Below, in pieces: positions 1 to 64,000 of a stretch of 64,000 nt of DNA. The position numbers were made by a program, and so were the translations under genes. Position 1 is the first letter of the stretch, and every line of letters starts with the position of its first letter. The notes beneath the pieces were generated by a model. It made no database searches. It saw nothing but the letters and a program-made list of their open reading frames with translations, and had not been told where the DNA came from. This DNA comes from Spartinivicinus poritis (GTDB lineage: Bacteria > Pseudomonadota > Gammaproteobacteria > Pseudomonadales > Zooshikellaceae), in NCBI RefSeq assembly GCF_028858535.1, contig NZ_JAPMOU010000015.1, positions 1 to 64,000 of the forward strand, given 5' to 3'.

Positions 1-1
1 G

Positions 2-88
2 CCTCCAGGTAATACAGTCATTTGGCGTGGTCTTAATAGACTATATGAACTGAAGGCAGGCTTTGAGCTAGCCCAAAATTGTGGGTAA
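2..88 (+). CDS. 3' end of an IS4-type transposase (partial)
   Basis: The first 28 codons of the window are open on the plus strand and end in TAA. The peptide contains IWRGLNRLYELKAGFELA, which matches the C-terminal tail that many IS4-family DDE transposases carry (a WRGL.RL...G pattern). The rest of the gene lies outside the window. The stop falls a few bases before the point where the neighbouring lectin gene loses its homology, as expected if an insertion-sequence end landed there. Seen: open frame and tail motif. Inferred: family assignment. A 28-residue match is short, so another DDE family remains possible. Confidence 0.5.
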   Translation, partial: PPGNTVIWRGLNRLYELKAGFELAQNCG

Positions 89-341
89 TTAAATGACACA
101 TATGTGGGGCATGCCTTGGTCGTATTCTGCCATAGTGATCCATTTTCCATTGCTGATTTGTTCTACCATGGCAATCCCAGGCAACAACTGGAGTTAGGTT
201 AGCAGACTTTCCACCATTGACATCTAAGCACTTTCCTGTTGAGGAAACTATTTGTCTATAATCATCACTGGCAAAGGTGGTTATAGAAATAACTGTAAAA
301 AACAAACATAAATGTTGTAATGTTTTCATGTAGTTTCTCAT
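33..341 (-). pseudogene. Secreted ricin-B-type lectin, cut by an insertion sequence
   Basis: The N-terminus is a signal peptide (cut near TTFA-S), followed by one ricin B-chain lectin repeat with CLDVNGG, the W-D-C segment and the QQW signature (NQQWKMD). The homology continues to about HAPHMC (codon for Cys at 96-98). After that the reading frame runs into the transposase-bearing DNA and the last residues (HLITHNFGLAQS and on) do not look like lectin. A ricin-B domain needs three such repeats, so only about one third is left. Start could be the first ATG (341) or the fifth codon. Expected role when intact: secreted carbohydrate binding. It is almost certainly non-functional as it stands. Confidence 0.7.
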
Positions 342-852
342 TTAAGTTATAAGTTGATGTGTGTATATTTTTATGTGTTACATAATAAATAAAATAAATG
401 TATTTTTTAACTTCTCAGGTAATTTGATGTGGTTTTTTAACCTCATGAAATATTTTCATAAGTGGCTCTCTTTTCTTTACAGATAGTTAAAGGTATTCAA
501 ATTGATGATTAAAGGTAGGTTTGCTACTGTAATCTTTGAACTGGCTAATTTGGTTTTGATCAAAGAGGTACTACATGGAATTCATCATTGGGTGACCCAG
601 TTAGTACTTTATATATAATTTAGTACTACTATTGTAAGCTTTACGTCAGTAATCTAACCATTAATAACCATTTGTATAATAGGGTATATCTTTGTCAGTA
701 ACTACTATATATGTTATGGAGCATCGTCACTTGATGTCCTCCAGCTAACGCTTTCATCATCAATTAATGATGCTATCGCTAGCTTCACCATTGTAGGTTA
801 GCCCTAAAAACCACCCGCATTAGGTATACGATGAAGTAGTTAGTTAATATGT
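342..852. other. Intergenic region without a recognisable gene
   Basis: No convincing coding frame was seen. The stretch is AT-rich and contains a short inverted pair TAGTACT...AGTACTA around 599-627 and small dyads near 755-780. The right part leads into the operator-like boxes at 853-903. It probably carries the promoter of the lectin gene on one side and of the propeptide gene on the other. Confidence 0.4.
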
Positions 853-903
853 TTGACAATGTTAATTAAAAATATTGACATTGTCAATCAAATATTGGTT
901 AAT
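853..903. promoter_or_regulatory. Two TTGAC-N3-GTCAA-type boxes upstream of the FTP-domain gene
   Basis: Box one at 853-865 reads TTGAC AAT GTTAA; box two at 875-887 reads TTGAC ATT GTCAA, a perfect 5-3-5 dyad. Together TTGACAATGT and ACATTGTCAA also form a longer inverted repeat. Directly after box two comes AAATATTGGTTAAT (890-903), which recurs at 2266-2279 after another such box. The 3-base spacer sets these apart from FNR sites (4-base spacer). The same core lies over the start of the MarR gene, so MarR binding is the simplest reading, but that is inference. Confidence 0.5.
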
Positions 904-1115
904 ACTCATTCAAGAATTAATCTTTTGCCTGGCATAGAAGTGATTAATAGCTACCAATATAGGCAGTTCTTCAGAACATTGATGTTTGATACAAATACTG
1001 TATAGACAAACTGTTGACGAGTTAGGTCAGTAATTCTATTGCCACACTTTATATGTATGTGCTTAGGCTTATTTTAACTTCTAAGTTAGTTTAATATTGT
1101 AGATAGGTATAGTTA

Positions 1116-1763
1116 GTGAAAAAAAATTTATTGTTAAGCTTATATAGAAAATTTGGTGCACCATTATTTTTTGCTACATCAGGAGTAGGGTTCAGCCTTC
1201 CTTATGAGGTTGCTGCTGGAGAAATTAATAGTAAAGCTAAAACAGAGTTATTTTTTTCTGGCGACATTAACGTTAAAAAAAATCAAAAAGTAGTTAGTGC
1301 TATGAAACCTGTACTGGATTGGCTAACATTAGAATTATCGAATCAGTTAGGTTATTCACGTTTGGTTTTATTGAAAACAAAGTCAAAATTTGGCATAACT
1401 CAATACACGTTTATTCAAGTAATTAATGATCTTCCCATTGTTAATACCCATGTATCAATTTCAGTAGATGATAGTACTGGAGAAATTATCAAGGCAAATA
1501 AAAAAATGGTGAACTCCTGGCAATTTGATTCCATAGTCGTTAATCCACTGATTGATAAAATGGAAGCTTTAAAGAGAACCTTTGGTATATACTCTCATGG
1601 CAGGGGATTTGCTGTACCTCCGCAAATACGGCTGGTATATATACCACAGCATAAACAGAAAAAACTAATACCGGCTTATGAAATTAAAATGGTTTTTAGA
1701 AACCCTTATCAAAGTCAACAGGTATACGTTGATATTGAGAGAGGAGAACTTATAAAAAATTAA
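1116..1763 (+). CDS. Secreted stand-alone FTP/PepSY propeptide-like protein
   Basis: A 215-aa protein starting at GTG. It has an N-terminal hydrophobic export segment (about residues 13-34). The middle resembles the fungalysin/thermolysin propeptide (FTP) fold: TQYTFIQVINDLPIVN, then HVSISVDDSTGEIIKANKKM. It is followed by a PepSY-like part with PAYEIKM and a DIERGELI end. In M4 metallopeptidases this region precedes a catalytic domain with HExxH, but here the frame stops and no peptidase follows. An orphan propeptide may act as a secreted inhibitor or folding helper for a protease encoded elsewhere; truncation of a former protease gene is the alternative. Operator-like dyads lie 230-260 bp upstream. 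Confidence 0.6.
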   Translation: MKKNLLLSLYRKFGAPLFFATSGVGFSLPYEVAAGEINSKAKTELFFSGDINVKKNQKVVSAMKPVLDWLTLELSNQLGYSRLVLLKTKSKFGITQYTFIQVINDLPIVNTHVSISVDDSTGEIIKANKKMVNSWQFDSIVVNPLIDKMEALKRTFGIYSHGRGFAVPPQIRLVYIPQHKQKKLIPAYEIKMVFRNPYQSQQVYVDIERGELIKN

Positions 1764-1853
1764 AGCACATGATATCATGAAAAATCAACAAGGTTTTAGT
1801 GCCAGGTCATTAAGTCTACATTATCATAGATATAACTCAAATTAGCTAATTTT

Positions 1854-2204
1854 TTAGTTTCTCTGGCACTTATAAACTTTACCTATTGCTGTAGTATTTG
1901 TGGTACCTAGTGATTGATGGGCATTAGTATTTCTTAGTTCCTGCACATAAACTATATTTCCACCAAGTTTAAATGCCTCATTTTTTAACTCATTTCTGGC
2001 ACCTACCATTAAATTTTCATTTGAAGTAAAGTCACCTGTAAACCAGTTGCCTTGTGAGCCAACTACTTCTCCTAAGTAACTGCATTTTGAGAAGTTTGGC
2101 GCTATATTAACTAACTCAATATTGCTTGCTTGTGGTAATACCTTATTTGCTGAGCATCCTGTTAGCGCTAGTAAACTAGTAAAAACCAGAGATTTACGTT
2201 TCAT
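1854..2204 (-). CDS. DUF4156-type outer-membrane lipoprotein
   Basis: A 116-aa protein with a lipoprotein signal ending in the lipobox LTGC (Cys17), so it should be acylated and exported. The mature part has the DUF4156 pattern: C-x-Y-L-G-E-V, GSQGNWFTGDFTSNENL, GARNELKNEA and a GGN-V segment, ending in a second conserved Cys (YKCQ). Function of the family is not established; members resemble small envelope-stress lipoproteins. It is divergent from the cyclodeaminase-like gene, and a TTGAT-N3-GTCAA box sits 47 bp upstream of its start, so both genes could share one regulator. Confidence 0.75.
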   Translation of the reverse strand: MKRKSLVFTSLLALTGCSANKVLPQASNIELVNIAPNFSKCSYLGEVVGSQGNWFTGDFTSNENLMVGARNELKNEAFKLGGNIVYVQELRNTNAHQSLGTTNTTAIGKVYKCQRN

Positions 2205-2250
2205 AATTAAGACTCCTTATATAAAAGCGAAGTTATGTTATAAATTATTA

Positions 2251-2279
2251 TTGATTTTGTCAATTAAATATTGGTTAAT
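2251..2279. promoter_or_regulatory. Operator-like box between the lipoprotein and cyclodeaminase-like genes
   Basis: TTGAT TTT GTCAA (2251-2263) is followed by TAAATATTGGTTAATG. The tail AAATATTGGTTAAT is identical to the sequence after the perfect dyad at 875-887. Sharing a dyad plus a 14-base flank at two promoters points to a common regulatory element or a duplicated promoter. Which protein binds is not visible; the MarR protein encoded nearby is a candidate. Confidence 0.45.
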
Positions 2280-2325
2280 GAGTGCCCTAAAATAACAGTA
2301 CATACCTAATGGAAAGGGTGTAACT

Positions 2326-2373
2326 ATGAGAATTGATAAGTTGAATATTGAGAATGACAATGGATATTTTGAC
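2326..2373 (+). CDS. Possible 15-codon leader peptide
   Basis: ATG at 2326 follows a good Shine-Dalgarno (GGAAAGGG, 2311-2318) and opens a 15-residue frame (MRIDKLNIENDNGYF) that ends at TGA 2371-2373, inside the start region of the cyclodeaminase-like gene in another frame. The strong ribosome site belongs to this frame rather than to the enzyme, which has only a weak one. Translational coupling of the enzyme to this mini-frame is a plausible reading. A small frameshift at the start of the enzyme gene is the alternative. Confidence 0.25.
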
Positions 2374-3292
2374 GCTTTCTGATATTAAGAAGAACATCTC
2401 ATTTGATGATATTGTAAATTGTGTTGAAAACAGTCTAATTGAGCAATCAAATCAGTCGATAGATCAACTGGATAAAGTTGACATGATTGATAATCGGTAT
2501 ATCAAATATGGCCATACAAAAAATAAATCTTATTTTATTATGGAGATAGATTCAGGAAATTTATTCTCTCAACGAAAATTAAAACAGGATAAAACGAGCT
2601 TCATATTTGTTATTTCTACTTGTACTGGAAAACCAGTTGCAATAATTCAAGATAATGGTTGGATTTCTCACATTAGAGCAGCGATAGTAAGCATGTTAGC
2701 ACATAAGCATCTTTTACCATCAAAATTAGAGCAGATAGGTATCATGGGTAGTGGTACCCAAGCTAGACAGCAATTACTTTGTTTACCTTATATTACAAGT
2801 TGCAAACAGATTAGCATTTGGAGTCGTTCACTAGAAAGCGGGGAAAAATTTATACAAGAAATGTCATCAGCAGGGTTTAAGGTCAGTTTAGCGAGTAATC
2901 CTGAAGAAGTTGTTAAAAATAGTCAGCTAATTGTTACAACAACGCCTAGTCAACAACCTATTATCCATAATGAATGGGTGCAGCCTGGTACTCATATTAC
3001 TGCTGTTGGTGCAAGTGGGGCAGGTAAGCAAGAGTTGGATGTAGAGCTATTATTTTCAGCTAACCAGCTCGTGATAGATAACAAAGATAATATTTTTAAG
3101 TGTGGCGAGATTAGTCAAGCTTATAAGTCAGGCTTTATTGATAACCACCCTATTGAGCTGGGTGAGTTAATGGAAAAACCAACTACTTTTCAGCGTGGTG
3201 TTGATGATATTACAGTCTTTGATTTAACAGGAGAAGCAAGCAGTGAATTTGAAATAGCAGCAATGATATATAATTCTTATATAAATAACTGA
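2360..3292 (+). CDS. Ornithine cyclodeaminase/mu-crystallin family protein
   Basis: The 310-aa protein has the family's layout: an N-terminal dimer and substrate part, then a Rossmann NAD(P)-binding core with GIMGSGTQARQQL (dinucleotide loop), WSRSLESGEKF, TTTPSQQPI and VGASGAGKQELD, and a C-terminal FDLTGEASSEFEIA. Characterised relatives deaminate and cyclise ornithine or lysine, reduce alanine- or imino-acid-type substrates, or make diaminopropionate. The substrate cannot be told here. ATG 2360 (MDILTLSDIKK) is chosen because it fits the family's N-terminus; TTG 2348 and ATG 2354 are in frame. The gene stands alone between the DUF4156 lipoprotein and a convergent FG-GAP gene, so it gives no pathway context. 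Confidence 0.75.
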   Translation: MDILTLSDIKKNISFDDIVNCVENSLIEQSNQSIDQLDKVDMIDNRYIKYGHTKNKSYFIMEIDSGNLFSQRKLKQDKTSFIFVISTCTGKPVAIIQDNGWISHIRAAIVSMLAHKHLLPSKLEQIGIMGSGTQARQQLLCLPYITSCKQISIWSRSLESGEKFIQEMSSAGFKVSLASNPEEVVKNSQLIVTTTPSQQPIIHNEWVQPGTHITAVGASGAGKQELDVELLFSANQLVIDNKDNIFKCGEISQAYKSGFIDNHPIELGELMEKPTTFQRGVDDITVFDLTGEASSEFEIAAMIYNSYINN

Positions 3293-3372
3293 GGTGGATG
3301 GGACTGTATTATATGAAACTGCTTTATTTAGTTATTGCACGATCCCTGTGCTTATCATTGTATCAATACCTA

Positions 3373-4482
3373 TTATTTGTTTCTTTTTGATTTTGAGATG
3401 TAAGGATTTAATTGTAAGTTATACTCTGCAAAATCCCTAATTGGAGCATGATATAATTTTGTCTTGCCAAACCCTTTTGCTGAGTTTAGTGCAACCATTA
3501 ATATATTTTCACCCTTTTTATTTTTTGCCAAACCTAAAAGATCAACTTTTCCATCATTATTTACGTCGGCAACTGATTGCTGTCTGTATCCGTAAAATTT
3601 TGTTGCTACTTGCTTGTATTGGTTAAAACCATTTCCACTCATATTTTCTGCAACTTTAACAACGCCACCTTGATGAAAGGTGAGGAGGTCTGCATAGCCA
3701 TCCTGGTTAATGTCTGCAATTTTTACACTGTACGGCTCTTGACTTAAAGGTGCATTATGTAATAGCCATGACGTTGTTGTTTGGAAGCCATTCGCTTGAG
3801 TATTTATAGCTACATCAACCATTTTGTTATTCAATCCCACTAGGTCTGGATATCCATCATAATTTACATCGGCTACTTCAATATGTTTGTATCTTGAAGT
3901 ATTAAACTTCCCTGATACTTTCTTCCATTTAGTACTAAAAGAACCATTATTTCCTTTAATTAAATAAATGCTGCCTTTATATAAGAATATAATGTCGTCA
4001 CTGCCGTCATTGTTAATATCAGCTATTTTTAAGTAGTCTGTATTGGTTTTCAAGTTACCTTTAAATTTTGTCAATATAGGTGTATTGCCAATAAAATTGG
4101 CACCATGGTTTAAAATGGTGGTAATACCTTTATTTCCTATACCTACAATGTCTGTTAAGCCATCGTTATTTATATCTTTTAAAATGGTAAAAGATAGAGC
4201 ATCTATACTGCCTGCATAACCAAAGCCTAAGTTACCAACCCCATTGGTAGCAAATGAGCCTTCCCAATGATTAATTTCTAGCTGTTCTATTGATCCATCA
4301 CCATCCAAGTCGCGATAATAATAGCTATGTTCACTTTTTGGTGCAGTGAAAGTTCCCACTTCAGTAAACAATTTTTTTGCATCAAAATTGGTATGGCTTT
4401 CAGATGCATGTGAAATAGCACTAACAGTACAAATACTTGCTAGAATTGAAATTTGAATAGTTTGAGCGAGTTTATTTTTCAT
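3373..4482 (-). CDS. Secreted FG-GAP/VCBS repeat protein
   Basis: A 369-aa exported protein with a signal peptide cut near AISHA-SESH. It carries six calcium-type D-x-D/N-x-DG loops: DLDGDGS, DINNDGLTD, DINNDGSDD, DVNYDGYPD, DINQDGYAD and DVNNDGKVD. They are spaced about 45-50 residues apart, as in a seven-bladed FG-GAP propeller. No catalytic domain or anchor is visible, so a secreted binding or surface protein is the fair description. It lies in the same direction as the upstream porin-like gene but is separated from it by a terminator-like hairpin, so it has its own promoter. Function is unknown. Confidence 0.7.
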   Translation of the reverse strand: MKNKLAQTIQISILASICTVSAISHASESHTNFDAKKLFTEVGTFTAPKSEHSYYYRDLDGDGSIEQLEINHWEGSFATNGVGNLGFGYAGSIDALSFTILKDINNDGLTDIVGIGNKGITTILNHGANFIGNTPILTKFKGNLKTNTDYLKIADINNDGSDDIIFLYKGSIYLIKGNNGSFSTKWKKVSGKFNTSRYKHIEVADVNYDGYPDLVGLNNKMVDVAINTQANGFQTTTSWLLHNAPLSQEPYSVKIADINQDGYADLLTFHQGGVVKVAENMSGNGFNQYKQVATKFYGYRQQSVADVNNDGKVDLLGLAKNKKGENILMVALNSAKGFGKTKLYHAPIRDFAEYNLQLNPYISKSKRNK

Positions 4483-4521
4483 AGATATCTCCTGATATAC
4501 TTAATTAGAGTCATCAGATAT

Positions 4522-4548
4522 TAATAAAAAGGGCCTCTAAAAGAGGCC
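4522..4548 (-). terminator. Rho-independent terminator after the porin-like gene
   Basis: Read on the minus strand, GGCCTCT, a three-base loop and AGAGGCC are followed by CTTTTTATT. The perfect 7-bp stem plus T-run is a standard intrinsic terminator. It lies about 55 bp past the stop of the outer-membrane barrel gene and upstream of the FG-GAP gene. Confidence 0.8.
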
Positions 4549-4601
4549 AAACCACGGGGGTAGTAGTTAGTTAAGCAGTGAGTATGAAGTAGTTATAGGT
4601 G

Positions 4602-5369
4602 TTAAAAATTGTATTGAGCAGATAATGTATAGGTGTCAATATCTGTTTCACCAAAAGCCAGGTCTTTATGGCCAACATCCTTGATACGCTCCCATTGCAG
4701 GCCAACGGTGACGTTGTTGGTAATGTTGTAATTGGCGCCTAAGCCCAAAGTTAAGCTGTTTCCACTTTTGCTTTCACTATTGCTTTCTGATGGACCTGCT
4801 AATGAAGCAAGGAAATCACCAGTATTTAAGCTTCCTGAGTAGTTGAGGTTGTGCTTTTCTTTAATTTTCCATCTCATAATACCTGCACTTGCTTTAAGGT
4901 CAATATTATTAGTGACAGGGTAAAAACCAATTGTTTTAATTCCTATTCCTTTAATTTTACTTGTAACTTTTCCATTAAGTTCACCACTAAGAGAAATATC
5001 ACTTTCTTTGATGCTACCGCTACCATTCAACTTATAATCGGCGTTAGAAAATTGATTATAGTCTAATTCAACACCTAAATACTTATTTACTCGATATCCT
5101 AAAAATATTTTTCCTATATTGCTAGTATTTGAACCTTTTATATCATAATGTGCGTTACCACCGTTGCTTTTAATGTAATCTTTTACTTGAGATAATTCTT
5201 CTTGAGAGTCTTTCTCGATATCCCCATAAGCATCATAACTAGACTTACCAGCTCCAATCCCCAAATAAAAACCGCTTTTCTCATCAGCAAAGGGATTAAT
5301 ACTGTCTTGTGCAAAAGTTGATGTTGCTACTGTACTGGCAATAATGGCAGTTAAAACCGTTTTTTTCAT
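4602..5369 (-). CDS. Outer-membrane beta-barrel protein
   Basis: A 255-aa protein with a clear signal peptide (cut at STFA-QDS). The mature protein alternates polar and hydrophobic residues as in amphipathic strands (FYLGIGAGKSSYD, GKIFLGYRVNKYLGVELDY, LTLGLGANYNITNNVTVGLQW) and ends in an aromatic residue (LSAQYNF), the BAM recognition signature. Size and pattern fit eight-stranded OmpA-like or OmpW-like barrels; no periplasmic OmpA domain is present. The start ATG has a good GAGG site. Upstream lie two dyads (5634-5660, 5796-5820) shared with the MarR gene's start region, so MarR control is plausible. Ligand or role is unknown. Confidence 0.7.
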   Translation of the reverse strand: MKKTVLTAIIASTVATSTFAQDSINPFADEKSGFYLGIGAGKSSYDAYGDIEKDSQEELSQVKDYIKSNGGNAHYDIKGSNTSNIGKIFLGYRVNKYLGVELDYNQFSNADYKLNGSGSIKESDISLSGELNGKVTSKIKGIGIKTIGFYPVTNNIDLKASAGIMRWKIKEKHNLNYSGSLNTGDFLASLAGPSESNSESKSGNSLTLGLGANYNITNNVTVGLQWERIKDVGHKDLAFGETDIDTYTLSAQYNF

Positions 5370-5633
5370 AGTTACCTCATGTTATTACAACTATTGACTA
5401 CTTTTTTATATAAAAAGATTTAATTGGGATTCCTCTTTTTTATTTTAAAATCTATCTATTTTCTAATGTGTATACATTAGTTATTTAATAGATGCTTCTT
5501 AGTAAAGGAATCCAGATTAAACCTTGATAGTAAAAGGCTTTATTATCTTTCGTTGGCTATATTTAAGTAAAACTCAGATTTTAAACATCTGTTTATCATT
5601 GATACTAAGTTAACGAATGTAGGTATTTACTCT

Positions 5634-5660
5634 CATATAGTTGACTGTGTCAACTATATG
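5634..5660. promoter_or_regulatory. Perfect 12-3-12 palindrome, probable MarR-type operator
   Basis: CATATAGTTGAC and GTCAACTATATG flank TGT: a perfect inverted repeat of 12-bp arms. The core TTGAC-N3-GTCAA plus the ACTATATG flank is also found over the start codon of the MarR gene (6517-6536). Long symmetric operators of this kind are usual for winged-helix MarR dimers. The binding protein is inferred. Confidence 0.6.
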
Positions 5661-5795
5661 TGTGGTAAGATACGGAGAATTACTTATTACTAGTCGTTTT
5701 TTATATAAAGTACTTGGATGCAGTGCCTCTAACTGAAATGCAATCTAAGTTATCTAGATTATAGTTTTGTTATGTATGTAGCGAACAGAAGTTTA

Positions 5796-5820
5796 AAGTA
5801 GTTGACAGTGTAAACTATGT
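5796..5820. promoter_or_regulatory. Diverged copy of the MarR-type operator
   Basis: GTTGACAGTGTAAACTATGT (5801-5820) matches the palindrome at 5634-5660 in both half-sites with one change in the core (GTAAA for GTCAA). Two copies about 160 bp apart suit cooperative binding or two separate promoters. Confidence 0.45.
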
Positions 5821-5888
5821 TGGGTATGCTAACAACAGTCCTCTTTGGATATTGTTGTGCAGATTCAGTATTTTTAGGGTATTTGACG

Positions 5889-5947
5889 CCTCTTGCTATA
5901 TTAGTTTAATTTTTTATCTTTTGACTGATATAGTAAGAGGGCTTTTT
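5889..5947 (+). terminator. Hairpin followed by T-run
   Basis: CCTCTTGCTATAT and ATATAGTAAGAGG pair with one mismatch around a loop of about 27 bases, and GCTTTTT follows. The loop is long for an intrinsic terminator. It could end a small RNA starting after the operator at 5796-5820; no gene precedes it on this strand. Confidence 0.35.
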
Positions 5948-6054
5948 GATAGGTAAATTTTGTATATTTTAGATATTCTTATGAATATAGGGGTTCTTAA
6001 CCTCGTAGATAAAGTTTATGAAGCCTATAAATATTTAATTTTAAAGGTAACTTA

Positions 6055-6519
6055 TTAGTTATAAGATATATCTCCTTGTTCATCTGATAAGAGTTTGGTA
6101 ACAATTTTTTTAAGTGAGTCATGCTCTCGACTGGAAAGTTTGTCTAAAAAATATTCATTAGTTTTGTGTGAGCAGTATGCTGCGATTTCTAAAGCTTGTT
6201 CACCTTTTTTAGTCAAATAAATTTGAGACGATCGTCCGTCTTCCGGAGAGGGTTTTCGTGAAATCAACTTTAGCTTATCCATTTTTGTTAGGGAGCGGGC
6301 TGTTGCTGTACGGTCTATACCCGTTTTATCTGCTATTTTTGAGGGAATGGTAATATTGTGTTTACCAATAGCCGATAAGATTACCCACATTTGTATAGTA
6401 ATCTCTGCACCTGATTCTTCTAGTAATAGCTCGAAGCGCCTTTGCATCACTTTTGAGAGGCGATGAATAAAATATCCCATACTGTCATCTGCTGAGTAGG
6501 ACTGCTTAGTAGTGGGCAT
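6055..6519 (-). CDS. MarR-family transcriptional regulator
   Basis: A 154-aa winged-helix protein. It has an N-terminal dimer helix (DDSMGYFIHRLSKVMQRRFEL), the HTH region TIPSKIADKTGIDRTATARSLTKMDKLKLI, and a wing with the MarR signature SPEDGRSSQIYLTKKGEQ, then a C-terminal dimer helix. MarR proteins repress nearby genes and release DNA on binding small phenolic or oxidant signals. A copy of the local dyad overlaps the start codon, which points to autoregulation. Likely targets are the outer-membrane barrel gene and possibly the lipoprotein, cyclodeaminase-like and FTP genes that carry the same core. The ligand cannot be guessed. Confidence 0.85.
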   Translation of the reverse strand: MPTTKQSYSADDSMGYFIHRLSKVMQRRFELLLEESGAEITIQMWVILSAIGKHNITIPSKIADKTGIDRTATARSLTKMDKLKLISRKPSPEDGRSSQIYLTKKGEQALEIAAYCSHKTNEYFLDKLSSREHDSLKKIVTKLLSDEQGDISYN

Positions 6520-6536
6520 ATAGTTACCTATGTCAA
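6517..6536 (-). promoter_or_regulatory. Operator-like site overlapping the marR start codon
   Basis: On the minus strand the sequence is TTGACATAGGTAACTATATG, the last three bases being the start codon. It matches the right part of the palindrome at 5634-5660 (TTGAC...GT.AACTATATG). Overlap with the start region fits negative autoregulation. Part of the match (GGTAACTAT before an ATG) is also seen at the barrel gene's ribosome site and may be only Shine-Dalgarno sequence. Confidence 0.4.
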
Positions 6537-6885
6537 TTAAGTCTTTGTCTAATTATATGTGATCATAAAGTCGGGATGCTAATAGCAATTGGCTTATTTT
6601 TTACTAATACCTAGAATCTTGCCTATATCAGCTGGAATATTGTATGACACGTTGTATTGTAAAGGTTTTGTAAAGGCTTGGTGGCCAGAGTTTGCCAGGT
6701 GGTGTTGAAGTCAGTATAGTGGTTGGCAAGCTTCATTTGTATATAAACCAATCTATATCCTAAGTTATGGCTTCTAGCTTTGGTGACAGCCACTCTCTGG
6801 CTATTGAGTACTTTGGTTATCATTCAACCGACTTCTCTAAAAGCACTTTGTATTGGATATAGAAAGACTTATATGGTTAATAGAT
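6537..6885. other. Intergenic region, nothing recognised
   Basis: This gap lies between the divergent marR and DUF2845 genes. Short frames exist on both strands but show no family pattern, no ribosome site and poor codon use. Promoters for both flanking genes should lie here. No symmetric element beyond the marR start site was found. Confidence 0.35.
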
Positions 6886-7284
6886 ATGATTACAAAAGCA
6901 AACACTGCTCTATTAAAGGCGTTTGCCGTTTTAATTTCGGTATTAATGTTTTCTATTTCGGTAAATACGTATGCTGATAGTATGCGTTGTAAAAATCGAC
7001 TGGTTTCAACCGGTGATTCAAAAGCAACAGTATTATTAAAGTGTGGCGAGCCTTGGTTGAAAGAAGACCACAGCTATACAGTGACTGAAAAAAGAAATAG
7101 TGACTTATATCGCTATAATCAACAGCATAATGGCGTCAATGCTCATGGAGCCAGTAGGGAAGTGACCAGGCTTATCAAAGTAGAGAAGTGGACTTATAAT
7201 GTTGGACGTAACAAGTTTCTAAGAATTATTACTTTCAAAGAAGGGGTTATTGACTCTATAGAAACAGGTGATCGAGCCAACTAA
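6886..7284 (+). CDS. DUF2845 periplasmic protein
   Basis: A 132-aa protein starting at ATG 6886 (an in-frame TTG lies 11 codons earlier). The signal peptide is cut near TYA-DSM. The mature part shows the DUF2845 pattern: C-x-x-R-LVSTGDSK, V..KCGEPW, then a two-stranded VEKWTYNVG...LRIITFKEGV-IDSI end. The two cysteines probably form a disulphide. The family is a common gammaproteobacterial periplasmic protein, related in fold to the SmpA/BamE-type lipoproteins, with no proven function. It is a single gene closed by a strong terminator at 7311-7345. Confidence 0.75.
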   Translation: MITKANTALLKAFAVLISVLMFSISVNTYADSMRCKNRLVSTGDSKATVLLKCGEPWLKEDHSYTVTEKRNSDLYRYNQQHNGVNAHGASREVTRLIKVEKWTYNVGRNKFLRIITFKEGVIDSIETGDRAN

Positions 7285-7310
7285 TTGAGTTTGTCATTTA
7301 ATTCAAAAAG

Positions 7311-7345
7311 GCTATACCTGCCGACAAGGTATAGCTTTTTCTTTT
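7311..7345 (+). terminator. Rho-independent terminator of the DUF2845 gene
   Basis: GCTATACCT and AGGTATAGC form a perfect 9-bp stem around a 7-base loop, followed by TTTTTCTTTT. It lies 27 bp after the stop. The A-rich left side could make it work from the minus strand too, ending the nar operon transcript. Confidence 0.85.
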
Positions 7346-7359
7346 CCGCTGTAACTTTC

Positions 7360-8184
7360 TTATAGCAACCCAGCATCCTCTAAGTTTATTTCAATCCCCT
7401 TTATATTCGCCTCAGCCACCAATATAGCTAAGTATTGTTGAATAGCCCTTAGTCTCACTTTTGTTTGTAGGTAGCTTTTAATTTTAGTTTCAACTTGCTC
7501 ATAGGAGAGCGGTTGGCCTTCTGCCTTTGCTGTTACCCAAACCACATGATAACCGTAACGTGTTTCAATAGGTCGAGGTGATAGCCCAGGTGCTAGCTTA
7601 AATACTTGGCGTTCAAACTCTGGGGTGGTTTGTCCTTTGCTGATTTGTCCTAAATCACCGCCAGACTCTTTGGATGGACAGGCTGAGTAGGCTAAAGCAA
7701 GTTCATTGAAAAGAGCGGGCTCATTAGTCAGTTCCTTAATTATATTTTCTGCTTGTTGCTTAGCCTCCATTCGTGCGGGGGTATCTTCTGGTGCTGCTGC
7801 TAATAAAATATGCTTAACTGCCATGACAGGAGGGCTGGTAAAGCGCTCTGGGTTAGTAGCATAGATTTGTTTGCACTCTTGTTCTGAAGCAGTGGGGATA
7901 TCTACTTCTTGTTCTAATAATGTGCGTATAGCGGCTTCTTCTTCAGACTCTTCAGTCCTTTGTTCTATGGGCAGTTGCTGTTTTTTTATTTGTTGATTAA
8001 GTAATAGCTTTATTACTAACGCTTGGGTTGCTAAATACACGGCTTCTTCAGGGTTGTCGGCTGGATGGTACTGCACCTCCTGGGCAATGTCCTGTTCTGA
8101 TATTTCTTCTCCATTGACGAAAACAGGATTAATTGTAATCGGAGCTGTTTGGTGTGAAGCATGAGAGCAGGCTGGTTGATTCAT
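7360..8184 (-). CDS. Parvulin-type peptidyl-prolyl isomerase of the nar operon
   Basis: A 274-aa protein with a NifM/SurA-like N-terminal helical part (residues 1-115) and a parvulin domain at about 120-230: VKHILLAAAPEDTP, LFNELALAYSACPSKESGGDLG, TPEFERQVFKLAPG and ETRYGYHVVWV. Parvulins speed cis-trans isomerisation of proline bonds. There is no signal peptide, so it should act in the cytoplasm. PpiC-type genes are often the last gene of narGHJI operons in Pseudomonas-like bacteria, where they are thought to help assemble the reductase. It follows narI in the same direction after a 285-bp gap that holds a palindromic repeat. Confidence 0.85.
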   Translation of the reverse strand: MNQPACSHASHQTAPITINPVFVNGEEISEQDIAQEVQYHPADNPEEAVYLATQALVIKLLLNQQIKKQQLPIEQRTEESEEEAAIRTLLEQEVDIPTASEQECKQIYATNPERFTSPPVMAVKHILLAAAPEDTPARMEAKQQAENIIKELTNEPALFNELALAYSACPSKESGGDLGQISKGQTTPEFERQVFKLAPGLSPRPIETRYGYHVVWVTAKAEGQPLSYEQVETKIKSYLQTKVRLRAIQQYLAILVAEANIKGIEINLEDAGLL

Positions 8185-8250
8185 AATAATGCTAACCTTT
8201 TAAAAACTGAATTATTAATCCTGATTTTTTGGTGCTATGTTTCTCCCTTT

Positions 8251-8410
8251 GAGGCTGTTGCAAAAGCTGGTAAATATGGAGTGATGGGGTGTTCTGGAGC
8301 AGCTGTCGGGAACAGCTAAAGCTCTAAAGGCCATGGATGGCCTTGTAGAGCGGTGGAAGAATACCCTGTTACTTCATATTTATTCACCAATACCCTTTCG
8401 CGACACCCTC
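8251..8410. repeat. Palindromic dispersed repeat, family A, copy 1
   Basis: The outer ends read GAGGCTGTTGCAAAAG (8251-8266) and its diverged inverse around 8395-8410. A second inverted pair lies at 8269-8295 and 8358-8388 (AATATGGAGTGATGGGGTGT against its complement). Inside are two hairpins: AGCTGTCGGGAACAGCT and CTCTAAAGGCCATGGATGGC with its partner. Related copies lie at 15506-15639 and 61485-61653. There is no coding frame. Nested inverted ends are typical of MITE-like non-autonomous elements. It lies between narI and the ppiC-type gene. Confidence 0.65.
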
Positions 8411-8469
8411 CAGAGGGAGAGGGAGCTAAAAATGCTTTTCGCAATCTCCTCTTTCCCAAAAGGGTATGA

Positions 8470-9144
8470 CTATTTTTGCCTGACGACCTGATAACACCTA
8501 CCGATATACCACACGGGTGCACTGATAATATGCACGAGCCGAGTGAACGGGAATAATATAAATAATGTCATTCCCAAAAACACATGCAGCTTATAAATAA
8601 TACTCACTGGTGATATTGAGGCGGCTGCAGCTTCTGGTTGAAGGATAACAATATATTGTGCCCAGTTAGCCAGTAGCACCATCACTGAACCATCCATGTG
8701 CTGAGAAGAAACCAGAATCGAAATTAAGCCTAAAACTAATTGTACCCATAATACAACTAACACCAATAAATCCGATTTACTGGTATTGGCTTTAATTCTA
8801 GGATCAGTTAAGCGGCGGTGAATTAACATGGTTAACCCAACAAAACACAAAATCCCAAAGAAGCCACCAGATACCATGGCTAATAACTGCTTAGCCGGTG
8901 TGGAAATAACATGGTGATAAATTGACTCTGGTGTTAACAAACCAACCACATGACCAAGCAGAATAAAAATAACACCTACATGGAACAGGTTGCTGGCAAG
9001 GCGCATATTTTTCTTGCGTAGCATCTGGCTTGAGCCGGCTTTCCAGGTATATTGGGATAAATCAAAGCGTGCCCAGCAACCTATCAAGCAAATGGCTAAC
9101 GCAACATAGGGATAGATGCCAAATAACAATAAATTGATAGTCAT
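8470..9144 (-). CDS. narI: Respiratory nitrate reductase gamma subunit (cytochrome b)
   Basis: A 224-aa membrane protein with five hydrophobic segments that anchors NarGH at the inner membrane and passes electrons from quinol through two b hemes. The heme ligands are visible: His55 and His65 in the second segment (FHVGVIFILLGH) and the H-x17-H pair in the last (LHVFLG...RLVH), matching the E. coli positions. The start overlaps the narJ stop by 4 nt, so the two are translationally coupled. Length is the family's usual one. It is part of narGHJI, with the promoter upstream of narK1 and possibly in the narK2-narG gap. Confidence 0.95.
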   Translation of the reverse strand: MTINLLLFGIYPYVALAICLIGCWARFDLSQYTWKAGSSQMLRKKNMRLASNLFHVGVIFILLGHVVGLLTPESIYHHVISTPAKQLLAMVSGGFFGILCFVGLTMLIHRRLTDPRIKANTSKSDLLVLVVLWVQLVLGLISILVSSQHMDGSVMVLLANWAQYIVILQPEAAAASISPVSIIYKLHVFLGMTLFILFPFTRLVHIISAPVWYIGRCYQVVRQK

Positions 9145-9878
9145 GATCTTGCTCCCCTATTACTGTTAGTGGTATTGCTAGAAGAGGGATTGGTTACAAA
9201 ATGAATGGGCGTTGGCAGTTCCTCCTTGGCTTTTTTCGGTTTAGTATTAAGGTTGCAACTATTGCCTTCTAAACCAAAGGTTACTTGCTCTTCTTCCCAT
9301 ACTTTATCAATAGCCTCGGGAGTATAATCAGGCTCTTCATTTGCCACTTGTTTTTGCAAGTCGTTTAAATCAACCCTGACATCTGCAAGCTCAAGTAATA
9401 CTTCGAAGCAACGGGAATAAATACTCTCTCGTTGAGCTAAGCGTACTTTTAATACAGCAAGAATAGGTGCAATGTTCACAAGTTGCTGCTGTATGACTGT
9501 TTGATCTTGATGAGTTAAAAATTCAAGAAATAAAGGCAAATAATCGGGTAATTCCCGCACACTGATATGAAAGCCTTGCTCTTTATAAAGCTCCATTAGA
9601 TCGACCATCGCTTGACCTCGATCACGGGATTCACCATGGACATGCTCAAATAATAACAGCGAAACAGCACGGCCCCGGTCAAATAAACCCACATATTCTT
9701 CTTGTCGGTCCATTAAATCCGTGGTGGTTAAGTGATTTAGCACATCGATCAAAACAGCTTTGTTTTTTGGAGCTAATTCCTGATCACGCTCAATGGCTTC
9801 AGCAAGTTCACCACGCCCTTGCTGTAATTCAGTTGAAGGGTAATCAAGCAGTAATGAAATAATCTTTAATATTTTCAT
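9141..9878 (-). CDS. narJ: Nitrate reductase molybdenum cofactor assembly chaperone
   Basis: A 245-aa member of the TorD/NarJ chaperone family. NarJ is not part of the final enzyme; it binds the NarG N-terminus and lets the Mo-bisMGD cofactor and FeS cluster FS0 be inserted before NarGH docks on NarI. The family pattern is seen in LLDYPSTELQ near the start, YVGLFDRGRAVSLLLFEHVHGESRDRGQAM at about residues 62-91 (the signature region), and LPDYLPLFLEFL. The C-terminus is low complexity (Asn/Ser rich). Three bases separate it from the narH stop and it overlaps narI by 4 nt, the usual nar arrangement. Confidence 0.95.
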   Translation of the reverse strand: MKILKIISLLLDYPSTELQQGRGELAEAIERDQELAPKNKAVLIDVLNHLTTTDLMDRQEEYVGLFDRGRAVSLLLFEHVHGESRDRGQAMVDLMELYKEQGFHISVRELPDYLPLFLEFLTHQDQTVIQQQLVNIAPILAVLKVRLAQRESIYSRCFEVLLELADVRVDLNDLQKQVANEEPDYTPEAIDKVWEEEQVTFGLEGNSCNLNTKPKKAKEELPTPIHFVTNPSSSNTTNSNRGARS

Positions 9879-9881
9879 CCG

Positions 9882-11417
9882 TTACCCCTCAATTTTGACA
9901 GTTTGAATGATATTACGCTGATCATTTTGTTTGCCACCAAACAGGTTAACCCCAGAGTTACTTTGGCAGCCGTCACCAAAAGAGAAACCACAGCCAGAAC
10001 GATAACCATAAGTATCTTCTACAGCAGACTCCCGATGGCCAGTTGGGATAACGTAACGATCTTCATAGTTAGCAATTGCCAGATAACGGTACATGTCTTC
10101 TACCTGAGCAACGGTTAAACCGACTTCATCCAGCACGGCTTGATCAACTTGTTGGTCAACAATTTGGCTACGTTTAAATGCCCGCATTGCCAGTAAACGT
10201 TTTAGTGCAAGTAAAACAGGTTTGTCGTCACCCGCAGTCAGCATATTGGATAAGTAACGCACGGGAATTCTCAAGCTCGCGACATCAGGAATAATCCCGC
10301 TCATGCCAATATGTCCAGCTTCTGCTGCATGCTGAATAGGACTTAAGGGTGGAACATACCAGACCATGGGTAATGTACGATATTCAGGGTGTAGTGGTAA
10401 CGCTAGCTTCCAATCAACGGCTAGTTTATAAACAGGTGATTGTTGTGCAGCTTCTAATACAGAATCTTCAATACCATCCTGTTTGGCTTGTTTGATAACG
10501 GCTGGATCAAATGGGTCTAAAAAGATATCCAGCTGTTTTTGGTAAAGGTCTTGCTCTAAAGGTGCACTAGCCGCTTCTTTAATTTTATCGGCATCGTAAA
10601 GTAAAACACCTAAATAACGAATGCGTCCAACGCAGGTTTCAGAACAGACGGTAGGCATGCCTGATTCAATACGAGGGTAGCAGAAAATACATTTTTCTGA
10701 TTTACCGCTTTTCCAATTGAAATAGATTTTTTTATAAGGGCAGCCAGAAATACACATCCGCCAACCACGACACTTGTCTTGGTCTATTAAGACAATGCCA
10801 TCTTCTTCCCGTTTATATATAGCACCAGATGGACAAGATGCGACACAAGCTGGGTTAAGGCAATGTTCGCAGAGACGGGGCAAATACATCATAAAGGTAT
10901 TTTCGTACTGCCCGTATATTTCTTTTTGGATATTATCGAAGTTTTTATCTTTTGAGCGCTTTCTAAACTCAGTCCCTAAAATTTCTTCCCAGTTAGGTCC
11001 CCACTCGATTTTTTCCATGCGTTCACCGCTAATTAAAGACCGGGGGCGAGCAGTGGGTTGATGGTTACCTAATGGAGCTGTATGCAGATGCTGATAGTCA
11101 AAATCAAAAGGCTCGTAATAATCATCAATTTCGGGTAAATCAGGGTTGGCAAAAATATTCGCGAGAATCCGAAATTTACCACCAATTTTTGGCTCAATGG
11201 TACCGTCAGCTTTACGATTCCAGCCACCTTTCCATTTTTCCTGATTTTCCCATTCTTTTGGGTATCCTACACCGGGTTTGGTTTCAACGTTATTAAACCA
11301 AGCGTATTCCATGCCTTCCCGAGAGGTCCAAACATTTTTACAAGTAATAGAGCAGGTATGGCAGCCAATGCATTTATCTAGATTTAATACCATACCAACC
11401 TGTGCGCGTATTTTCAT
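9882..11417 (-). CDS. narH: Respiratory nitrate reductase beta subunit
   Basis: The 511-aa electron-transfer subunit carries one 3Fe-4S and three 4Fe-4S clusters. Cysteine groups are visible: CIGCHTCSITC (residues 16-26), CEHCLNPACVASCPSG, CRGWRMCISGCPY (the Trp in place of a Cys marks the 3Fe-4S cluster), and CIFCYPRIESG...CSETCVG. The protein is cytoplasmic and links NarI hemes to the NarG active site. Sequence and length agree with E. coli NarH throughout. It starts 27 bp after the narG stop with a GGAG site. Confidence 0.97.
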   Translation of the reverse strand: MKIRAQVGMVLNLDKCIGCHTCSITCKNVWTSREGMEYAWFNNVETKPGVGYPKEWENQEKWKGGWNRKADGTIEPKIGGKFRILANIFANPDLPEIDDYYEPFDFDYQHLHTAPLGNHQPTARPRSLISGERMEKIEWGPNWEEILGTEFRKRSKDKNFDNIQKEIYGQYENTFMMYLPRLCEHCLNPACVASCPSGAIYKREEDGIVLIDQDKCRGWRMCISGCPYKKIYFNWKSGKSEKCIFCYPRIESGMPTVCSETCVGRIRYLGVLLYDADKIKEAASAPLEQDLYQKQLDIFLDPFDPAVIKQAKQDGIEDSVLEAAQQSPVYKLAVDWKLALPLHPEYRTLPMVWYVPPLSPIQHAAEAGHIGMSGIIPDVASLRIPVRYLSNMLTAGDDKPVLLALKRLLAMRAFKRSQIVDQQVDQAVLDEVGLTVAQVEDMYRYLAIANYEDRYVIPTGHRESAVEDTYGYRSGCGFSFGDGCQSNSGVNLFGGKQNDQRNIIQTVKIEG

Positions 11418-11444
11418 TTTAGGCTCTCCTCACACATCTTCAGG

Positions 11445-14400
11445 CTATGGTTGTTCAGGTAGTGGTTGTGGTAACTCATGCCCTGTTGGGCCATCCAGCC
11501 AATCGACTTTTGCCATTTTTCTGACCACTACAAACTCATCACGGTTACAACCAACCGTACCGTAATAGTTAAAACCATAGGACTGTTGAGCATAGCCACC
11601 AATCATATGGGTAGGTTTGAGCACAACCCGTGTAACAGAATTATGGTGGCCACCGCGGGTACCTGTGACTTCAGAGCCTGGTACATTAACGATCCGTTCT
11701 TGGGCGTGATACATCATCACCATGCCTTGTTTTACCCGTTGGGAAACAACGGCTCGACAGGCTATGGCACCATTAGCATTAAATACTTCTACCCAATCGT
11801 TATCTTCAATACCTGCCTCTGCTGCGTCTAATTCGCTTAGCCAAATAATCGGGCCGCCACGATTTAGGGTGAGCATAATTAAGTTGTCAGAGTAGGTGCT
11901 GTGAATTCCCCATTTTTGGTGAGGCGTAATCCAATTCAGCACAATTTCTTTATTGCCGTTGGTGTGTTTGCCTTTTACAAAGTCGACAGTTTTGGTACAG
12001 ATGGGTGGCCGATAAGAAACCATTTGCTCGCCAAAGGCTTGCATCCATAAATGGTCTTGGTAAAACTGCTGTCGACCAGTAATAGTTCGCCAGGGAATTA
12101 ATTCATGAACATTGGTATAACCTGCGTTATAGCTCACATGTTCAGACTCTAAGCCAGACCAGGTAGGGGAAGAAATAATTTTCCTTGGCTGAGCCTGTAC
12201 ATCCCTAAAGCGGATTTTTTCCTCGTGTTTGGGTTCAGCTAAATGCTTATGATCACGGCCGGTGGCTTGACCAAGGGCGTCCCAGGCTTTTACCGCCACA
12301 TTACCATTGGTTTCTGGCGCTAAGCTTAAAATAACTTCTGCAGCATCAACTGCTGTATTAATTTGCGGTTGTCCTTTGCTGACACCTTCTTCATTAACGC
12401 TATAATTCAGTTGTCGAAGTAGCTCGACTTCTTCATCGGTATTCCAGCTTATACCTTTACCACCATTACCGGCTTTTTCTAACAAAGGCCCCAGTGAAGT
12501 AAACTTTTTATAGGTATTAGGATAGTCCCGTTCAACCACTACCATGTTAGGCGCAGTTTTACCTGGGATTAAATCGCACTCACCTTTTTTCCAGTCTTTC
12601 ACTTCAAAGGGCTGGGCAAGTTCTCCTGGGGTGTCATGTAACGTTGGTACAGTTACAATATCTTTTTCTACCCCGAGTTCACCTTCAGCCACCTGAGAGA
12701 AGGCTTTCGCAATGCCTTTATAAATATCCCAATCAGAACGTGCCTCCCAGGCTGGGTCGACCGCCTTTGATAAAGGGTGAATAAAGGGGTGCATATCAGA
12801 GGTATTTAAATCATCTTTTTCATACCAAGTTGCTGTGGGGAGTACAATATCGGAGTATAAGGCAGTTGAAGACATGCGAAAGTCTAGGGTAGTCACCAAG
12901 TCTAACTTGCCTTCAGCTCCTTGCTTTTCAAAATCTATTTCTGTGGGAATAATGCCATCACGGGTTGCATTGTCTTCATTTAATACGCCATTTTTTGTAC
13001 CTAATAAATACTTCAGCATATATTCATGGCCTTTACCGGAAGAGCCCAGTAAATTAGAACGCCAGACAAATAGGCAGCGAGGGAAATTATTTGGATTATC
13101 AGGCTGCTCCGCTGCAAAACGAATATTGCCAGATTTTAGTTGTTCCACTAAGTAGTCTTTTGGATCTTTACCCGCTTGTGCAGCTTCTTTAGTTATTTCC
13201 AGTGGGTTTTTATTTAATTGTGGAGCGCTAGGTAACCAGCCCATCCGTTCCGATTTAATATTGTAATCCAACATATGCTCTGGCCATTGGCTGTGGTCAA
13301 CTAATGGAGAAAGCACTTCGTGGATACTGACTTTTTCGTGACGCCATTGCGAACTGTGATTATAGAAAAAAGAAGTGGAGTTCATATGGCGAGGAGGGCG
13401 ACTCCAATCTAAGCCAAAGGCAAGTGGTTGCCAGCCAGTTTGCGGACGTAGTTTTTCCTGCCCCACATAATGGGCCCAACCTCCGCCAGTTTGACCCACA
13501 CAACCACACATAATCAGCATGTTAATCAAACTACGGTAGTTCATGTCCATGTGATACCAGTGGTTCATGGCGGCGCCAACAATGACCATTGAACGGCCTT
13601 TGGTTTTATCTGCGTTATCTGCAAACTCCTTGGCTACTTGAATGACTTTTTCCCGTGAAACACCAGTGATTTTTTCTTGCCAGGCAGGGGTGAAAGGAAT
13701 GTCATCATCATAACTGGCTGCAACATTGTCACCACCCAAACCACGGTCAATACCATAATTGGCAATGGTTAAATCAAATACGGTTGCTACCTTGGCTTTT
13801 TTACCATTAGCCAGTTTAATTTCTTTATAAGGTAATTTACGCGCTAAGACTTCATCATGCTCGCAATAATTCCAATATTCATTACTTTCATCAGCAGCAA
13901 AATGGGGGAAAGCAACATCAACAGTTTTCTTTGGACCATCAATAAGTGAAAGCTGCAGCTTAACCTCTTTTCCTGATTTACCTTCTTTATTTTCTATATT
14001 CCATTTGCCTTGTTCGCCCCAGCGATAGCCAATACTACCCTGTGGAGAAACCAGCTCATTAGTATTTTCGTCGTAGGCAATGGTTTTCCATTCAGGATTA
14101 TTGTCCTGACCTAAGCTGCCAGTTAAATCAGATGCTCTTAAAAAGCGAGTAGGTTTTAACGTTTTGCCTTCGTGCTCTTCCAATAATACCAACATGGGCA
14201 TATCAGAATAACGACGAACATAATCAGTAAAATATTCGCTGGGTTTTTCTAGATGGAACTCTTTTAATATAACATGACCAAAAGCCATGCCTAATGCAGC
14301 ATCAGTCCCTTGCTTGGGGTTTAGCCAGATATCAGTTAATTTGGCTACTTCAGAATAGTCAGGGGTGATGCCAACGGTTTTGGCCCCTTTATAGCGGACT

Positions 14401-15206
14401 TCAGTAAAGAAGTGAGCATCAGGAGTACGGGTTTGTGGAACGTTAGATCCCCAGGCAATAATATAATTAGAGTTATACCAATCAGCAGATTCGGGGACGT
14501 CGGTTTGTTCTCCCCATGTCATTGGTGATGAGGGAGGCAAATCACAATACCAGTCGTAGAAACTCATGCAAACCCCACCAATTAATGATAGGTAACGTGA
14601 GCCTGCTGCATAAGAGACCATCGACATAGCAGGAATAGGGGAGAAGCCAATAATACGATCAGGGCCGTATTTTTTGGCTGTATGGACATTTGCCGCAGCA
14701 ATAATTTCGTTAACCTCATCCCATGATGAACGAACAAAACCACCCATGCCTCGTTTAGTTTTATATTGCTTGGTTTTTTCTGGGTCTGAAACAATAGACT
14801 CCCAGGCTGCAACAGGCGATTGGGTTTTTCTTGCTTCTCGCCATAGTTTTAATAATGGTTTGCGTACTTTGGGGTATTTTAGTCTATTAGCACTGTAAAT
14901 ATACCAACTAAAGCTTGCTCCTCTGGGGCAGCCACGAGGTTCGTGGTTAGGTAAATCGGGGCGAGTTCTTGGGTAATCAGTTTGTTGAGTTTCCCAAGTG
15001 ACCAAACCATCTTTTACATAAATTTTCCAGCTACAGGAGCCTGTACAATTGACGCCGTGAGTTGAGCGAACAATTTTATCGTGTTGCCAGCGACGGCGAT
15101 AACTATTTTCCCAGGCACGGCTTTCATTGGTGGTTTCGCCATGTCCTTCAGAAAATTCACCGATTTTTTTCTTAAAGAACTGTAATCTATCAAGTAAGAG
15201 ACTCAT
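11445..15206 (-). CDS. narG: Respiratory nitrate reductase alpha (catalytic) subunit
   Basis: This 1253-aa molybdoenzyme reduces nitrate to nitrite at a Mo-bisMGD centre on the cytoplasmic side. The N-terminal FS0 cluster ligands are seen as HGVNCTGSCSW followed by the third Cys in EPRGCPRG; the His ligand is diagnostic of NarG. The Mo ligand Asp lies in FYDWYCDLPPSSP (E. coli Asp222 region). The C-terminal cofactor-binding part has the R-x-x-x-G-R-Q and GTRGGHHNSVT motifs. Full length, no frameshift. It is separated from narK2 by 514 bp of repeats, so it may have its own promoter, though no clear FNR site was found there. Confidence 0.98.
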   Translation of the reverse strand: MSLLLDRLQFFKKKIGEFSEGHGETTNESRAWENSYRRRWQHDKIVRSTHGVNCTGSCSWKIYVKDGLVTWETQQTDYPRTRPDLPNHEPRGCPRGASFSWYIYSANRLKYPKVRKPLLKLWREARKTQSPVAAWESIVSDPEKTKQYKTKRGMGGFVRSSWDEVNEIIAAANVHTAKKYGPDRIIGFSPIPAMSMVSYAAGSRYLSLIGGVCMSFYDWYCDLPPSSPMTWGEQTDVPESADWYNSNYIIAWGSNVPQTRTPDAHFFTEVRYKGAKTVGITPDYSEVAKLTDIWLNPKQGTDAALGMAFGHVILKEFHLEKPSEYFTDYVRRYSDMPMLVLLEEHEGKTLKPTRFLRASDLTGSLGQDNNPEWKTIAYDENTNELVSPQGSIGYRWGEQGKWNIENKEGKSGKEVKLQLSLIDGPKKTVDVAFPHFAADESNEYWNYCEHDEVLARKLPYKEIKLANGKKAKVATVFDLTIANYGIDRGLGGDNVAASYDDDIPFTPAWQEKITGVSREKVIQVAKEFADNADKTKGRSMVIVGAAMNHWYHMDMNYRSLINMLIMCGCVGQTGGGWAHYVGQEKLRPQTGWQPLAFGLDWSRPPRHMNSTSFFYNHSSQWRHEKVSIHEVLSPLVDHSQWPEHMLDYNIKSERMGWLPSAPQLNKNPLEITKEAAQAGKDPKDYLVEQLKSGNIRFAAEQPDNPNNFPRCLFVWRSNLLGSSGKGHEYMLKYLLGTKNGVLNEDNATRDGIIPTEIDFEKQGAEGKLDLVTTLDFRMSSTALYSDIVLPTATWYEKDDLNTSDMHPFIHPLSKAVDPAWEARSDWDIYKGIAKAFSQVAEGELGVEKDIVTVPTLHDTPGELAQPFEVKDWKKGECDLIPGKTAPNMVVVERDYPNTYKKFTSLGPLLEKAGNGGKGISWNTDEEVELLRQLNYSVNEEGVSKGQPQINTAVDAAEVILSLAPETNGNVAVKAWDALGQATGRDHKHLAEPKHEEKIRFRDVQAQPRKIISSPTWSGLESEHVSYNAGYTNVHELIPWRTITGRQQFYQDHLWMQAFGEQMVSYRPPICTKTVDFVKGKHTNGNKEIVLNWITPHQKWGIHSTYSDNLIMLTLNRGGPIIWLSELDAAEAGIEDNDWVEVFNANGAIACRAVVSQRVKQGMVMMYHAQERIVNVPGSEVTGTRGGHHNSVTRVVLKPTHMIGGYAQQSYGFNYYGTVGCNRDEFVVVRKMAKVDWLDGPTGHELPQPLPEQP

Positions 15207-15245
15207 TTCATTATCTCCATCATATCCTTCTCGAAAAACTTTTAG

Positions 15246-15320
15246 GCTTTGTTGTCATCACTTGACCACCAAGGATGGTGGGAATGCAGTTTATGCAGGA
15301 GCATTTAACTGCCTTCACCC
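15246..15320 (-). repeat. Dispersed repeat family B, copy 1
   Basis: The reverse complement starts GGGTGAAGGCAGTTAAATGC and includes AACTGCATTCCCACCATCCT followed by TGGTGG. The copy at 37542-37626 has the same blocks: CAGTTAAATGCTCC, AACTGCATTC and ACCATCCTTGGTG. CAGTTAAATGC...GCATAAACTG and CCACCATCCTTGGTGG form two hairpins. Non-coding; function unknown. Confidence 0.6.
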
Positions 15321-15505
15321 TAATCATTTATTTTTATATAAACTCATAGGGCTTCATCGTTTGACTGCCTCCCCTAAAAGCTTTTCGCTTTGGCTATAGT
15401 AAAAATTATTTCTACTATTCAGGCATTCACAGTTATGGTTAACTTCTTGGTCTACTTCTTAGCCACTCTAACTTCAAAGGAACACAGAAAGTTAATTTAG
15501 TGTTT

Positions 15506-15639
15506 GATATGGAATAACAGACTATTCTTCCTCCGCTCTTGAAAGGCTATCCTTAGCCTATCAAGAGCTAAAGCGACATCCATGTCGCAGCTATAGAATA
15601 CCCTGTCACCCTATATCCGTTAATTTTTGCGATATCCTC
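15506..15639. repeat. Palindromic dispersed repeat, family A, copy 2
   Basis: The inverted ends GATATGGAATAACAGACTAT (15506-15525) and the complement of AGAATACCCTGTCACCCTAT (15596-15615) enclose two hairpins, CTCTTGAAAGGCTA...TAGCCTATCAAGAG and GCGACATCCATGTCGC. The right outer end (GCGATATCCTC, 15629-15639) matches the outer repeat of copy 1. The left outer end is not evident. Confidence 0.6.
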
Positions 15640-15720
15640 AGGTGAAGGAATAAGAATACTATTTAATTTATTGACTGCTGTTTTCATATCGTTAACCATA
15701 AATATAATTTATGTACTGTT

Positions 15721-17388
15721 TTATGGATTCTTATGTTCAGCACCTGGTCTTAGGTAAAACCACCAGTTAACCAAAATACATAAGCCATAAAAAGCCGCGA
15801 AACCGTATAACGCATATTCTGGTGTAGTTGCTTTAATTTGCTCACCAAATACTTTTGGAATATAAAATGCACCATAAGCGGCCACTGCAGAAGTCCAACC
15901 TAAAACAGGGCCGGCTTGTTCTTTATTAAATACCATCGCAATAGTTCGGAAGGTGGAGCCATTACCGATACCGGTTGCGGCAAATAACACTAAGAATAGT
16001 AGAAAGAATGGAACAAAGTATTCTTCTGGTGTGGCAGATGCGTAAGCGGCTTTCATATAATAAGCCACTCCTATTGCACTAAGTACCATCACAACAGACA
16101 CAATTTGTGTCACTAAAGCACCACCTACTTTATCTGCAATCCAGCCACCCACTGGGCGAATTAAGGCACCGATAAAAGGTCCCATCCAGGCATACATTAA
16201 TGCTGAAGGGCCATTAGGGTTGACTGTGTCGTGAGTTAACACACCATCTGCACCTGCCACATGGGAATAACCAAAAATCACTTTAATGGCTAATGGAAAG
16301 GCGGCAGAAAAACCAATAAAAGAGCCAAAGGTCATGGTGTAGATAACACTCATTACCCAAGTATGCTGATGGCCAAAAATTTGATACTGGCGGGTTAGAT
16401 TTTGTTTAATGTCTCCTGGAAATAATTTTAATAGAAAGACAGTTGATGCAATAACAATAACCAACACAATTTCTTTTGGTACATTAAAACCAGAGCCATT
16501 AGCACTTTCTGGTAACATTAACCATAAGCCAATAGTAGCAGTAATGAAGCCCACCAATAACATGCAAGTGATAATAGAAAAGGCCTTAACTGGTGAGCCA
16601 ATATCCGGTGATACTTCAGAGGTACGAATATTGTTCATGCCAAACCAACCTGCAAAGGCAAGTGGAATTAGGAATAATAGCCAAACAAACCCAGCGTTTT
16701 GAATCCAGGTTTCGGAGCCTGCTGGTATTTTTCCAATGAGGGTACCTGAGGTGTTTTGTAGGGTCATTGACTCACCACCTAAAGCACCAAAGACGCCAAA
16801 AGTCATCATCAGTGGCACCAGGATTTGCATGGTGGTCACACCAAAATTACCTAAACCGGCATTTAGGCCTAAGGCTAACCCTTGTACTTTTTTAGGGAAA
16901 AAGTAGCTGATATTAGACATGGAAGAGGCGAAGTTACCACCACCAAATCCTGATAATAAAGCTAGCAGTTGAAATACCCAAAGTGGAGTGTCTTTAGACT
17001 GCAATGCTATCCCTGTGCCTAAAGCGGGTAACATTAATAAGGCTGTAGTGAAAAAGATTGTATTGCGCCCACCAGATAAACGGATAAAAAAGCTGGAGGG
17101 GATACGTAATGTGGCGCCGGTTAAACCAGCAATGGCCATTAAAGTAAATAATTCAGATTTTGCAAAGGGAAACCCTAAATTTAGCATTTGTACGGTAATA
17201 ATGCCCCAGTACAACCATACGGCAAAACCACATAATAAACTGGGAATGGAAATCCATAAGTTTCTATTGGCAATTTTTTTGCCGGTAGACTCCCAAAATT
17301 CTGTGTTTTCAACATCCCAGTTAGTAATATCTGCGCTTTTAGACGCGGCAGCTGGGGGAGGATTGGATGTATGAATAGTCTCTGACAT
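15721..17388 (-). CDS. narK2: NarK-type nitrate/nitrite transporter (second narK)
   Basis: A 555-aa major facilitator protein with about 12 membrane segments after a 40-residue polar N-terminus. The nitrate-nitrite porter signature is present as GFGGGNFASSMSNISYFFP, with a second Gly-rich motif in the matching position of the other half. Tandem narK1-narK2 pairs ahead of narG are usual in pseudomonads, where one acts as a nitrate/proton symporter and the other as a nitrate/nitrite antiporter. Which role this copy has is inferred from its longer form and position only. It follows narK1 by 12 bp, so both are on one transcript. Confidence 0.9.
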   Translation of the reverse strand: MSETIHTSNPPPAAASKSADITNWDVENTEFWESTGKKIANRNLWISIPSLLCGFAVWLYWGIITVQMLNLGFPFAKSELFTLMAIAGLTGATLRIPSSFFIRLSGGRNTIFFTTALLMLPALGTGIALQSKDTPLWVFQLLALLSGFGGGNFASSMSNISYFFPKKVQGLALGLNAGLGNFGVTTMQILVPLMMTFGVFGALGGESMTLQNTSGTLIGKIPAGSETWIQNAGFVWLLFLIPLAFAGWFGMNNIRTSEVSPDIGSPVKAFSIITCMLLVGFITATIGLWLMLPESANGSGFNVPKEIVLVIVIASTVFLLKLFPGDIKQNLTRQYQIFGHQHTWVMSVIYTMTFGSFIGFSAAFPLAIKVIFGYSHVAGADGVLTHDTVNPNGPSALMYAWMGPFIGALIRPVGGWIADKVGGALVTQIVSVVMVLSAIGVAYYMKAAYASATPEEYFVPFFLLFLVLFAATGIGNGSTFRTIAMVFNKEQAGPVLGWTSAVAAYGAFYIPKVFGEQIKATTPEYALYGFAAFYGLCILVNWWFYLRPGAEHKNP

Positions 17389-17400
17389 GTCGTGCTCCTA

Positions 17401-18666
17401 TTAATAAACACTTTCGTCTAGTTCTAGACCTTCTGCTTTGCGTAGTTTGCGAATGGCAATATTCATTAAGATCATGCAAATGGCGACAATGGCAAACAAC
17501 ACCATAAAGCAGGAGCTGCGTACCCCGATCCAATCGTTTGCTATGCCGAAAATAATAGGCAAGGTGAAACCACCCAGGCCGCCAATCACACCTACCATGC
17601 CGCCAACTGATCCCATATTCGCTGGGTAATAATCATGAATAATACGGTAGACAGATGCTTTACCAATACCTTGGGCGATACCAATAAGGAATACTAAAAC
17701 AGTAAATACCCAGATATTAAGGCCCACTTTAAAGTGCACATCCCCCTCAATACCGTGAATAATCATGGTGGTTTGTGGATAAGAAACAAAGAATAAGCAA
17801 ATTAATGATACCCAGAAAACTGCCCAGTTAACTGAGCGGGCACCAAACTTATCGGATAACCAGCCACCTAGCGCTCGGATAACGCCAGAAGGTAAGGTAA
17901 ATAACATGGTGATAAAGGAAGCTGTTTTTAAATCTAACTCATATTCGCCGACATAATATTTGGGTAGCCATAGTGCTAAGGCTACAAACCCACCAAAAAC
18001 AAAATAGTAGTAAAGACCAAACCGCCAAACCCTAATTTCTTTTAATGGAGCTAGTTGAGTAGCTAAAGAAATATGTTTACCTGTTTTTTTCCGTTCTTCA
18101 TGAGCTGGGTCATTAAAAGTGAAAAACCAAAAAATGACAGCCATGATGACCATTGCAATAGAATAAATCTGAGGTACAGCCCGCCAGCCTAAAGCAACCA
18201 CAATCATCGGAGCAACCAAGTTAGTAATAGCCGCACCGGCATTACCTGCCCCAAATATTCCCATTGCAGTGCCTTGACGTTCTTTTTCAAACCAAGCTGA
18301 GGTATAAGCGATACCAATAGCAAAAGAGCCACCGGCTAAGCCAACAAATAAACCAATGACAAGGTACTGCCAATATTCAGAGGCAAAAGCTAAACCATAA
18401 GTTGGTATGGCAACCAATAACATATGAATAAAAAAGACAATCCGGCCACCAAAGCGGTCAGTCATTATTCCTAGGGGAAGACGGGTAATTGAGCCAGTTA
18501 GAATAGGAGTCGCAACTAAAATACCAAACTCAGTATCTGTTAAATTCAGCTCCTGTTTGATTTTAATACCGATAATAGAGAACATGGTCCATACAGCAAA
18601 GTTAGCTGCAAAGGCCACGGTGTTCATGGAAAGGACTGACCATTGCTTTTGGGTATGGCTAAGCAT
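17401..18666 (-). CDS. narK1: NarK-type nitrate transporter (first narK)
   Basis: A 421-aa MFS protein with 12 predicted segments. It carries the porter signature GLAGGSFAIGIAYTSAWFEK (about residues 106-125) and the GRIVFF/DRFGGR loop typical of the family. It most resembles the NarK1/NasA-like type that imports nitrate with protons. It is the first gene of narK1-narK2-narGHJI. A good AGGAGG-type ribosome site precedes the ATG. The promoter region carries an FNR/ANR dyad 58 bp upstream and a 7-2-7 NarL palindrome 109 bp upstream of the start, so nitrate- and oxygen-dependent expression is expected. Confidence 0.9.
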   Translation of the reverse strand: MLSHTQKQWSVLSMNTVAFAANFAVWTMFSIIGIKIKQELNLTDTEFGILVATPILTGSITRLPLGIMTDRFGGRIVFFIHMLLVAIPTYGLAFASEYWQYLVIGLFVGLAGGSFAIGIAYTSAWFEKERQGTAMGIFGAGNAGAAITNLVAPMIVVALGWRAVPQIYSIAMVIMAVIFWFFTFNDPAHEERKKTGKHISLATQLAPLKEIRVWRFGLYYYFVFGGFVALALWLPKYYVGEYELDLKTASFITMLFTLPSGVIRALGGWLSDKFGARSVNWAVFWVSLICLFFVSYPQTTMIIHGIEGDVHFKVGLNIWVFTVLVFLIGIAQGIGKASVYRIIHDYYPANMGSVGGMVGVIGGLGGFTLPIIFGIANDWIGVRSSCFMVLFAIVAICMILMNIAIRKLRKAEGLELDESVY

Positions 18667-18723
18667 TTTAACCTCCTTTATGACAACATACCCTGAAGTT
18701 AGGTGAGGTTAATGAATGCTGAG

Positions 18724-18737
18724 TTGACTAGGGTCAA
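18724..18737. promoter_or_regulatory. FNR/ANR box upstream of narK1
   Basis: TTGAC-TAGG-GTCAA is a perfect 5-4-5 dyad with the spacing of FNR/ANR sites (consensus TTGAT-N4-ATCAA). It lies 58 bp before the narK1 start, a normal activating distance. It is the only such site in the narK1-narX gap. Confidence 0.75.
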
Positions 18738-18774
18738 TAGTTGTTCTGGTAGAATGTTGTCTAACAAGGTAGTG

Positions 18775-18790
18775 TACCTCTTTAGAGGTA
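18775..18790. promoter_or_regulatory. NarL 7-2-7 binding palindrome
   Basis: TACCTCT-TT-AGAGGTA: two perfect NarL heptamers (TACYYMT) facing each other with two bases between, the high-affinity NarL arrangement. It lies between narK1 and the divergent narX, about 38 bp beyond the FNR box as seen from narK1. Confidence 0.8.
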
Positions 18791-18881
18791 TGTTGATGAG
18801 CAGATGTAACCTGTTGATAAATAAGATGTTTTTTTGTTTTTCTGAAAATATAATGAAGAAAAACAGCAATGTATGTTCTTA

Positions 18882-18888
18882 AGAGGTA
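18882..18888 (-). promoter_or_regulatory. Single NarL heptamer
   Basis: TACCTCT on the minus strand, identical to the half-sites of the palindrome at 18775-18790. A near match (CACCTCT) lies at 18922-18928. Both are nearer narX and could serve autoregulation of narXL. Confidence 0.5.
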
Positions 18889-19047
18889 CTATTGCCAAAA
18901 GAGGGCTGATTTAAGCAAGAGCACCTCTAATATTAGTAAATATAAATCATTCTCACTATGTTTTAAAAGCTGATAACTTGGGCTATCTGAAAAGAGAATA
19001 CTTGAGCTTAATTCTGAATAAGAATAAAGCTATATTAGAATATAATT

Positions 19048-20892
19048 ATGGTTGAAAAAAAACATTATAGCTTATTGACGCGAGTTGGAGTGGCTTTTGC
19101 TGCTGTTGTTACGCTTGGTTTGGTGAGTATGATTAGTTCGGTCATTATTGCTGATTCAGCAGAAGGCGACAGTTATGCTATTAATTTAGCGGGCTCACTG
19201 CGAATGCAAAGTTATCGAATAGTGGCTCTGTTACAAAGAAAAGAGCAGCCATCAACCGTCAAGCAGGCTATTAATGATTTTGAGCAGCGCCTATCAAACC
19301 CTATATTGCAGCATGTGGTATCCAGTCAGTTGGACCACCAAGTCAATGTTAGTTATCGAGAGGTAGTTAATCGTTGGCAGAGTTTAAAACCACAGTTATT
19401 GGAAAATTTTACTAAAGACATTGAGTTTGTACATTTACAACAAGTTGATAAGTTCGTTAATGAGATTGATGAACTGGTGAAACATATTGAAGTGGCTTCA
19501 GAGACTAAAATTTATACTTTGCGTGCAATTCAAGTCGTTACTTTATTTTTGACATTATTAGTTATTTTTATTGCGATGTATAATTTACATGCACGGTTGA
19601 TGGTGCCCTTGAAAGAGTTGGTGCAAACAGCAAGTGTTATACGGGATGGTGGATTTAACCAACGCTCTTCTTATCAAAGTGCTGATGAATTAGGCTTACT
19701 TAGTAATACATTTAACCAGATGTTAGATCATCTTACTCAGCTTAATAGTGAGCTAGAAAAGCGAGTAGAACAGAAAACGGCTACATTACAAAGAACAAAT
19801 AGAGTGTTGGAAACACTTTATGAAACCAGCCGCTGGTTAAATGATTTCCCGCAAGAAATCCAAACCAGTATTATCAGATGCTTAAAACGTCTACAGCAAT
19901 TAACGGACTTAAAACGAATATCTGTTTGTTTAAAGCTGGATAATAATGAGCCTTTCAATCAAATTTTATCTTCGGATCAAGCTAAGCGACCACCATTTTG
20001 TCAGTTTCCGGATTGTGAAGGTTGTAAAGAAAGACGAGAAATTCAGGGTGATTTAAAGCAATCCCAGTTAATGTCCTTGGATATAAAAAATCAGGTAGGT
20101 AAATATGGAGAGCTTTTAATCGAAAATGAAGCGAGCTCTCCAATTACTGACTGGCAACTACAACTATTGCAGGCATTTGCTGATATGGTTGCGACAGCCT
20201 GTAATCATAATCAGTTTATTGAACAAAAAGCACGTCTGGCGATGATGAGTGAACGTGCAGTGATTGCCCGAGAACTACATGATTCATTAGCACAATCGCT
20301 ATCCTATCAAAAACTACAAGTTGCTCGGTTAAGAAAGCTATTACAGTCTTCAGCCAGTACTGATGTATTAGAAAAGACAATAAATGAAGTACAACAGGGG
20401 CTAAATGCTGCATATCGGCATTTGCGAGAATTACTCAGCACATTTCGCCTGAAAATAGATGCCCCCGGGCTTGAACAAGCATTAAAAGGAACAGTAAAAG
20501 AATTTCAACAACAAACTCATATACAATTACGTTTAGACTATAAGTTACAACAGTTTCGTTTAACTGCACATGAAGAGATTCATTGTCTACAAATTGCAAG
20601 AGAGGCGTTATCAAATGCTATCCGGCACTCTAATGCTAAAGAGATAACACTTTCTATACATGAAACTGAAAATGGGCAGGTAGAGTTATCCACTTTAGAT
20701 AATGGCGTAGGAATAGACTTGACTGTTGATAAACCTAACCACTATGGATTAATTATCATTCAGGAGCGGGTTAACAGCTTGAAAGGAACATTAACTATAA
20801 GGCGTTGCGAAAGTGGTGGGACTGAAGTTAAAGTAGAGTTTACACCACAACAGCTGGCTAATAATCAAACACAAATACGTGGGTTAGTGTAA
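19048..20892 (+). CDS. narX: Nitrate/nitrite sensor histidine kinase
   Basis: A 614-aa membrane kinase. TM1 is at about residues 13-34 and TM2 at about 165-187, with a periplasmic four-helix sensor between. The nitrate-binding P-box is clear: SYAINLAGSLRMQSYR (42-58). Then come HAMP, a GAF-like part holding a Cys cluster (CQFPDCEGC), and HisKA_3 with the phospho-acceptor His411 in ARELHDSLAQSLS. The HATPase end has N-box EALSNAIRHS, DNGVGID and GLIIIQERV. It phosphorylates NarL when nitrate is present. It is divergent from narK1 and three bases upstream of narL. Confidence 0.95.
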   Translation: MVEKKHYSLLTRVGVAFAAVVTLGLVSMISSVIIADSAEGDSYAINLAGSLRMQSYRIVALLQRKEQPSTVKQAINDFEQRLSNPILQHVVSSQLDHQVNVSYREVVNRWQSLKPQLLENFTKDIEFVHLQQVDKFVNEIDELVKHIEVASETKIYTLRAIQVVTLFLTLLVIFIAMYNLHARLMVPLKELVQTASVIRDGGFNQRSSYQSADELGLLSNTFNQMLDHLTQLNSELEKRVEQKTATLQRTNRVLETLYETSRWLNDFPQEIQTSIIRCLKRLQQLTDLKRISVCLKLDNNEPFNQILSSDQAKRPPFCQFPDCEGCKERREIQGDLKQSQLMSLDIKNQVGKYGELLIENEASSPITDWQLQLLQAFADMVATACNHNQFIEQKARLAMMSERAVIARELHDSLAQSLSYQKLQVARLRKLLQSSASTDVLEKTINEVQQGLNAAYRHLRELLSTFRLKIDAPGLEQALKGTVKEFQQQTHIQLRLDYKLQQFRLTAHEEIHCLQIAREALSNAIRHSNAKEITLSIHETENGQVELSTLDNGVGIDLTVDKPNHYGLIIIQERVNSLKGTLTIRRCESGGTEVKVEFTPQQLANNQTQIRGLV

Positions 20893-20895
20893 AAG

Positions 20896-21546
20896 ATGAG
20901 TACTTCAGTAGTAAACGATATTATTATCATTGACGATCACCCAATGTTGCGTAAAGGGTTGATTCAGCTGCTGGAATTAGAAGACGATTTTAACCCTGTG
21001 GCAGAGTGTGGAGATGGTACTCAAGCGGTTGCTTTGGCGCTCCAATATGAGCCGGATTTAATTTTATTAGATCTGAACATGCCGGGTATGAGTGGTATTG
21101 AAACTTTAAAAGCGTTACGAGAAGCGGAAGTAGACGCTCGCATCCTGATGTTTACTGTTTCAGATGATCAGGAGGATGTAATGGAGGCTTTTAAATGGGG
21201 AGCAGATGGCTACTTGTTGAAAGATATGGAGCCAGAGAAAGTTGTTGAGCAATTGCGTCAGGCACTGACAGGACAAATGGCAATTAGCCCAGAGCTTGCT
21301 GTTATTCTTGCCTCAGCGATAAGACATAAAACAACTGCTCGTAAAGCGAATATTGATGAACTAACCAGTAGGGAAAAGCAAGTACTTAAGCTAATTGCGG
21401 AAGGGCAAAGCAATAAGCTAATCGCGCGGAAGCTAAAAATATCAGAAGGGACAGTAAAAGTGCATGTTAAACGGGTATTAAATAAGCTGAATATGAAGTC
21501 ACGGGTTGAAGCCGCTGTATGGGTAGTCGAAAATCGAATCAATTGA
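20896..21546 (+). CDS. narL: Nitrate/nitrite response regulator
   Basis: A 216-aa response regulator. The receiver domain has the acidic pair DD (13-14), the phospho-acceptor Asp59 (LLDLNMPG) at the same number as E. coli NarL, and the switch Thr and Lys (FTVSDD, LLKDMEPEK). The LuxR-type HTH is LTSREKQVLKLIAEGQSNKLIARKLKISEGTVKVHVKRVL. Phosphorylated by NarX, it should bind the TACCTCT heptamers between narK1 and narX. The stop is adjacent to that of the convergent solute-binding protein gene. Confidence 0.95.
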   Translation: MSTSVVNDIIIIDDHPMLRKGLIQLLELEDDFNPVAECGDGTQAVALALQYEPDLILLDLNMPGMSGIETLKALREAEVDARILMFTVSDDQEDVMEAFKWGADGYLLKDMEPEKVVEQLRQALTGQMAISPELAVILASAIRHKTTARKANIDELTSREKQVLKLIAEGQSNKLIARKLKISEGTVKVHVKRVLNKLNMKSRVEAAVWVVENRIN

Positions 21547-22290
21547 CTATTTTAAATATCGCTTTTGAATCTCAGCTAGTTTGCCGCTGTGTTTAAGCCT
21601 TATAAAAGATTGCTGGAGCTTTTTGACAATATCAGGGGCAGTATCTTTTTGAATGACGATATAGTATTTTTTAGAGCTATCTAATAGAAATAGCTTTTCG
21701 AAGTTGCCATATTGGCTATCAGCTTTTTTGGCTAAATAGGCCAGAGAGTATTCTAGAAATACAATTAGATCGATTCGGTCAAGCAATAGCATGCGTACAT
21801 TTTGCTCATAGTTTACGGTTTCTGTGATTTTTAGGTTTGCGCTTTTTAGCTGTTCGGTGGCTGCTGTGCCTATAACAGTGCCAATGGAGTAACCTTTAGT
21901 TTTTATCTCTTCAAGTGATGAAGCTTGAATATCTTTCCTTCTTTTAAGTTTATAAATGTAAATATTACGATCGCTGATAGGGCCAATCCAATGAAACAGT
22001 TTTTCTCGATTGGGCTTACGAACGACTGTATATAATAATGTACCAGGTTTTTGTGATGCTAATAAAAATGCTCGTTTCCAGGGGGCAAATGCCCAGGATT
22101 CAGCTTTGATGCCAGAATCTTTTAGTAGATAATGGGTTATGTCGGTGGACAACCCAGTTATCTTGCCATTGTCTTTATAAGCATAGGGTGGATAGTTTTC
22201 TACAACAATATTGATATTACCTGCGAAAATGAGGGGATTGAATAAAGCTAAGAGAGTAAAGCAAGTCAGGTATTTCATTACCTTCCTCAT
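21547..22290 (-). CDS. Periplasmic solute-binding protein, family 3-like
   Basis: A 247-aa protein with a signal peptide (cut near IFA-GNI). The SBP_bac_3 outline is present: NYPPYAYKDNGKITGLSTDITHYLL, a W-x-x-A-F-L segment, GYSIGTVIGTAATEQL and RIDLIVFLEYSLAYLA. No transporter genes are beside it. Stand-alone proteins of this type are very common in marine gammaproteobacteria and their ligands are mostly unknown. It ends next to narL with no spacer, and no link to nitrate control is visible. Confidence 0.75.
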   Translation of the reverse strand: MRKVMKYLTCFTLLALFNPLIFAGNINIVVENYPPYAYKDNGKITGLSTDITHYLLKDSGIKAESWAFAPWKRAFLLASQKPGTLLYTVVRKPNREKLFHWIGPISDRNIYIYKLKRRKDIQASSLEEIKTKGYSIGTVIGTAATEQLKSANLKITETVNYEQNVRMLLLDRIDLIVFLEYSLAYLAKKADSQYGNFEKLFLLDSSKKYYIVIQKDTAPDIVKKLQQSFIRLKHSGKLAEIQKRYLK

Positions 22291-22327
22291 GTATTTTTTA
22301 CTCTCTTAAGTATTGGTTGTATTACTC

Positions 22328-23209
22328 CTATAAACAAGAGTTTATGCCTGGCTCTGCAAACCAGTATCCATTGCATTGATTGTCATTAGCAATCAATGAC
22401 ACTGTTTCTCCTTGAATGGCTGCATGATATTGGTTAATGATTTGTTTCATATCGTGAGACTGAGGGCTTAAACGAACAATATCAATTCCCATTTTTTGCA
22501 TTGATGGTATTTGATTAATTAGGTTATATACGCTACCAGACTGGGTTTGGATGCCATTCAAGGTAAATAATGGTTGTTTCTCTTGGCTGTTAACGAGGAT
22601 GCCGTCAGGGTAGTTAATACACACAAATTGGCAGTTATCTTTTGGTAAGTGGCGAAAGCGTGCAGTAAAGCACCGTGCAGAGTAAGCCAAGGGTAAATAA
22701 CCGTAACTAAATACTTCCGTTTCAACCTTATCTTTAATACCTTGTTCGACACATTCTGTTAATATGGATTGAAGAGTATGAGCAGATAGTTCTACAGGCA
22801 TTACCCAACGTTTAAGCCCTTGTTGATGTAAAAGGGAGAGGCTTCTGCCATTATAGATATTAATGGCTGGGCCTGTCACAAATGGAACCCCTTGGGCAGA
22901 TAACAACTGCACTGCTGCCATATCATTGGCTTCGATGATAATCGAGTTGTTACAACAAATACGCCGCAAGCTGTTTAACTCAGACTCTGCTGAAATAAGT
23001 GCGAGTGTTGAAAGGACTACTTCTTTACCGGCATTGGCTAACTGCTGGGCTAGCTCAAGCCAGTCATCTGTATTTAACTCTCGACGCTTACTGCATACCG
23101 TTTCTCCTAGGTACACAATATCAATGGGTGTATCTATAATATTTTGGTAAAAATCGTAAACCTGTTGTTTGGGCCAAAAATATAAAATAGGGCCAAGAGA
23201 TAACTTCAT
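22328..23209 (-). CDS. ubiV: UbiV, oxygen-independent ubiquinone hydroxylation protein
   Basis: A U32-family iron-sulfur protein of 293 aa. With UbiU it hydroxylates ubiquinone precursors without oxygen, using prephenate as hydroxyl donor. Counting from MKLSLGP, cysteines fall at 39, 180, 193 and 197, the 4Fe-4S ligand numbers known for E. coli UbiV. That strongly supports ATG 23209 over the longer frame beginning at 23260, which would overlap ubiU. It is 25 bp downstream of ubiU in one operon. FNR control is likely through the box at 24403-24416. Confidence 0.93.
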   Translation of the reverse strand: MKLSLGPILYFWPKQQVYDFYQNIIDTPIDIVYLGETVCSKRRELNTDDWLELAQQLANAGKEVVLSTLALISAESELNSLRRICCNNSIIIEANDMAAVQLLSAQGVPFVTGPAINIYNGRSLSLLHQQGLKRWVMPVELSAHTLQSILTECVEQGIKDKVETEVFSYGYLPLAYSARCFTARFRHLPKDNCQFVCINYPDGILVNSQEKQPLFTLNGIQTQSGSVYNLINQIPSMQKMGIDIVRLSPQSHDMKQIINQYHAAIQGETVSLIANDNQCNGYWFAEPGINSCL

Positions 23210-23234
23210 TACTTTATACCACTCACGATGAGTA

Positions 23235-24230
23235 TCACTGCCAGGGTCTTGAGTATGCACCTAACGTCGTTTGTGTGCCTTCGGAAATCTTAGCGAGTTC
23301 ATTTTGCCAGTGAGGTTTCACTGTAAAGTTGTTAGGGTCTGTCTTATAACTGTTTAATGCTTGTCGCCAAGCACTGACGACTTGCGCTACATAAGCAGGG
23401 CTGCGTTGGCGGCCTTCAATTTTAACTGCTTTAATGCCTATTGCTGATAACTGGGGAATAAGTGCTATGGTATTTAGACTAGTGGGCTCTTCAATAGTAT
23501 TATAGACAGTACCTGCTACCTCAAAGCGGCCTTTACAAAGAGTGGGGTAACCTGCTTTTTCATTTGGTTGAAACTTGTCAATTAATATGTCATTTAATCG
23601 TGATTCCAGTCCTTCGCTGGTTTCTTGCCAGCGAACAAAGCTGGCAGGGGAGCAAGCACCACAGGTGTTGGGTGATTGGTCTGTCAAGTATGAAGATAGG
23701 TGGCAACGACCTTCAGCCATAATACAGAGTGAGCCAAAGGCAAATACTTCTAAGTCTACAGGTGACTTGATGGCTACTTGCTGAACTTGTTTTAAAGATA
23801 ATACACGTGGTAACACAGCCCGTTTAATATCAAAATGCTGTTGATAGAATCTTAATGATTCATAGTTAGTTGCAGAGCCTTGTACTGACAAATGTAAGTT
23901 GAGTGTAGGGTAAGTATTACGTGCATAATCGAGAACACTAATATCAGCACAAATCAAAGCATTGACACCTAAATCTGCAGCAAGATCAACAGCCTTTTGC
24001 CAACGTATCCAGCCTTCTGGTTGGGGGTAGGTGTTGATGGCTACAAATACCTTTACACCTCTATCAGTTGCGTATTCTAATGCTTTAGTAGCCTTTTTAT
24101 CATTAAAGTTGAGACCAGCAAAATGGCGAGCATTGGTATCGTCTTTAAAGCCTATATAAACAGCATCTGCACTATTATCTACCGCAGCTTTCAGGGCTGG
24201 TAAACTTCCAGCGGGGCAGACCAACTCCAT
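23235..24230 (-). CDS. ubiU: UbiU, oxygen-independent ubiquinone hydroxylation protein
   Basis: A U32-family protein of 331 aa, partner of UbiV in anaerobic ubiquinone synthesis. Cys169, Cys176, Cys193 and Cys232 occupy the 4Fe-4S positions described for E. coli UbiU (GSLCIMAEGRCHLSS, CGACSP, TLCKGRF). The U32 signature EVFAFGSLCIMAEGRC is complete. The N-terminus MELVCPAGSLPALKAAVD fits the family exactly. It is the first gene of ubiUV; a perfect FNR dyad lies 173 bp upstream, between it and the STAS gene, with ubiT just beyond. Confidence 0.95.
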   Translation of the reverse strand: MELVCPAGSLPALKAAVDNSADAVYIGFKDDTNARHFAGLNFNDKKATKALEYATDRGVKVFVAINTYPQPEGWIRWQKAVDLAADLGVNALICADISVLDYARNTYPTLNLHLSVQGSATNYESLRFYQQHFDIKRAVLPRVLSLKQVQQVAIKSPVDLEVFAFGSLCIMAEGRCHLSSYLTDQSPNTCGACSPASFVRWQETSEGLESRLNDILIDKFQPNEKAGYPTLCKGRFEVAGTVYNTIEEPTSLNTIALIPQLSAIGIKAVKIEGRQRSPAYVAQVVSAWRQALNSYKTDPNNFTVKPHWQNELAKISEGTQTTLGAYSRPWQ

Positions 24231-24402
24231 ATATTAAGTCCTCATCGCTATACCCTGTATACAACTTGCGAATCAAAGTATATAGCCAGATCTTAAATGA
24301 CCTAGTTAGCTTTTAATCGTTATCGCTATGAGTAAGTGGGTAATGATAGATAGTTAATAAGTTGAAATATTGTGAGGGTAACAAAGTCAGTGATTAACAA
24401 GC

Positions 24403-24416
24403 TTGATTTGTATCAA
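24403..24416. promoter_or_regulatory. FNR/ANR box upstream of ubiUV
   Basis: TTGAT-TTGT-ATCAA is a perfect match to the FNR consensus. It lies 173 bp before the ubiU start and 61 bp past the stop of the STAS gene. Anaerobic induction of ubiUV fits the pathway's role. Confidence 0.75.
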
Positions 24417-24476
24417 GCGGAGTTGTTTTTAGTGTGTAAGTATTAAAGGATGAAATTTATAGTCACATTTCACAAG

Positions 24477-24788
24477 TTATTGCTTAATAGTGAACACCTT
24501 GTCGAATTGTACTAGTTGTAATGTTTTGTATATAAAGTTATTACAATGTACTACCTGTATTTTTTTTGTACTTAGGTCTTGTTTCATACACATCATCACA
24601 CCGATTGCAGAACTATCCATGTAGTCAGTTTGCTGGAAGTCAATAATATAAGTATGAACTTTATCTTTAGCATTTAAGTAGGCTTCTTTAAATGCATGCA
24701 CAACTTCTCGGGTGAAGTTTTTTCCGATAAAAATAGTAAGTTGGTTGTCAGCTGTTTCCGTTTTAATATTTGTTCCAAAGTTGTCCAT
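24477..24788 (-). CDS. STAS-domain protein (anti-sigma factor antagonist-like)
   Basis: A 103-aa single STAS domain with strand-helix pattern LTIFIGKNFT...AFKEAY, then YIIDFQQTDYMDSSAIGVMM. The D-S-S-A-I-G loop (58-63) holds the serine that partner kinases phosphorylate in SpoIIAA/RsbV-type switches. No kinase or phosphatase gene is nearby, so the partner is unknown. It lies between ubiU and ubiT in ubiU's direction, and FNR boxes lie on both sides of it. The link with quinone synthesis may be accidental. Confidence 0.8.
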   Translation of the reverse strand: MDNFGTNIKTETADNQLTIFIGKNFTREVVHAFKEAYLNAKDKVHTYIIDFQQTDYMDSSAIGVMMCMKQDLSTKKIQVVHCNNFIYKTLQLVQFDKVFTIKQ

Positions 24789-24864
24789 AACTTGTCTTTA
24801 TTCTATTGCTTTTAGTAAGTCACCTTTGATTATAGTTTAAGCAGTAAGATTAATAAAGTAGGCC

Positions 24865-24878
24865 TTGACTTAAATCAA
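24865..24878. promoter_or_regulatory. FNR/ANR box upstream of ubiT
   Basis: TTGAC-TTAA-ATCAA has the 5-4-5 FNR layout with one base off consensus in the left arm. It is centred about 60 bp before the ubiT ATG and about 83 bp before the divergent STAS gene, so it could act on either. Confidence 0.7.
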
Positions 24879-24930
24879 AATGGTCACTGGCTATACAATA
24901 GATACTGCCTAGTTTCAATTGACCCTTAAA

Positions 24931-25446
24931 ATGAGTATAGCTGCTATGATTATTAGCTTGCCTGATACACAAAAGTTGTTGCCTGCTGTACCAAAGTTAA
25001 TAGCTAAGCCTTTTGTTTATATGCCTTTTGCTTTACAGCAGAAGCTGCTCACCCACTTATTACAACAGGCTTTTAGTGAGACATTAGCAGATGGTGACTG
25101 TGAATTTTTACAAGGTTCCTGGTTAAAAGTAGCTATTACCGACTTGAATATTAGCTGGCTATTTGGGTGTGGTGAGAAAAATGAAATACTGATTAAAAAA
25201 AATGGTTCGGCTGATGTGACGATAGAAGGGAGTTTGAATAGTTTTATATTGTTAGCTGCACGAAAGGAAGATCCTGATACGTTATTTTTTCAACGTCAGC
25301 TAACGATAGGAGGGGACACAGAATTAGGACTACAGGTTAAAAACTTATTGGATAATATGGAGCTTGATGTGTTACCGCCTATAATGAATTTATCCATTCG
25401 CTGTGGTGCTGAGTATATTTCACTGTTCAGTAAGAACGAATTTTAG
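24931..25446 (+). CDS. ubiT: UbiT, SCP2-domain lipid carrier for anaerobic ubiquinone synthesis
   Basis: A 171-aa SCP2 sterol-carrier-like protein. UbiT binds isoprenoid quinone intermediates and is needed with UbiUV for oxygen-free ubiquinone synthesis. The fold is seen in PKLIAKPFVYMPFALQQKLL, then the SCP2 core WLFGCGEKNEI...ADVTIEGSLNSFILLAARKEDPDTLFFQRQLTIGGDTELGLQVKNLLD. The FQRQL.I.GDTELG segment is typical of the UbiJ/UbiT group. ATG 24931 is preferred to TTG 24919. The 3' end overlaps the convergent nrdG by 20 bp. Confidence 0.9.
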   Translation: MSIAAMIISLPDTQKLLPAVPKLIAKPFVYMPFALQQKLLTHLLQQAFSETLADGDCEFLQGSWLKVAITDLNISWLFGCGEKNEILIKKNGSADVTIEGSLNSFILLAARKEDPDTLFFQRQLTIGGDTELGLQVKNLLDNMELDVLPPIMNLSIRCGAEYISLFSKNEF

Positions 25447-26119
25447 TATCAGTAATGTATAATTTTAATTTGGGTAATAAGAGCTCTAAATCATAGTGAT
25501 TGGACTGTTGGTTTAGGTCTGTATTTAAAATATTGCCAGGTTTAAATGGTTGTAGTACCCATTGTTTGACTTTATGTGAGGCTAAAATCTTTGCCATTAT
25601 GAGCAAGTCTTCAGGATTAATGAGTTGGTAGTTGATAGTTGTTCTGATTTCATAGGGGGTATTGGACTCTAATAACTGGGTTAGGCTTGTCATGCATTTT
25701 TTATAATAGACTTTACTGCCTGTAATAGTAGTAGCTAAATGAGGTGGTGATTTAAAATCAAAGCCTACCCAGTCGACTAATGATAATATAGAGGTAAATC
25801 GTTTAGGTATGCTGCCACTAGTATGAATACCGACTTTAAAGCCTTGTTGTTTACACCATTGAATAGCCTCTACTAAATTATTCTGAATTAAGGGCTCTCC
25901 ACCACTAAAGACAACTGCTTCAACTAGACCTATTCTACGTTTTAGAAATTGCTGAATAGTCTGCCAAGCATATTGCCCAGAGGTAATGTTGATGAGTTCA
26001 GGGTTATGGCAATACTGACAGCGTAAGTTGCAGCCTTGACAATATAGTACTGTTGCTAAATGATCAGGAAAATCAATGGTGGTGAGGGGAGTTATTCCAC
26101 CTATTCGTACTTCTCTCAT
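25427..26119 (-). CDS. nrdG: Anaerobic ribonucleotide reductase activating enzyme
   Basis: A 230-aa radical-SAM enzyme. The cluster motif is C30-x3-C34-x2-C37 (CNLRCQYCHNPE) with an extra Cys27 just before it. The GGEP-like SAM motif follows as VFSGGEPL. It makes the glycyl radical on NrdD by cleaving SAM. It resembles the longer NrdG type ('anaerobic RNR activating protein' with GGITPLTTIDFPDHLATVL). It lies downstream of nrdD and the separate glycyl-radical gene in one transcription unit, with 58 bp between that small gene and nrdG. Confidence 0.93.
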   Translation of the reverse strand: MREVRIGGITPLTTIDFPDHLATVLYCQGCNLRCQYCHNPELINITSGQYAWQTIQQFLKRRIGLVEAVVFSGGEPLIQNNLVEAIQWCKQQGFKVGIHTSGSIPKRFTSILSLVDWVGFDFKSPPHLATTITGSKVYYKKCMTSLTQLLESNTPYEIRTTINYQLINPEDLLIMAKILASHKVKQWVLQPFKPGNILNTDLNQQSNHYDLELLLPKLKLYITDTKIRSY

Positions 26120-26177
26120 ATAAACTGCCTAGTAAATAAATCAAGAACAAGACCATCCCTGGCAGTACGGCTTGGTT

Positions 26178-26351
26178 TTAAGTAGCTGCTAATCGCTTTG
26201 TCGATGTAGACTCAGTGAAAAACTGTCGGTCGTTATGCTCAGCCAGTTTGCCGGGATTAAACGCAGAAGTTGGTCGATGGTAGCCCATGACGCGGGTCCA
26301 GACTTCACAGCGCTGTCTTTTTGGATGGTTTGTTAAAGTTTGCATGGTCAT
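26178..26351 (-). CDS. Detached glycyl-radical C-terminus of NrdD (57 aa)
   Basis: A 57-aa protein starting at ATG 26351, ten bases after the nrdD stop and in another frame, with AGAAAAG as a possible ribosome site. It contains CEVWTRVMGYHRPTSAF and NPGKLAEHNDRQFF, which is how fused NrdD proteins of this type end; Gly23 in RVMGY is the residue that carries the radical. So the catalytic radical site seems to be supplied by a second polypeptide. This recalls small spare-part glycyl-radical proteins such as YfiD, but here it seems to be the only copy. A sequencing error is less likely because stop, spacer, ribosome site and ATG are in order. Confidence 0.8.
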   Translation of the reverse strand: MTMQTLTNHPKRQRCEVWTRVMGYHRPTSAFNPGKLAEHNDRQFFTESTSTKRLAAT

Positions 26352-26361
26352 AATCTTTTCT

Positions 26362-28080
26362 TTATTTAACCTCATTAGCAAGAATTTCTTCATCACATTT
26401 TGGGCAAAACTCATGTTCGCCCGCCAAATAACCATGAACAGGACAAATAGAGAACGTAGGAGTAATCGTGATATACGGTACTTTAAAGTTGCTCAAAGCG
26501 GCTTTGACAAGTTTACGACAACTGACACTGCTTGAAATGGGTTCTGCCATATAAAGGTGTAGGACCGTTCCCCCAGTGTAGCTACGTTGTAATTTTTCCT
26601 GTAACTCTAATGCTAAAAATGGATCATCAGTATACCCAACAGGTAATTGGCTGGAGTTAGTATAGTATGGGGAATCTTCAGTCCCACATTGAAGGATATT
26701 AGAAAATCTTTTTTTATCTTCTTTGGCAAATCGGTATGCAGTGCCTTCAGCGGGTGTTGCTTCTAAATTATATAACTGGCCGGTTTCTGCTTGAAATTCA
26801 ATTATCTTCGCTTTAATGTGGTTGAGTAATTCTAGAGCAAATAATTGTCCTTGGCAGGTAGTAATATTCTCTTTGTCATCACTAAAATTTCGAATCATCT
26901 CATTGATGCCATTAACACCAATAGTTGAAAAGTGATTACGCAAAGTGCCTAGATAACGCTTAGTGTAGGGGTATAACCCTTCATCCATTAATTGTTGAAC
27001 AACTTTACGTTTAATTTCTAAACTGTCTTTTGCTATATTTAATAAATAATCTAGCTGTTGAAATAAAGCCTGTTTATTGCCTTTGTGTAGATAACCTAAA
27101 CGGGCACAATTAAGGGTAACAACACCTAGAGAACCAGTTTGTTCGGCGGAGCCAAATAGTCCGTTGCCTCGTTTTAATAGTTCACGTACGTCCAATTGTA
27201 GCCGGCAACACATTGAGCGTACCATATGAGGTTGTAGGTCTGAATTTAAAAAATTTTGAAAATAAGGCAGCCCATACCGAGCCGTCATTGCAAACAACCG
27301 ATCGATATTCTCTGATTCCCAATCAAAGTCAGGCGTAATATTGTAGGTTGGAATAGGAAAAGTAAAAACACGTCCTTTAGCGTCACCTTCAGTCATTACT
27401 TCAATAAATGCCTGATTGATCATGTCCATTTCTTTTGTGAGTTCGCCGTATTTAAAAGGTTGTTCTTCACCTGCAATAACAGGGATTTGTTTTTGTAAGT
27501 CTACGGGGCAGGTCCAATCAAATGTTAGGTTTGTGAAAGGTGTCTGAGTACCCCAGCGGGAAGGAATATTCAGGTTATAAATAAACTCTTGGATTAATTG
27601 TTTTACTTGTTGATAGCTGATTTGATCTTTGCGAATGTATGGCGCGAGATAGGTATCAAATGAACTAAATGCCTGAGCACCAGCCCACTCATTTTGTAAG
27701 GTGCCTAAAAAGTTAACAATTTGCCCCAACGCTGCTGATAAGTGCTTTGGTGGAGCTGACTCGACCTTTCCAGTAACACCATTAAACCCTTCATACAGCA
27801 GTTGACGTAATGACCAACCAGCACAATAACCCCCCAGCATATCCAAGTCATGAATATGGAAGTCAGCATTAACGTGGGCATTTCTTACTGCTTCTGGGTA
27901 AAGGGTGTATAGCCAGTAATGGGCTGTCATTTTACCTGAGGTGTTTAAAATCAGCCCCCCTAGAGAATACCCTTGGTTGGCATTGGCTTTAATCCGCCAG
28001 TCTTGCTTGGTCAGATATTCCTGATAAGTGTTATGTATATCCAAGAGCGGCGGGGATTCGACAGTATTTGTACGCAACAT
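26362..28080 (-). CDS. nrdD: Anaerobic ribonucleoside-triphosphate reductase, main subunit lacking the radical Gly
   Basis: This 572-aa class III reductase body converts NTPs to dNTPs without oxygen. Family landmarks are NANQGYSLGGLI near residue 35, ADFHIHDLDMLGGYCAGWSL, the RSMCCRLQLDVRELLKRGNGLFG active-site loop, and at the end PTFSICPVHGYLAGEHEFCPKCDEE, the zinc-site region. It stops there, before the glycyl-radical segment, which follows as a separate gene. The N-terminus starts directly at the core with no ATP-cone, so dATP/ATP control of activity should be missing. A perfect FNR box lies 82 bp upstream. Confidence 0.92.
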   Translation of the reverse strand: MLRTNTVESPPLLDIHNTYQEYLTKQDWRIKANANQGYSLGGLILNTSGKMTAHYWLYTLYPEAVRNAHVNADFHIHDLDMLGGYCAGWSLRQLLYEGFNGVTGKVESAPPKHLSAALGQIVNFLGTLQNEWAGAQAFSSFDTYLAPYIRKDQISYQQVKQLIQEFIYNLNIPSRWGTQTPFTNLTFDWTCPVDLQKQIPVIAGEEQPFKYGELTKEMDMINQAFIEVMTEGDAKGRVFTFPIPTYNITPDFDWESENIDRLFAMTARYGLPYFQNFLNSDLQPHMVRSMCCRLQLDVRELLKRGNGLFGSAEQTGSLGVVTLNCARLGYLHKGNKQALFQQLDYLLNIAKDSLEIKRKVVQQLMDEGLYPYTKRYLGTLRNHFSTIGVNGINEMIRNFSDDKENITTCQGQLFALELLNHIKAKIIEFQAETGQLYNLEATPAEGTAYRFAKEDKKRFSNILQCGTEDSPYYTNSSQLPVGYTDDPFLALELQEKLQRSYTGGTVLHLYMAEPISSSVSCRKLVKAALSNFKVPYITITPTFSICPVHGYLAGEHEFCPKCDEEILANEVK

Positions 28081-28161
28081 GATGGTTTCTAACTACTAAA
28101 CAATGAGTGATGTATACTATATATAGTATATTTGATTTTCATATAATACTATTTATTGTGT

Positions 28162-28175
28162 TTGATCTGGATCAA
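28162..28175. promoter_or_regulatory. FNR/ANR box upstream of nrdD
   Basis: TTGAT-CTGG-ATCAA is a perfect FNR dyad, 82 bp before the nrdD start. Anaerobic induction of the class III reductase is the established pattern. The site is 174 bp from the divergent 593-aa gene. Confidence 0.75.
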
Positions 28176-28348
28176 TACTACCTAGGTTGAGATCCTGGGT
28201 TGGCCGATGGTATGTAAAATGAGTAACGATTGAGCAATATAAAAGAGTTAAAGGAAGGATATAAAATAGAACAGCCTTTTTTAGTAGATTAGTACTTACT
28301 ACAATTGGTTATGATGAGGGTATCTGTTATTGGTATGGGAAGTAAGCC

Positions 28349-30130
28349 ATGACATATCCTATTGGATGTAACCCAGATACACATGATGTAGGTAGTAGAG
28401 CTGATAATTTTTCCACAGAACATGCTGCCCCGCTAGCTCGGCAAGGAAATGTTGTTAGATTGAGTGAGTCTGCGGCTGCACGACAACTATTTAATCATCA
28501 GCAACTTGATTATCAGCTACAAACGATGGCTAAGCCGGTTACTAGCAGTGAGCTGATTGCTTCTAGCAGTGTTGCACAACAGCTCGTGAATAAGAGTCTA
28601 GAGGGTAATAGCCTAGAAGATAATGGTGCAGTTATTGATAATGAGGAGCGGCAGTTAATCAAACGCTACCTGGAAAATGTGCTCAATAGCTATGTATTAT
28701 GTTATGGCAAATGGGAAATCAAGGCTAAGTTAAGGCGGTTACCTAAAGATCCAGTGGGCTATTTTTCTAAAACGGGTAATGAGCTGCGGCCTGTTAATGG
28801 TAAATGGGCATCACCTAAACATTTGGCGGTTTTCAACAAGATAAAAGAACAAATGCCTACTGCTGGTGCCCTAGAGATTGAAGATGGCAGAATTTGTATA
28901 AAAGAGCCTTTTCCTAAAACTGCTCAGGGTTTGGCCAATTATCTAAATATATTAGTAGGTAATGGAGCTATTACGGAAGAAAAGGCCCACAACTCAAATA
29001 AGTCGACTCTGATTCGAAGCTTGTTAGCGCCGACTGATCAAAAGATAGCTGATATATTGACTAAATATGTTGAGGTGATAGGCTCTGAAAAAAACCGCAC
29101 AACTAAAGCATATCGAGTATTATTTAAGCCTCACGATAATCCTTTTGAGCCTACAAACGAAATAAAACAATATCGGGGTAAATTTAGGATTAGAGCAAAC
29201 ACAGCACGAGCGGTGGAAGTGGTTGAGCATGAAAAAAAGCTACTTGGTCAATTGCTGGAACGCTTGGAAGCTTGCCAAAAACAAGTCGCTGCTATTAGTC
29301 GAGGTGGTTTGTTTGAGCAGGCAATACAACAAATTGCTACTAAGGCGGATAACCATTTTAGCAACCATGTTATTGATTATAAGACTCGAAAATTCGATAA
29401 CTTAAAGGTGGATCTTAGTGCCTGTCAGGAATTATTGAAGCAACCGCACACCCATTTGGCGACTAAAGATGGTATAGAACAGCTACGGGAACAACTAAAA
29501 CACTATCAACGCTATGTAATTCGGTTAGAGCAGTTTGTTGCTGCTGTTGATGACTTAACACCTAAATTATCTGGCTATAAGGCAGTTTCTGATGTAGGTA
29601 AAGCCATTCAATTAGTTGAGCGGTTGGAAAACCATCAAGTGAGCTGGCATGACTATATGCCTGCAGATATTAGTCAGTCTGGGAAGGTAAAACTATTTTT
29701 CCAGAAAGTCAGGGCAAGATGGTGGGCCTTTGTTGCACGTTCTTCCGACTGGCAACAAACCATTCACTATAATCGAAAAAACGATATTATCGCCAGTATT
29801 AAAATGATGCATGAACAGGCTGATAAGCTAAATCAGCTCTTAGTGGGTGAAGGAATACAGCAGCAGCTTGATAACAACGCCCTGTTATTTCGGGTTGAGT
29901 TAGCTGATCGGTTATTAAAAATTGCTCATAAGCTAAAAAATAAATCTGCTATCCGGTTTGGTTTTACTATGTTGAAACGAAAGGCTTTCGAAAAGCTGCT
30001 TGCCAATCAGTTAGATCTGGCCGAAGGTAGTGTGCGGAATTTTAAAACCAGTCCCAATAAAAAAGGCGTTAGTGGTGGTATTAATCGATTCACTGAGAGG
30101 GTAGGTCGAATAGTTTATCGATATAAATGA
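28349..30130 (+). CDS. Unrecognised 593-aa soluble, helix-rich protein
   Basis: No family was recognised. There is no signal peptide or membrane segment. The first 100 residues are polar and look disordered. Residues 105-330 have mixed content, with LRRLPKDPVGYFSKTGNELRPVNGKWASPKHL. From about 300 on the protein is strongly helical and basic with heptad-like stretches (EKKLLGQLLERLEACQKQVA, QLREQ.KHYQRYVIRLEQF), and it ends in a basic tail. ATG has a GGAAG site. A long, soluble, basic helical protein with a flexible N-terminus would suit a secreted effector or a scaffold, but nothing shows this. It is monocistronic, between nrdD and the peptide exporter. Confidence 0.7.
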   Translation: MTYPIGCNPDTHDVGSRADNFSTEHAAPLARQGNVVRLSESAAARQLFNHQQLDYQLQTMAKPVTSSELIASSSVAQQLVNKSLEGNSLEDNGAVIDNEERQLIKRYLENVLNSYVLCYGKWEIKAKLRRLPKDPVGYFSKTGNELRPVNGKWASPKHLAVFNKIKEQMPTAGALEIEDGRICIKEPFPKTAQGLANYLNILVGNGAITEEKAHNSNKSTLIRSLLAPTDQKIADILTKYVEVIGSEKNRTTKAYRVLFKPHDNPFEPTNEIKQYRGKFRIRANTARAVEVVEHEKKLLGQLLERLEACQKQVAAISRGGLFEQAIQQIATKADNHFSNHVIDYKTRKFDNLKVDLSACQELLKQPHTHLATKDGIEQLREQLKHYQRYVIRLEQFVAAVDDLTPKLSGYKAVSDVGKAIQLVERLENHQVSWHDYMPADISQSGKVKLFFQKVRARWWAFVARSSDWQQTIHYNRKNDIIASIKMMHEQADKLNQLLVGEGIQQQLDNNALLFRVELADRLLKIAHKLKNKSAIRFGFTMLKRKAFEKLLANQLDLAEGSVRNFKTSPNKKGVSGGINRFTERVGRIVYRYK

Positions 30131-30181
30131 AGAGAAAGCTAATGGTGTGTATAGTTGGGTAACGACTTTACACATGCACGA

Positions 30182-31441
30182 CTAGCTACTTAAGAGACGT
30201 TTTTTAATCCGGTAAAGTGGCTCAAATATCCACTCCATTAGGGTGCGTTGTTCTTGAATCAAGTCGGCGCTTAAGGTTAATCCAGGGCGGAGTGGGTATT
30301 GTTTGTCATTGAGTTGCATATGCTGTTTATTGATGTCCACTTCGGCCCGATAATAAATTAATTGATCGTCTAGTTTGATATTACTCTCTTTTGCATAAGA
30401 AGCGACATTGGATAGTTGGGTAACAGTGCCCTTGAGGGTACCAAATTTTTCTACTGGGTAAGCATCAATCAATACCCTGACTGGTTGACCTTCTCGGGCA
30501 ATACCTACTCGGGGAGAGGGAATATAAAGAACCGCTTTTAAACCTTTACTGTTTTCAGGCTGAATTTCGATGGTGATTTGCTCTGATGGTAGAATAGTAG
30601 AGCCCTGTACAACATTGATCTTTTGAATAATTCCTGCGGTGCGGGCAGTAACAACTTGTTTCCGGTTGCTGTTATAGTCATTGGCCTGACGTTGAATATT
30701 ATTCAGTTGAATTTTTAATTCTGCTCGCTGCTTTTCTATCTGGATTTTTTTGCGTTGGAAGTCTTCTTGGTGGTTTTCAATGTCAACATTGACTTGCTGT
30801 AATTTATCACTTAGTTCTAGCTGTTGTTGCTTGGCTTGAAATAAGCGAATTTCAGCGTCATCTAGCACTTTTTCTGAAACAATTTTAGTTTTGGCCAGTT
30901 TCTTTAAGCGATGGACATGTTTGGTTAGTTTATGAATAAGCTGTTTTTGCAGTGTTAGCTTTGTTGCTAAAGAAGACTTGTCATTTTTCAACCGCCTGTT
31001 AGTGGATTGGTTGATTTTCTTTTCAATGGTTACTTCTTCGTCAAGCTGACTGATTTGTTTGGTGAGAGTCTGTTTTTGTTGGTTTTGCAATTGTACATTC
31101 TGTTGTTGAAACGACACTTGGTTGATATCAATGTTTTCATTAATGATTGAAAACAGAGGGGTTCCTTTAGTGACTTTGTCACCCAGCTTGATATAAATTT
31201 CATCGACTTGTCCTGAATAGGGCGATTTTACTTTAATCAGGCCTTTTTCTGGTTCCAAGTAGCCTGTCACTGTTTCTCCGGGAGCATATTGGAAGGAAGC
31301 TAGAACAATAATGGTAATGAAAAGCACTGAAAAGCAAACAAGAGAAAATAACTTGACACTTACAGGGACGCTGATACTACCATCAAGCACATGCTCAATG
31401 GTCTTATCATGAGTGACAAATCTTCCTTTTGTTTTATTCAT
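30182..31441 (-). CDS. HlyD-type membrane fusion protein of a peptide exporter
   Basis: A 419-aa periplasmic adaptor with one N-terminal membrane anchor (about residues 29-52). Next comes a first lipoyl half GLIKVKSPYSGQVDEIYIKLGDKVTKGTPLF, then a long coiled coil (about 85-250) and a second lipoyl half with ARTAGIIQKINVVQGSTILP. The C-terminal part is the HlyD/CvaA barrel (RPGLTLSADLIQEQRTLMEWIFEPL), as in adaptors for bacteriocin exporters. It should link the ABC transporter to a TolC-type channel, which is not encoded in the window. It is the last gene of the operon, 16 bp after the acyltransferase. Confidence 0.88.
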   Translation of the reverse strand: MNKTKGRFVTHDKTIEHVLDGSISVPVSVKLFSLVCFSVLFITIIVLASFQYAPGETVTGYLEPEKGLIKVKSPYSGQVDEIYIKLGDKVTKGTPLFSIINENIDINQVSFQQQNVQLQNQQKQTLTKQISQLDEEVTIEKKINQSTNRRLKNDKSSLATKLTLQKQLIHKLTKHVHRLKKLAKTKIVSEKVLDDAEIRLFQAKQQQLELSDKLQQVNVDIENHQEDFQRKKIQIEKQRAELKIQLNNIQRQANDYNSNRKQVVTARTAGIIQKINVVQGSTILPSEQITIEIQPENSKGLKAVLYIPSPRVGIAREGQPVRVLIDAYPVEKFGTLKGTVTQLSNVASYAKESNIKLDDQLIYYRAEVDINKQHMQLNDKQYPLRPGLTLSADLIQEQRTLMEWIFEPLYRIKKRLLSS

Positions 31442-31457
31442 AATTTTACAACTGATC

Positions 31458-32390
31458 TTATTGAACTAATTTAGTTGGCTGAAAATAGGTACCCACTTGT
31501 TGCCAGTTCATCCATTCGCTTGGTCTTGCTCGAATGGATTGTTCGAGCATCCGTACAACCGCATTAAGATAAACTTGCTGTCCTTCTACACCTGGCTTTT
31601 TCCTCACATAAAAAGGTGATTTAATCTGCAAACAGGGTTTTTTACGTGGTTCAAAAGCATTTCCCTGTAGTTCTATTGGTAATAGTGGGCATTGGGTTTG
31701 GTATGCAATTTTAAGGGCGCCAACAGCAAAGCGGGCTTTTTTGCCAAAAAAACGGGTTTCCTGAGCTGTGCCAAATGCGCCACTGAGATCACCATAAATA
31801 ATGACAACCACTTGTTGTTTCCGTAACTTTCTAAGGAGCTGTTTTAAGTCCTGGCTATCGGTTGCTGAGAGAATACTGACGTTTAGCTGGTGAGTATTGA
31901 TCAGTTTATTAATCCAGTTAAAGTTTAAGCCTGTAGTATGTGCACCCCGTAAAATAACCAGTTCATATTCAGGGGGTAGTAATGGCCAAACTACAGAACA
32001 TAGGCTAATAAAGTCACCAAAATGGAAGGGTAATAAGATAGCATTTTGTGATTGTGCTAATAGTTTTCTCAGTGGCTCCACATTTGTAACGGTGATACGT
32101 TTGTTAACAAAGTTTAACCAACGTTTTAATCCAATTCGGCAACAGAGAAAAAAGCAAGCAATCAGTTTATATTGATTTTCAAAGAAGCCAACAGCATGGG
32201 CGTAAGCAATATCGCTTTCTTGCTTAAGCAGTAACCGAAAATTTTGGTGTTGGTTATTGATATCCGCTCTGGCAAAAAGCGTCGATTGTCTGCCAAACCA
32301 GCCAGCAATTGAGATCACCCAACGGTGGGGTAAGGTATAAGCCGAAATAAAAAGGAATAATAAGGCAAGTCGGGTATACCAGTTTCTCAT
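31458..32390 (-). CDS. LpxL/HtrB-like acyltransferase inside the peptide-export operon
   Basis: A 310-aa protein of the lysophospholipid/lipid A acyltransferase superfamily. It has an N-terminal hydrophobic anchor, the catalytic block ILLPFHFGDFISL (His123), RGAHTTGLNFNWINKL, VVVIIYGDLSGAFGTAQETRFFGKKARFAVGALKIAYQTQCPLLPIEL, and the C-terminal PSEWMNWQQVGTYF end. Relatives usually have HFGNWE, an H-x4-E dyad. Here the acid is replaced by Ile (HFGDFI), while Asp126 stands three after the His. The gene overlaps the transporter gene by 4 nt, so it is made with it. The likely substrate is the exported peptide or a lipid needed for it; this is inference from position. Confidence 0.78.
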   Translation of the reverse strand: MRNWYTRLALLFLFISAYTLPHRWVISIAGWFGRQSTLFARADINNQHQNFRLLLKQESDIAYAHAVGFFENQYKLIACFFLCCRIGLKRWLNFVNKRITVTNVEPLRKLLAQSQNAILLPFHFGDFISLCSVVWPLLPPEYELVILRGAHTTGLNFNWINKLINTHQLNVSILSATDSQDLKQLLRKLRKQQVVVIIYGDLSGAFGTAQETRFFGKKARFAVGALKIAYQTQCPLLPIELQGNAFEPRKKPCLQIKSPFYVRKKPGVEGQQVYLNAVVRMLEQSIRARPSEWMNWQQVGTYFQPTKLVQ

Positions 32391-34528
32391 GACTTGATGG
32401 CCTTCTGTTTGGTGTCTTTGATGGCATCATGGAAAAGGTGACCTTTACGCATAAGGTAAATACGATCAACCCCAGGTAATAACTTGAAGTCGTGGGTGAC
32501 GATGATTGTGGTACGCTTTAGCTGCTTGATATTATTAAATACTTTCGTAGCGGTGACTCGGTCTAAATGGGAAGTAAATTCATCTAACAGTAAAATATCC
32601 GGGTTTTTATATAGCATTCTGGCAATCAATAGCCGTTGTTTTTGGCCTGCAGATAAAAAGCCTGCATTTTCGCCAATTACGGTACGATAACCAAATGCAA
32701 ATTGCATAATATCATTATGTACTTCAGCAACTTTGGCGCACCACTCCAAACGCTGGTCATCCACTTCACCAGCAAAAGCACAGATATTATCAATAATAGT
32801 GCCACGAAACAGTTGGTCATGTTGGGTGACGATACCGATGCGTTGACGGTATTCATTGATATTCAACTGGCTTATATCGGTTTTATTGATAAAGACACTG
32901 TTGGCTGACGGCTTGTATAAACTAGCAATGATATTCAGCAATGTTGTTTTGCCACTACCGGTTTGCCCAACAATACCCACAATTTCACCAGCAGTTATGT
33001 TCAGACTGATATTTTTTAAGATAGGCTCTTCTTCACCTTTGGGGGTATAGCTTAAATTGCGAATCTCAATGGTATTAGGTTTTTCAACAAGGGTTTTGGG
33101 TTTATTATCCAAGCGTTGGTTTTCACTGGGTTGCGAGACAATATCGTAAATTCGCTCCAAGTGCACCTTCATTACTTCTTTGTCGAGAATAACATCCAAT
33201 ACCTTGAAGGTATTTTCTGCAAAAACATATTTAAACTGAATAAAAGCGTAAAGTTCTCCTACAGTTAGCTTGCCTTTGATCACTAGTAGGCTGCCAACCA
33301 GAATAATTGCCATCTGTTCGATATTTAGGCAGAACTTGCTGAGCACATCAAAGACAATTTTGACTTTCTCTTGTTGGCGGTTAGCAATAATGTAATTGAG
33401 AAAATTATTTTTCCAAAGAGTTGTTCTTTCAATTTCCCCTGCACCAAATTTAATTGAATGGATATTACTTAAATTTTCTATCAGATAAGCATCAGAGCTG
33501 GCTTTTTTATTAATAGCTTCTGCTGCAGCCTGCTTCAGCGGTTTATGAAAGAAGTAACGAGAGCAAGCAAAGATCGTCATGGCAATAAAAATTAGCCCAG
33601 AAAGCAGGGGGCTGTAATAGAGCATTAACACTAAACTAATGACAGCACCGATGATTAATGCCACAGAAGTCGCTAAGCTGCCAGCAATGTAATTAGTGAC
33701 TTGTTCAGCAGAGTTAACTCGGGAAATGATGTCGCCAGAAGTCCTTACTGAAAAGTAGTCAATAGGCAGGCGTAGTAAGTAAGCAACAATATTACCTTTA
33801 ACTTTTCGGTTTAGGCTATTGGAGAAGTAACTGATTAAATTGGCATTTAAGTACTTAAAAACCACTTCATATAGAAAGATCAAACCAAAAATGATGGAGA
33901 GCAGGTAAACGACATCAGTATCTGCTTTACTGATTGCTTCATCAACGGTGAGCTGAATATAAAAGGGGGTTAATAGCCCGAGTGCCTGTAAGGTTATGCC
34001 GGTGGCAAAAATAATAAAAAAAGAAGCAGGGATGCCTTTGATATATTTAAAAAAATCGCTTAATAATAAGCCGCGTTCCTCAAATAGAGTTCGTTGACCA
34101 AAGTTGATATCAGGAATGAGTTCTATAGCATAGCCGCTAAGGTAGTCGAGATAATCTTCACGGTAAAGGGTGCGACGTCCCAGTGCTGGATCAATGATTG
34201 TAATAGCATCACTACTAACTTTTTCTAAAACCACGAAGTGGTTTTGCCCCCAGTGTAATATACAGGGCAGATTAAGGGTGTCTACCGCGTTAACATCAAA
34301 GCGGATTGGGAAAGCTCTTAAGCTTAGTTCACCAGCCACTTGCACTAAATTGTATATACTATGACCAGATTCAGCAGAAGGCGGATAATGTTTACGCAAA
34401 TAACGTAACGACGTTTTTTGACCAAAACTACTGGTAATCATCGCCATGCAGGCCAGTCCACATTCAGTGATTTCTTCCTGTAGAATAACTGGAATTTTAC
34501 GATGCTTATTTGTTTTTTGAGACAGCAT
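32387..34528 (-). CDS. C39-peptidase ABC transporter for a double-glycine peptide
   Basis: The 713-aa transporter cleaves the leader after Gly-Gly and exports the core. The N-terminal C39 domain has its catalytic set: Gln17 and Cys23 (LQEEITECGLACMAM), His97 (GQNHFVVLEK) and Asp113 (IIDPALG). A six-segment membrane domain follows (about 165-440), then the ATPase with GIVGQTGSGKTT, LSAGQKQRLLIAR, LLLDEFTSHLD and the H-loop VTHDF. The catalytic Cys marks a true processing exporter (as in LagD/CvaB-like types) rather than an HlyB-type. It lies 91 bp downstream of the candidate peptide gene and overlaps the acyltransferase. Confidence 0.93.
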   Translation of the reverse strand: MLSQKTNKHRKIPVILQEEITECGLACMAMITSSFGQKTSLRYLRKHYPPSAESGHSIYNLVQVAGELSLRAFPIRFDVNAVDTLNLPCILHWGQNHFVVLEKVSSDAITIIDPALGRRTLYREDYLDYLSGYAIELIPDINFGQRTLFEERGLLLSDFFKYIKGIPASFFIIFATGITLQALGLLTPFYIQLTVDEAISKADTDVVYLLSIIFGLIFLYEVVFKYLNANLISYFSNSLNRKVKGNIVAYLLRLPIDYFSVRTSGDIISRVNSAEQVTNYIAGSLATSVALIIGAVISLVLMLYYSPLLSGLIFIAMTIFACSRYFFHKPLKQAAAEAINKKASSDAYLIENLSNIHSIKFGAGEIERTTLWKNNFLNYIIANRQQEKVKIVFDVLSKFCLNIEQMAIILVGSLLVIKGKLTVGELYAFIQFKYVFAENTFKVLDVILDKEVMKVHLERIYDIVSQPSENQRLDNKPKTLVEKPNTIEIRNLSYTPKGEEEPILKNISLNITAGEIVGIVGQTGSGKTTLLNIIASLYKPSANSVFINKTDISQLNINEYRQRIGIVTQHDQLFRGTIIDNICAFAGEVDDQRLEWCAKVAEVHNDIMQFAFGYRTVIGENAGFLSAGQKQRLLIARMLYKNPDILLLDEFTSHLDRVTATKVFNNIKQLKRTTIIVTHDFKLLPGVDRIYLMRKGHLFHDAIKDTKQKAIKS

Positions 34529-34619
34529 TATTATTTTAAAAATAGCTAGTAGTGGCCATTAGTAAACCTGCCCATCACTTGTTATTACATATGATAGGCA
34601 GATAAAGGTACTTATGGTG

Positions 34620-34796
34620 TTATGACTTAACTTTAGAAGCACCAATGACAGCATTTTCAATTGCAGCAATGGCGCCGCCAATGCCAGTTAGAATGCTGCT
34701 AGCTACCTGTGTAACAGGGCCTAGATCAACCCCCCCACGGATGTTTTTAGTTTCTTCTAAAGAAAGCGCTTCTTTTTTATTCGTATTTTTTTGCAT
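34620..34796 (-). CDS. Double-glycine leader peptide (bacteriocin-like or signal precursor)
   Basis: A 58-aa precursor. ATG 34796 follows GGAG by seven bases; an in-frame TTG two codons earlier is a poorer start. The leader of 22 residues ends EALSLEETKNIRGG, the classical double-glycine pattern (L-S-x-E-E-x-x-x-I-x-GG). The 36-residue core begins VDLGPVTQ and contains ILTGIGGAIAAIENAVIGAS, an amphipathic Gly/Ala/Ile-rich helix with G-x-x-x-G-like spacing, and ends in KVKS. There is no Cys, so no disulphide or lanthionine. Two lysines and the new N-terminus could be acylated. Membrane-active bacteriocin and quorum peptide are both possible. No immunity gene was recognised. Confidence 0.85.
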   Translation of the reverse strand: MQKNTNKKEALSLEETKNIRGGVDLGPVTQVASSILTGIGGAIAAIENAVIGASKVKS

Positions 34797-35226
34797 AGAC
34801 AATCTCCATATATAATGGGTTTATATATAACTAAAAAATTTTTAATTAGATAAACCCCTTATTTTTATTAATTTCTAATATTAAAGGTGATATGCGTCAA
34901 GTTTTGCTCTTTGGAGACGAACACCTATGACGCTCATCAAGAATAGCAGTTTTAGCAGGGCAAACAGTGAATCTGTTTACAAAATTATGCAGACTGAATC
35001 AATATATTTTTGTTAATTATTTTGACAGCTTTTAATTAGCTAATACAAATATATTGAGTAACTAATCAAGGTTGAGGTGTAAATCTATTAAGATTTTACT
35101 AATGTTGAATGTTAACTACTTAAAGTGATGAATAAGGATTTAATAAAAAAGCAGATCGAATAAAATGATAGTTACAGGGGCAACATAAAGGTTGCCCCTA
35201 TTTTGTAAACTATATTAATTATTAGG
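34797..35226. other. Promoter region of the peptide operon
   Basis: AT-rich with no recognisable gene. It should contain the promoter of the precursor gene; TTAGATAAACCCC and TATATATAA elements near 34820-34860 are plausible but not decisive. The right end holds the hairpin at 35176-35199. No second precursor peptide with a Gly-Gly leader was found here. Confidence 0.4.
35176..35199. terminator. Strong hairpin after the PqaA-like gene
   Basis: AGGGGCAAC and GTTGCCCCT form a perfect 9-bp stem with a six-base loop; ATTTTG follows on the plus strand. It lies 28 bp past the stop of the minus-strand PqaA-like gene and about 380 bp upstream of the peptide gene. The T-run is on the plus side, so termination of the minus transcript may be modest. 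Confidence 0.5.
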
Positions 35227-36684
35227 CTAATTATAGCGATTGGGTGTAATAAACGCGGGTGACGTTGTAACTAGGCTATGCTCACCTTTTTGGTAAGAGA
35301 ACTCCACGAAACGAGATACATAACCTGTTTTATGCTGTATGGTTGGAAGTTCATATACACAGAGCCTTTTTTTGCACTCACCTTGCAGTGGTGATGCCGC
35401 ATATTTGATATTAGAGCTGATTCTAAAGTCACGTTTTTCCGGGTTGTATGCTTGCCATAACTTAACATGAGTAGGTTTAAAGCGAGTTGTTATCTTTACC
35501 TGATGATTATCTTTACTTGCATGCCAATGTAGTGTTGGACGGTGTGCATTATCGACGATCATTTTATAATAGTTTTTTAGTGCTTTACCGGCTATTGTAA
35601 AATCAATATAGTGGCGTTGGTTAGGTACAATGCGTATAACTGTTTCACCTGGAAGATAATCAATATATTGGTTTAATGAGTCTGGAACAAAAAAATCATC
35701 AGAAGACGCATTAATAATATACTTAGGAATTGATAATCTGGCTTTGTACTGACTCTTACTGAGGTAGGTTATTGGATCTTCAATTTTCATTAACTGGCTA
35801 AACTGTGAGCTGCCAATCCGTTTGGTGACTCCTTGTTGTACATAGTCTCTAAATGCTAATGGCCAGTCTTCTAAACTGTTTTTGATGTGTAGTAAATTTT
35901 GCTTGGTATTTAATATATCAATCACGATAGGAATAATGGCATTGACTCGTTGGTCAGCTAATGTAGCTAACCAAGCTGCCCAGCCACGCTTGCTAGCGCC
36001 TGACAGTGCAAAATGTTCTGGTTTAGGGTACTGTTGGTTTTCCGCCTCTTGTTGAATAACATCCATAGCGACTACAACAGCCTTAGTCATCGGTAAATGG
36101 GCAGACCAAAAAGCATGCTTTGCTGGGTCATCCATGTACTGGTTCCAGGTGTACGCCATAATACCATCTTCTCGTCTGGCAATGCCGTCATCAAAACGTA
36201 AATATTGATTAGGAATATCTTGTAAGTCAGCCACAAGAGTATCGGTTTCTTTTGCTATGCCAATAAAATCAAGTGGCACCAGTTTTGGTTGGTGAGGCTG
36301 TTGTTCTGGAAAACGGGTTCCTCCATTGATGAAGAGGAGTGCTTGTTTACTTTGTAACTGATTAGGGATATACAATGTAAGCTTGTGCTTCCAGTGTTTA
36401 CCTGCATCACTTATGCTTTTATCTGGCCAGAACTGACTGGTTAATTCATAGGTATAAATAGTAATTGAGTCATGTACGTTGGTATCAATTAGCTTCCAGT
36501 TTGGTTGTATTGACTTTTTAGCAATAAAGCAAGATAACACTTGCTCAGGATATTGGGCTAAATAATGTTTACTGCAGTTTGAAGCTTGATCCTTAGCATA
36601 TACAACACTTGTGCAACAAATAGCCAGAGCCGTCAGAGTGTATTTACATTTTGCCAGGCTTGCTTTGTTATATAAAAATAGCAC
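35227..36684 (-). CDS. PhoPQ-activated pathogenicity-related (PqaA-like) protein
   Basis: A 485-aa exported protein with a signal peptide (cut near VVYA-KDQ). It has the PqaA family order: HKLTLYIPN and LLFINGGTRFPEQQ (oxyanion region), DGIMAYTWNQYM, AMDVIQQEA, the nucleophile elbow ALSGASKRGWAAWL, DDFFVPDSLNQYID (acid), and NQRHYID (His). The pattern is an alpha/beta hydrolase. In Salmonella pqaA is PhoP-controlled and linked to polymyxin and peptide resistance, but the substrate is unknown. It is a single gene; its position next to a peptide-export operon makes a role in peptide tolerance tempting but unproven. Confidence 0.85.
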   Translation of the reverse strand: MLFLYNKASLAKCKYTLTALAICCTSVVYAKDQASNCSKHYLAQYPEQVLSCFIAKKSIQPNWKLIDTNVHDSITIYTYELTSQFWPDKSISDAGKHWKHKLTLYIPNQLQSKQALLFINGGTRFPEQQPHQPKLVPLDFIGIAKETDTLVADLQDIPNQYLRFDDGIARREDGIMAYTWNQYMDDPAKHAFWSAHLPMTKAVVVAMDVIQQEAENQQYPKPEHFALSGASKRGWAAWLATLADQRVNAIIPIVIDILNTKQNLLHIKNSLEDWPLAFRDYVQQGVTKRIGSSQFSQLMKIEDPITYLSKSQYKARLSIPKYIINASSDDFFVPDSLNQYIDYLPGETVIRIVPNQRHYIDFTIAGKALKNYYKMIVDNAHRPTLHWHASKDNHQVKITTRFKPTHVKLWQAYNPEKRDFRISSNIKYAASPLQGECKKRLCVYELPTIQHKTGYVSRFVEFSYQKGEHSLVTTSPAFITPNRYN

Positions 36685-36941
36685 TTGTATATCCTTCTTT
36701 GTTGTTGGAGCCGCTAGATTACACTATGAGAGTCATGTTGAGTATACTGAAAATAATAGGCGATAGTATAGTGTAAGCTCAGCAGTCAAATGCCCAGCCA
36801 GGTACCATTGAGAGGGGAAGATGAAATGAGTAAAAACAGATGGTATTAACTTTATTTTTACACCTAAAAATGATTCATGATGGGTATAGATCAAGTCAGT
36901 TGTTTATTAGCGGCTTGTCGAAAATGTTTTGCTTCAGACAA

Positions 36942-37196
36942 TTACTCTTTGGCCAGATTTTTCAATAATGACTCGTAGTTAATGATCAAATATAGTGATG
37001 CAAATACACCTGCTGCAGTCAGCATTATACCAACAATATTAAAGTTGATGATTAATGTAACTAATCCAATTATTAACCCAAGTAATAGATTGAACAATAT
37101 TACAAAAACAATCGCCTCAAAAAAACGCCTATTCACCGCATGTGATCCGCATGAATTTAATTGTAAAGACTTACTTATAGTTGAACGCTTGAACAA
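36942..37196 (-). CDS. Small membrane protein with two segments
   Basis: An 84-aa protein with a polar N-terminus and two hydrophobic helices, FFEAIVFVILFNLLLGLIIGLVTLII (about 25-50) and VGIMLTAAGVFASLYLIIN (55-73). No family was recognised. It is monocistronic between the PqaA-like gene and feoC. Codon pattern and hydrophobic layout support a real gene; the ribosome site is weak. Confidence 0.45.
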   Translation of the reverse strand: MFKRSTISKSLQLNSCGSHAVNRRFFEAIVFVILFNLLLGLIIGLVTLIINFNIVGIMLTAAGVFASLYLIINYESLLKNLAKE

Positions 37197-37633
37197 TAAT
37201 ATGAATCATAGATAAACTCAACGCGAATTTTGAATATTTACATATCTTTACACCTGAAGATAAAGGGATTGAAGGAATAAGCATTATTGCTCAATATCGA
37301 TAGTGTTTATTTCATGTTATCACTATAGGTTATGGTTTGGCTGGTCTTTACTGTTTATTTGTGTTGGCTTTCCAAATAAAAATATCCCTGTTTTGATAGT
37401 TTGAATAAATCTTCATAGCACCCTATTTTGCTTTAATTGAGAAAGCACTGCCATAAGTGTTAGCAAATAATTTGGTTTACTGAGATAAATTACCAAGCCT
37501 CTATACCCAATACGAATGGTTGTTATACCCCTAGGGCACAAGGGTGAGGAGTGAAGACAGTTAAATGCTCCATGCTTTAACTGCATTCACACCATCCTTG
37601 GTGATTAGGAGTGAAGATAACAAAAACTAGAAA
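37197..37633. other. Gap with repeat B and no gene
   Basis: Downstream region of feoC and promoter side of the small membrane protein. It contains the family B repeat at 37542-37626. The rest is AT-rich without coding signal. Confidence 0.4.
37542..37626 (+). repeat. Dispersed repeat family B, copy 2
   Basis: GACAGTTAAATGCTCCATGC followed by TTTAACTGCATTCACACCAT and CCTTGGTG match copy 1 at 15246-15320 in reverse orientation. CAGTTAAA...TTTAACTG is a perfect 8-bp inverted repeat here, and CACCATCCTTGGTG a second hairpin. GAGTGAAGA occurs at both ends. It lies just past the feoC stop and may help end the feo transcript. Confidence 0.6.
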
Positions 37634-37864
37634 TCATTCGTGAAGGGTATACAAGGAATAACAATAAATGGTACTGGTCTGAACATTACAGCCACTACAG
37701 CTTTTATTACAACGTTTGGGGTTATGCTTGGTAATAACACTTTTATGTTCCCAATGTTTTAACATATCTTCAATGACCAGTGCTGGCGTATGGAAGTGCT
37801 TAGCTAATCTTTCCAGTGAGACAGATCGTTGTTCTTTAATATAATCACGCAGTTCTAATAACAT
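37634..37864 (-). CDS. feoC: FeoC-like protein
   Basis: A 76-aa protein with an N-terminal winged helix (LLELRDYIKEQRSVSLERLAKHFHTPALVIEDMLKHW) and a Cys motif C52-x3-C56-x2-C59 plus Cys68, the FeoC pattern that can bind an FeS cluster. FeoC stabilises or regulates FeoB. It starts three bases after the feoB stop, so it belongs to feoABC. Homology in the C-terminal tail is weak, as usual. Confidence 0.85.
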   Translation of the reverse strand: MLLELRDYIKEQRSVSLERLAKHFHTPALVIEDMLKHWEHKSVITKHNPKRCNKSCSGCNVQTSTIYCYSLYTLHE

Positions 37865-37867
37865 AGT

Positions 37868-40201
37868 TTAAGCATTCACAACGTGTTGGTTGATAATTGT
37901 TAGCTTATTAACTCGCCGTTTTAATAACATGAGTACCACTATCCATAAGCTGGTTAGGGTAACAAGCCAGCCAATAGAATAATGTGGGTGTTCGGCAAAA
38001 GTGGCTATCTGGTAATATACCGTAGCTGTTGTGTAGGCTACCGCTAGCGTCCAACCGGCGACTAGCCACATCCAGCTGGTGTTTGCCTCACGAAAAATAG
38101 CCCCTAAGGTAGCCAGGCAGGGGGTATAAAGTAAGATAAATAACACGTAGGCAAATGCTGCATGTGGTGAGCCAAATAAATGATGAATAGTTGAGAAGGT
38201 TTCAGCTGCTATGGCTTGCTCTTCTGCTGCTATTTCTTTATTGGTTGTTTCACCTATATTCATCCCTAAAGGGTCATCTAAGCCATCAGCTAAGCTAACT
38301 AAATTTATTGGAATAGTTAATAACGCGGAATAAATTTTCTGCCAAAAGTCCAGTGGTTGAGGGGTATCTAGTGATTGTGTGGTAGCATTTAGCTGGCTGT
38401 ACATAGCATCCAAGGTACCAACCACTGCTTCTTTAGCGAAAACACCAGTGAAAATTCCCACTGTCGCAGGCCAGTTGTCACTATTTATACCCATTGGCTC
38501 AAACAGAGGTGTAAGTGCTTTGCCTGCTGCAGTGAGGACGGATTTTTCTGTATTTTCGTTATTAAAGGTTGCATCTGTACCCAGGCTATTGAGCACATTT
38601 AATAATGCTACCATTACAATAATGATTTTGCCTGCTTTAACAATAAAGCCTTTAAGGCGGCTCCAGGTGTGGGCTAAGACAGTGTTGGCTGTGGGTAGGT
38701 GATAATCAGGCAACTCTAGAATAAAAGGACTACTTATGCCGGGTAGTAGAGTATGCTTCATAATGATGCCAGTCATAATAGCAAGCAGGATACCGACAAG
38801 ATATAAAATAAACACTATGTTTTGGCCATTATCAGGAAAAAAAGCAACAGCAAACAATGCGTAGACAGGCAGGCGGGCGCCACATGACATAAATGGCGTC
38901 ATACAGATGGTTAATAATCGGTCCCGTTGGCTTTCTAGGGTGCGAGTTGCCATGACGGCAGGTACATTACAGCCAAAGCCGATTAACATGGGAACAAACG
39001 CTTTGCCTGGTAGACCAACCCAGCTCATTATTTTATCCATGATAAATGCAGCTCTGGCCATATAACCAGATCCTTCTAACAAAGCCAAAAATAAAAATAA
39101 GCAGGCGATGATAGGAATAAAAGTAGCAACTGTTTGAATGCCGCCGCCAATACCATTGGCGAGTAATGTAATTAACCAGTTAGGTGCATGTATTTGGCTC
39201 AGCCAATAGGTTGGAGTATCAACAAATAAGGTGCCTGCTGTGATATCAAAAAAATCAATAAATGCACTGCCAATATTAATACTAAACATAAACATTAAAT
39301 ACATAATACTTAGAAATATTGGGATACCCAATATCCGGTTAAGCACAATGTTGTCTATTTTTTCAGTCATTGATATTGAGAGGCTTTCTTCTGTAGCCAC
39401 TACTTGTTGAGTGAGCTGATTAATAAATTGATAACGATCATTGGCAATCAGAATGTCTAAGTCTTCACCCATTTGTTGGGTGATATTTGTTGTATGTTCT
39501 TGTGCGAGTTGTTGTAATACAGTTTGCCAAGTAGAGCTAGTATGAATAATTGCAGGAAAATGGTTGTTGATTTCATTATTGGCGAGTAAATTGATTGCTT
39601 GCCATTGAGAAATAGCAGGGTGATCATCAGGTCTTATTTGTTGTATAGCCTGCAGAATTAACTTGTTATACGGCTGTGGGGGGAGAGGAATTGTTGGTTG
39701 TTTGAGTGCTTGGGCCACCAGCTTTTTCAGCTCAGGTAAGCCTTTTGACTGTTTAGCGATGATTGGCAACACCGGGCATTTTAATTGTTGTGCCAGTTGC
39801 TTGATATCGATCGTTTGTTTCGCTGAGGCAAGTTTGTCCATCATGTTGAGGACAATAATCATGGGTTTTCCCAACTCAAGTAACTGAAGAGTTAAATATA
39901 AGCTGCGTTGTAAATTAACTGCATCAATAGTATTAATGATCAGTGATTGGGAATCTGTTAATAAATAGTCAAGGGTAATCTGCTCATCAATAGCTGTATT
40001 TTCTACACCATCCAAGGAGTAGAGACCGGGTAAATCAATGACCTTAATCGTTTGTTGGTTATATTGATAAGAGCCTGTTTTTTTCTCAACAGTTACACCA
40101 GGCCAATTACCAATCTTTTGTCGTGAGCCCGTTAATGCATTAAATAGCGATGTTTTTCCACAGTTAGGATTACCGACTAAACAGACAGCTGATAAAGACA
40201 T
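37868..40201 (-). CDS. feoB: Ferrous iron transporter FeoB
   Basis: A 777-aa inner-membrane protein for Fe2+ uptake. The N-terminal GTPase domain shows G1 GNPNCGKTS, G3 DLPG and G4 NMMD. A helical spacer and about eight to ten membrane segments follow, with the conserved GCNVPAVMATR and CGARLPVYALF motifs in the channel core. The start overlaps the feoA stop by 1 nt. Iron in its ferrous form is the anaerobic source, in line with the other FNR-linked genes here; an FNR-like site lies before feoA. Confidence 0.96.
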   Translation of the reverse strand: MSLSAVCLVGNPNCGKTSLFNALTGSRQKIGNWPGVTVEKKTGSYQYNQQTIKVIDLPGLYSLDGVENTAIDEQITLDYLLTDSQSLIINTIDAVNLQRSLYLTLQLLELGKPMIIVLNMMDKLASAKQTIDIKQLAQQLKCPVLPIIAKQSKGLPELKKLVAQALKQPTIPLPPQPYNKLILQAIQQIRPDDHPAISQWQAINLLANNEINNHFPAIIHTSSTWQTVLQQLAQEHTTNITQQMGEDLDILIANDRYQFINQLTQQVVATEESLSISMTEKIDNIVLNRILGIPIFLSIMYLMFMFSINIGSAFIDFFDITAGTLFVDTPTYWLSQIHAPNWLITLLANGIGGGIQTVATFIPIIACLFLFLALLEGSGYMARAAFIMDKIMSWVGLPGKAFVPMLIGFGCNVPAVMATRTLESQRDRLLTICMTPFMSCGARLPVYALFAVAFFPDNGQNIVFILYLVGILLAIMTGIIMKHTLLPGISSPFILELPDYHLPTANTVLAHTWSRLKGFIVKAGKIIIVMVALLNVLNSLGTDATFNNENTEKSVLTAAGKALTPLFEPMGINSDNWPATVGIFTGVFAKEAVVGTLDAMYSQLNATTQSLDTPQPLDFWQKIYSALLTIPINLVSLADGLDDPLGMNIGETTNKEIAAEEQAIAAETFSTIHHLFGSPHAAFAYVLFILLYTPCLATLGAIFREANTSWMWLVAGWTLAVAYTTATVYYQIATFAEHPHYSIGWLVTLTSLWIVVLMLLKRRVNKLTIINQHVVNA

Positions 40202-40437
40202 CAGGATAACTTCTCCACTTGTACAACATCTGCTTCATTGCGGCGCAGACTTAGCCTGTAACCACGTAAAGTGACCTCAATGGGGTCACCTAAAGGGGCC
40301 ACGCGAGAAATGGTAATAGTTGTACCAGGGGTAATCCCCATGGCTAGTAATTGACGACGGTAATGGGGGTTGCTGTTGCAGATGCCTGTGACATGCCCAC
40401 TTTCGCCAACCTGTAAGTGTTTGAGTGTGTGTTGCAT
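40201..40437 (-). CDS. feoA: FeoA, ferrous iron transport accessory protein
   Basis: A 78-aa SH3-like protein with the FeoA pattern: H-L-Q-V-G-E-S-G-H-V, RRQLLAMGITPGTTITI, APLGDPIEVTLRGYRLSLRRNEA. It binds FeoB and supports Fe2+ transport. It is the first gene of feoABC. An FNR-like dyad (40518-40531) is centred about 87 bp upstream of the start. Confidence 0.95.
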   Translation of the reverse strand: MQHTLKHLQVGESGHVTGICNSNPHYRRQLLAMGITPGTTITISRVAPLGDPIEVTLRGYRLSLRRNEADVVQVEKLS

Positions 40438-40517
40438 AGTTTTTAGGCAGGTATATGTTTACTGTTTTACAAGGTCTGGTGTGTAACCAGTTTACCGTTG
40501 ACGATAAAATGACTGTT

Positions 40518-40531
40518 TTGACTTAGATCAG
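40518..40531. promoter_or_regulatory. FNR-like box upstream of feoABC
   Basis: TTGAC-TTAG-ATCAG has the FNR layout with one mismatch in each arm. It overlaps the stop codon of the preceding Cys-motif gene and is well placed for feoA. Anaerobic feo induction by FNR is known in enteric bacteria. Confidence 0.55.
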
Positions 40532-40815
40532 TGAGAATGCAACTGATTCTTATTTTTCTTATGGCTTGCTGAGCTTTCGATTAAATGATTTTTCTGTAAT
40601 ACCCGATAGATTTTTTTGCTGGTTTTTGCCAGTCGGTCGATTTCGCCAAGGGTTGGCACCTGCCCGGACTGCAGCTGAGATTCCCAGTCATCCAGTTCTC
40701 TTGAGAGAAACTCTAAGAGTTTTTTTGAACAGCCATGGCAAGTGCCAGCACATAGTACTGACTCAGGGGTATCAAAGGGGATTGCTGATCTGATTTGGTT
40801 GATCAAATCTTGCAT
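40528..40815 (-). CDS. Small Cys-motif protein linked to nnrS
   Basis: A 95-aa soluble protein counted from ATG 40815 (MQDLINQIRS); a TTG at 40857 would overlap the end of nnrS. It has a C-x3-C-x2-C motif (LCAGTCHGCSKKLLEFLSRE), followed by an amphipathic helix and TLGEIDRLAKTSKKIYRVLQKN, and a His-rich tail. No named family recognised. The motif could hold an FeS cluster or react with NO. It directly follows nnrS and precedes feoA, so it is probably cotranscribed with nnrS. Confidence 0.6.
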   Translation of the reverse strand: MQDLINQIRSAIPFDTPESVLCAGTCHGCSKKLLEFLSRELDDWESQLQSGQVPTLGEIDRLAKTSKKIYRVLQKNHLIESSASHKKNKNQLHSH

Positions 40816-40837
40816 TGCAACTGGTGTGGTAGGCTTT

Positions 40838-42037
40838 TTAACCAAACTGATGATCAACCCTGGGTTTAATTAAAATTGGAGTGTAAATAATAAGGAAGAA
40901 TACAAAAGCTGCAATCCAGCATAGTTGTGATATTACAATCCAATTGACATAATGGCTCATATCCAGGATTGGTAACAACACTCTGATGACACCACCCATT
41001 ATCAAGATCATACAGGCTAAGCCTACCAATTTTGGTGGCTGCTGAACATTTCGGCCTGTATGGCCAAGCGAAACACGACTCATCATACTCAGTGTAACTA
41101 GACCGATGCCACCAAAGGCCATACTGTGAATCGCGAGAAAAACTGGTACATAATGATAGCCACTAAGCGCAAATAATAAAAAACCGATGATAATAAAGTC
41201 ATAAGCCAGGTATAAACTCCATAATAAGGGTTTACGCCATATTCCCTTGGTATACCAGCCTGCAATTCTAACTAAATGAATAACAAACAATAATGCAGCT
41301 AACCAGGCGGCAATAATTGTGTAGTGAGTAAAAACGGTGGCAATAAAAAATAATAAAAAAATCACCAACGAACTAATATCAAGCCAAAGATAATTTTTTA
41401 AGGTAACTGGATAACCAACCCCACGCTCAATAAAAAAAGGGATAACTCGGCGCCCCATGGTTAATATCAAACCAATGATAAGGTATAAACCTGTGTAGTT
41501 CCCCCAGCGAATGCCTGATTCAAGAATACCAAAGGCTCCCAAGTAAAACAGTATATTGGCAAGCCCCATTAAGAGGAGTTTGGCCATAATTCCCAGCTGC
41601 TTCCACTGTTTGACTTTAATAATAGGAACTAATACGCAAGGGATCAGTAATAGGATGAATAATATATCCATCACAGCAGCGATTAATAACCCTTGCTCAA
41701 ATAGAATAGCGATTCGTGGTATTAGCCAACAACTAAATAGCAGTGCCAGTTTAACGCCATGAATAGTTTGAATTTTTGTCCAGTTTTTAACGGCAGTTAA
41801 TAGAAAGCCAGCAATTACTGCTAGGCTATAACCAAATATCATTTCATGGGCATGCCAGGCAATGGGGTTTATCGCTGGGGTTGGAATTGACCAGCCTAGT
41901 CCATAAAACCCAAGCCAAATGAAGATGGAAATGATAGCGTAAACTGCAGCCCCAAGAAAAAAAGGACGAAAGCCAAGATTAAACAAAGCCAAGCGAGATT
42001 GATTTGGGTTTTGACCAGGTAATGTCATTAATGCCAT
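40838..42037 (-). CDS. nnrS: NnrS family heme-copper membrane protein
   Basis: A 399-aa protein with about 12 hydrophobic segments. NnrS signatures are FNLGFRPFFLGAAVYA near the start, INPIAWHAHEMIFGYSLAVIAGFLLTAVKNWT, LGRR-like MGRRVIPFFIERG, and HSMAFGGIGLVTLSMMSRVSLGHTGR. NnrS proteins relieve nitrosative stress and are usually found with nitrate/nitrite or NO reduction genes. ATG 42037 has an AGAAGGAA ribosome site and is chosen over a start ten codons upstream. It is divergent from phosphoketolase, with an FNR-like dyad between. Confidence 0.92.
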   Translation of the reverse strand: MALMTLPGQNPNQSRLALFNLGFRPFFLGAAVYAIISIFIWLGFYGLGWSIPTPAINPIAWHAHEMIFGYSLAVIAGFLLTAVKNWTKIQTIHGVKLALLFSCWLIPRIAILFEQGLLIAAVMDILFILLLIPCVLVPIIKVKQWKQLGIMAKLLLMGLANILFYLGAFGILESGIRWGNYTGLYLIIGLILTMGRRVIPFFIERGVGYPVTLKNYLWLDISSLVIFLLFFIATVFTHYTIIAAWLAALLFVIHLVRIAGWYTKGIWRKPLLWSLYLAYDFIIIGFLLFALSGYHYVPVFLAIHSMAFGGIGLVTLSMMSRVSLGHTGRNVQQPPKLVGLACMILIMGGVIRVLLPILDMSHYVNWIVISQLCWIAAFVFFLIIYTPILIKPRVDHQFG

Positions 42038-42154
42038 ATATATTTCCTTCTGTACCCTAACGATCACTTGGCTATTGGGCGACTGGTTTTTTCTTATCTA
42101 ACGTGTAACCACAATAACCTACTACGGTTGTAGGGTATAAACTAATAGGATTCA

Positions 42155-42168
42155 TTGATGTAGGTCAG
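42155..42168. promoter_or_regulatory. FNR-like box between nnrS and phosphoketolase
   Basis: TTGAT-GTAG-GTCAG fits FNR spacing with two mismatches in the right arm. It is centred about 124 bp from the nnrS start and 80 bp from the xfp start. Suggestive only. Confidence 0.4.
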
Positions 42169-42241
42169 TATTTATGATGTCCCTGGTTTATATGCTTGTT
42201 TTAAAAGACTTTTTAACAGTGATATTAGGACTACTTCTGTA

Positions 42242-44686
42242 ATGATAGCTTCAAATTCTCGTGAAGATACTTTAATAGAACAGCGTGCAGCACTGATTCG
42301 TGACAAGGATAAGGATTTTGCTAACTGGGCAGCAGGTTATGGCGTGATTAAGCATAGTGCTGAAACACAGTTACGTATTTACGAAATGGTTTGTTTATTG
42401 GCAACAGAAGGGGGTGTTACCAGTAAAAGCGAGGCCTATCAACAACTAGCGGCGTTGGATAAATTGACCTGTGCGGCGATGTGGTTAGTTGTCCATATGA
42501 CTTATGCCAAAAATGTCTATTTAGATGGTAGAGAGTTAACTGCTGTAGATTTTAAGCGCCAACCGCAGGGGCATACGGGTGGTTCACTCAACATGGTGCC
42601 TGGTTATATGGGCTATATGGGGGTTAATGCATTAACAGGTATTACCCGGCAATGGTTAATGGGACAAGGTCACTGTGTCGCAGCAATCGATGCGGTGAAT
42701 TTGTTATTAGGAAATACAACAGCTGTTCACAAAGAACACTATGACTGGTCTGATCAAGGATTAACCCGTTTTGTAAGGGATTTTTACAGTTATTTGGTGA
42801 ATCAACAAGGGAAGCCCGTTTCACCACTGGGTAGTCACGTTAATACCCATACGGCAGGTGCAACCATTGAAGGTGGTTATTTAGGTTTTGCTGGCTTGTA
42901 TTATGTTCACCAACCCATGCCAGGTGAGCGCTTAGTCGCTTTTTTAAGTGATGGTGCATTTGAAGAACAACGGGGTAGTGACTGGGCCCCTCGGTGGTGG
43001 CGAGCTGAGGATACGGGCTTGGTGACTCCGATTATGATTGCCAACGGTCGTCGTATAGATCAGCGTACTACCATGAGTCAGTCTGGTGGTTCTGAATGGT
43101 TTAAACAGCATTTAGCGTTAAATTATTTTGACCCTGTTGTTATTGATGGTACGGATCCTGCCGCTTTTGTGTGGGCAATTTTTGAAATGGAAAATCGTCT
43201 ACAAGCAAGGGCCGAAGCAGTTAAGCAGGGTAAACAGCATTACCCGATAAAGCTCCCTTATGTAATTGCAGAAACAGTAAAAGGCTATGGCTTTCCAGGT
43301 GCTGGTACTAATGCTGCCCATGGTACACCTTTACAAGCAAACCCTGCCAAGTCAGCAGAAGCATTAACGGCATTTAACCAAGGCGCTAAAAAACTTTGGG
43401 TGTCTGATGATGGGCTGAAAAATGCAGTTAAATTGGTTAATAATCATAATCAAGTAAGTCGTCCTAAAGAAAGTACGGTAAAACAGCTTACAGAAAAAGC
43501 CAAAGTAAATAGCCCGTCTCTGCATTGGAAACAGGAGCTGTATGATAATTACTCCCCTATGGCAGGATGGGACGAAAGCTTTACGCAGTTAGTAAAAGAG
43601 AACCCGCATTTACGAGTGAGGGTAGGTAATCCAGATGAATTAAGAAGTAATCAAATGAACCAAACCCTTGACTGGCTCAAGCACAGAGTAACTGAACCTG
43701 AACAAGGTGTTGCTGAAGCCGTGGGTGGTAAAGTGATTACAGCACTTAATGAAGAGGCAGTAGTCAGTGCTGCATTGGCAAACCAACAAGGAATTAATTT
43801 GGTCGTTTCATATGAAGCATTTGCAGTGAAAATGCTGGGTGCACTTCGCCAAACGGTTATTTTTGCACGACACCAAAAAGAGGCGCAACAACCTGCAAAT
43901 TGGCTAAGTGTCCCTGTTTTGCTGACTTCTCATGTTTGGGAAAATGGTAAAAATGAGCAATCTCATCAAGACCCAACTTTATCTGAAGCGTTGATGGGTG
44001 AAATGACTGATATGGTAAGGGTATTGTTCCCTTGCGATTGGAATAGTGCTGTAGCCACAATGCAATCAACTTACACCAGTTATGGGCAAATTTGGCTAGC
44101 GACATTGCCTAAATTACCTGTGCCACTCTTTTTCTCAAAAGAACAGTCCGTCAGATTACTTGAAGAGGGTGCAGTATTAGTCAGAGGTGCTGCTGAAGCA
44201 TCAATTCAATTAGTGGCAGTGGGTGCTTATCAATTAATAGAAGCATTAAAAGCCAGTGACCGTCTAAAAGAGCGAGAGATACCCCACTCACTTGTTTATA
44301 TTATAGAGCCAGGTCGATTTAGAGTGGCAAGAGATAAAGCGGAAGCAGAGCAGTTAGTGGCTGATGACGTAATGGATAATGTATTTCCAGATACCGTTAA
44401 CACAAGAGTATTTGTTTGTCATGGTCGCCCAGAAGTGTATCTTGGTATTATGCGGCAACTGGATCTGGGAACTAAACAGACGGCTGCTGTAGGCTATATC
44501 AACCAAGGTGGTACTTTGGATATAGGTGGAATGCTTTATGCCAATAAAACAACGTGGGCACATATTTTATACCAGATTGCTAAGACTGCATCGTTAAACC
44601 CACAAGCTATTCTGACAGAAAAAGAAATTCAAGCGGTAACAGGGGCTGGTGACCCTTATGCAATTATTGCTAAACCTTATCAGTAG
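42242..44686 (+). CDS. xfp: Phosphoketolase (xylulose-5-P/fructose-6-P)
   Basis: An 814-aa thiamine-diphosphate enzyme that splits xylulose-5-phosphate (and often fructose-6-phosphate) with phosphate to give acetyl phosphate and glyceraldehyde-3-phosphate or erythrose-4-phosphate. Signatures are GHTGGSLNMVPGYMGYM and EGGYLGFAGLYYVHQPMPGE (phosphoketolase motif 1 region), then a TPP motif GDGAFEEQRGSDWAPRWW. The C-terminal half has SHQDPTLSEALM and HGRPEVYLGIMRQ. Full length. It gives ATP through acetate kinase, useful without oxygen. An FNR-like site lies upstream. Confidence 0.96.
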   Translation: MIASNSREDTLIEQRAALIRDKDKDFANWAAGYGVIKHSAETQLRIYEMVCLLATEGGVTSKSEAYQQLAALDKLTCAAMWLVVHMTYAKNVYLDGRELTAVDFKRQPQGHTGGSLNMVPGYMGYMGVNALTGITRQWLMGQGHCVAAIDAVNLLLGNTTAVHKEHYDWSDQGLTRFVRDFYSYLVNQQGKPVSPLGSHVNTHTAGATIEGGYLGFAGLYYVHQPMPGERLVAFLSDGAFEEQRGSDWAPRWWRAEDTGLVTPIMIANGRRIDQRTTMSQSGGSEWFKQHLALNYFDPVVIDGTDPAAFVWAIFEMENRLQARAEAVKQGKQHYPIKLPYVIAETVKGYGFPGAGTNAAHGTPLQANPAKSAEALTAFNQGAKKLWVSDDGLKNAVKLVNNHNQVSRPKESTVKQLTEKAKVNSPSLHWKQELYDNYSPMAGWDESFTQLVKENPHLRVRVGNPDELRSNQMNQTLDWLKHRVTEPEQGVAEAVGGKVITALNEEAVVSAALANQQGINLVVSYEAFAVKMLGALRQTVIFARHQKEAQQPANWLSVPVLLTSHVWENGKNEQSHQDPTLSEALMGEMTDMVRVLFPCDWNSAVATMQSTYTSYGQIWLATLPKLPVPLFFSKEQSVRLLEEGAVLVRGAAEASIQLVAVGAYQLIEALKASDRLKEREIPHSLVYIIEPGRFRVARDKAEAEQLVADDVMDNVFPDTVNTRVFVCHGRPEVYLGIMRQLDLGTKQTAAVGYINQGGTLDIGGMLYANKTTWAHILYQIAKTASLNPQAILTEKEIQAVTGAGDPYAIIAKPYQ

Positions 44687-44688
44687 AT

Positions 44689-44787
44689 ATGATGTCCATA
44701 CTTGATAACCATTTAGCGGTGTTAGGTATCCTTTTTTTACTTTGGCTAATAACTGATGTTATTGGCCGTAAAACTCACCTGCCTTGA
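44689..44787 (+). pseudogene. N-terminal remnant of a cation/proton antiporter
   Basis: Two bases after the xfp stop, ATG-ATG opens 32 codons with LAVLGILFLLWLITDVIGRK ending THLP-stop. The pattern LL-x-x-L-x-x-D-x-x-GR-x-T-x-LP is how many CPA-type sodium/proton antiporters begin, and about 350 more residues should follow. The next bases do not continue the fold in any frame. Inference: a gene truncated by deletion. Confidence 0.4.
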
Positions 44788-44979
44788 GTAACTTACCACA
44801 AGCATTGTCTTGTAAATAGTGATTATTTACAAACTCAATATATGGTTTCTCGAAAAATTTATTCTGAGCAACAGAATTAGCAACCACCCTGCTGATATTA
44901 TTTTTAGTTTCTTCTATTTGTGCATACCTAGCTCAGCCCTTTTTAATTTTTCATAGGCTGTTATAGGGTTTTTGAGTTG
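44759..44979 (-). pseudogene. Unrecognised broken gene fragment
   Basis: On the minus strand two adjoining frames read like one protein with a frameshift: LKNPITAYEKLKRAEL in one, then RYAQIEETKNNISRVVANSV, followed by FFEKPYIEFVNNHYLQDNAC and LLKAGEFYGQ-stop in the other. It overlaps the antiporter remnant tail to tail. The composition is protein-like but no family is recognised and there is no start. It may be a 3' end left by a rearrangement. Confidence 0.25.
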
Positions 44980-45201
44980 TTATAGCATGCTTCTCTGAAT
45001 GACTGATGAACCCTCGTAGCAACGATAGGTTTCCATACATTCAGCTATCAGCGTGTTTTCAAAGGGCTATAGGTAAAACGCAAGTTAATATAAACTTACT
45101 TTGTTGAAGGTGACACACAAATATGAACCACTAGTCACTTTATAGTAAATAAGATAGTATGGCCTGTATTTTATAAATAATGGATCTATTAAAAATTTCA
45201 C
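44980..45201. other. Upstream region of the racemase-CDPS unit
   Basis: No gene seen. It should hold the promoter of the two-gene unit at 45202-47090. TTAATATAAACTTACTTTG and TTTATAGTAAATAAGATAG are AT-rich candidates for a promoter but cannot be placed with confidence. No FNR dyad or palindrome found. Confidence 0.35.
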
Positions 45202-45915
45202 ATGCAAAAAATTCTAATTATTGTTCCAGTAAACAATACACAATTTAACCAAACTATCAAAAGAGCTGTTCAGCCTGTAATTCCACCTGATTTTTCAGTT
45301 GACATACTGAATATTAATGAAGGCAGTGACTGTATTGAAAGTCGGTATGACCTCGTTAGAAATGCACCGCATGTTGTTAATCTAGCAACTCAAGCTGAAC
45401 AAGAAGGCTACTCAGGTTTATTTATAACTGATATGGATATGTGTGGTGTAGAAGCTGTAAGAGAAGTGGTTAATATACCAACAATTGGGGGCTTTCGTGC
45501 AAGTGCTTACACTGCAATGATGTTAGCTAACAAATTTTCCATAATTACTGTCATGGATAGTGTTGTAGCATTACAAGAACAGCATATCAAAGAATTTGGT
45601 TTAGTTCATAATTTTGCCTCTATTCGCAATGTAAATGTGCCTGTTAAGCACTTAGGAAATGAAGAAATTATTTTTAACAAAGTATTAGATGCTGGCAGAT
45701 TAGCCATTATAAATGATGGTGCTCAAGCTATAATTTTTGGCTGTACAGGTTTCGTTAACATGGCAACAAGAGTAAGCAAGGCGTTAGAAGATGAAGGGAT
45801 TAGAATACCTGTTATAGACCCTAATTGCGCTGCTATTAGTTACTTAGTCCTGCTTATTAGAAATCAGCTATTACAAAGCCGTAAGGTATATCAACGGCCC
45901 ATTAATTTTACTTAA
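45202..45915 (+). CDS. Hydantoin/Asp-Glu racemase family protein
   Basis: A 237-aa protein of the two-cysteine, cofactor-independent racemase superfamily, closest in layout to hydantoin racemases. It begins with KILIIVPVNNT, has DMDMCGVEAVREVVNIPTIG with Cys81 and IIFGCTGFVNMA with Cys181, and ends with DPNCAAISYLVLL. The two Cys act as acid and base on the two faces of a substrate alpha carbon. Hydantoins are cyclic diamides, as are diketopiperazines, so a substrate made by the next gene (cyclodipeptide synthase, 11 bp downstream) is an attractive inference. The first Cys context (DMDMCG) differs from free amino-acid racemases. Confidence 0.8.
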   Translation: MQKILIIVPVNNTQFNQTIKRAVQPVIPPDFSVDILNINEGSDCIESRYDLVRNAPHVVNLATQAEQEGYSGLFITDMDMCGVEAVREVVNIPTIGGFRASAYTAMMLANKFSIITVMDSVVALQEQHIKEFGLVHNFASIRNVNVPVKHLGNEEIIFNKVLDAGRLAIINDGAQAIIFGCTGFVNMATRVSKALEDEGIRIPVIDPNCAAISYLVLLIRNQLLQSRKVYQRPINFT

Positions 45916-45926
45916 AAGGTTTGATT

Positions 45927-47090
45927 ATGAATGAAGTAGATCAACTAAAAAAAATTTTTGATCATCATCAAACTAAGTATATAACAATTAATTTTTCACA
46001 GTTTTGTTCTGAGAGTGAGTTACAGCTTCTTAGTGATCTAAAATATATCAAGCTAGTTAAAGTTTCACTCGTACAGTTAAGTGGAGCTTTAAAGCTACTA
46101 GTTTATCCTGAAGGAAACTCCCTTTGTATCGATAAAATAAAGTCTTCACTCAAATGTACTAGTGTAGAAATTGTATCAAATGCTGAAATAAAAAAATGCT
46201 TCCCTAGTATTAAATCAACGACATTACTTCCATTTGGCGATCTATATGGTACAGAAACATTTGTTGATCAAGCGTTAATAAGAGCCAAAAAAATTGCTTT
46301 TTTTTCTAAAAATAAAGATGAGTTAATAGTATTAAACTATGATGACTACTCAAAAATTATAAAACCAGAGTATAATAATATATCAAATAAGAGTCTTATG
46401 GCAATAAAGAGTTTTGTAGCTCCGAAAGAAAAGCGTAACTACTTAAATAAGTATAAAAAATGTTTTTTTGGCGTATCATTACAAAATGAAAACTTTTCTG
46501 ACGATAAACGATTGGCTGCTAGTTTAGACTGGATTTCAAATAACTTTGAATATTGTGAAGTCTTGGTTGGTGATTATATACACAGGCTTACACTGCAAAT
46601 TATTGACTGCTCTTTGGATGATAATGACTCTTACGATAAGGCTCTTCAGCTTGGCAGAGAGTTTGTTTCAGACAAAATTGAACTGTTTGCAAAATATTCA
46701 AGCTCCTGTCAATTTGAAATTAAGTATATGTCTGAATACCATCGAGATAGCTGCTACTCCCATCATAGAAAGAATTTTTTAGAGTTTATTGAGTGCAATC
46801 AACATTACAACCACATACTAACAAAATTTGCTAACACATTTGTACAGCGCTTAATTAATACCAAAAGCTTAAGTCTAACAGATAAAGAACGTGGAGTTGC
46901 TTTATCAAGAAAATATTTGATTGATGAGGGTGCTATTTTCTCACAAGCTGTATCTAAAGGATATAACGTTTTAGTTTACCCTGGCTCAATTGATCCATTT
47001 ATTCATATTTCTGAAGGAAACTATCGGTATGCCCCAAAACTATTAAAGGAAATGGTATGTGTAGGATTATCACTAAAGCATATTAAGTGA
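45927..47090 (+). CDS. YbaK-like deacylase domain fused to a cyclodipeptide synthase
   Basis: A 387-aa protein from ATG 45927 (AAGG site; TTG 45921 is in frame). Residues 1-150 look like a YbaK/ProX aminoacyl-tRNA deacylase domain: Lys45 in LVKVSLVQ, TLLPFGDLYG, TFVDQALIRAKKIAFFS, DELIVLNYDDYSKIIKPE. Residues 165-387 look like a tRNA-dependent cyclodipeptide synthase: CFFGVSLQNENFSDD with nucleophile Ser184, YLIDEGAIF with Tyr330 and Glu334 (AlbC Tyr178/Glu182), and VLVYPGSID, the YP pair of the XYP subfamily (Tyr351-Pro352). CDPSs join two aminoacyl groups from tRNAs into a diketopiperazine. CDPSs are usually 220-280 aa, so the extra N-terminal domain is unusual. Product unknown. The unit is cotranscribed with the racemase. 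Confidence 0.85.
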   Translation: MNEVDQLKKIFDHHQTKYITINFSQFCSESELQLLSDLKYIKLVKVSLVQLSGALKLLVYPEGNSLCIDKIKSSLKCTSVEIVSNAEIKKCFPSIKSTTLLPFGDLYGTETFVDQALIRAKKIAFFSKNKDELIVLNYDDYSKIIKPEYNNISNKSLMAIKSFVAPKEKRNYLNKYKKCFFGVSLQNENFSDDKRLAASLDWISNNFEYCEVLVGDYIHRLTLQIIDCSLDDNDSYDKALQLGREFVSDKIELFAKYSSSCQFEIKYMSEYHRDSCYSHHRKNFLEFIECNQHYNHILTKFANTFVQRLINTKSLSLTDKERGVALSRKYLIDEGAIFSQAVSKGYNVLVYPGSIDPFIHISEGNYRYAPKLLKEMVCVGLSLKHIK

Positions 47091-47179
47091 TTCAGTTTCA
47101 CACTGAACATAAGTTGTTTAGCTTTTTGCAGCATAACCATCTTTAGATAGTCAAATTAGCTGATAAGCTGCCTTATCGG

Positions 47180-47567
47180 CTAACAACGTGCCCAAAAAAC
47201 AGCCACGCTGACATTTATTTCTTTGGTAACCTTTTCCATTAGCTTGCCATTGGCAAATAATATTTTTCGAATAGTTCGAAGTACTTCACTGGTAGCCGAT
47301 TTGTTAAAGATTATAGCTTCGGGCCGGTGGTTTCTTAAAATGGCTGAATAAACACCAGATGCGTTAATAAGCCTGTAACTCCTGGCTTCCACCAAGGGAC
47401 TGTATAATCTGCATGCCCTTTTCATCGTCATCTAAGCGTGTGATTGCACTTGCTTTAGAGTACGGTAGTGCATCAGCAACAGCCTTGGCCATGAACCAAG
47501 TTTCACCATCTTTGTCAATCACTCGGATTGATGAGTGATTAAATTTTAGTGGAATGATGCTGCTCAC
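47180..47567 (-). pseudogene. Phage BRO-N antirepressor, frameshifted
   Basis: The first frame (from 47567) has the BRO-N start: LKFNHSSIRVIDKDGETWFM, then AKAVADALPYSKASAITRLD, ending QELQAY-stop at 47364. Homology continues in another frame as LINASGVYSAILRNHRPEAI, IFNKSATSEVLRTIRKI, down to 47180. Intact proteins run through this junction (about 47376) without a break. The C-terminal DNA-binding domain is missing. This is a dead prophage gene. Confidence 0.75.
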
Positions 47568-47682
47568 AATAGAGTCTACTCTTTATGGTCATTAAGGAGT
47601 ATTTCCAGGCTGAAAAGGGCATACGATTAGAGAGTACTAGCTCAATGGTCTCTAATATTTTTGTAACATCATGTAACACCAA

Positions 47683-47696
47683 TTGATCTCAATCAA
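47683..47696. promoter_or_regulatory. FNR/ANR-type box 1 before the secreted paralogues
   Basis: TTGAT-CTCA-ATCAA is a perfect FNR consensus match. It is centred 43 bp upstream of a second box, about four helical turns. It lies 112 bp from the chosen start of the first secreted paralogue. Confidence 0.6.
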
Positions 47697-47725
47697 TAAA
47701 GTTAATAAAGTCCCGGCCTGAAAAA

Positions 47726-47739
47726 TTGATATAAGTCAA
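47726..47739. promoter_or_regulatory. FNR/ANR-type box 2 before the secreted paralogues
   Basis: TTGAT-ATAA-GTCAA, one base off the FNR consensus. A site centred at 47732 would put a class II start near 47774, which leaves a short leader before the ATGs at 47790 and 47808. Confidence 0.6.
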
Positions 47740-47807
47740 TTGGTGTATATTTGGTGTTATTAAAAACACTTGTGTTTAACTTGGTTGGTATGATTTATAA
47801 GCTTGTT

Positions 47808-48209
47808 ATGAGAAGTATAAAAATTCCTCTTTCTGTATTATTTTCTCTTTTTTTTATGTTGTCACATGTAGCATTTGCAGACACAACAAATGTATTTTGC
47901 GCTAAACCTGATGGAAGCAAATGGTATTGGCTAAAAAATAATGAAGGTAATCAGGTAACTGTTTCTGGAGAGTGGGAGGAAGTAACCCTACAAAACAATG
48001 ACAATATTTATATTTTTAAAATATCACACACAAATTATGATAACCTTAACTCCCAATGTAGAGAAAATTTTGTAGCGCAGCCTGCTAATAATACATTTTC
48101 AAGCTGGAGTGTGTTTTATGTAAACAAAGCTGACGGAACAAATTATATTGCACCAGGAATATATATAAGTCTCCCAGAATGCTCAGCTTGTTTCATTCGT
48201 TTTAAATAA
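47808..48209 (+). CDS. Small secreted protein, tandem paralogue 1
   Basis: A 133-aa protein from ATG 47808 (in-frame starts also at 47790 and 47751). The signal peptide ends HVAFA-DTT. The mature part starts NVFCAKPDGSKWYWLKNNEG, then NQVTVSG.W, and has NSQCRENFVAQPANNTFSSW and a Cys pair near the end (PECSAC). The same blocks occur in the next gene, so the two are tandem duplicates. No family recognised; four cysteines and a W/Y-rich core suggest a small disulphide-stabilised secreted domain. Two FNR-type boxes precede it. Confidence 0.65.
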   Translation: MRSIKIPLSVLFSLFFMLSHVAFADTTNVFCAKPDGSKWYWLKNNEGNQVTVSGEWEEVTLQNNDNIYIFKISHTNYDNLNSQCRENFVAQPANNTFSSWSVFYVNKADGTNYIAPGIYISLPECSACFIRFK

Positions 48210-48232
48210 ATAATCTAAATCAGGTGGTTAAA

Positions 48233-48652
48233 ATGAAATACATGATGCTTAAATTGTTAACTGTTTTTCTAATCCTGCTTTGTTCTCACACATATGCTGA
48301 ATGGACCAATGTAATTTGTGCTAAGCCAGATGGAAGTAAATGGTATTGGCTGAAAGACTCCAATGGTAATCAAGTCACCGCTTCTGGGTTATGGTCTGCT
48401 GCTTATCTAAGAAGTTCAAGTACTGAATATATAGATGCTTTTAATATCGGTGATGAAACGTATAATAAAATCTCTTCACAGTGTAATAACTCATATGTAG
48501 CTCAGCCTGCAAAGTCAACATTTAGTTCATGGGCTGTTTTTCAGGTTACAAAATTTGATGGTACTTCATATTTAGCTCCAGGAAAGTTTGTTATATATAG
48601 AGATCGTAATTGCTTTATGAGCCCTGTAAATTGTCAACTACAAAGTAGGTAA
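48233..48652 (+). CDS. Small secreted protein, tandem paralogue 2 (3' end possibly altered)
   Basis: A 139-aa protein from ATG 48233, six bases after AGGTGG. The signal peptide ends HTYA-EWT. It shares NVICAKPDGSKWYWLKD, GNQVTASG.W, SSQCNNSYVAQPAKSTFSSW and YLAPG with paralogue 1. The frame stops at 48652, but another frame stays open to 48785 with protein-like content (NCLANSCNGYYITAGCVKPG and on) and runs into IS-related DNA. So the original C-terminus may have been longer and lost by a frameshift. Function unknown. Confidence 0.6.
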   Translation: MKYMMLKLLTVFLILLCSHTYAEWTNVICAKPDGSKWYWLKDSNGNQVTASGLWSAAYLRSSSTEYIDAFNIGDETYNKISSQCNNSYVAQPAKSTFSSWAVFQVTKFDGTSYLAPGKFVIYRDRNCFMSPVNCQLQSR

Positions 48653-48719
48653 CTGCTTAGCAAATAGTTGCAATGGTTACTATATAACAGCAGGCTGTGT
48701 AAAACCTGGTCAAAATTTT

Positions 48720-48944
48720 TCATTCGGTCATCAATTTCAACCAAGGGTAAGTTTTCGAATTGAAAATATAAACAGCCATCTTTAGAACGTGTTTGCAAAA
48801 TAAAATTGAAGCAATTTTCCTGATCAAAATATACAACATAGCAATTTGGATTATTGCTTCACTGTTTTTTGGAAGAACCTCGTAGTCTTTAGCATGATGT
48901 CGATAATTAATGAGCCAAGAAAAAGTCTGCTCAATAATCCAGCG
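48720..48944 (-). pseudogene. C-terminal remnant of an IS5-type transposase
   Basis: Minus-strand codons from 48944 read RWIIEQTFSWLINYRHHAKD, then YEVLPKNSEAIIQIAMLYIL. This is the conserved end of IS5-family transposases (RW.VERTFAWL...R.L..DYE..P), including the catalytic-region Glu in IEQTF. There is an in-frame stop just before RWII and no N-terminal part. Reading on to 48720 goes past the transposase end into host DNA. Dead remnant. Confidence 0.75.
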
Positions 48945-49044
48945 CTAGGGTGGGTTGTCCTTTCTTCCTATTTTTTCGATAACATTTTCGTAACCTATCC
49001 ATTACCTGTTGCCATACCCCTAAAAACCCATTTATAAAACCCTA

Positions 49045-49689
49045 TCCAACCAGATAAATATCACCCAGTTAATCGCAGGTAAACTCACCGTACAGGATGA
49101 AACGGTCATTAAATTTGATGTGGTAACCATTGAGCTGGATAACCGCGAAGTTTCCAAAAAACGGGGCTACCAGGTAGCTATCAACCCAGAACTGGCCAAT
49201 ATCAAGTTTGAACACCTTGACCAACGGGCGGAAAGTGACCTTAACCTAGCATTGCCTCGTGACATACACAACAGTAAAAGCTGTGTGACCGTTAATGAAA
49301 GGAATGATTAACAATCTGTGCAAACTTATTGGTTCTCTGAAGATAGCAACAATAAATTCAAGTAATTGTGGGTGGCGGTGAGCCTCAATACACCCTACGT
49401 GACACTTACAAGACTGGCCGATCAAGCCAAACACATGGCAGAAGGCAAGTTAAACAAATTGAAACGGGGTAAAAAGTCACTCACTTTAGTACGCCCTTTA
49501 TCGCCAGAAATAGTAGCAGAATCAAAGTTAATTATTGCTAATCATAAAACTAGTGCTAATGGGGAGTGGGTTGTTAAAACTGTTCAGCATACTGTTGGCT
49601 CAGGAAACTATACTGAAACTAGCGTGGAGGCGATTTTACCAAAGAAAAGTGTAATTATTTTAATTTTTGCAAATAAAAGCCAAATATAG
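49045..49689 (+). pseudogene. Phage late-control gene D protein with internal deletions
   Basis: Three pieces of the gpD-type tail protein lie in order. N-terminal piece 49045-49145: NITQLIAGKLTVQDE, then DVVTIELDNREV. Middle piece about 49150-49311: GYQVAINPELANIKFEHLDQ, RAESDLNL, then a stop. C-terminal piece 49366-49689: TRLADQAKHMAEGKLNKLKR, LTLVRP, and ANGEWVVKTVQHTVGSGNY. Normal gpD proteins have about 330-380 residues, whereas only about 200 residues remain, with deletions at the two joins. The protein forms the tail hub of P2-like phages or tailocins. No other tail genes are near, so this is a relic. Confidence 0.75.
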
Positions 49690-49700
49690 TAAAAGTGCTT

Positions 49701-50126
49701 ATGGATATTAAAGTAATTGTTGCATTAATTAGAGTATTAGGTGTTTTGGTTAGTGCGGGTGTACAACTTTTTCTTGGGTCAAGATGTGAAAAAAGAAAAA
49801 AAGCCCTTGATATTAAGGCCGAAGCATACTTGGATTTCTTAAACTCGGTTTCAGAAATAGCTAGTTCCTATAAGCATAATGAGAATAGAAGCTTAGAGCA
49901 ATTACAAGTCTTGAATAAAGCAAAGACAAGAGTTGTATTAATTGGAAGTGATGAGGTTGTGTTAAGTTTAAATAATTTTTTTAAAGTATATGGTAATTTA
50001 AACTCAGATGATGCCAACTTCTCTTTTAGTAAAATTGTAAAGTCAATGCGAAAAGACTTATCAGATACAGACAATATAAGTATAGATATTGTTTTCAACT
50101 CTCTTTTTAGTAAAGCTAAAAGCTAA
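49701..50126 (+). CDS. Small membrane-anchored protein of unknown function
   Basis: A 141-aa protein from ATG 49701. One N-terminal hydrophobic segment (VIVALIRVLGVLVSAGVQLFLG) is followed by RCEKRKKALDIKAEAYLDFL and a helical soluble domain. The layout is that of single-span proteins often found in prophage and accessory regions, with the domain in the cytoplasm. No family was recognised. It lies 11 bp after the decayed gene D and may be a phage cargo gene. Confidence 0.5.
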   Translation: MDIKVIVALIRVLGVLVSAGVQLFLGSRCEKRKKALDIKAEAYLDFLNSVSEIASSYKHNENRSLEQLQVLNKAKTRVVLIGSDEVVLSLNNFFKVYGNLNSDDANFSFSKIVKSMRKDLSDTDNISIDIVFNSLFSKAKS

Positions 50127-50195
50127 CTTATTAATAATTAGAACAATATAGTCTACCTCTACTTGGAGTTGTCCTTGTAAGCAGTTCTTCCCTTG

Positions 50196-50324
50196 TTAAT
50201 GGAGGTTTCTATACCTAAACCCACCAATTATTTCTATAACAACACCAGTCTTTTTTGATAAGGCAGTTAGCTCTTTGATGAATTACTGTAAGTGCTGTTT
50301 TTCGGTTAGGGTAGCTGGTTTCAT
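50196..50324 (-). pseudogene. Short gene with an in-frame stop
   Basis: ATG 50324 has a good ribosome site (AAGGAGAG). It reads MKPATLTEKQHLQ-stop-FIKELTALSKKTGVVIEIIGGF and on to a stop at 50196. The frame after the TAA stays protein-like. Either the gene is broken by a single nonsense change or only 13 codons are made. Family unknown. Confidence 0.35.
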
Positions 50325-50367
50325 AGTGCTCTCCTTGCCGGTGTTTGTGTACATACCCAGATTAACT

Positions 50368-50622
50368 CTATAATCTTCCCCAATGAAGTTTTCCTTCAGA
50401 TAAAACAATTACACTCTCTGCTATCAACTCTCCCGTTTCGTTATCGTACAGTTTTCCAAAGCTTTCTACAGGTGCATCCGTTATATTATTCGGGTCTACC
50501 TCATTCAGCAGACCTGTTGCAGTAAGGCTACCAGATTCTATACCACCCTGGTGAAACCCAAGCTGAGTAATAAAGTCATTTGGAACAAGCACATTGCCAT
50601 TACTTACCTTGCTACCAAGCAT
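50368..50622 (-). CDS. Hypothetical 84-aa protein
   Basis: The frame reads MLGSKVSNGNVLVPNDFITQ, then GFHQGGIESGSLTATGLLNE and ends SEGKLHWGRL. No signal peptide, membrane segment or known family. It lies upstream of, and in the same direction as, the broken gene at 50196-50324, within phage-derived DNA. The weak ribosome site and the setting leave open that it is a fragment. Confidence 0.35.
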   Translation of the reverse strand: MLGSKVSNGNVLVPNDFITQLGFHQGGIESGSLTATGLLNEVDPNNITDAPVESFGKLYDNETGELIAESVIVLSEGKLHWGRL

Positions 50623-50837
50623 GGCAACAGGCTTATTAATCTACCTGTAACGGCTTGCAATGTGAATATTGTAGCAGGGTGTATAAATTTACGTTCAAGC
50701 AAAACGTTAATTTAAGTTTCAGTTATGTGTTAATTGACTATTCTTACTAGTAGTGCTCTTAATATACCTAATACGTAGGGTATTGTTGAGTTTTGAGGGT
50801 GTCATAGATAAGTTTATTTTTATTCTGGAGAAGTCAG

Positions 50838-51176
50838 ATGGTTTCAGGAAATGGTGTAAGAGTGATTGCTGGGCGGATTAGTCCAAATGGTACCATTATT
50901 ACCAACCCTACTGGTGGCATTCGTAGTAGTTCAAAAAAGTCAAAAGGCTTGTATCTGGTTCACTTTAAACAACATTTTCAATCACCGCCAACTGCAGTTA
51001 TTACTGTGTATCAACCTGGAGGAACGGATTTTTCTATTATGGGGGATAGCACTCAAATTAATGCGCTAGTGGTGTCTATAGACTGTGATCAGATGTTGGT
51101 AAAAACAGGTGATGTTGAAGGCACTGCCTCAGATCAAGAGTTTGCTTTTATCGCCTTAGAGCAGTTAGCGGTGTGA
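50838..51176 (+). CDS. Small beta-rich hypothetical protein
   Basis: A 112-aa protein with a good GGAG site. The pattern VIAGRISPNGTIITNPTGGI, GLYLVHFKQHFQSPPTAVIT is the strand arrangement seen in many short receptor-like or tail-fibre-like domains (an I-x-AG-x-I-x-x-x-G start, G-x-Y-x-x-x-F-x-x-x-F-x-x-x-P core). No signal peptide. Its stop is 42 bp before the next gene's chosen start. Function unknown. Confidence 0.55.
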   Translation: MVSGNGVRVIAGRISPNGTIITNPTGGIRSSSKKSKGLYLVHFKQHFQSPPTAVITVYQPGGTDFSIMGDSTQINALVVSIDCDQMLVKTGDVEGTASDQEFAFIALEQLAV

Positions 51177-51218
51177 TCTTCATTGTCTGTTATTGATCGG
51201 GCTGGACTGGGTGAGCAA

Positions 51219-52028
51219 ATGCACTTACATAAGAAAATAGGCTGCTTACTCATCACTTGTTTTATGTTGAGTGCTACACCCGTTGTACTTGCTAAAACAG
51301 TGGAAACACTAAGATGTGGTACGAATGAGTTTGCTCCTTTTGGGTTTATTGAAAATGGACAGTTGAAAGGGATAGAGGTTGAGTTGTTTCATGAGATTGG
51401 CAAGCGGTTAAATATTCAAACCAAACTGAATTTATTCCCCTGGAGTCGTATGTTGGCAATGGTTAAGAAAGGGGATTTAGACTGTATGATTGCTGCTTTT
51501 AGAACGGAAGAGCGGTTAGCTTATATGGATTATACCAATGTGCCATTTCATGTATCATCATTAGTGTTCTTTATTCATCAAGACCGACCGTTTCAATTTA
51601 ACACGCTAGAGGACTTAAAAGGACGGAACATTGGTCTGGTGACGGGCTTTTCCACATCGCCAGAATTTGATGAGGCACTCAATAAGCAGTGGTTTACAGT
51701 TAGCCCTGTCAATGACTTTAAACAGAATTTTGAAAAACTCGCAGTGAAGCGAGTTGACATGGTGTTGGTTAACCGTCATGTAGGAGCATACTTATTAAAA
51801 AAACTCAACTTACCTCAAATAGCCGCGCTCTCTGTACCATTAACGGCTAGGCCTGCTTATTTAACTTTCTCTAAGCGTGCAGGAAAAGGTTACCTTATTC
51901 CTTTATTTGATATGATGTTGTTTGAGCTGCTAACAGATGGTACTTACCAAGACTTGTTTGAAAAATATACCGCTATTGTTGATACTGTAAGCCATGATAA
52001 TGGGGAGGGTTCAACAAGACTTGAGTGA
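51219..52028 (+). CDS. Periplasmic solute-binding protein, family 3-like
   Basis: A 269-aa protein from ATG 51219 (GGTGAG site; a TTG 12 codons upstream is unlikely). The signal peptide is cut near VLA-KTV. SBP_bac_3 features are RCGTNEFAPFGFIENGQLKGIEVELFHEIGKRLN, FPWSRMLAMVKKGDLDCMIAAFRTEERL, GRNIGLVTGFSTSPEFDEAL and KRVDMVLVNRHVGAYLL. No permease nearby. It has the same general type as the proteins at 21547-22290 and 52782-53600; ligand unknown. Confidence 0.8.
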   Translation: MHLHKKIGCLLITCFMLSATPVVLAKTVETLRCGTNEFAPFGFIENGQLKGIEVELFHEIGKRLNIQTKLNLFPWSRMLAMVKKGDLDCMIAAFRTEERLAYMDYTNVPFHVSSLVFFIHQDRPFQFNTLEDLKGRNIGLVTGFSTSPEFDEALNKQWFTVSPVNDFKQNFEKLAVKRVDMVLVNRHVGAYLLKKLNLPQIAALSVPLTARPAYLTFSKRAGKGYLIPLFDMMLFELLTDGTYQDLFEKYTAIVDTVSHDNGEGSTRLE

Positions 52029-52363
52029 TCAACTAATAATCTTTTGCAGGCTTAAATACAGCTGTGATACAATTCGCATCCCGTTTAGCTTGTACACCTT
52101 TAGTTGTACTACATTGAAAGATTGAATGTTGATCAATGTGGGGTTGGCTGTGGTGAATAGATGAGTTTGTATAATGATTGAAACACTGGTGTTGGGTGTT
52201 ATTTTAGTACTAGTCTACCTTGTAGAGCACTAAAAAAATTACTTGTGGCTTGTTAACTTAGCAATAGCAGGCAGTGGCACATGGCTATGTTATTACTTTG
52301 TTTGATGCATGAACCACTAGGCTACAGTCTGAGTATACTGATCAGTGCTTTCTGCATTGCCGG
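52029..52363. other. Gap without a recognised gene
   Basis: Between the solute-binding protein gene and the DUF6316 gene. No coding frame, strong hairpin or known regulatory motif was seen. Confidence 0.3.
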
Positions 52364-52567
52364 CTAAAACTTTAACACTCTTGATTTGATTTGAGTGATG
52401 AAGTCAATGTAGTCGTTAGCACCTTCTTTAGCATCATAAATATTTTTGAAAGGGCCTATATCAATACCTTCCCTTGTTTTGAAAAACCAGATACTTTTTT
52501 GCCGAAAGAAGCGTTCAGATCGTCTGCCAAAAAAGGCGTTTTCATTAAGTCGCAATGTTCTCATCAT
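52364..52567 (-). CDS. DUF6316 family protein
   Basis: A 67-aa protein with the DUF6316 pattern: RLNENAFFGRRSERFFRQKS, WFFKTREGIDIGPF, then A-x-x-GANDYIDFI. The R-x-x-x-x-FF-x-R...W-F-TREG-GPF layout is specific to this small gammaproteobacterial family of unknown function. The AAAGGAG site supports ATG 52567 or 52564. Monocistronic. Confidence 0.8.
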   Translation of the reverse strand: MMRTLRLNENAFFGRRSERFFRQKSIWFFKTREGIDIGPFKNIYDAKEGANDYIDFITQIKSRVLKF

Positions 52568-52781
52568 ACTGCTCCTTTCTTAGGATATATCTGTCCCAGG
52601 TCGTTTTCAGTTCCAGATATGAACTAGTAATGCCTCAAGTAAAGAGAAGAGGGCTGTCATAACTAAACCAAGCATAATTTACGCCACCTGTTGGTGTATT
52701 TATATAGCGGCTATCTGAGGTTACCTTAATCATCAGGTTATGTTGATTTGATGAGGAGTTGTGTAAAAAGTTGACAGCTGC

Positions 52782-53600
52782 TTAATTTGTAAAGTACTTA
52801 TTGTATAGTGACTGATAAGCTGCCGTTTGTTTGAAGTGTTTTAGTTGATCTGAAAATTGAACTACCAGATTGTGAGAGACACGTTTCTTATGAAAAATAA
52901 TATATAAGCCAGTTACTTTTATTGGCGTATCTTCAAGTGGAATCACCTTATTCTGAGCTTGTAGTTTTCTTATCAAGCTTTTTCCATTGCCATACTCACT
53001 AATCACAAAGTCAACTCTATTAGCAAGTAGTTTTATAAAATTCTGTTCGTCTGATCCAACCAGTTGGTAGTTGCCTTTTGTTTTAAGGTATTGCCAAAAT
53101 TCAGGCGTGTAAGAGTAACTGCGTACGGCGCCCACTAAGTAGCCTGTTAAGTCATCAAAGGATCGGAAAAAAAGCCTGTCTTGATCTTGTCGACGAATAA
53201 AAAAAATCCAGGGTGAGTTAATGAGCGGCTCATCGGGAAAGTAGCAGCACTGTTTACGCTGTTCACTACTTGATACACTGTATAACGCATCAATTTTTCC
53301 TTTTAAAATAAGTAGCTCTGCACGGGCCCATGGATAAATGGCAATTTTTTTATGAGCTACTTTTAACTGACGAAATATTGTTTGGATGATTTCAGTACTA
53401 AACCCTGTTACAGGTTGGTTAGGGTCATTATTTAAATAGAATTCATAGGGTGGCCAGTTATCAGTTGCTATGTTTAATTTATCTGAAGCTAGGCTGTATT
53501 GGCTGCTGAATAAAATAGCCAACAGCATATGTTTCAAAAAAATGAGCGAGGCGACAGTTTTTTCGATTAGTTTAGGGTCAGGAGAATATGCACACCACAT
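52782..53600 (-). CDS. Periplasmic solute-binding protein, family 3-like
   Basis: A 272-aa protein with a long N-terminus; the export signal is FLKHMLLAILFSSQYSLA, so the real start may be the Met at codon 25. The body has IATDNWPPYEFYLNNDP, VTGFSTEIIQTIFRQ, YPWARAELLILKGKIDALYS, GYLVGAVRSYSYTPEFW and NRVDFVISEYGNG, as in stand-alone SBP_bac_3 proteins. No transport partner nearby. It is not closely similar to the 51219-52028 protein beyond the family outline. Confidence 0.78.
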   Translation of the reverse strand: MWCAYSPDPKLIEKTVASLIFLKHMLLAILFSSQYSLASDKLNIATDNWPPYEFYLNNDPNQPVTGFSTEIIQTIFRQLKVAHKKIAIYPWARAELLILKGKIDALYSVSSSEQRKQCCYFPDEPLINSPWIFFIRRQDQDRLFFRSFDDLTGYLVGAVRSYSYTPEFWQYLKTKGNYQLVGSDEQNFIKLLANRVDFVISEYGNGKSLIRKLQAQNKVIPLEDTPIKVTGLYIIFHKKRVSHNLVVQFSDQLKHFKQTAAYQSLYNKYFTN

Positions 53601-53696
53601 AGAGAGTATTTGACATTAAAATGTACAAGGTTTATATGAAAATTATAGCGTTATATCTTGTTGGTAGAGAACGAGTAAAAAGCGAGGCAGAGAGCC

Positions 53697-53990
53697 ATGG
53701 AGGCCGCAGCTAAAGAACTTGCAGATTACATGAATAAATTAGCTTTGTTGGCGTACCCTGCTGGGCGGCTTCAACACCTGGAGTTTGTGCTATGGCATGC
53801 AATTGTCATTGGCCCCTTTCAATATGGACAGTTAGAGCTGACTCAAGCTCATATTAACAAGCTAAGAGAGCTAAGCTACACATGTAATGGTTGGATTTAT
53901 CAAGATCCTATTGTAGGAGAAACCTGGGTTTCGCTAACTCAGTGGCAGGATTTATACAGCCAAAAAATCGATTTGGTTGCTTTAAAATAA
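53697..53990 (+). CDS. Hypothetical 97-aa protein
   Basis: A soluble protein with helical start EAAAKELADYMNKLALLAYP, then LEFVLWHAIVIGPFQYGQLE, CNGWIYQDP and WVSLTQWQDLY. No family recognised and no export signal. The gene is closed by the terminator at 54004-54026, which supports its being a real transcription unit. Confidence 0.55.
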   Translation: MEAAAKELADYMNKLALLAYPAGRLQHLEFVLWHAIVIGPFQYGQLELTQAHINKLRELSYTCNGWIYQDPIVGETWVSLTQWQDLYSQKIDLVALK

Positions 53991-54003
53991 TATGGTTTTA
54001 AAT

Positions 54004-54026
54004 GGGGGTTTAGTAGCCCCTTTTTT
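54004..54026 (+). terminator. Rho-independent terminator
   Basis: GGGG, an eight-base loop and CCCC are followed by TTTTTT, 14 bp after the stop of the 97-aa gene. Short stem but GC-only with a perfect T-run. Confidence 0.7.
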
Positions 54027-54165
54027 ATAATGAATCGCTATAATCATACTTATTTTATTTAAACTCTTGTCAAGAAAACGCAGAGACTATTTGTGTTTTG
54101 CCATCAGATATTGTTAATTGGGTTTTACAGTCGATCCGAAGAGTAGCTATGGAGTTTTAACTGCT

Positions 54166-54543
54166 ATGGACCAATTTGATGTTGCCCACTATGCCCAATT
54201 AATTTCAATGGCAGCCAAAGGTAATGAAAAAGCAGCATTGGCATTTGATTTTCTAATGCCTGAGCAGCAACTTGCCGTTTTAAAATATAAGATTCAGTCT
54301 TTAAAAGAAAAATATCTAAACAAAATAGAGCAAGGTGATACACAAGTAACATCAGCGAGCGAGTTTTATAGTATGGCTAATGTTATTCCCTTCAATATAG
54401 GCAAAACATCTAAGTTGGAAATTAGCCGTTTAATAGAGGCTTATCATCAAGCCCATAACTGCTTTCCTACTCGGCGTCAGTTAGTTAGTTACTTTTTAGA
54501 TGAATTAGAATCTACCGTTGATCTTATTAAAGTAAATACTTAA
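54166..54543 (+). CDS. Hypothetical 125-aa protein
   Basis: Counted from ATG 54166 (an in-frame TTG lies 16 codons earlier). Soluble and helical: DVAHYAQLISMAAKGNEKAA, FLMPEQQLAVLKYKIQSLKE, and a C-terminal half with KLEISRLIEAYHQAHNCFPT and RRQLVSYFLDELE. The last part has the spacing of a small helical DNA- or protein-binding domain, but no family is recognised. Single gene upstream of DAHP synthase. Confidence 0.5.
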   Translation: MDQFDVAHYAQLISMAAKGNEKAALAFDFLMPEQQLAVLKYKIQSLKEKYLNKIEQGDTQVTSASEFYSMANVIPFNIGKTSKLEISRLIEAYHQAHNCFPTRRQLVSYFLDELESTVDLIKVNT

Positions 54544-54736
54544 TCGCTTTGTATCACTTATAGCAATGCACAAGGGAACTGTGTCATTTGCTTGTTTCAA
54601 CTACCTGCCTACTATTAATCCACTGTCTACTTCAATTTATCCTTTTTCCAGGGCTTGAAGTCTGCCTAAAAAGGCTTTCTAATGAAGCACTTATATATTA
54701 TTTTCATTAGCTCGCAAGATTTTATAGGTTTACAGC

Positions 54737-56098
54737 ATGGCGAAGCAGTGGTCTCCCAGCAGTTGGCAGCAATTCCCCATTAAACAGCAGCCAGCATATC
54801 CAAGCCCTCAGGCCCTTGAGTCTGTGTTGACTCAACTTAAGCAAAATCCTCCACTAGTATTTGCTGGAGAGGCACGCTCATTACAAACTAAATTGGCTGA
54901 TGTTGCTCAAGGCAAGGCCTTTTTATTACAAGGGGGGGACTGTGCCGAGAGCTTTGCTGAGTTCAATGCCAATAATATTCGCGACACTTTTAAAGTCATG
55001 CTGCAAATGGCTATTGTGCTGACATTTGGAGGTGCTTGCCCAATTGTTAAAGTTGGTCGGATGGCAGGGCAATTTGCTAAGCCTCGCTCTGCTGATATGG
55101 AGTGTCAGGGTGATATTTCCTTACCAAGTTATCGGGGCGATATTATTAATTCAATTGAGTTTTCTGAAGAAGCGCGAATACCAGACCCTAATAGACTGCT
55201 CAAAGCTTATAACCAAGCGGCGGCGACCTTAAACTTACTGCGAGCTTTTGCTCAAGGTGGTTTGGCTGATCTTCATCAGGTGCATCGCTGGAATTTAGGT
55301 TTTGTAAAAAATAGTGCGTTAAAAGAGCGTTATCAGCATCTTGCTGAGCGCATTGATGAAACCTTGTCATTTATGGCTGCTTGTGGGATTACGGCACAAA
55401 CCAGCTCAGCCATTCGAGAAACAGATTTTTATACCTCTCATGAAGCACTATTGTTGAATTATGAAGAGGCTCTCACTCGGCAAGATAGTATCACTGGGGA
55501 TTGGTATGACTGTTCTGCACACATGTTATGGATTGGTGATAGAACTCGCCAGCCAGAGGGAGCACATATTGAGTTTTTACGCGGTGTTAAAAATCCTATC
55601 GGTGTAAAAGCGGGCCCTACTTTAAAACCTGAAGAGCTTATTCAGTTAATAGACAGCTTAAACCCAGAAAATGAACCTGGTCGAATTACTGTGATTGTTC
55701 GGATGGGGGCTGGCAAAGTTGCTGATGGGCTACCGGCCTTGATTAGAAAAGTACAACAAGAAGGGCGTCATGTGGTGTGGAGTTGTGATCCCATGCATGG
55801 TAATACAATCAAGGCTTGCTCTGGCTTTAAAACTCGGGCATTTGATCAGATTTTGCAAGAAGTACGAGAGTTTTTCCAGGTACACCATGCAGAAGGAAGC
55901 TATGCAGGAGGTGTGCACTTTGAGATGACTGGGCAAAATGTTACGGAGTGTATAGGTGGGGCTCAGGCCATTACAGAAGAAGGCTTGGGTGATCGTTATC
56001 ATACCCATTGTGACCCTAGACTAAATGCCGATCAGTCTCTTGAGTTGGCGTTTTTAATTGCAGAAACGTTAAAGTCCTGTCGACAGCAAGAAGGCTAA
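54737..56098 (+). CDS. 3-Deoxy-7-phosphoheptulonate synthase, class II
   Basis: A 453-aa plant-type DAHP synthase, first enzyme of the shikimate pathway (phosphoenolpyruvate plus erythrose-4-phosphate). Class II marks are [30 protein letters not shown] with metal ligand Cys69, [46 protein letters not shown] and [18 protein letters not shown]. Full length. It starts a probable unit with msrC, 10 bp downstream. Feedback type cannot be judged. Confidence 0.95.
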
Positions 56099-56108
56099 GC
56101 ACAACACT

Positions 56109-56597
56109 ATGTTCCAGTTAGAACCCCTATCATCAGCTGATAATGATAAAACAGACTCATACCAGCGGCTGCTGGAACAAGTAAAGTCTCTCACCCTAAA
56201 TGAACCTAATATGATTGCTAATCTTGCCAATATCAGCAGTTTGCTGTTTTGGCAGTTGAAGGAGGTCAATTGGGCTGGTTTTTACTTGAGTGAGGGTGAC
56301 CAGCTCGTATTAGGCCCTTTTCAAGGGAAGCCTGCATGCATCAGGATTCCAGTAGGTAAAGGTGTTTGTGGTATTGCTGCTGCAACGGGTGAAGTACAGC
56401 GCGTAGCGAATGTTCATCAATTTGCAGGGCATATTGCCTGTGACACTCATACTAACAGTGAAATAGTATTACCCTTGAAAAAACAAGGGGAGATTCAGGC
56501 AGTGTTGGATATCGACAGTCCAGTGTTGGATCGATTTGATGAGCAAGACCAAAAGGGATTGTTAGCTATTGCTAGTTATATGGAGTCGTTGATATAG
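56109..56597 (+). CDS. msrC: Free methionine-(R)-sulfoxide reductase (GAF domain)
   Basis: A 162-aa single GAF domain of the fRMsr type, which reduces free Met-R-sulfoxide with thioredoxin. The three redox cysteines are Cys77, Cys87 and Cys111 (PACIRIPVGKGVCG, HIACD), with the same spacing as E. coli Cys84/94/118. Also WAGFYL, LPLKKQGEIQAVLDIDSP and FDEQDQKGL. It is 10 bp after the DAHP synthase stop, probably cotranscribed. Confidence 0.93.
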   Translation: MFQLEPLSSADNDKTDSYQRLLEQVKSLTLNEPNMIANLANISSLLFWQLKEVNWAGFYLSEGDQLVLGPFQGKPACIRIPVGKGVCGIAAATGEVQRVANVHQFAGHIACDTHTNSEIVLPLKKQGEIQAVLDIDSPVLDRFDEQDQKGLLAIASYMESLI

Positions 56598-56752
56598 CTA
56601 AAACAGCTATTAATTAAATGCCACAAACTAGTGGTATTTAATGTCAGCCAGGAAGGTAAACGAAGATACTAAGAATTAATTTCCTATGATTAGTCAAAGG
56701 AATATGAACTATTCTAAGTATTATTGCGTGTAGCTAACAGTTTAGCCAATCA

Positions 56753-57019
56753 ATGTCAGACGAAAAAAGACGCCATCAGCGGACAAAAGTTACCTTACAA
56801 ATTAAGTTAATGAGTAACGGTGATGAAGGCATAACGCTAAAAACTCGGGATATTTCAGATAGCGGCATATTTTTATTGGCTGAAGAAGACAGCATTCCTC
56901 CTTTAGGAACAATAGTCAAAGTTCAGGTGCAAGGCTTACCCATACCTGCTCCTGTATGCACTATGGAAGTAGTAAGACAAGAGCCAGAAGGCTTTGGACT
57001 GAGAATGTTAGATAAATAG
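56753..57019 (+). CDS. Single-domain PilZ protein
   Basis: An 88-aa PilZ domain. The cyclic-di-GMP binding motifs are complete: R6-x3-R10 (KRRHQR) and D33-x-S-x-x-G38 (RDISDSGIF). The rest is the short PilZ barrel ending GFGLRML. Such small proteins act as c-di-GMP adaptors; the partner is not indicated by neighbours. Confidence 0.88.
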   Translation: MSDEKRRHQRTKVTLQIKLMSNGDEGITLKTRDISDSGIFLLAEEDSIPPLGTIVKVQVQGLPIPAPVCTMEVVRQEPEGFGLRMLDK

Positions 57020-57257
57020 CCAGTCATTGTCTCTTTTCATTATCTTAATCAATTCAAGTTAACTAGATATTTTTAGGGCTAAAGGACGCTCTACATGTAG
57101 CTTGTGTAGCGAAGGAGCGAGCAAACATCTTTATATTGATGGTTTGAGTAGACGCTGCTAGTCCCTGCATTGCCAAACGAGGTAAATTGGAGTAAAAGCT
57201 TAGTTTCTTTCGACGGTTTCATACCAGTAAGTTCAGGCTTTAATTAAAGGGGGGGAT

Positions 57258-58025
57258 ATGCAAACAGTTGCAATAAAAAAGCTACCACAAAAACCCGCTA
57301 ACCATTCTCATCCTTTTCATCAGCTTGTTGTTGGTATTAATGGAGACACTCTGTTTGAAGTCGGGGGGGTAGCTAACCGGTTGGGTCAACAATTTGGCTG
57401 CTTGGTGCCAGCTAATCAGCCTCACGATTTTGCAGGGGATGATAACAATCAGATTCTGGTTTTAAATGTACCTGCACAAGATAATCAACACTGGGTTGCT
57501 CCCCAGGTGATTGATCAGCTGTTTGCGCATCCTGGCTATAAAAAGCTAACTCCTCCGCTACAGCAGCTGGTGCATGTGAGTGTCCAGCAATTTGCATTGG
57601 CGCCTGAAGACCAATTGTTGGCAAGCCATCTGGCGGCAGCCTTTCTTCATGCTTTATACCACGCGAGTCAAACAATAGAATTTAAATCACAACCATCCGC
57701 TAAAATTGAGCTGTCCCGGTTGAATAAGTTTGTCTTAACCAATTTGTCACGAAAAATTAGTATTTTTGAGCTGGCTAAAGACCAGTGTATGAGCCCTAGT
57801 CATTTTCACGCAATTTTTAAGCAACAAGTAGGCTTAACACCTTTTCAATATGTGATTAAGCAACGAGTTAAAGAAGCTGAGCGGCTGTTGGCAACAACCC
57901 AACTCCCTTTAGTGGAGATTGCCAGTTTAACTGGTTTTTGTCATCAGAGTGCTTTAAACAGAGCATTTAAGCAGGTGATGGGGCATACGCCAAAAGCTTT
58001 TAGGCTACGCCAGCAAGGCCTATAG
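57258..58025 (+). CDS. AraC-family regulator, candidate putA/putP activator
   Basis: A 255-aa protein. The N-terminal cupin part (HSHPFHQLVVGINGDTLFEVGG, GQQFGCLVPANQPHDF) is followed by two helix-turn-helix motifs, ISIFELAKDQCMSPSHFHAIFKQQ and LPLVEIASLTGFCHQSALNRAFKQ, with the AraC signature GFCHQSALNRAFKQVMGHTPKAFR. It sits 274 bp upstream of putA in the same direction. PutA here lacks its own DNA-binding domain, so a separate proline-responsive activator is needed and this is the best candidate, by position only. Confidence 0.85.
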   Translation: MQTVAIKKLPQKPANHSHPFHQLVVGINGDTLFEVGGVANRLGQQFGCLVPANQPHDFAGDDNNQILVLNVPAQDNQHWVAPQVIDQLFAHPGYKKLTPPLQQLVHVSVQQFALAPEDQLLASHLAAAFLHALYHASQTIEFKSQPSAKIELSRLNKFVLTNLSRKISIFELAKDQCMSPSHFHAIFKQQVGLTPFQYVIKQRVKEAERLLATTQLPLVEIASLTGFCHQSALNRAFKQVMGHTPKAFRLRQQGL

Positions 58026-58299
58026 CTTTGATAACGTCATGTGTTGGTGACAGATTATACAAACTGCAAATGATTCATAGCTTTTTGCAAATTTAGCCTA
58101 GTTTTTTGCAAGATCCTATTTCTACCCCCTGGTTAGACTATCCCGTCAACTCATAATTGCTATAACAATTAATTGCAATAACAAATTCAGGCAATCCTTC
58201 AGTCTATACCCCGTCCGTTTTTTATAGCAGGACAGATATGCCTATTGGGTTGGGGCGACTGTTGGTAATAAAAGTTTTTATACTAATTGGGTACCGTAC

Positions 58300-61200
58300 A
58301 TGTTCAATGCTGCTGATGCATTTAAGCCAGACTTTTATACCTTACCACCCCAGCAGTTAAAGGCTTATATTTCGCCTCATTACCAGGTGGAAGAATCACA
58401 ATACCTAAGCCAGCTGATAGAAATAGCCCAGCCTTCCACAGAGCAACTTCAACGAACGACAGAACAGGCTCAGCAGTTGATTGAGCAGGTGAGAGCACAA
58501 GATGATGCTATTCATATGGTGGATGCTTTGCTGCTGGAATATAGCCTTGATACCAAAGAAGGTATTCTGTTGATGTGTTTAGCAGAGGCCTTAATGCGTA
58601 TCCCTGATGCCGATACAGCCGATGCATTAATCAAAGACAAATTAAGTGTGGCTGACTGGCAACGGCACCTGAAAAAAAGTGATTCGGTATTAGTCAATGC
58701 ATCGACCTGGGGGTTGCTGCTTACGGGTAAAGTCACAGCCATGGATAGTAATGAAGATGGAAGCCCCTCTGGAATTATCAATCGTTTAGTCAATCGCCTG
58801 GGCGAGCCTGTAATTCGTAAGGTAATGAACCAGGCAATGAAAGTCATGGGTAAGCAGTTTGTACTGGGGCGTTCGATTCAAGAAGCTTTAAAAAATAGCC
58901 GAAAAAATCGTGATTTAGGGTATACCTACTCGTACGACATGTTAGGTGAAGCGGCACTCACTAAAAGTGATGCTGATAAATATTTTAATGATTATTTAGC
59001 AGCTATAAACGCAGTGGGTGCTGAAACCTATGGTAACGATAAAACACCTCCTCCAACAATTTCAATAAAACTCTCTGCACTACACCCACGTTATGAAAAA
59101 AGCCATGAGCAGCGGGTCATGACGGAATTATTTAATACTGTCATTGAGTTGATTAAGGTGGCTCGACAAAAATCCGTAGGCATTACCATTGATGCTGAAG
59201 AAGCAGATCGGTTGGAGATTTCGCTACAACTGTTTGAAAAGCTCTATCGGGACCCTGTAACTCAAGGCTGGGGCCAATTTGGCCTGGTAGTGCAGGCTTA
59301 CTCTAAACGCACATTACCTGTCTTATGCTGGTTAAATGGTTTGGCTGCACAACAAGGCGATGTGATTCCAATACGACTGGTTAAAGGAGCTTATTGGGAT
59401 AGTGAAATTAAACATTGTCAGCAATTAGGCACAGAAGGTTACCCGGTTTTTACCCGCAAAGAAGCGACGGATGTGTCGTATTTAGCCTGTGCTCAATTTT
59501 TATTGAGTGAGGCTACCAAGGGTAAGATCTATCCTCAGTTTGCTAGTCATAATGCCCATACAGTCGCCTCTATTTTAGCCATGGCCAACGGGCGAGAATA
59601 TGAATTTCAGCGCCTACATGGTATGGGGGATGGCTTATATAAAGCGGTTTTAGACAGTCATCAGGTACCTGTGCGTATTTATGCACCCGTTGGCGCCCAT
59701 AAAGATTTATTACCTTATTTAGTCCGTCGCTTGCTAGAAAATGGAGCTAACTCTTCCTTTGTTCATCGTTTAGTGGATGCAAAAACACCGGTTGATGAAC
59801 TGACCAAACATCCGCTTGAGTCATTAAAAGCCTATGCTTGTCTCGCTAATGAACGAATCCCAACTCCTCCCAGAATTTATGGAAATGAGCGGCGAAATTC
59901 GAAGGGCATTAACATTTTAATTGAGTCTCAATGGCAGCCTCTAGCTGAACAAATTCGTAGCTATATGAATCGCTCATGGCAAGCAGGACCTATTATCAAT
60001 GGTGAGATCGTGACAACGACCAACAGTAAGGCGGTTTCTTGCCCTTATCGCACCAGTGAATCAGTGGGAGAGGTATGCTGGGCAACGGAACAGGAAGTCA
60101 AGCAGGCACTAGCTATAGCTAAGGAAGCCTTTCCTACCTGGAACAATCAACCGGTTACCAAAAGAGCGCAGTGCTTGCAGCAATTAGCTGACTTACTGGA
60201 AGCCAATCTGGCAGAGCTAATTGCCTTGTGTCACCGTGAAGCGGGTAAGACGATTCAAGACTCGATTGACGAAGTGAGAGAGGCAGTTGATTTTTGCCGG
60301 TATTATGCTGTGCAAGCAGAGCAGCGCTTTGGTCACCCTCAAGTACTACCTGGTCCAACAGGGGAGTCCAATGAGTTGAGCTTAATGGGGAGAGGGGTAT
60401 TTGTGTGTATCAGCCCCTGGAATTTCCCACTTGCTATTTTTCTAGGTCAGATTGCTGCTGCATTAGCAGCGGGTAATACAGTAATCGCCAAACCTGCTGA
60501 GCAAACCAGCCTGATTGCATTCAAAGCAGTGCAGCTCATGCTGGAAGCAGGTTTTCCTGCTGGTGTGATTCAACTACTGCCTGGTGATGGGGCTCAGGTT
60601 GGAGCGCCACTAACTGCAGCAGAAACTATAGCTGGTGTTGCCTTTACAGGTTCAACGGATACAGCGCAGCTGATTAATCGCACCTTGGCTGCTCGTCAAG
60701 GCGCTATTGTGCCATTAATTGCAGAAACTGGTGGCCAAAATGCAATGATTGTGGACAGCACAGCATTGCCAGAGCAGGTAGTGAGTGATGTTGTACATTC
60801 TGCTTTTGCCAGTGCTGGGCAGCGTTGCTCTGCTTTACGAGTGCTATTTGTTCAAGAGGATGTGTCTGATCGCATCTTGGATTTACTGAAAGGGGCGATG
60901 GCTGAACTGGACGTGGGAGACCCTAGTTTACTATCCACTGATCTGGGGCCAGTGATTGATCAGCAAGCTCAGCAACAATTACTACAGCATATCAGCCAGA
61001 TGAAGCAGCAGGCTAAGCTGATTGCAGAAACCAGCCTGCCTGATATGAATGGTTATTTTGTACCACCCACTGCAATAGAAATTGAAAGTATCAACCAACT
61101 CATCAAAGAGAACTTTGGGCCAATACTCCATGTAGTGCGTTATAAAGCGTCACAACTTGATCAAGTAGTCAACAGTATTAATGAAACAGGTTTTGGCTTG

Positions 61201-61467
61201 ACGCTGGGAGTACACTCACGCAACGAGGCATTAACCCATTACATCGCTGATAAAGTGAATGTAGGTAATGTCTATGTTAATCGTAACCAGATAGGGGCAG
61301 TGGTAGGTGTTCAGCCGTTTGGCGGGCAAGGGTTATCTGGCACTGGGCCAAAGGCGGGTGGCCCACACTACTTGTACCGATTTGCCACTGAAAAAGTACG
61401 TACGATTAACACCACGGCGGTAGGAGGTAATGCAAGCTTGTTGTCGCTAGCAAGTGAAACTGTTTAG
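58300..61467 (+). CDS. putA: Bifunctional proline dehydrogenase / glutamate semialdehyde dehydrogenase
   Basis: A 1055-aa enzyme that oxidises proline to glutamate. The FAD-dependent proline dehydrogenase domain (about 130-480) has SIKLSALHPRYE, TIDAEEADRLEISL, GLVVQAYSKR, VRLVKGAYWDSEIK and HRLVDAKTP-like motifs. The aldehyde dehydrogenase domain (about 560-1040) has SPWNFPLAIFLGQIAAALAAGN, AETGGQNAMIV and the catalytic Cys843 in GQRCSALRV. The N-terminus starts directly with the alpha domain, with no ribbon-helix-helix, so this is a non-regulatory PutA. Electrons go to the quinone pool. putP follows. Confidence 0.96.
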   Translation: MFNAADAFKPDFYTLPPQQLKAYISPHYQVEESQYLSQLIEIAQPSTEQLQRTTEQAQQLIEQVRAQDDAIHMVDALLLEYSLDTKEGILLMCLAEALMRIPDADTADALIKDKLSVADWQRHLKKSDSVLVNASTWGLLLTGKVTAMDSNEDGSPSGIINRLVNRLGEPVIRKVMNQAMKVMGKQFVLGRSIQEALKNSRKNRDLGYTYSYDMLGEAALTKSDADKYFNDYLAAINAVGAETYGNDKTPPPTISIKLSALHPRYEKSHEQRVMTELFNTVIELIKVARQKSVGITIDAEEADRLEISLQLFEKLYRDPVTQGWGQFGLVVQAYSKRTLPVLCWLNGLAAQQGDVIPIRLVKGAYWDSEIKHCQQLGTEGYPVFTRKEATDVSYLACAQFLLSEATKGKIYPQFASHNAHTVASILAMANGREYEFQRLHGMGDGLYKAVLDSHQVPVRIYAPVGAHKDLLPYLVRRLLENGANSSFVHRLVDAKTPVDELTKHPLESLKAYACLANERIPTPPRIYGNERRNSKGINILIESQWQPLAEQIRSYMNRSWQAGPIINGEIVTTTNSKAVSCPYRTSESVGEVCWATEQEVKQALAIAKEAFPTWNNQPVTKRAQCLQQLADLLEANLAELIALCHREAGKTIQDSIDEVREAVDFCRYYAVQAEQRFGHPQVLPGPTGESNELSLMGRGVFVCISPWNFPLAIFLGQIAAALAAGNTVIAKPAEQTSLIAFKAVQLMLEAGFPAGVIQLLPGDGAQVGAPLTAAETIAGVAFTGSTDTAQLINRTLAARQGAIVPLIAETGGQNAMIVDSTALPEQVVSDVVHSAFASAGQRCSALRVLFVQEDVSDRILDLLKGAMAELDVGDPSLLSTDLGPVIDQQAQQQLLQHISQMKQQAKLIAETSLPDMNGYFVPPTAIEIESINQLIKENFGPILHVVRYKASQLDQVVNSINETGFGLTLGVHSRNEALTHYIADKVNVGNVYVNRNQIGAVVGVQPFGGQGLSGTGPKAGGPHYLYRFATEKVRTINTTAVGGNASLLSLASETV

Positions 61468-61484
61468 GAGTCTCTTTCAATAAA

Positions 61485-61653
61485 GAGGTTGTTGCAAAAG
61501 GGTGCAAAAAGTCAGCTTAGCGCTCGATATGAATTAACAGGCCACTCTTCTTCAATTCTAAAGGGCCATTTCTGGCCTTTAGAATGAAAGCTGTTCCTGA
61601 CAGCAGCTTCAGAATAGCCTGTTACTCCATATCCATTATTGTGCAGTAGCCTC
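61485..61653. repeat. Palindromic dispersed repeat, family A, copy 3
   Basis: Outer ends GAGGTTGTTGCAAAAG (61485-61500) and the complement of GTGCAGTAGCCTC (61641-61653). The inner inverted pair is GATATGAATTAACAGGCCAC (61526-61545) against AGAATAGCCTGTTACTCCAT (61611-61630). The two internal hairpins are TTCTAAAGGGCCATTTCTGG with its partner CCTTTAGAA, and AGCTGTTCCTGACAGCAGCT. The order is reversed relative to copy 1. It lies 18 bp after the putA stop. Confidence 0.65.
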
Positions 61654-61763
61654 TAGGGTTTGGTCGTACATTGTGACAGTCTGATATAGCGAAGGTACAA
61701 TGTGCGACCAGTTAGCTATTAACTTATCTCGTTTAGCAAGGAGCTACTCTGCAATCGAGTCAA

Positions 61764-61936
61764 GCTGCTTAGGGACGTGCACGAAATAACTTGTTAGCTT
61801 TTTGTTCCAAGGCGCCCGTTTGGCAAGGCGCAAAAAAGGAAGGCATAGTGGGCCTATGTCGAGTTTTTGCAACACAGCCAAGCGGGAGGGATTGGAGCCA
61901 AAACTGTAAGTTATTTCTTGCACGTTCCTTAATAGC
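61764..61936. repeat. Long inverted-repeat element, family C
   Basis: GGGACGTGCACGAAATAACT (from 61772) is repeated in inverse as AGTTATTTCTTGCACGTTCC (61909-61928), 19 of 21 positions counting the flank. Between the arms are GGCGCCCGTTTGGCAAGGCG, a CATAG-TGGGC-CTATG hairpin and AACACAGCCAAGCGGGAGGG. Short open frames here are by-products of the repeat. Only this copy is in the window, but the form is that of a MITE. It lies between putA and putP. Confidence 0.55.
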
Positions 61937-61999
61937 AAGGATGCACCTGGAGAATAACAATAGTGCCGTGAGGCACCACTAGTAATGGGGCATATTTTA

Positions 62000-63541
62000 A
62001 TGACAACAGAAAACCTTACGATTTTAGCAACTTTTATCGTGTACCTAGCGGGGATGCTCTGGATAGGCTATTGGGCTTATCAGCGCACATCAAGTTCAAC
62101 TGATTACTTTCTTGGAGGGCGCTCATTAGGGCCTTGGCCTGCGGCACTAAGTGCAGGCGCCTCGGATATGAGTGGCTGGCTGCTGCTGGGCATGCCTGGT
62201 TTTGCCTTGGGGTCAGGTTTAGAGTCAATCTGGTTAGCAGGGGGATTATTACTTGGTACTTGGCTTAACTGGCTAATTGTTGCCAGACGCCTAAGAACTT
62301 ACAGCATTGTGGCCAATAACTCTCTGACCTTGCCAGAATTTTTCGCTAACCGTTTTCAGGATAAAACTAAGCTGATTCAAACGGTCTCTGCATTCTTTAT
62401 TTTATTGTTTTTCTTGTTTTACACCAGTTCTGGCTTAGTCGCTGGCGGTAAATTATTTGAAGAGGTATTTGGCTTAAATTACCAGGTTGCGGTGGTGATT
62501 GGCACCGTTTGTATTATTTCCTATACCTTATTTGGTGGGTTCTTGGCGGTATCTTGGACTGACTTAGTACAAGGGTTGCTAATGGCAGCTGCTTTAGTTG
62601 TTGTGCCATTAGTTGTTATGCAAGATGCAGGTGGTTTTGATGCTTCAATTGAAGCGATTAGAGAGAAAAACCCTGAGTTATTAACCTTATTGAATGACAA
62701 TAAAGGAGAAGCCCTGAGCTTATTGGCTATTGTTAACCTGGCTGCTTGGGGCTTAGGTTATTTTGGTCAGCCCCATATTTTGGCTCGGTTTAAGGCTGTT
62801 CGTTCTAACCAGGACTTGCCAACGGCTCGTCGGATTGCAGTAAGCTGGACTTTCCTTTCTTTAGTGGGAGCAACCTTAGTTGGCCTAGCAGGCATTAACT
62901 ATTTGGATGCTAGCGGTGCTCAATTAGCTGATAGTGAGAAAATCTTCATGCACTTGGTGGGGGCTGTATTCCACCCTGTGGTCGCAGGTATTCTATTAGC
63001 CGCTATTCTTGCTGCCATCATGAGTACAGCCGACTCGCAACTCTTGGTTTCTTCTTCTGCTTTGGCTGAAGACTTCTATAAAGCGCTATTTAATAAAGAG
63101 GCTTCTCAGCAACAAGTCGTCACTGTTGGTCGAATTGCTGTGATTGTGATTGCAATTATTGCACTGACGTTAGCCATGGATAAAAACAACAGTGTACTTG
63201 ATTTGGTTTCTTACGCTTGGGCTGGCTTTGGAGCGGCATTTGGACCAACCTTAATACTGGCACTGTTTTGGAAGCGAATGAACTGGCAAGGCGCTTTAGC
63301 TGGTATCGTTGTTGGTGGTGTGACTGTTGTCGTCTGGAAGCAGCTAAGTGGTGAAGTGTTTGAGTTGTTTGGTCTATATGAGATTGTGCCAGGTTTCATT
63401 CTAGCAACGATTGCGATTGTGGTGACTTCATTGGCAACAAAAGAGCCTGAAGATGAAGTAACCAAGCAGTTCAATGCAATGGAAAACCAGCTGTATGTTG
63501 GTGGACAAGGGGACGTAAAAGGCGGTTTAGCCACAGACTAA
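62000..63541 (+). CDS. putP: Sodium/proline symporter
   Basis: A 513-aa protein of the sodium:solute symporter family with about 13 membrane segments. PutP motifs are DYFLGGRSLGPWPAALSAGASDMSGWLL (substrate and Na+ region), GGFLAVSWTDLVQGLLM, GQPHILARFKAVRS and ILAAIMSTADSQLLVSSSA, the SSF signature region. ATG 62000 is preferred: it follows GGGG by nine bases and gives the usual short N-terminus; ATG 61985 is in frame. It imports proline for PutA. Confidence 0.95.
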   Translation: MTTENLTILATFIVYLAGMLWIGYWAYQRTSSSTDYFLGGRSLGPWPAALSAGASDMSGWLLLGMPGFALGSGLESIWLAGGLLLGTWLNWLIVARRLRTYSIVANNSLTLPEFFANRFQDKTKLIQTVSAFFILLFFLFYTSSGLVAGGKLFEEVFGLNYQVAVVIGTVCIISYTLFGGFLAVSWTDLVQGLLMAAALVVVPLVVMQDAGGFDASIEAIREKNPELLTLLNDNKGEALSLLAIVNLAAWGLGYFGQPHILARFKAVRSNQDLPTARRIAVSWTFLSLVGATLVGLAGINYLDASGAQLADSEKIFMHLVGAVFHPVVAGILLAAILAAIMSTADSQLLVSSSALAEDFYKALFNKEASQQQVVTVGRIAVIVIAIIALTLAMDKNNSVLDLVSYAWAGFGAAFGPTLILALFWKRMNWQGALAGIVVGGVTVVVWKQLSGEVFELFGLYEIVPGFILATIAIVVTSLATKEPEDEVTKQFNAMENQLYVGGQGDVKGGLATD

Positions 63542-63586
63542 ATATCGATCTTGCTTGATTGAGTTTTTCGATTGCTAAATAATCAT

Positions 63587-63610
63587 CAGCCCTTGCCGAG
63601 ACAAGGGCTG
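63587..63610. terminator. Hairpin after putP
   Basis: CAGCCCTTG and CAAGGGCTG form a perfect 9-bp stem with a six-base loop, 46 bp after the putP stop. There is no T-run on the plus strand, so it may act as a weak or Rho-assisted terminator, or as a shared barrier with the convergent small frame. Confidence 0.5.
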
Positions 63611-63617
63611 AAGTCTA

Positions 63618-63746
63618 CTACAGTAGTAGCAGAATAAGGGACAAACCAATTGCCCCAAAAGTAATTACCCACAGAGCAACATCTCCTATTTGATGCTCAA
63701 CTCTGTCTAGATACTGATAACGACTTTTTAACACTGCTTCATTCAA
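63618..63746 (-). CDS. Possible 42-aa single-span membrane protein
   Basis: From TTG 63746 the frame reads NEAVLKSRYQYLDRVEHQIG followed by a hydrophobic stretch ALWVITFGAIGLSLILLLL and stop. The charged amphipathic start plus one membrane span is protein-like, but there is no ATG and only a GAAG ribosome site. It lies between putP and the TetR gene. Unknown function. Confidence 0.3.
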   Translation of the reverse strand: MNEAVLKSRYQYLDRVEHQIGDVALWVITFGAIGLSLILLLL

Positions 63747-63847
63747 CTTCTATGCTTCTATTTATTAGCCTAGAACAGCCACTAGCACAGTCAAGCTAAT
63801 CAGGATGAAGACTCTGTTAATCACTAGTTTGGCATTGGCAGGCTTTC

Positions 63848-64000
63848 TTACTGGCTAAGCTTTACCATCATCCCATTTAAAAAGGTTTCGGTTGCTGCCT
63901 TAATGTAAGAGCCAAGCTCTTCTTGAGAAAGGTTGATGGCTTTGCCTGGGGAGTTAGTTAGTAGCCCATCAATAAGTAGCGAAGCTAGGCCATGCACCAT
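63848..64000 (-). CDS. C-terminal end of a TetR-family regulator (partial)
   Basis: The last 50 codons read MVHGLASLLIDGLLTNSPGK, INLSQEELGSYIKAATETFL, NGMMVKLSQ-stop. HGLA-x-L is the WHG-type ligand/dimer domain found at the end of many TetR proteins. The HTH part lies outside the window. Its stop is about 310 bp past putP on the opposite strand. Confidence 0.7.
   Translation of the reverse strand: MVHGLASLLIDGLLTNSPGKAINLSQEELGSYIKAATETFLNGMMVKLSQ

Follow-up and report, generated by a model that had tools for sequence, protein, structure and literature searches.

A YbaK-type domain fused to a cyclodipeptide synthase and encoded next to an Asp/Glu racemase-family gene in Spartinivicinus poritis

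A protein of Spartinivicinus poritis joins an N-terminal domain, by sequence a homologue of the YbaK/INS family of aminoacyl-tRNA editing domains, to a C-terminal cyclodipeptide synthase (CDPS), and its gene follows directly on a gene for a member of the Asp/Glu racemase superfamily. The YbaK-CDPS fusion and racemase pair is real, rare and recurrent, and neither the fusion nor the racemase link is unique to the window, the term used here for the whole stretch of 64,000 nucleotides that was analysed (contig NZ_JAPMOU010000015.1). The pair may be an acquired two-gene unit that makes a D-residue-containing cyclodipeptide from charged tRNAs, a tentative reading that we hold at slightly less than even confidence.

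Gene organization and origin of the locus

A preliminary description of this DNA reported a racemase gene followed 11 bp later by a protein of 387 amino acids, and both open reading frames are present in that arrangement (Table 1). The start of the fusion gene was placed by the ORF tool at TTG 45921; the ATG at 45927 is preferred because an AAGG motif (45916-45919) precedes it by 7 bases. Promoter-like sites numbered 12 against 13.1 expected by chance, with none inside the 11-bp gap, and the two genes probably constitute one unit. Further downstream, inside the same insertion, lie two ORFs (window 47751-48209 and 48224-48652) for small proteins that resemble each other, have starts like those of signal peptides and show no Pfam match.

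The stretch that contains the pair is missing from G034, a genome of the same genus in which the flanks match at 87-88% and about 1.24 kb of other sequence occupies the matching place; in G100 the left flank alone was matched in the stretch examined. A phosphoketolase-family gene (window 42242-44686) marks the conserved left flank. The GC content is 30.8% in the fusion gene, 35.3% in the racemase gene and 39.2% in the window (that of the inserted stretch is given in Table 1), and the searched genomes of the same genus (two) and of the same family (two) have neither gene. On the simplest reading, the gene pair would have been gained in the lineage of the window, the alternative being loss in the others.

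Table 1. Features of the locus (window coordinates)
Feature	Position	Strand	Remarks
Stretch without counterpart in G034	44795..50695	.	5.9 kb; GC 34.8%; contains the gene pair
Racemase gene	45202..45915	+	Asp/Glu/hydantoin-racemase family; 237 aa; ORF intact
Intergenic gap	45916..45926	+	11 bp; AAGG ahead of ATG 45927
YbaK/INS-domain - CDPS fusion gene	45927..47090	+	387 aa
YbaK/INS-type domain	45936..46376	+	fusion residues 4-150
CDPS domain	46410..47081	+	fusion residues 162-385; S184, Y330, E334, Y351-P352

The cyclodipeptide synthase domain

The CDPS part of the fusion scores above the cut-off of the curated NCBIfam family TIGR04539 (51.5 bits against 45) and slightly below that of the Pfam CDPS profile (25.6 bits against 27), and matches the solved CDPS 9j61 by sequence with an E of 2.9e-28. 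The residues named in the preliminary description (Ser184, Tyr330, Glu334 and Tyr351-Pro352) are invariant in all seven aligned CDPSs, so that the catalytic Ser, Tyr, Glu and Tyr-Pro are present as it had stated. In the AlphaFold model of the fusion the block means of pLDDT are 73-94 across residues 171-380, and the top solved match of the modelled domain is again 9j61 (Z 27.6, rmsd 1.8 over 208 residues, 30% identity), a comparison that bears on residues 162-387 and barely covers the other parts. The model assigns a Rossmann-like CDPS fold to the C-terminal part, the outcome of a structural check that had been suggested from the outset. The catalytic residues appear to fit the XYP subfamily of CDPSs. 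This subfamily is among those named in the available part of PMC5816076.

As the nearest solved relative, 9j61 (from Streptomyces sapporonensis) resembles the window CDPS in fold and catalytic residues and differs from it in an identity of about 30% and in having no YbaK part. Its species name suggests that 9j61 is the bicyclomycin enzyme BcmA, and bicyclomycin derives from cyclo(Ile-Leu) (PMC5930311, available in part). A bicyclomycin cluster within the window was considered and rejected, the flanking ORFs scanned with Pfam not being oxygenases.

The YbaK/INS-type domain

Fusion residues 4-148 match the YbaK-like solved protein 3op6 (E 3.8e-15). A profile was also built from 30 YbaK-like rows, selected by their similarity to the window domain, with one gene represented twice and the window itself excluded; the N-terminus of the fusion reaches 88.7 bits with it. 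None of 1000 shuffles scored as high (maximum 8.4), which rules out a chance similarity to YbaK, and the Pfam tRNA_edit score of 22.2 bits lies slightly below the cut-off of 25.5. The AlphaFold model is poor for residues 4-150 (pLDDT block means 37-67, with Foldseek rows to 3op6 at TM 0.10-0.22 for this low-confidence part), and for this reason their assignment as a homologue of YbaK/INS domains, which bears out the earlier view of the first 150 or so residues, rests on sequence.

Lys45, the catalytic lysine, stands where it had been placed before and is invariant in all 11 aligned domains, the window and ten standalone relatives. The same alignment shows that Pro102-Phe103-Gly104 is retained, that Thr98 replaces the glycine opening the GXXXP loop (T98-xxx-P102), and that Phe23, Lys128 and Lys130 stand where the relatives have His, Gly and His, the last of these losses carrying less weight because His130 is not near-invariant among them. 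According to the available part of PMC9425024, trans-editing domains conserve both the catalytic Lys and the GXXXP loop. The window domain is thus homologous across residues 4-150 to the YbaK/ProXp/INS trans-editing domains, including 3op6 and E. coli YbaK (2dxa, matched with a profile that included the window domain), and keeps their catalytic Lys, but it lacks the GXXXP glycine and is fused to a CDPS. The suggestion that the fused domain proofreads is doubtful because this glycine, together with other conserved editing residues, is gone even though Lys45 is kept. Hydrolysis has probably been lost or changed, and some form of tRNA handling would be the likeliest remaining use of the domain.

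Occurrence of the fusion in other CDPS loci

When 32 CDPS loci, the window among them, were tested with the YbaK profile, three N-termini beat all 1000 of their own shuffles: those of the window, of G098 (a CDPS of 358 aa; 17.0 bits against a best shuffle of 4.7) and, weakly, of G420 (324 aa; 11.0 bits against 10.4). The profile gave at most 0.2 bits or nothing at the remaining 29. By these scores the domain is better preserved in the window than in the other two fusions, whose N-termini are degenerate and without the PFG-L-G stretch; that of G420 also starts late, and Pfam identified an editing domain in neither CDPS. A structure model of the L066 protein, with pLDDT below 50 at residues 18-98, was uninformative on its N-terminus. 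The homologue search that had been proposed for the fusion hence yielded two distant counterparts, both degenerate and the second weakly supported. A local joining artefact was rejected because the same domain order recurs in two distant proteins.

A tree computed for 16 of the CDPS domains from the 32 loci groups the window in a ten-row set (98/96) with G098, G420, G784, five actinobacterial CDPSs and the second CDPS of its own genome. In this tree the three CDPSs of YbaK type do not group as a clade, and the branching inside the set lacks resolution; the fusion may have arisen once or more than once. Of eight proteins examined next to two of these five actinobacterial loci, seven are 2OG oxygenases, which bicyclomycin clusters likewise contain, whereas none occurs among the ORFs scanned that flank the window gene. 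The G784 CDPS has no YbaK part and bears a cyclic-nucleotide-binding domain at its C-terminus; the CDPS at L075:8313-9620 (minus strand), with such a C-terminal domain, is flanked by very large proteins, and the one that was scanned carries GAF and histidine-kinase domains.

The second CDPS of the window's genome (G000, contig C17, L059:4703-5488, minus strand) is a protein of 261 aa without a YbaK part that scores 106.8 bits with the profile of the window's CDPS subgroup and 17.0 bits, below the cut-off, with the Pfam profile. Two methyltransferase-family genes and a carbamoyltransferase-like gene lie nearby, and this locus is possibly another cyclodipeptide cluster. The Pfam CDPS profile had no match in the window's own genome nor in any of 14 controls, which makes this negative uninformative. 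A search of genome contigs with the single fusion protein (38 stretches) found no relative, nor did a search of viral contigs, and a plasmid collection gave one record covering 21% of the CDPS query, with no ORF of at least 170 aa there.

Catalytic positions of the racemase

The racemase reaches 109.7 bits with PF01177 (E 2.3e-31; cut-off 31), a score that places it in the Asp/Glu racemase superfamily, and its nearest solved proteins are 3qvj (KpAllR) and 5lfd. The catalytic residues of KpAllR are Cys79 and Cys184 (PMC12661438, available in part). In the alignment with 3qvj, which is free of gaps in that stretch, Asp77 takes the position of the first catalytic Cys and Cys81 aligns to a Pro, while Cys181 occupies the canonical second position. 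The enzyme had been described as a two-Cys racemase, of which the second cysteine holds and the first, Cys81, is off-register; judged by alignment, it has Asp77 and Cys181 in place of the Cys/Cys pair of hydantoin and allantoin racemases. Among eleven aligned racemases, eight have Asp at the first position, seven of these eight also have the extra Cys, and ten have the second Cys. The canonical first Cys is present in the Vibrio relative and in the second racemase of G098, and 5lfd, called an allantoin racemase, has Gly and not Cys at this position of the alignment. The epimerase OpaE and the allantoin racemase KpAllR, both matched by sequence, belong to the same superfamily as the window enzyme but have Cys/Cys dyads, according to the accessible part of PMC12661438. 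The subfamily may therefore possess an unbalanced Asp/Cys pair, or else use Cys81 in some other way; the same portion of that paper mentions a Thr/Cys pair, likewise unbalanced, that favours one direction. A second, distant racemase-family gene of the window's genome (L090, about 7193-7768, plus strand) has neither catalytic Cys at the aligned places. The racemase query matched three records of a phage collection, at 24-34% identity.

Linkage of the racemase to CDPS and DUF917 genes

The CDPS subgroup of the window comprises nine of the 32 loci, those that score at least 296 bits with a subgroup profile itself built from seven of the nine. The racemase gene adjoins the CDPS gene in two of them, 5' and on the same strand (11 bp in the window, 367 bp in G784), and lies 5.5 kb away in G098. 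G420 has the CDPS and no racemase of this kind in its whole genome, and tblastn found no racemase in the stretches around the five actinobacterial subgroup loci (8 kb on each side; 2.5 kb upstream in Williamsia). The linkage anticipated in relatives accordingly recurs in two other genomes, G784 and G098, and was not found at six of the nine subgroup loci (one searched as a whole genome, five as stretches).

Both genes are rare. Of 369 class genomes, 18 match a CDPS of any kind, the window's own (G000) and G420 with one of the subgroup, and the racemase subfamily is found, at E 1e-60 or better, in two of the 369 (G000 and G670); the subgroup CDPS profile matches one of 398 phylum genomes, again G000, and three of 381 order genomes (G000, G098 and, weakly, G363). 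Within the genus of G098, four of six genomes have the racemase, and among these four G098 alone has the subgroup CDPS; since the racemase is common in that genus, only the nearness of the two genes is informative there. CDPS-linked racemases are not one clade in a racemase tree, which calls for three changes, at least two of them forced.

A DUF917 gene (S-Me-THD, PF06032) adjoins the racemase gene in G098, G784, Paraburkholderia phymatum, Vibrio, G172, G233, G193 and G670. In G784 the N-terminal domain alone was matched, and a shortened DUF917 could be an assembly fault in this draft genome of about 500 contigs. Six loci (G193, G172, G233, G670, Paraburkholderia phymatum and Vibrio, the last with a more distant racemase) have the racemase-DUF917 pair and no CDPS in the surrounding stretch. 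DUF917 has no match in the window's genome, in a search that is shown to work by its matches in two of 14 controls; at the two loci where the racemase abuts the CDPS it is thus absent or, in G784, N-terminal only. Hydantoin racemases and DUF917 are enriched in cyclodipeptide-oxidase clusters without CDPS, according to the available part of the survey in PMC11055893. Because DUF917 is the usual partner, and in view of this enrichment and the racemase tree, a cyclic-amide module is the most likely source of the racemase, which would have been recruited to CDPSs more than once, or with later losses.

In G172, G233 and G193 the genes near the pair encode a TonB receptor and two periplasmic binding proteins, whose domains were assigned from the G172 copies. 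A histidine kinase gene lies beside the pair in G172, in divergent orientation, and G098, G233 and G193 contain similar sequence. The module of racemase, DUF917, TonB receptor and two periplasmic binding proteins is conserved within one genus (L058, L087, L088 and L089), with the divergent kinase at L087 and similar sequence at the other three loci. Next to the pair in Paraburkholderia and Vibrio lie genes for sigma-54 or AAA regulators.

Precedents

NozR, published in 2023 for the nocardioazine pathway, is a racemase-family enzyme that isomerises a CDPS product (PMC10156859, available in part). It shares with the window racemase its membership of the Asp/Glu racemase family, but according to that source it is encoded at a locus apart from its CDPS, whereas the window racemase adjoins one, and its dyad is Cys75/Cys179, whereas the window enzyme has Asp77 first, a comparison drawn with the published residues and not with the NozR sequence. 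CDPSs with C-terminal fused domains have been published (PMC5816076, in the part available); the extra domain of the window protein stands at the N-terminus and derives from a family of aminoacyl-tRNA editing domains. No YbaK-CDPS fusion was found in the accessible portions of the open-licence literature searched, the portions of two CDPS surveys among it name none, and in one paper that mentions both CDPS and YbaK they are separate proteins. Within that literature, the earlier statement that no system with all three parts has been described stands, except that the half in which a racemase acts on a CDPS product has its precedent in NozR.

A possible pathway and its alternatives

In the proposed two-gene unit, the C-terminal CDPS would transfer an aminoacyl group from a charged tRNA to Ser184, accept a second aminoacyl group from another tRNA and release a cyclic L,L-dipeptide, a step suggested by the fold and residues of the domain. 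The product residues are perhaps aliphatic, as the kinship with bicyclomycin-type CDPSs hints. The YbaK/INS-derived domain would perform no classical editing and would instead help to bind or choose the charged tRNA. The racemase would then act on this cyclic product and invert one of its alpha carbons, probably through the unbalanced Asp77/Cys181 acid-base pair and for that reason perhaps with a preferred direction; this step is proposed on account of the gene linkage and the NozR precedent. The CDPS fold, the subgroup kinship, the linkage at low base rates, the missing or partial DUF917 and NozR argue for the proposal. It is weakened by G420 and the five actinobacterial loci, at which no such racemase was found, by the racemase-DUF917 loci without CDPS, by the racemase tree, in which the CDPS-linked enzymes do not form one clade, by the draft state of G784, and by a dyad unlike the Cys/Cys of NozR. 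As the racemase sits beside DUF917 without a CDPS elsewhere, the substrate of its core chemistry may be something other than a cyclodipeptide.

On another view the two genes are chance or historical neighbours, the racemase serving another, hydantoin-like cyclic amide pathway and merely travelling with the CDPS. The six CDPS-free racemase-DUF917 loci, the enrichment reported in the available part of PMC11055893 and the racemase-free G420 are in keeping with it; recurrence of the linkage despite low base rates and the lack of a DUF917 match in the window's genome speak against it, and we consider it rather unlikely. A different role for the fusion, in which its N-terminal domain would have kept its hydrolytic activity on unwanted aminoacyl-tRNAs and would thereby proofread what the CDPS receives, draws on the retention of Lys45 and on the good preservation of the window domain relative to the other two fusions. 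Set against this are the substitutions at Thr98, Phe23, Lys128 and Lys130, the conservation of the Lys and GXXXP loop reported for trans-editing domains (PMC9425024, in part) and the loss of the PFG-L-G stretch from the other fusions, which make active editing unlikely.

The company that the racemase keeps in other genomes admits a third role, in which the CDPS product would be a signal sensed, imported and broken down by a module of racemase, DUF917, TonB receptor and sensor kinase, with the racemase on the uptake side. Receptors, binding proteins and kinase sequences beside the pair, the regulators in Paraburkholderia and Vibrio, the cyclic-nucleotide-binding domain of the G784 CDPS, and the large G784 flanking protein with GAF and histidine-kinase domains, which the other flanking one resembles, are all consistent with such a function. 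No gene of this sort occurs among the insertion ORFs scanned, however, and the loci are few; signalling is on balance distinctly improbable. Just as speculative is a broader picture in which tRNA-dependent D-cyclodipeptide systems make up a class of their own, where an editing domain retired from its former function would serve as the built-in charged-tRNA selector of the CDPS and an unbalanced Asp/Cys isomerase would be recruited from the racemase-DUF917-receptor-sensor module, the ring that is made and the ring that is sensed belonging to one signalling circuit.

Implications

If the two-gene reading is true, a domain of translation fidelity would have been reused inside a natural-product enzyme, and the fusion would offer a direct way to ask how a CDPS chooses its charged tRNAs. 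Adjacent genes for a CDPS and an isomerase would give access to D-containing cyclodipeptides from two genes, and the atypical Asp/Cys pair could yield a directional isomerase.
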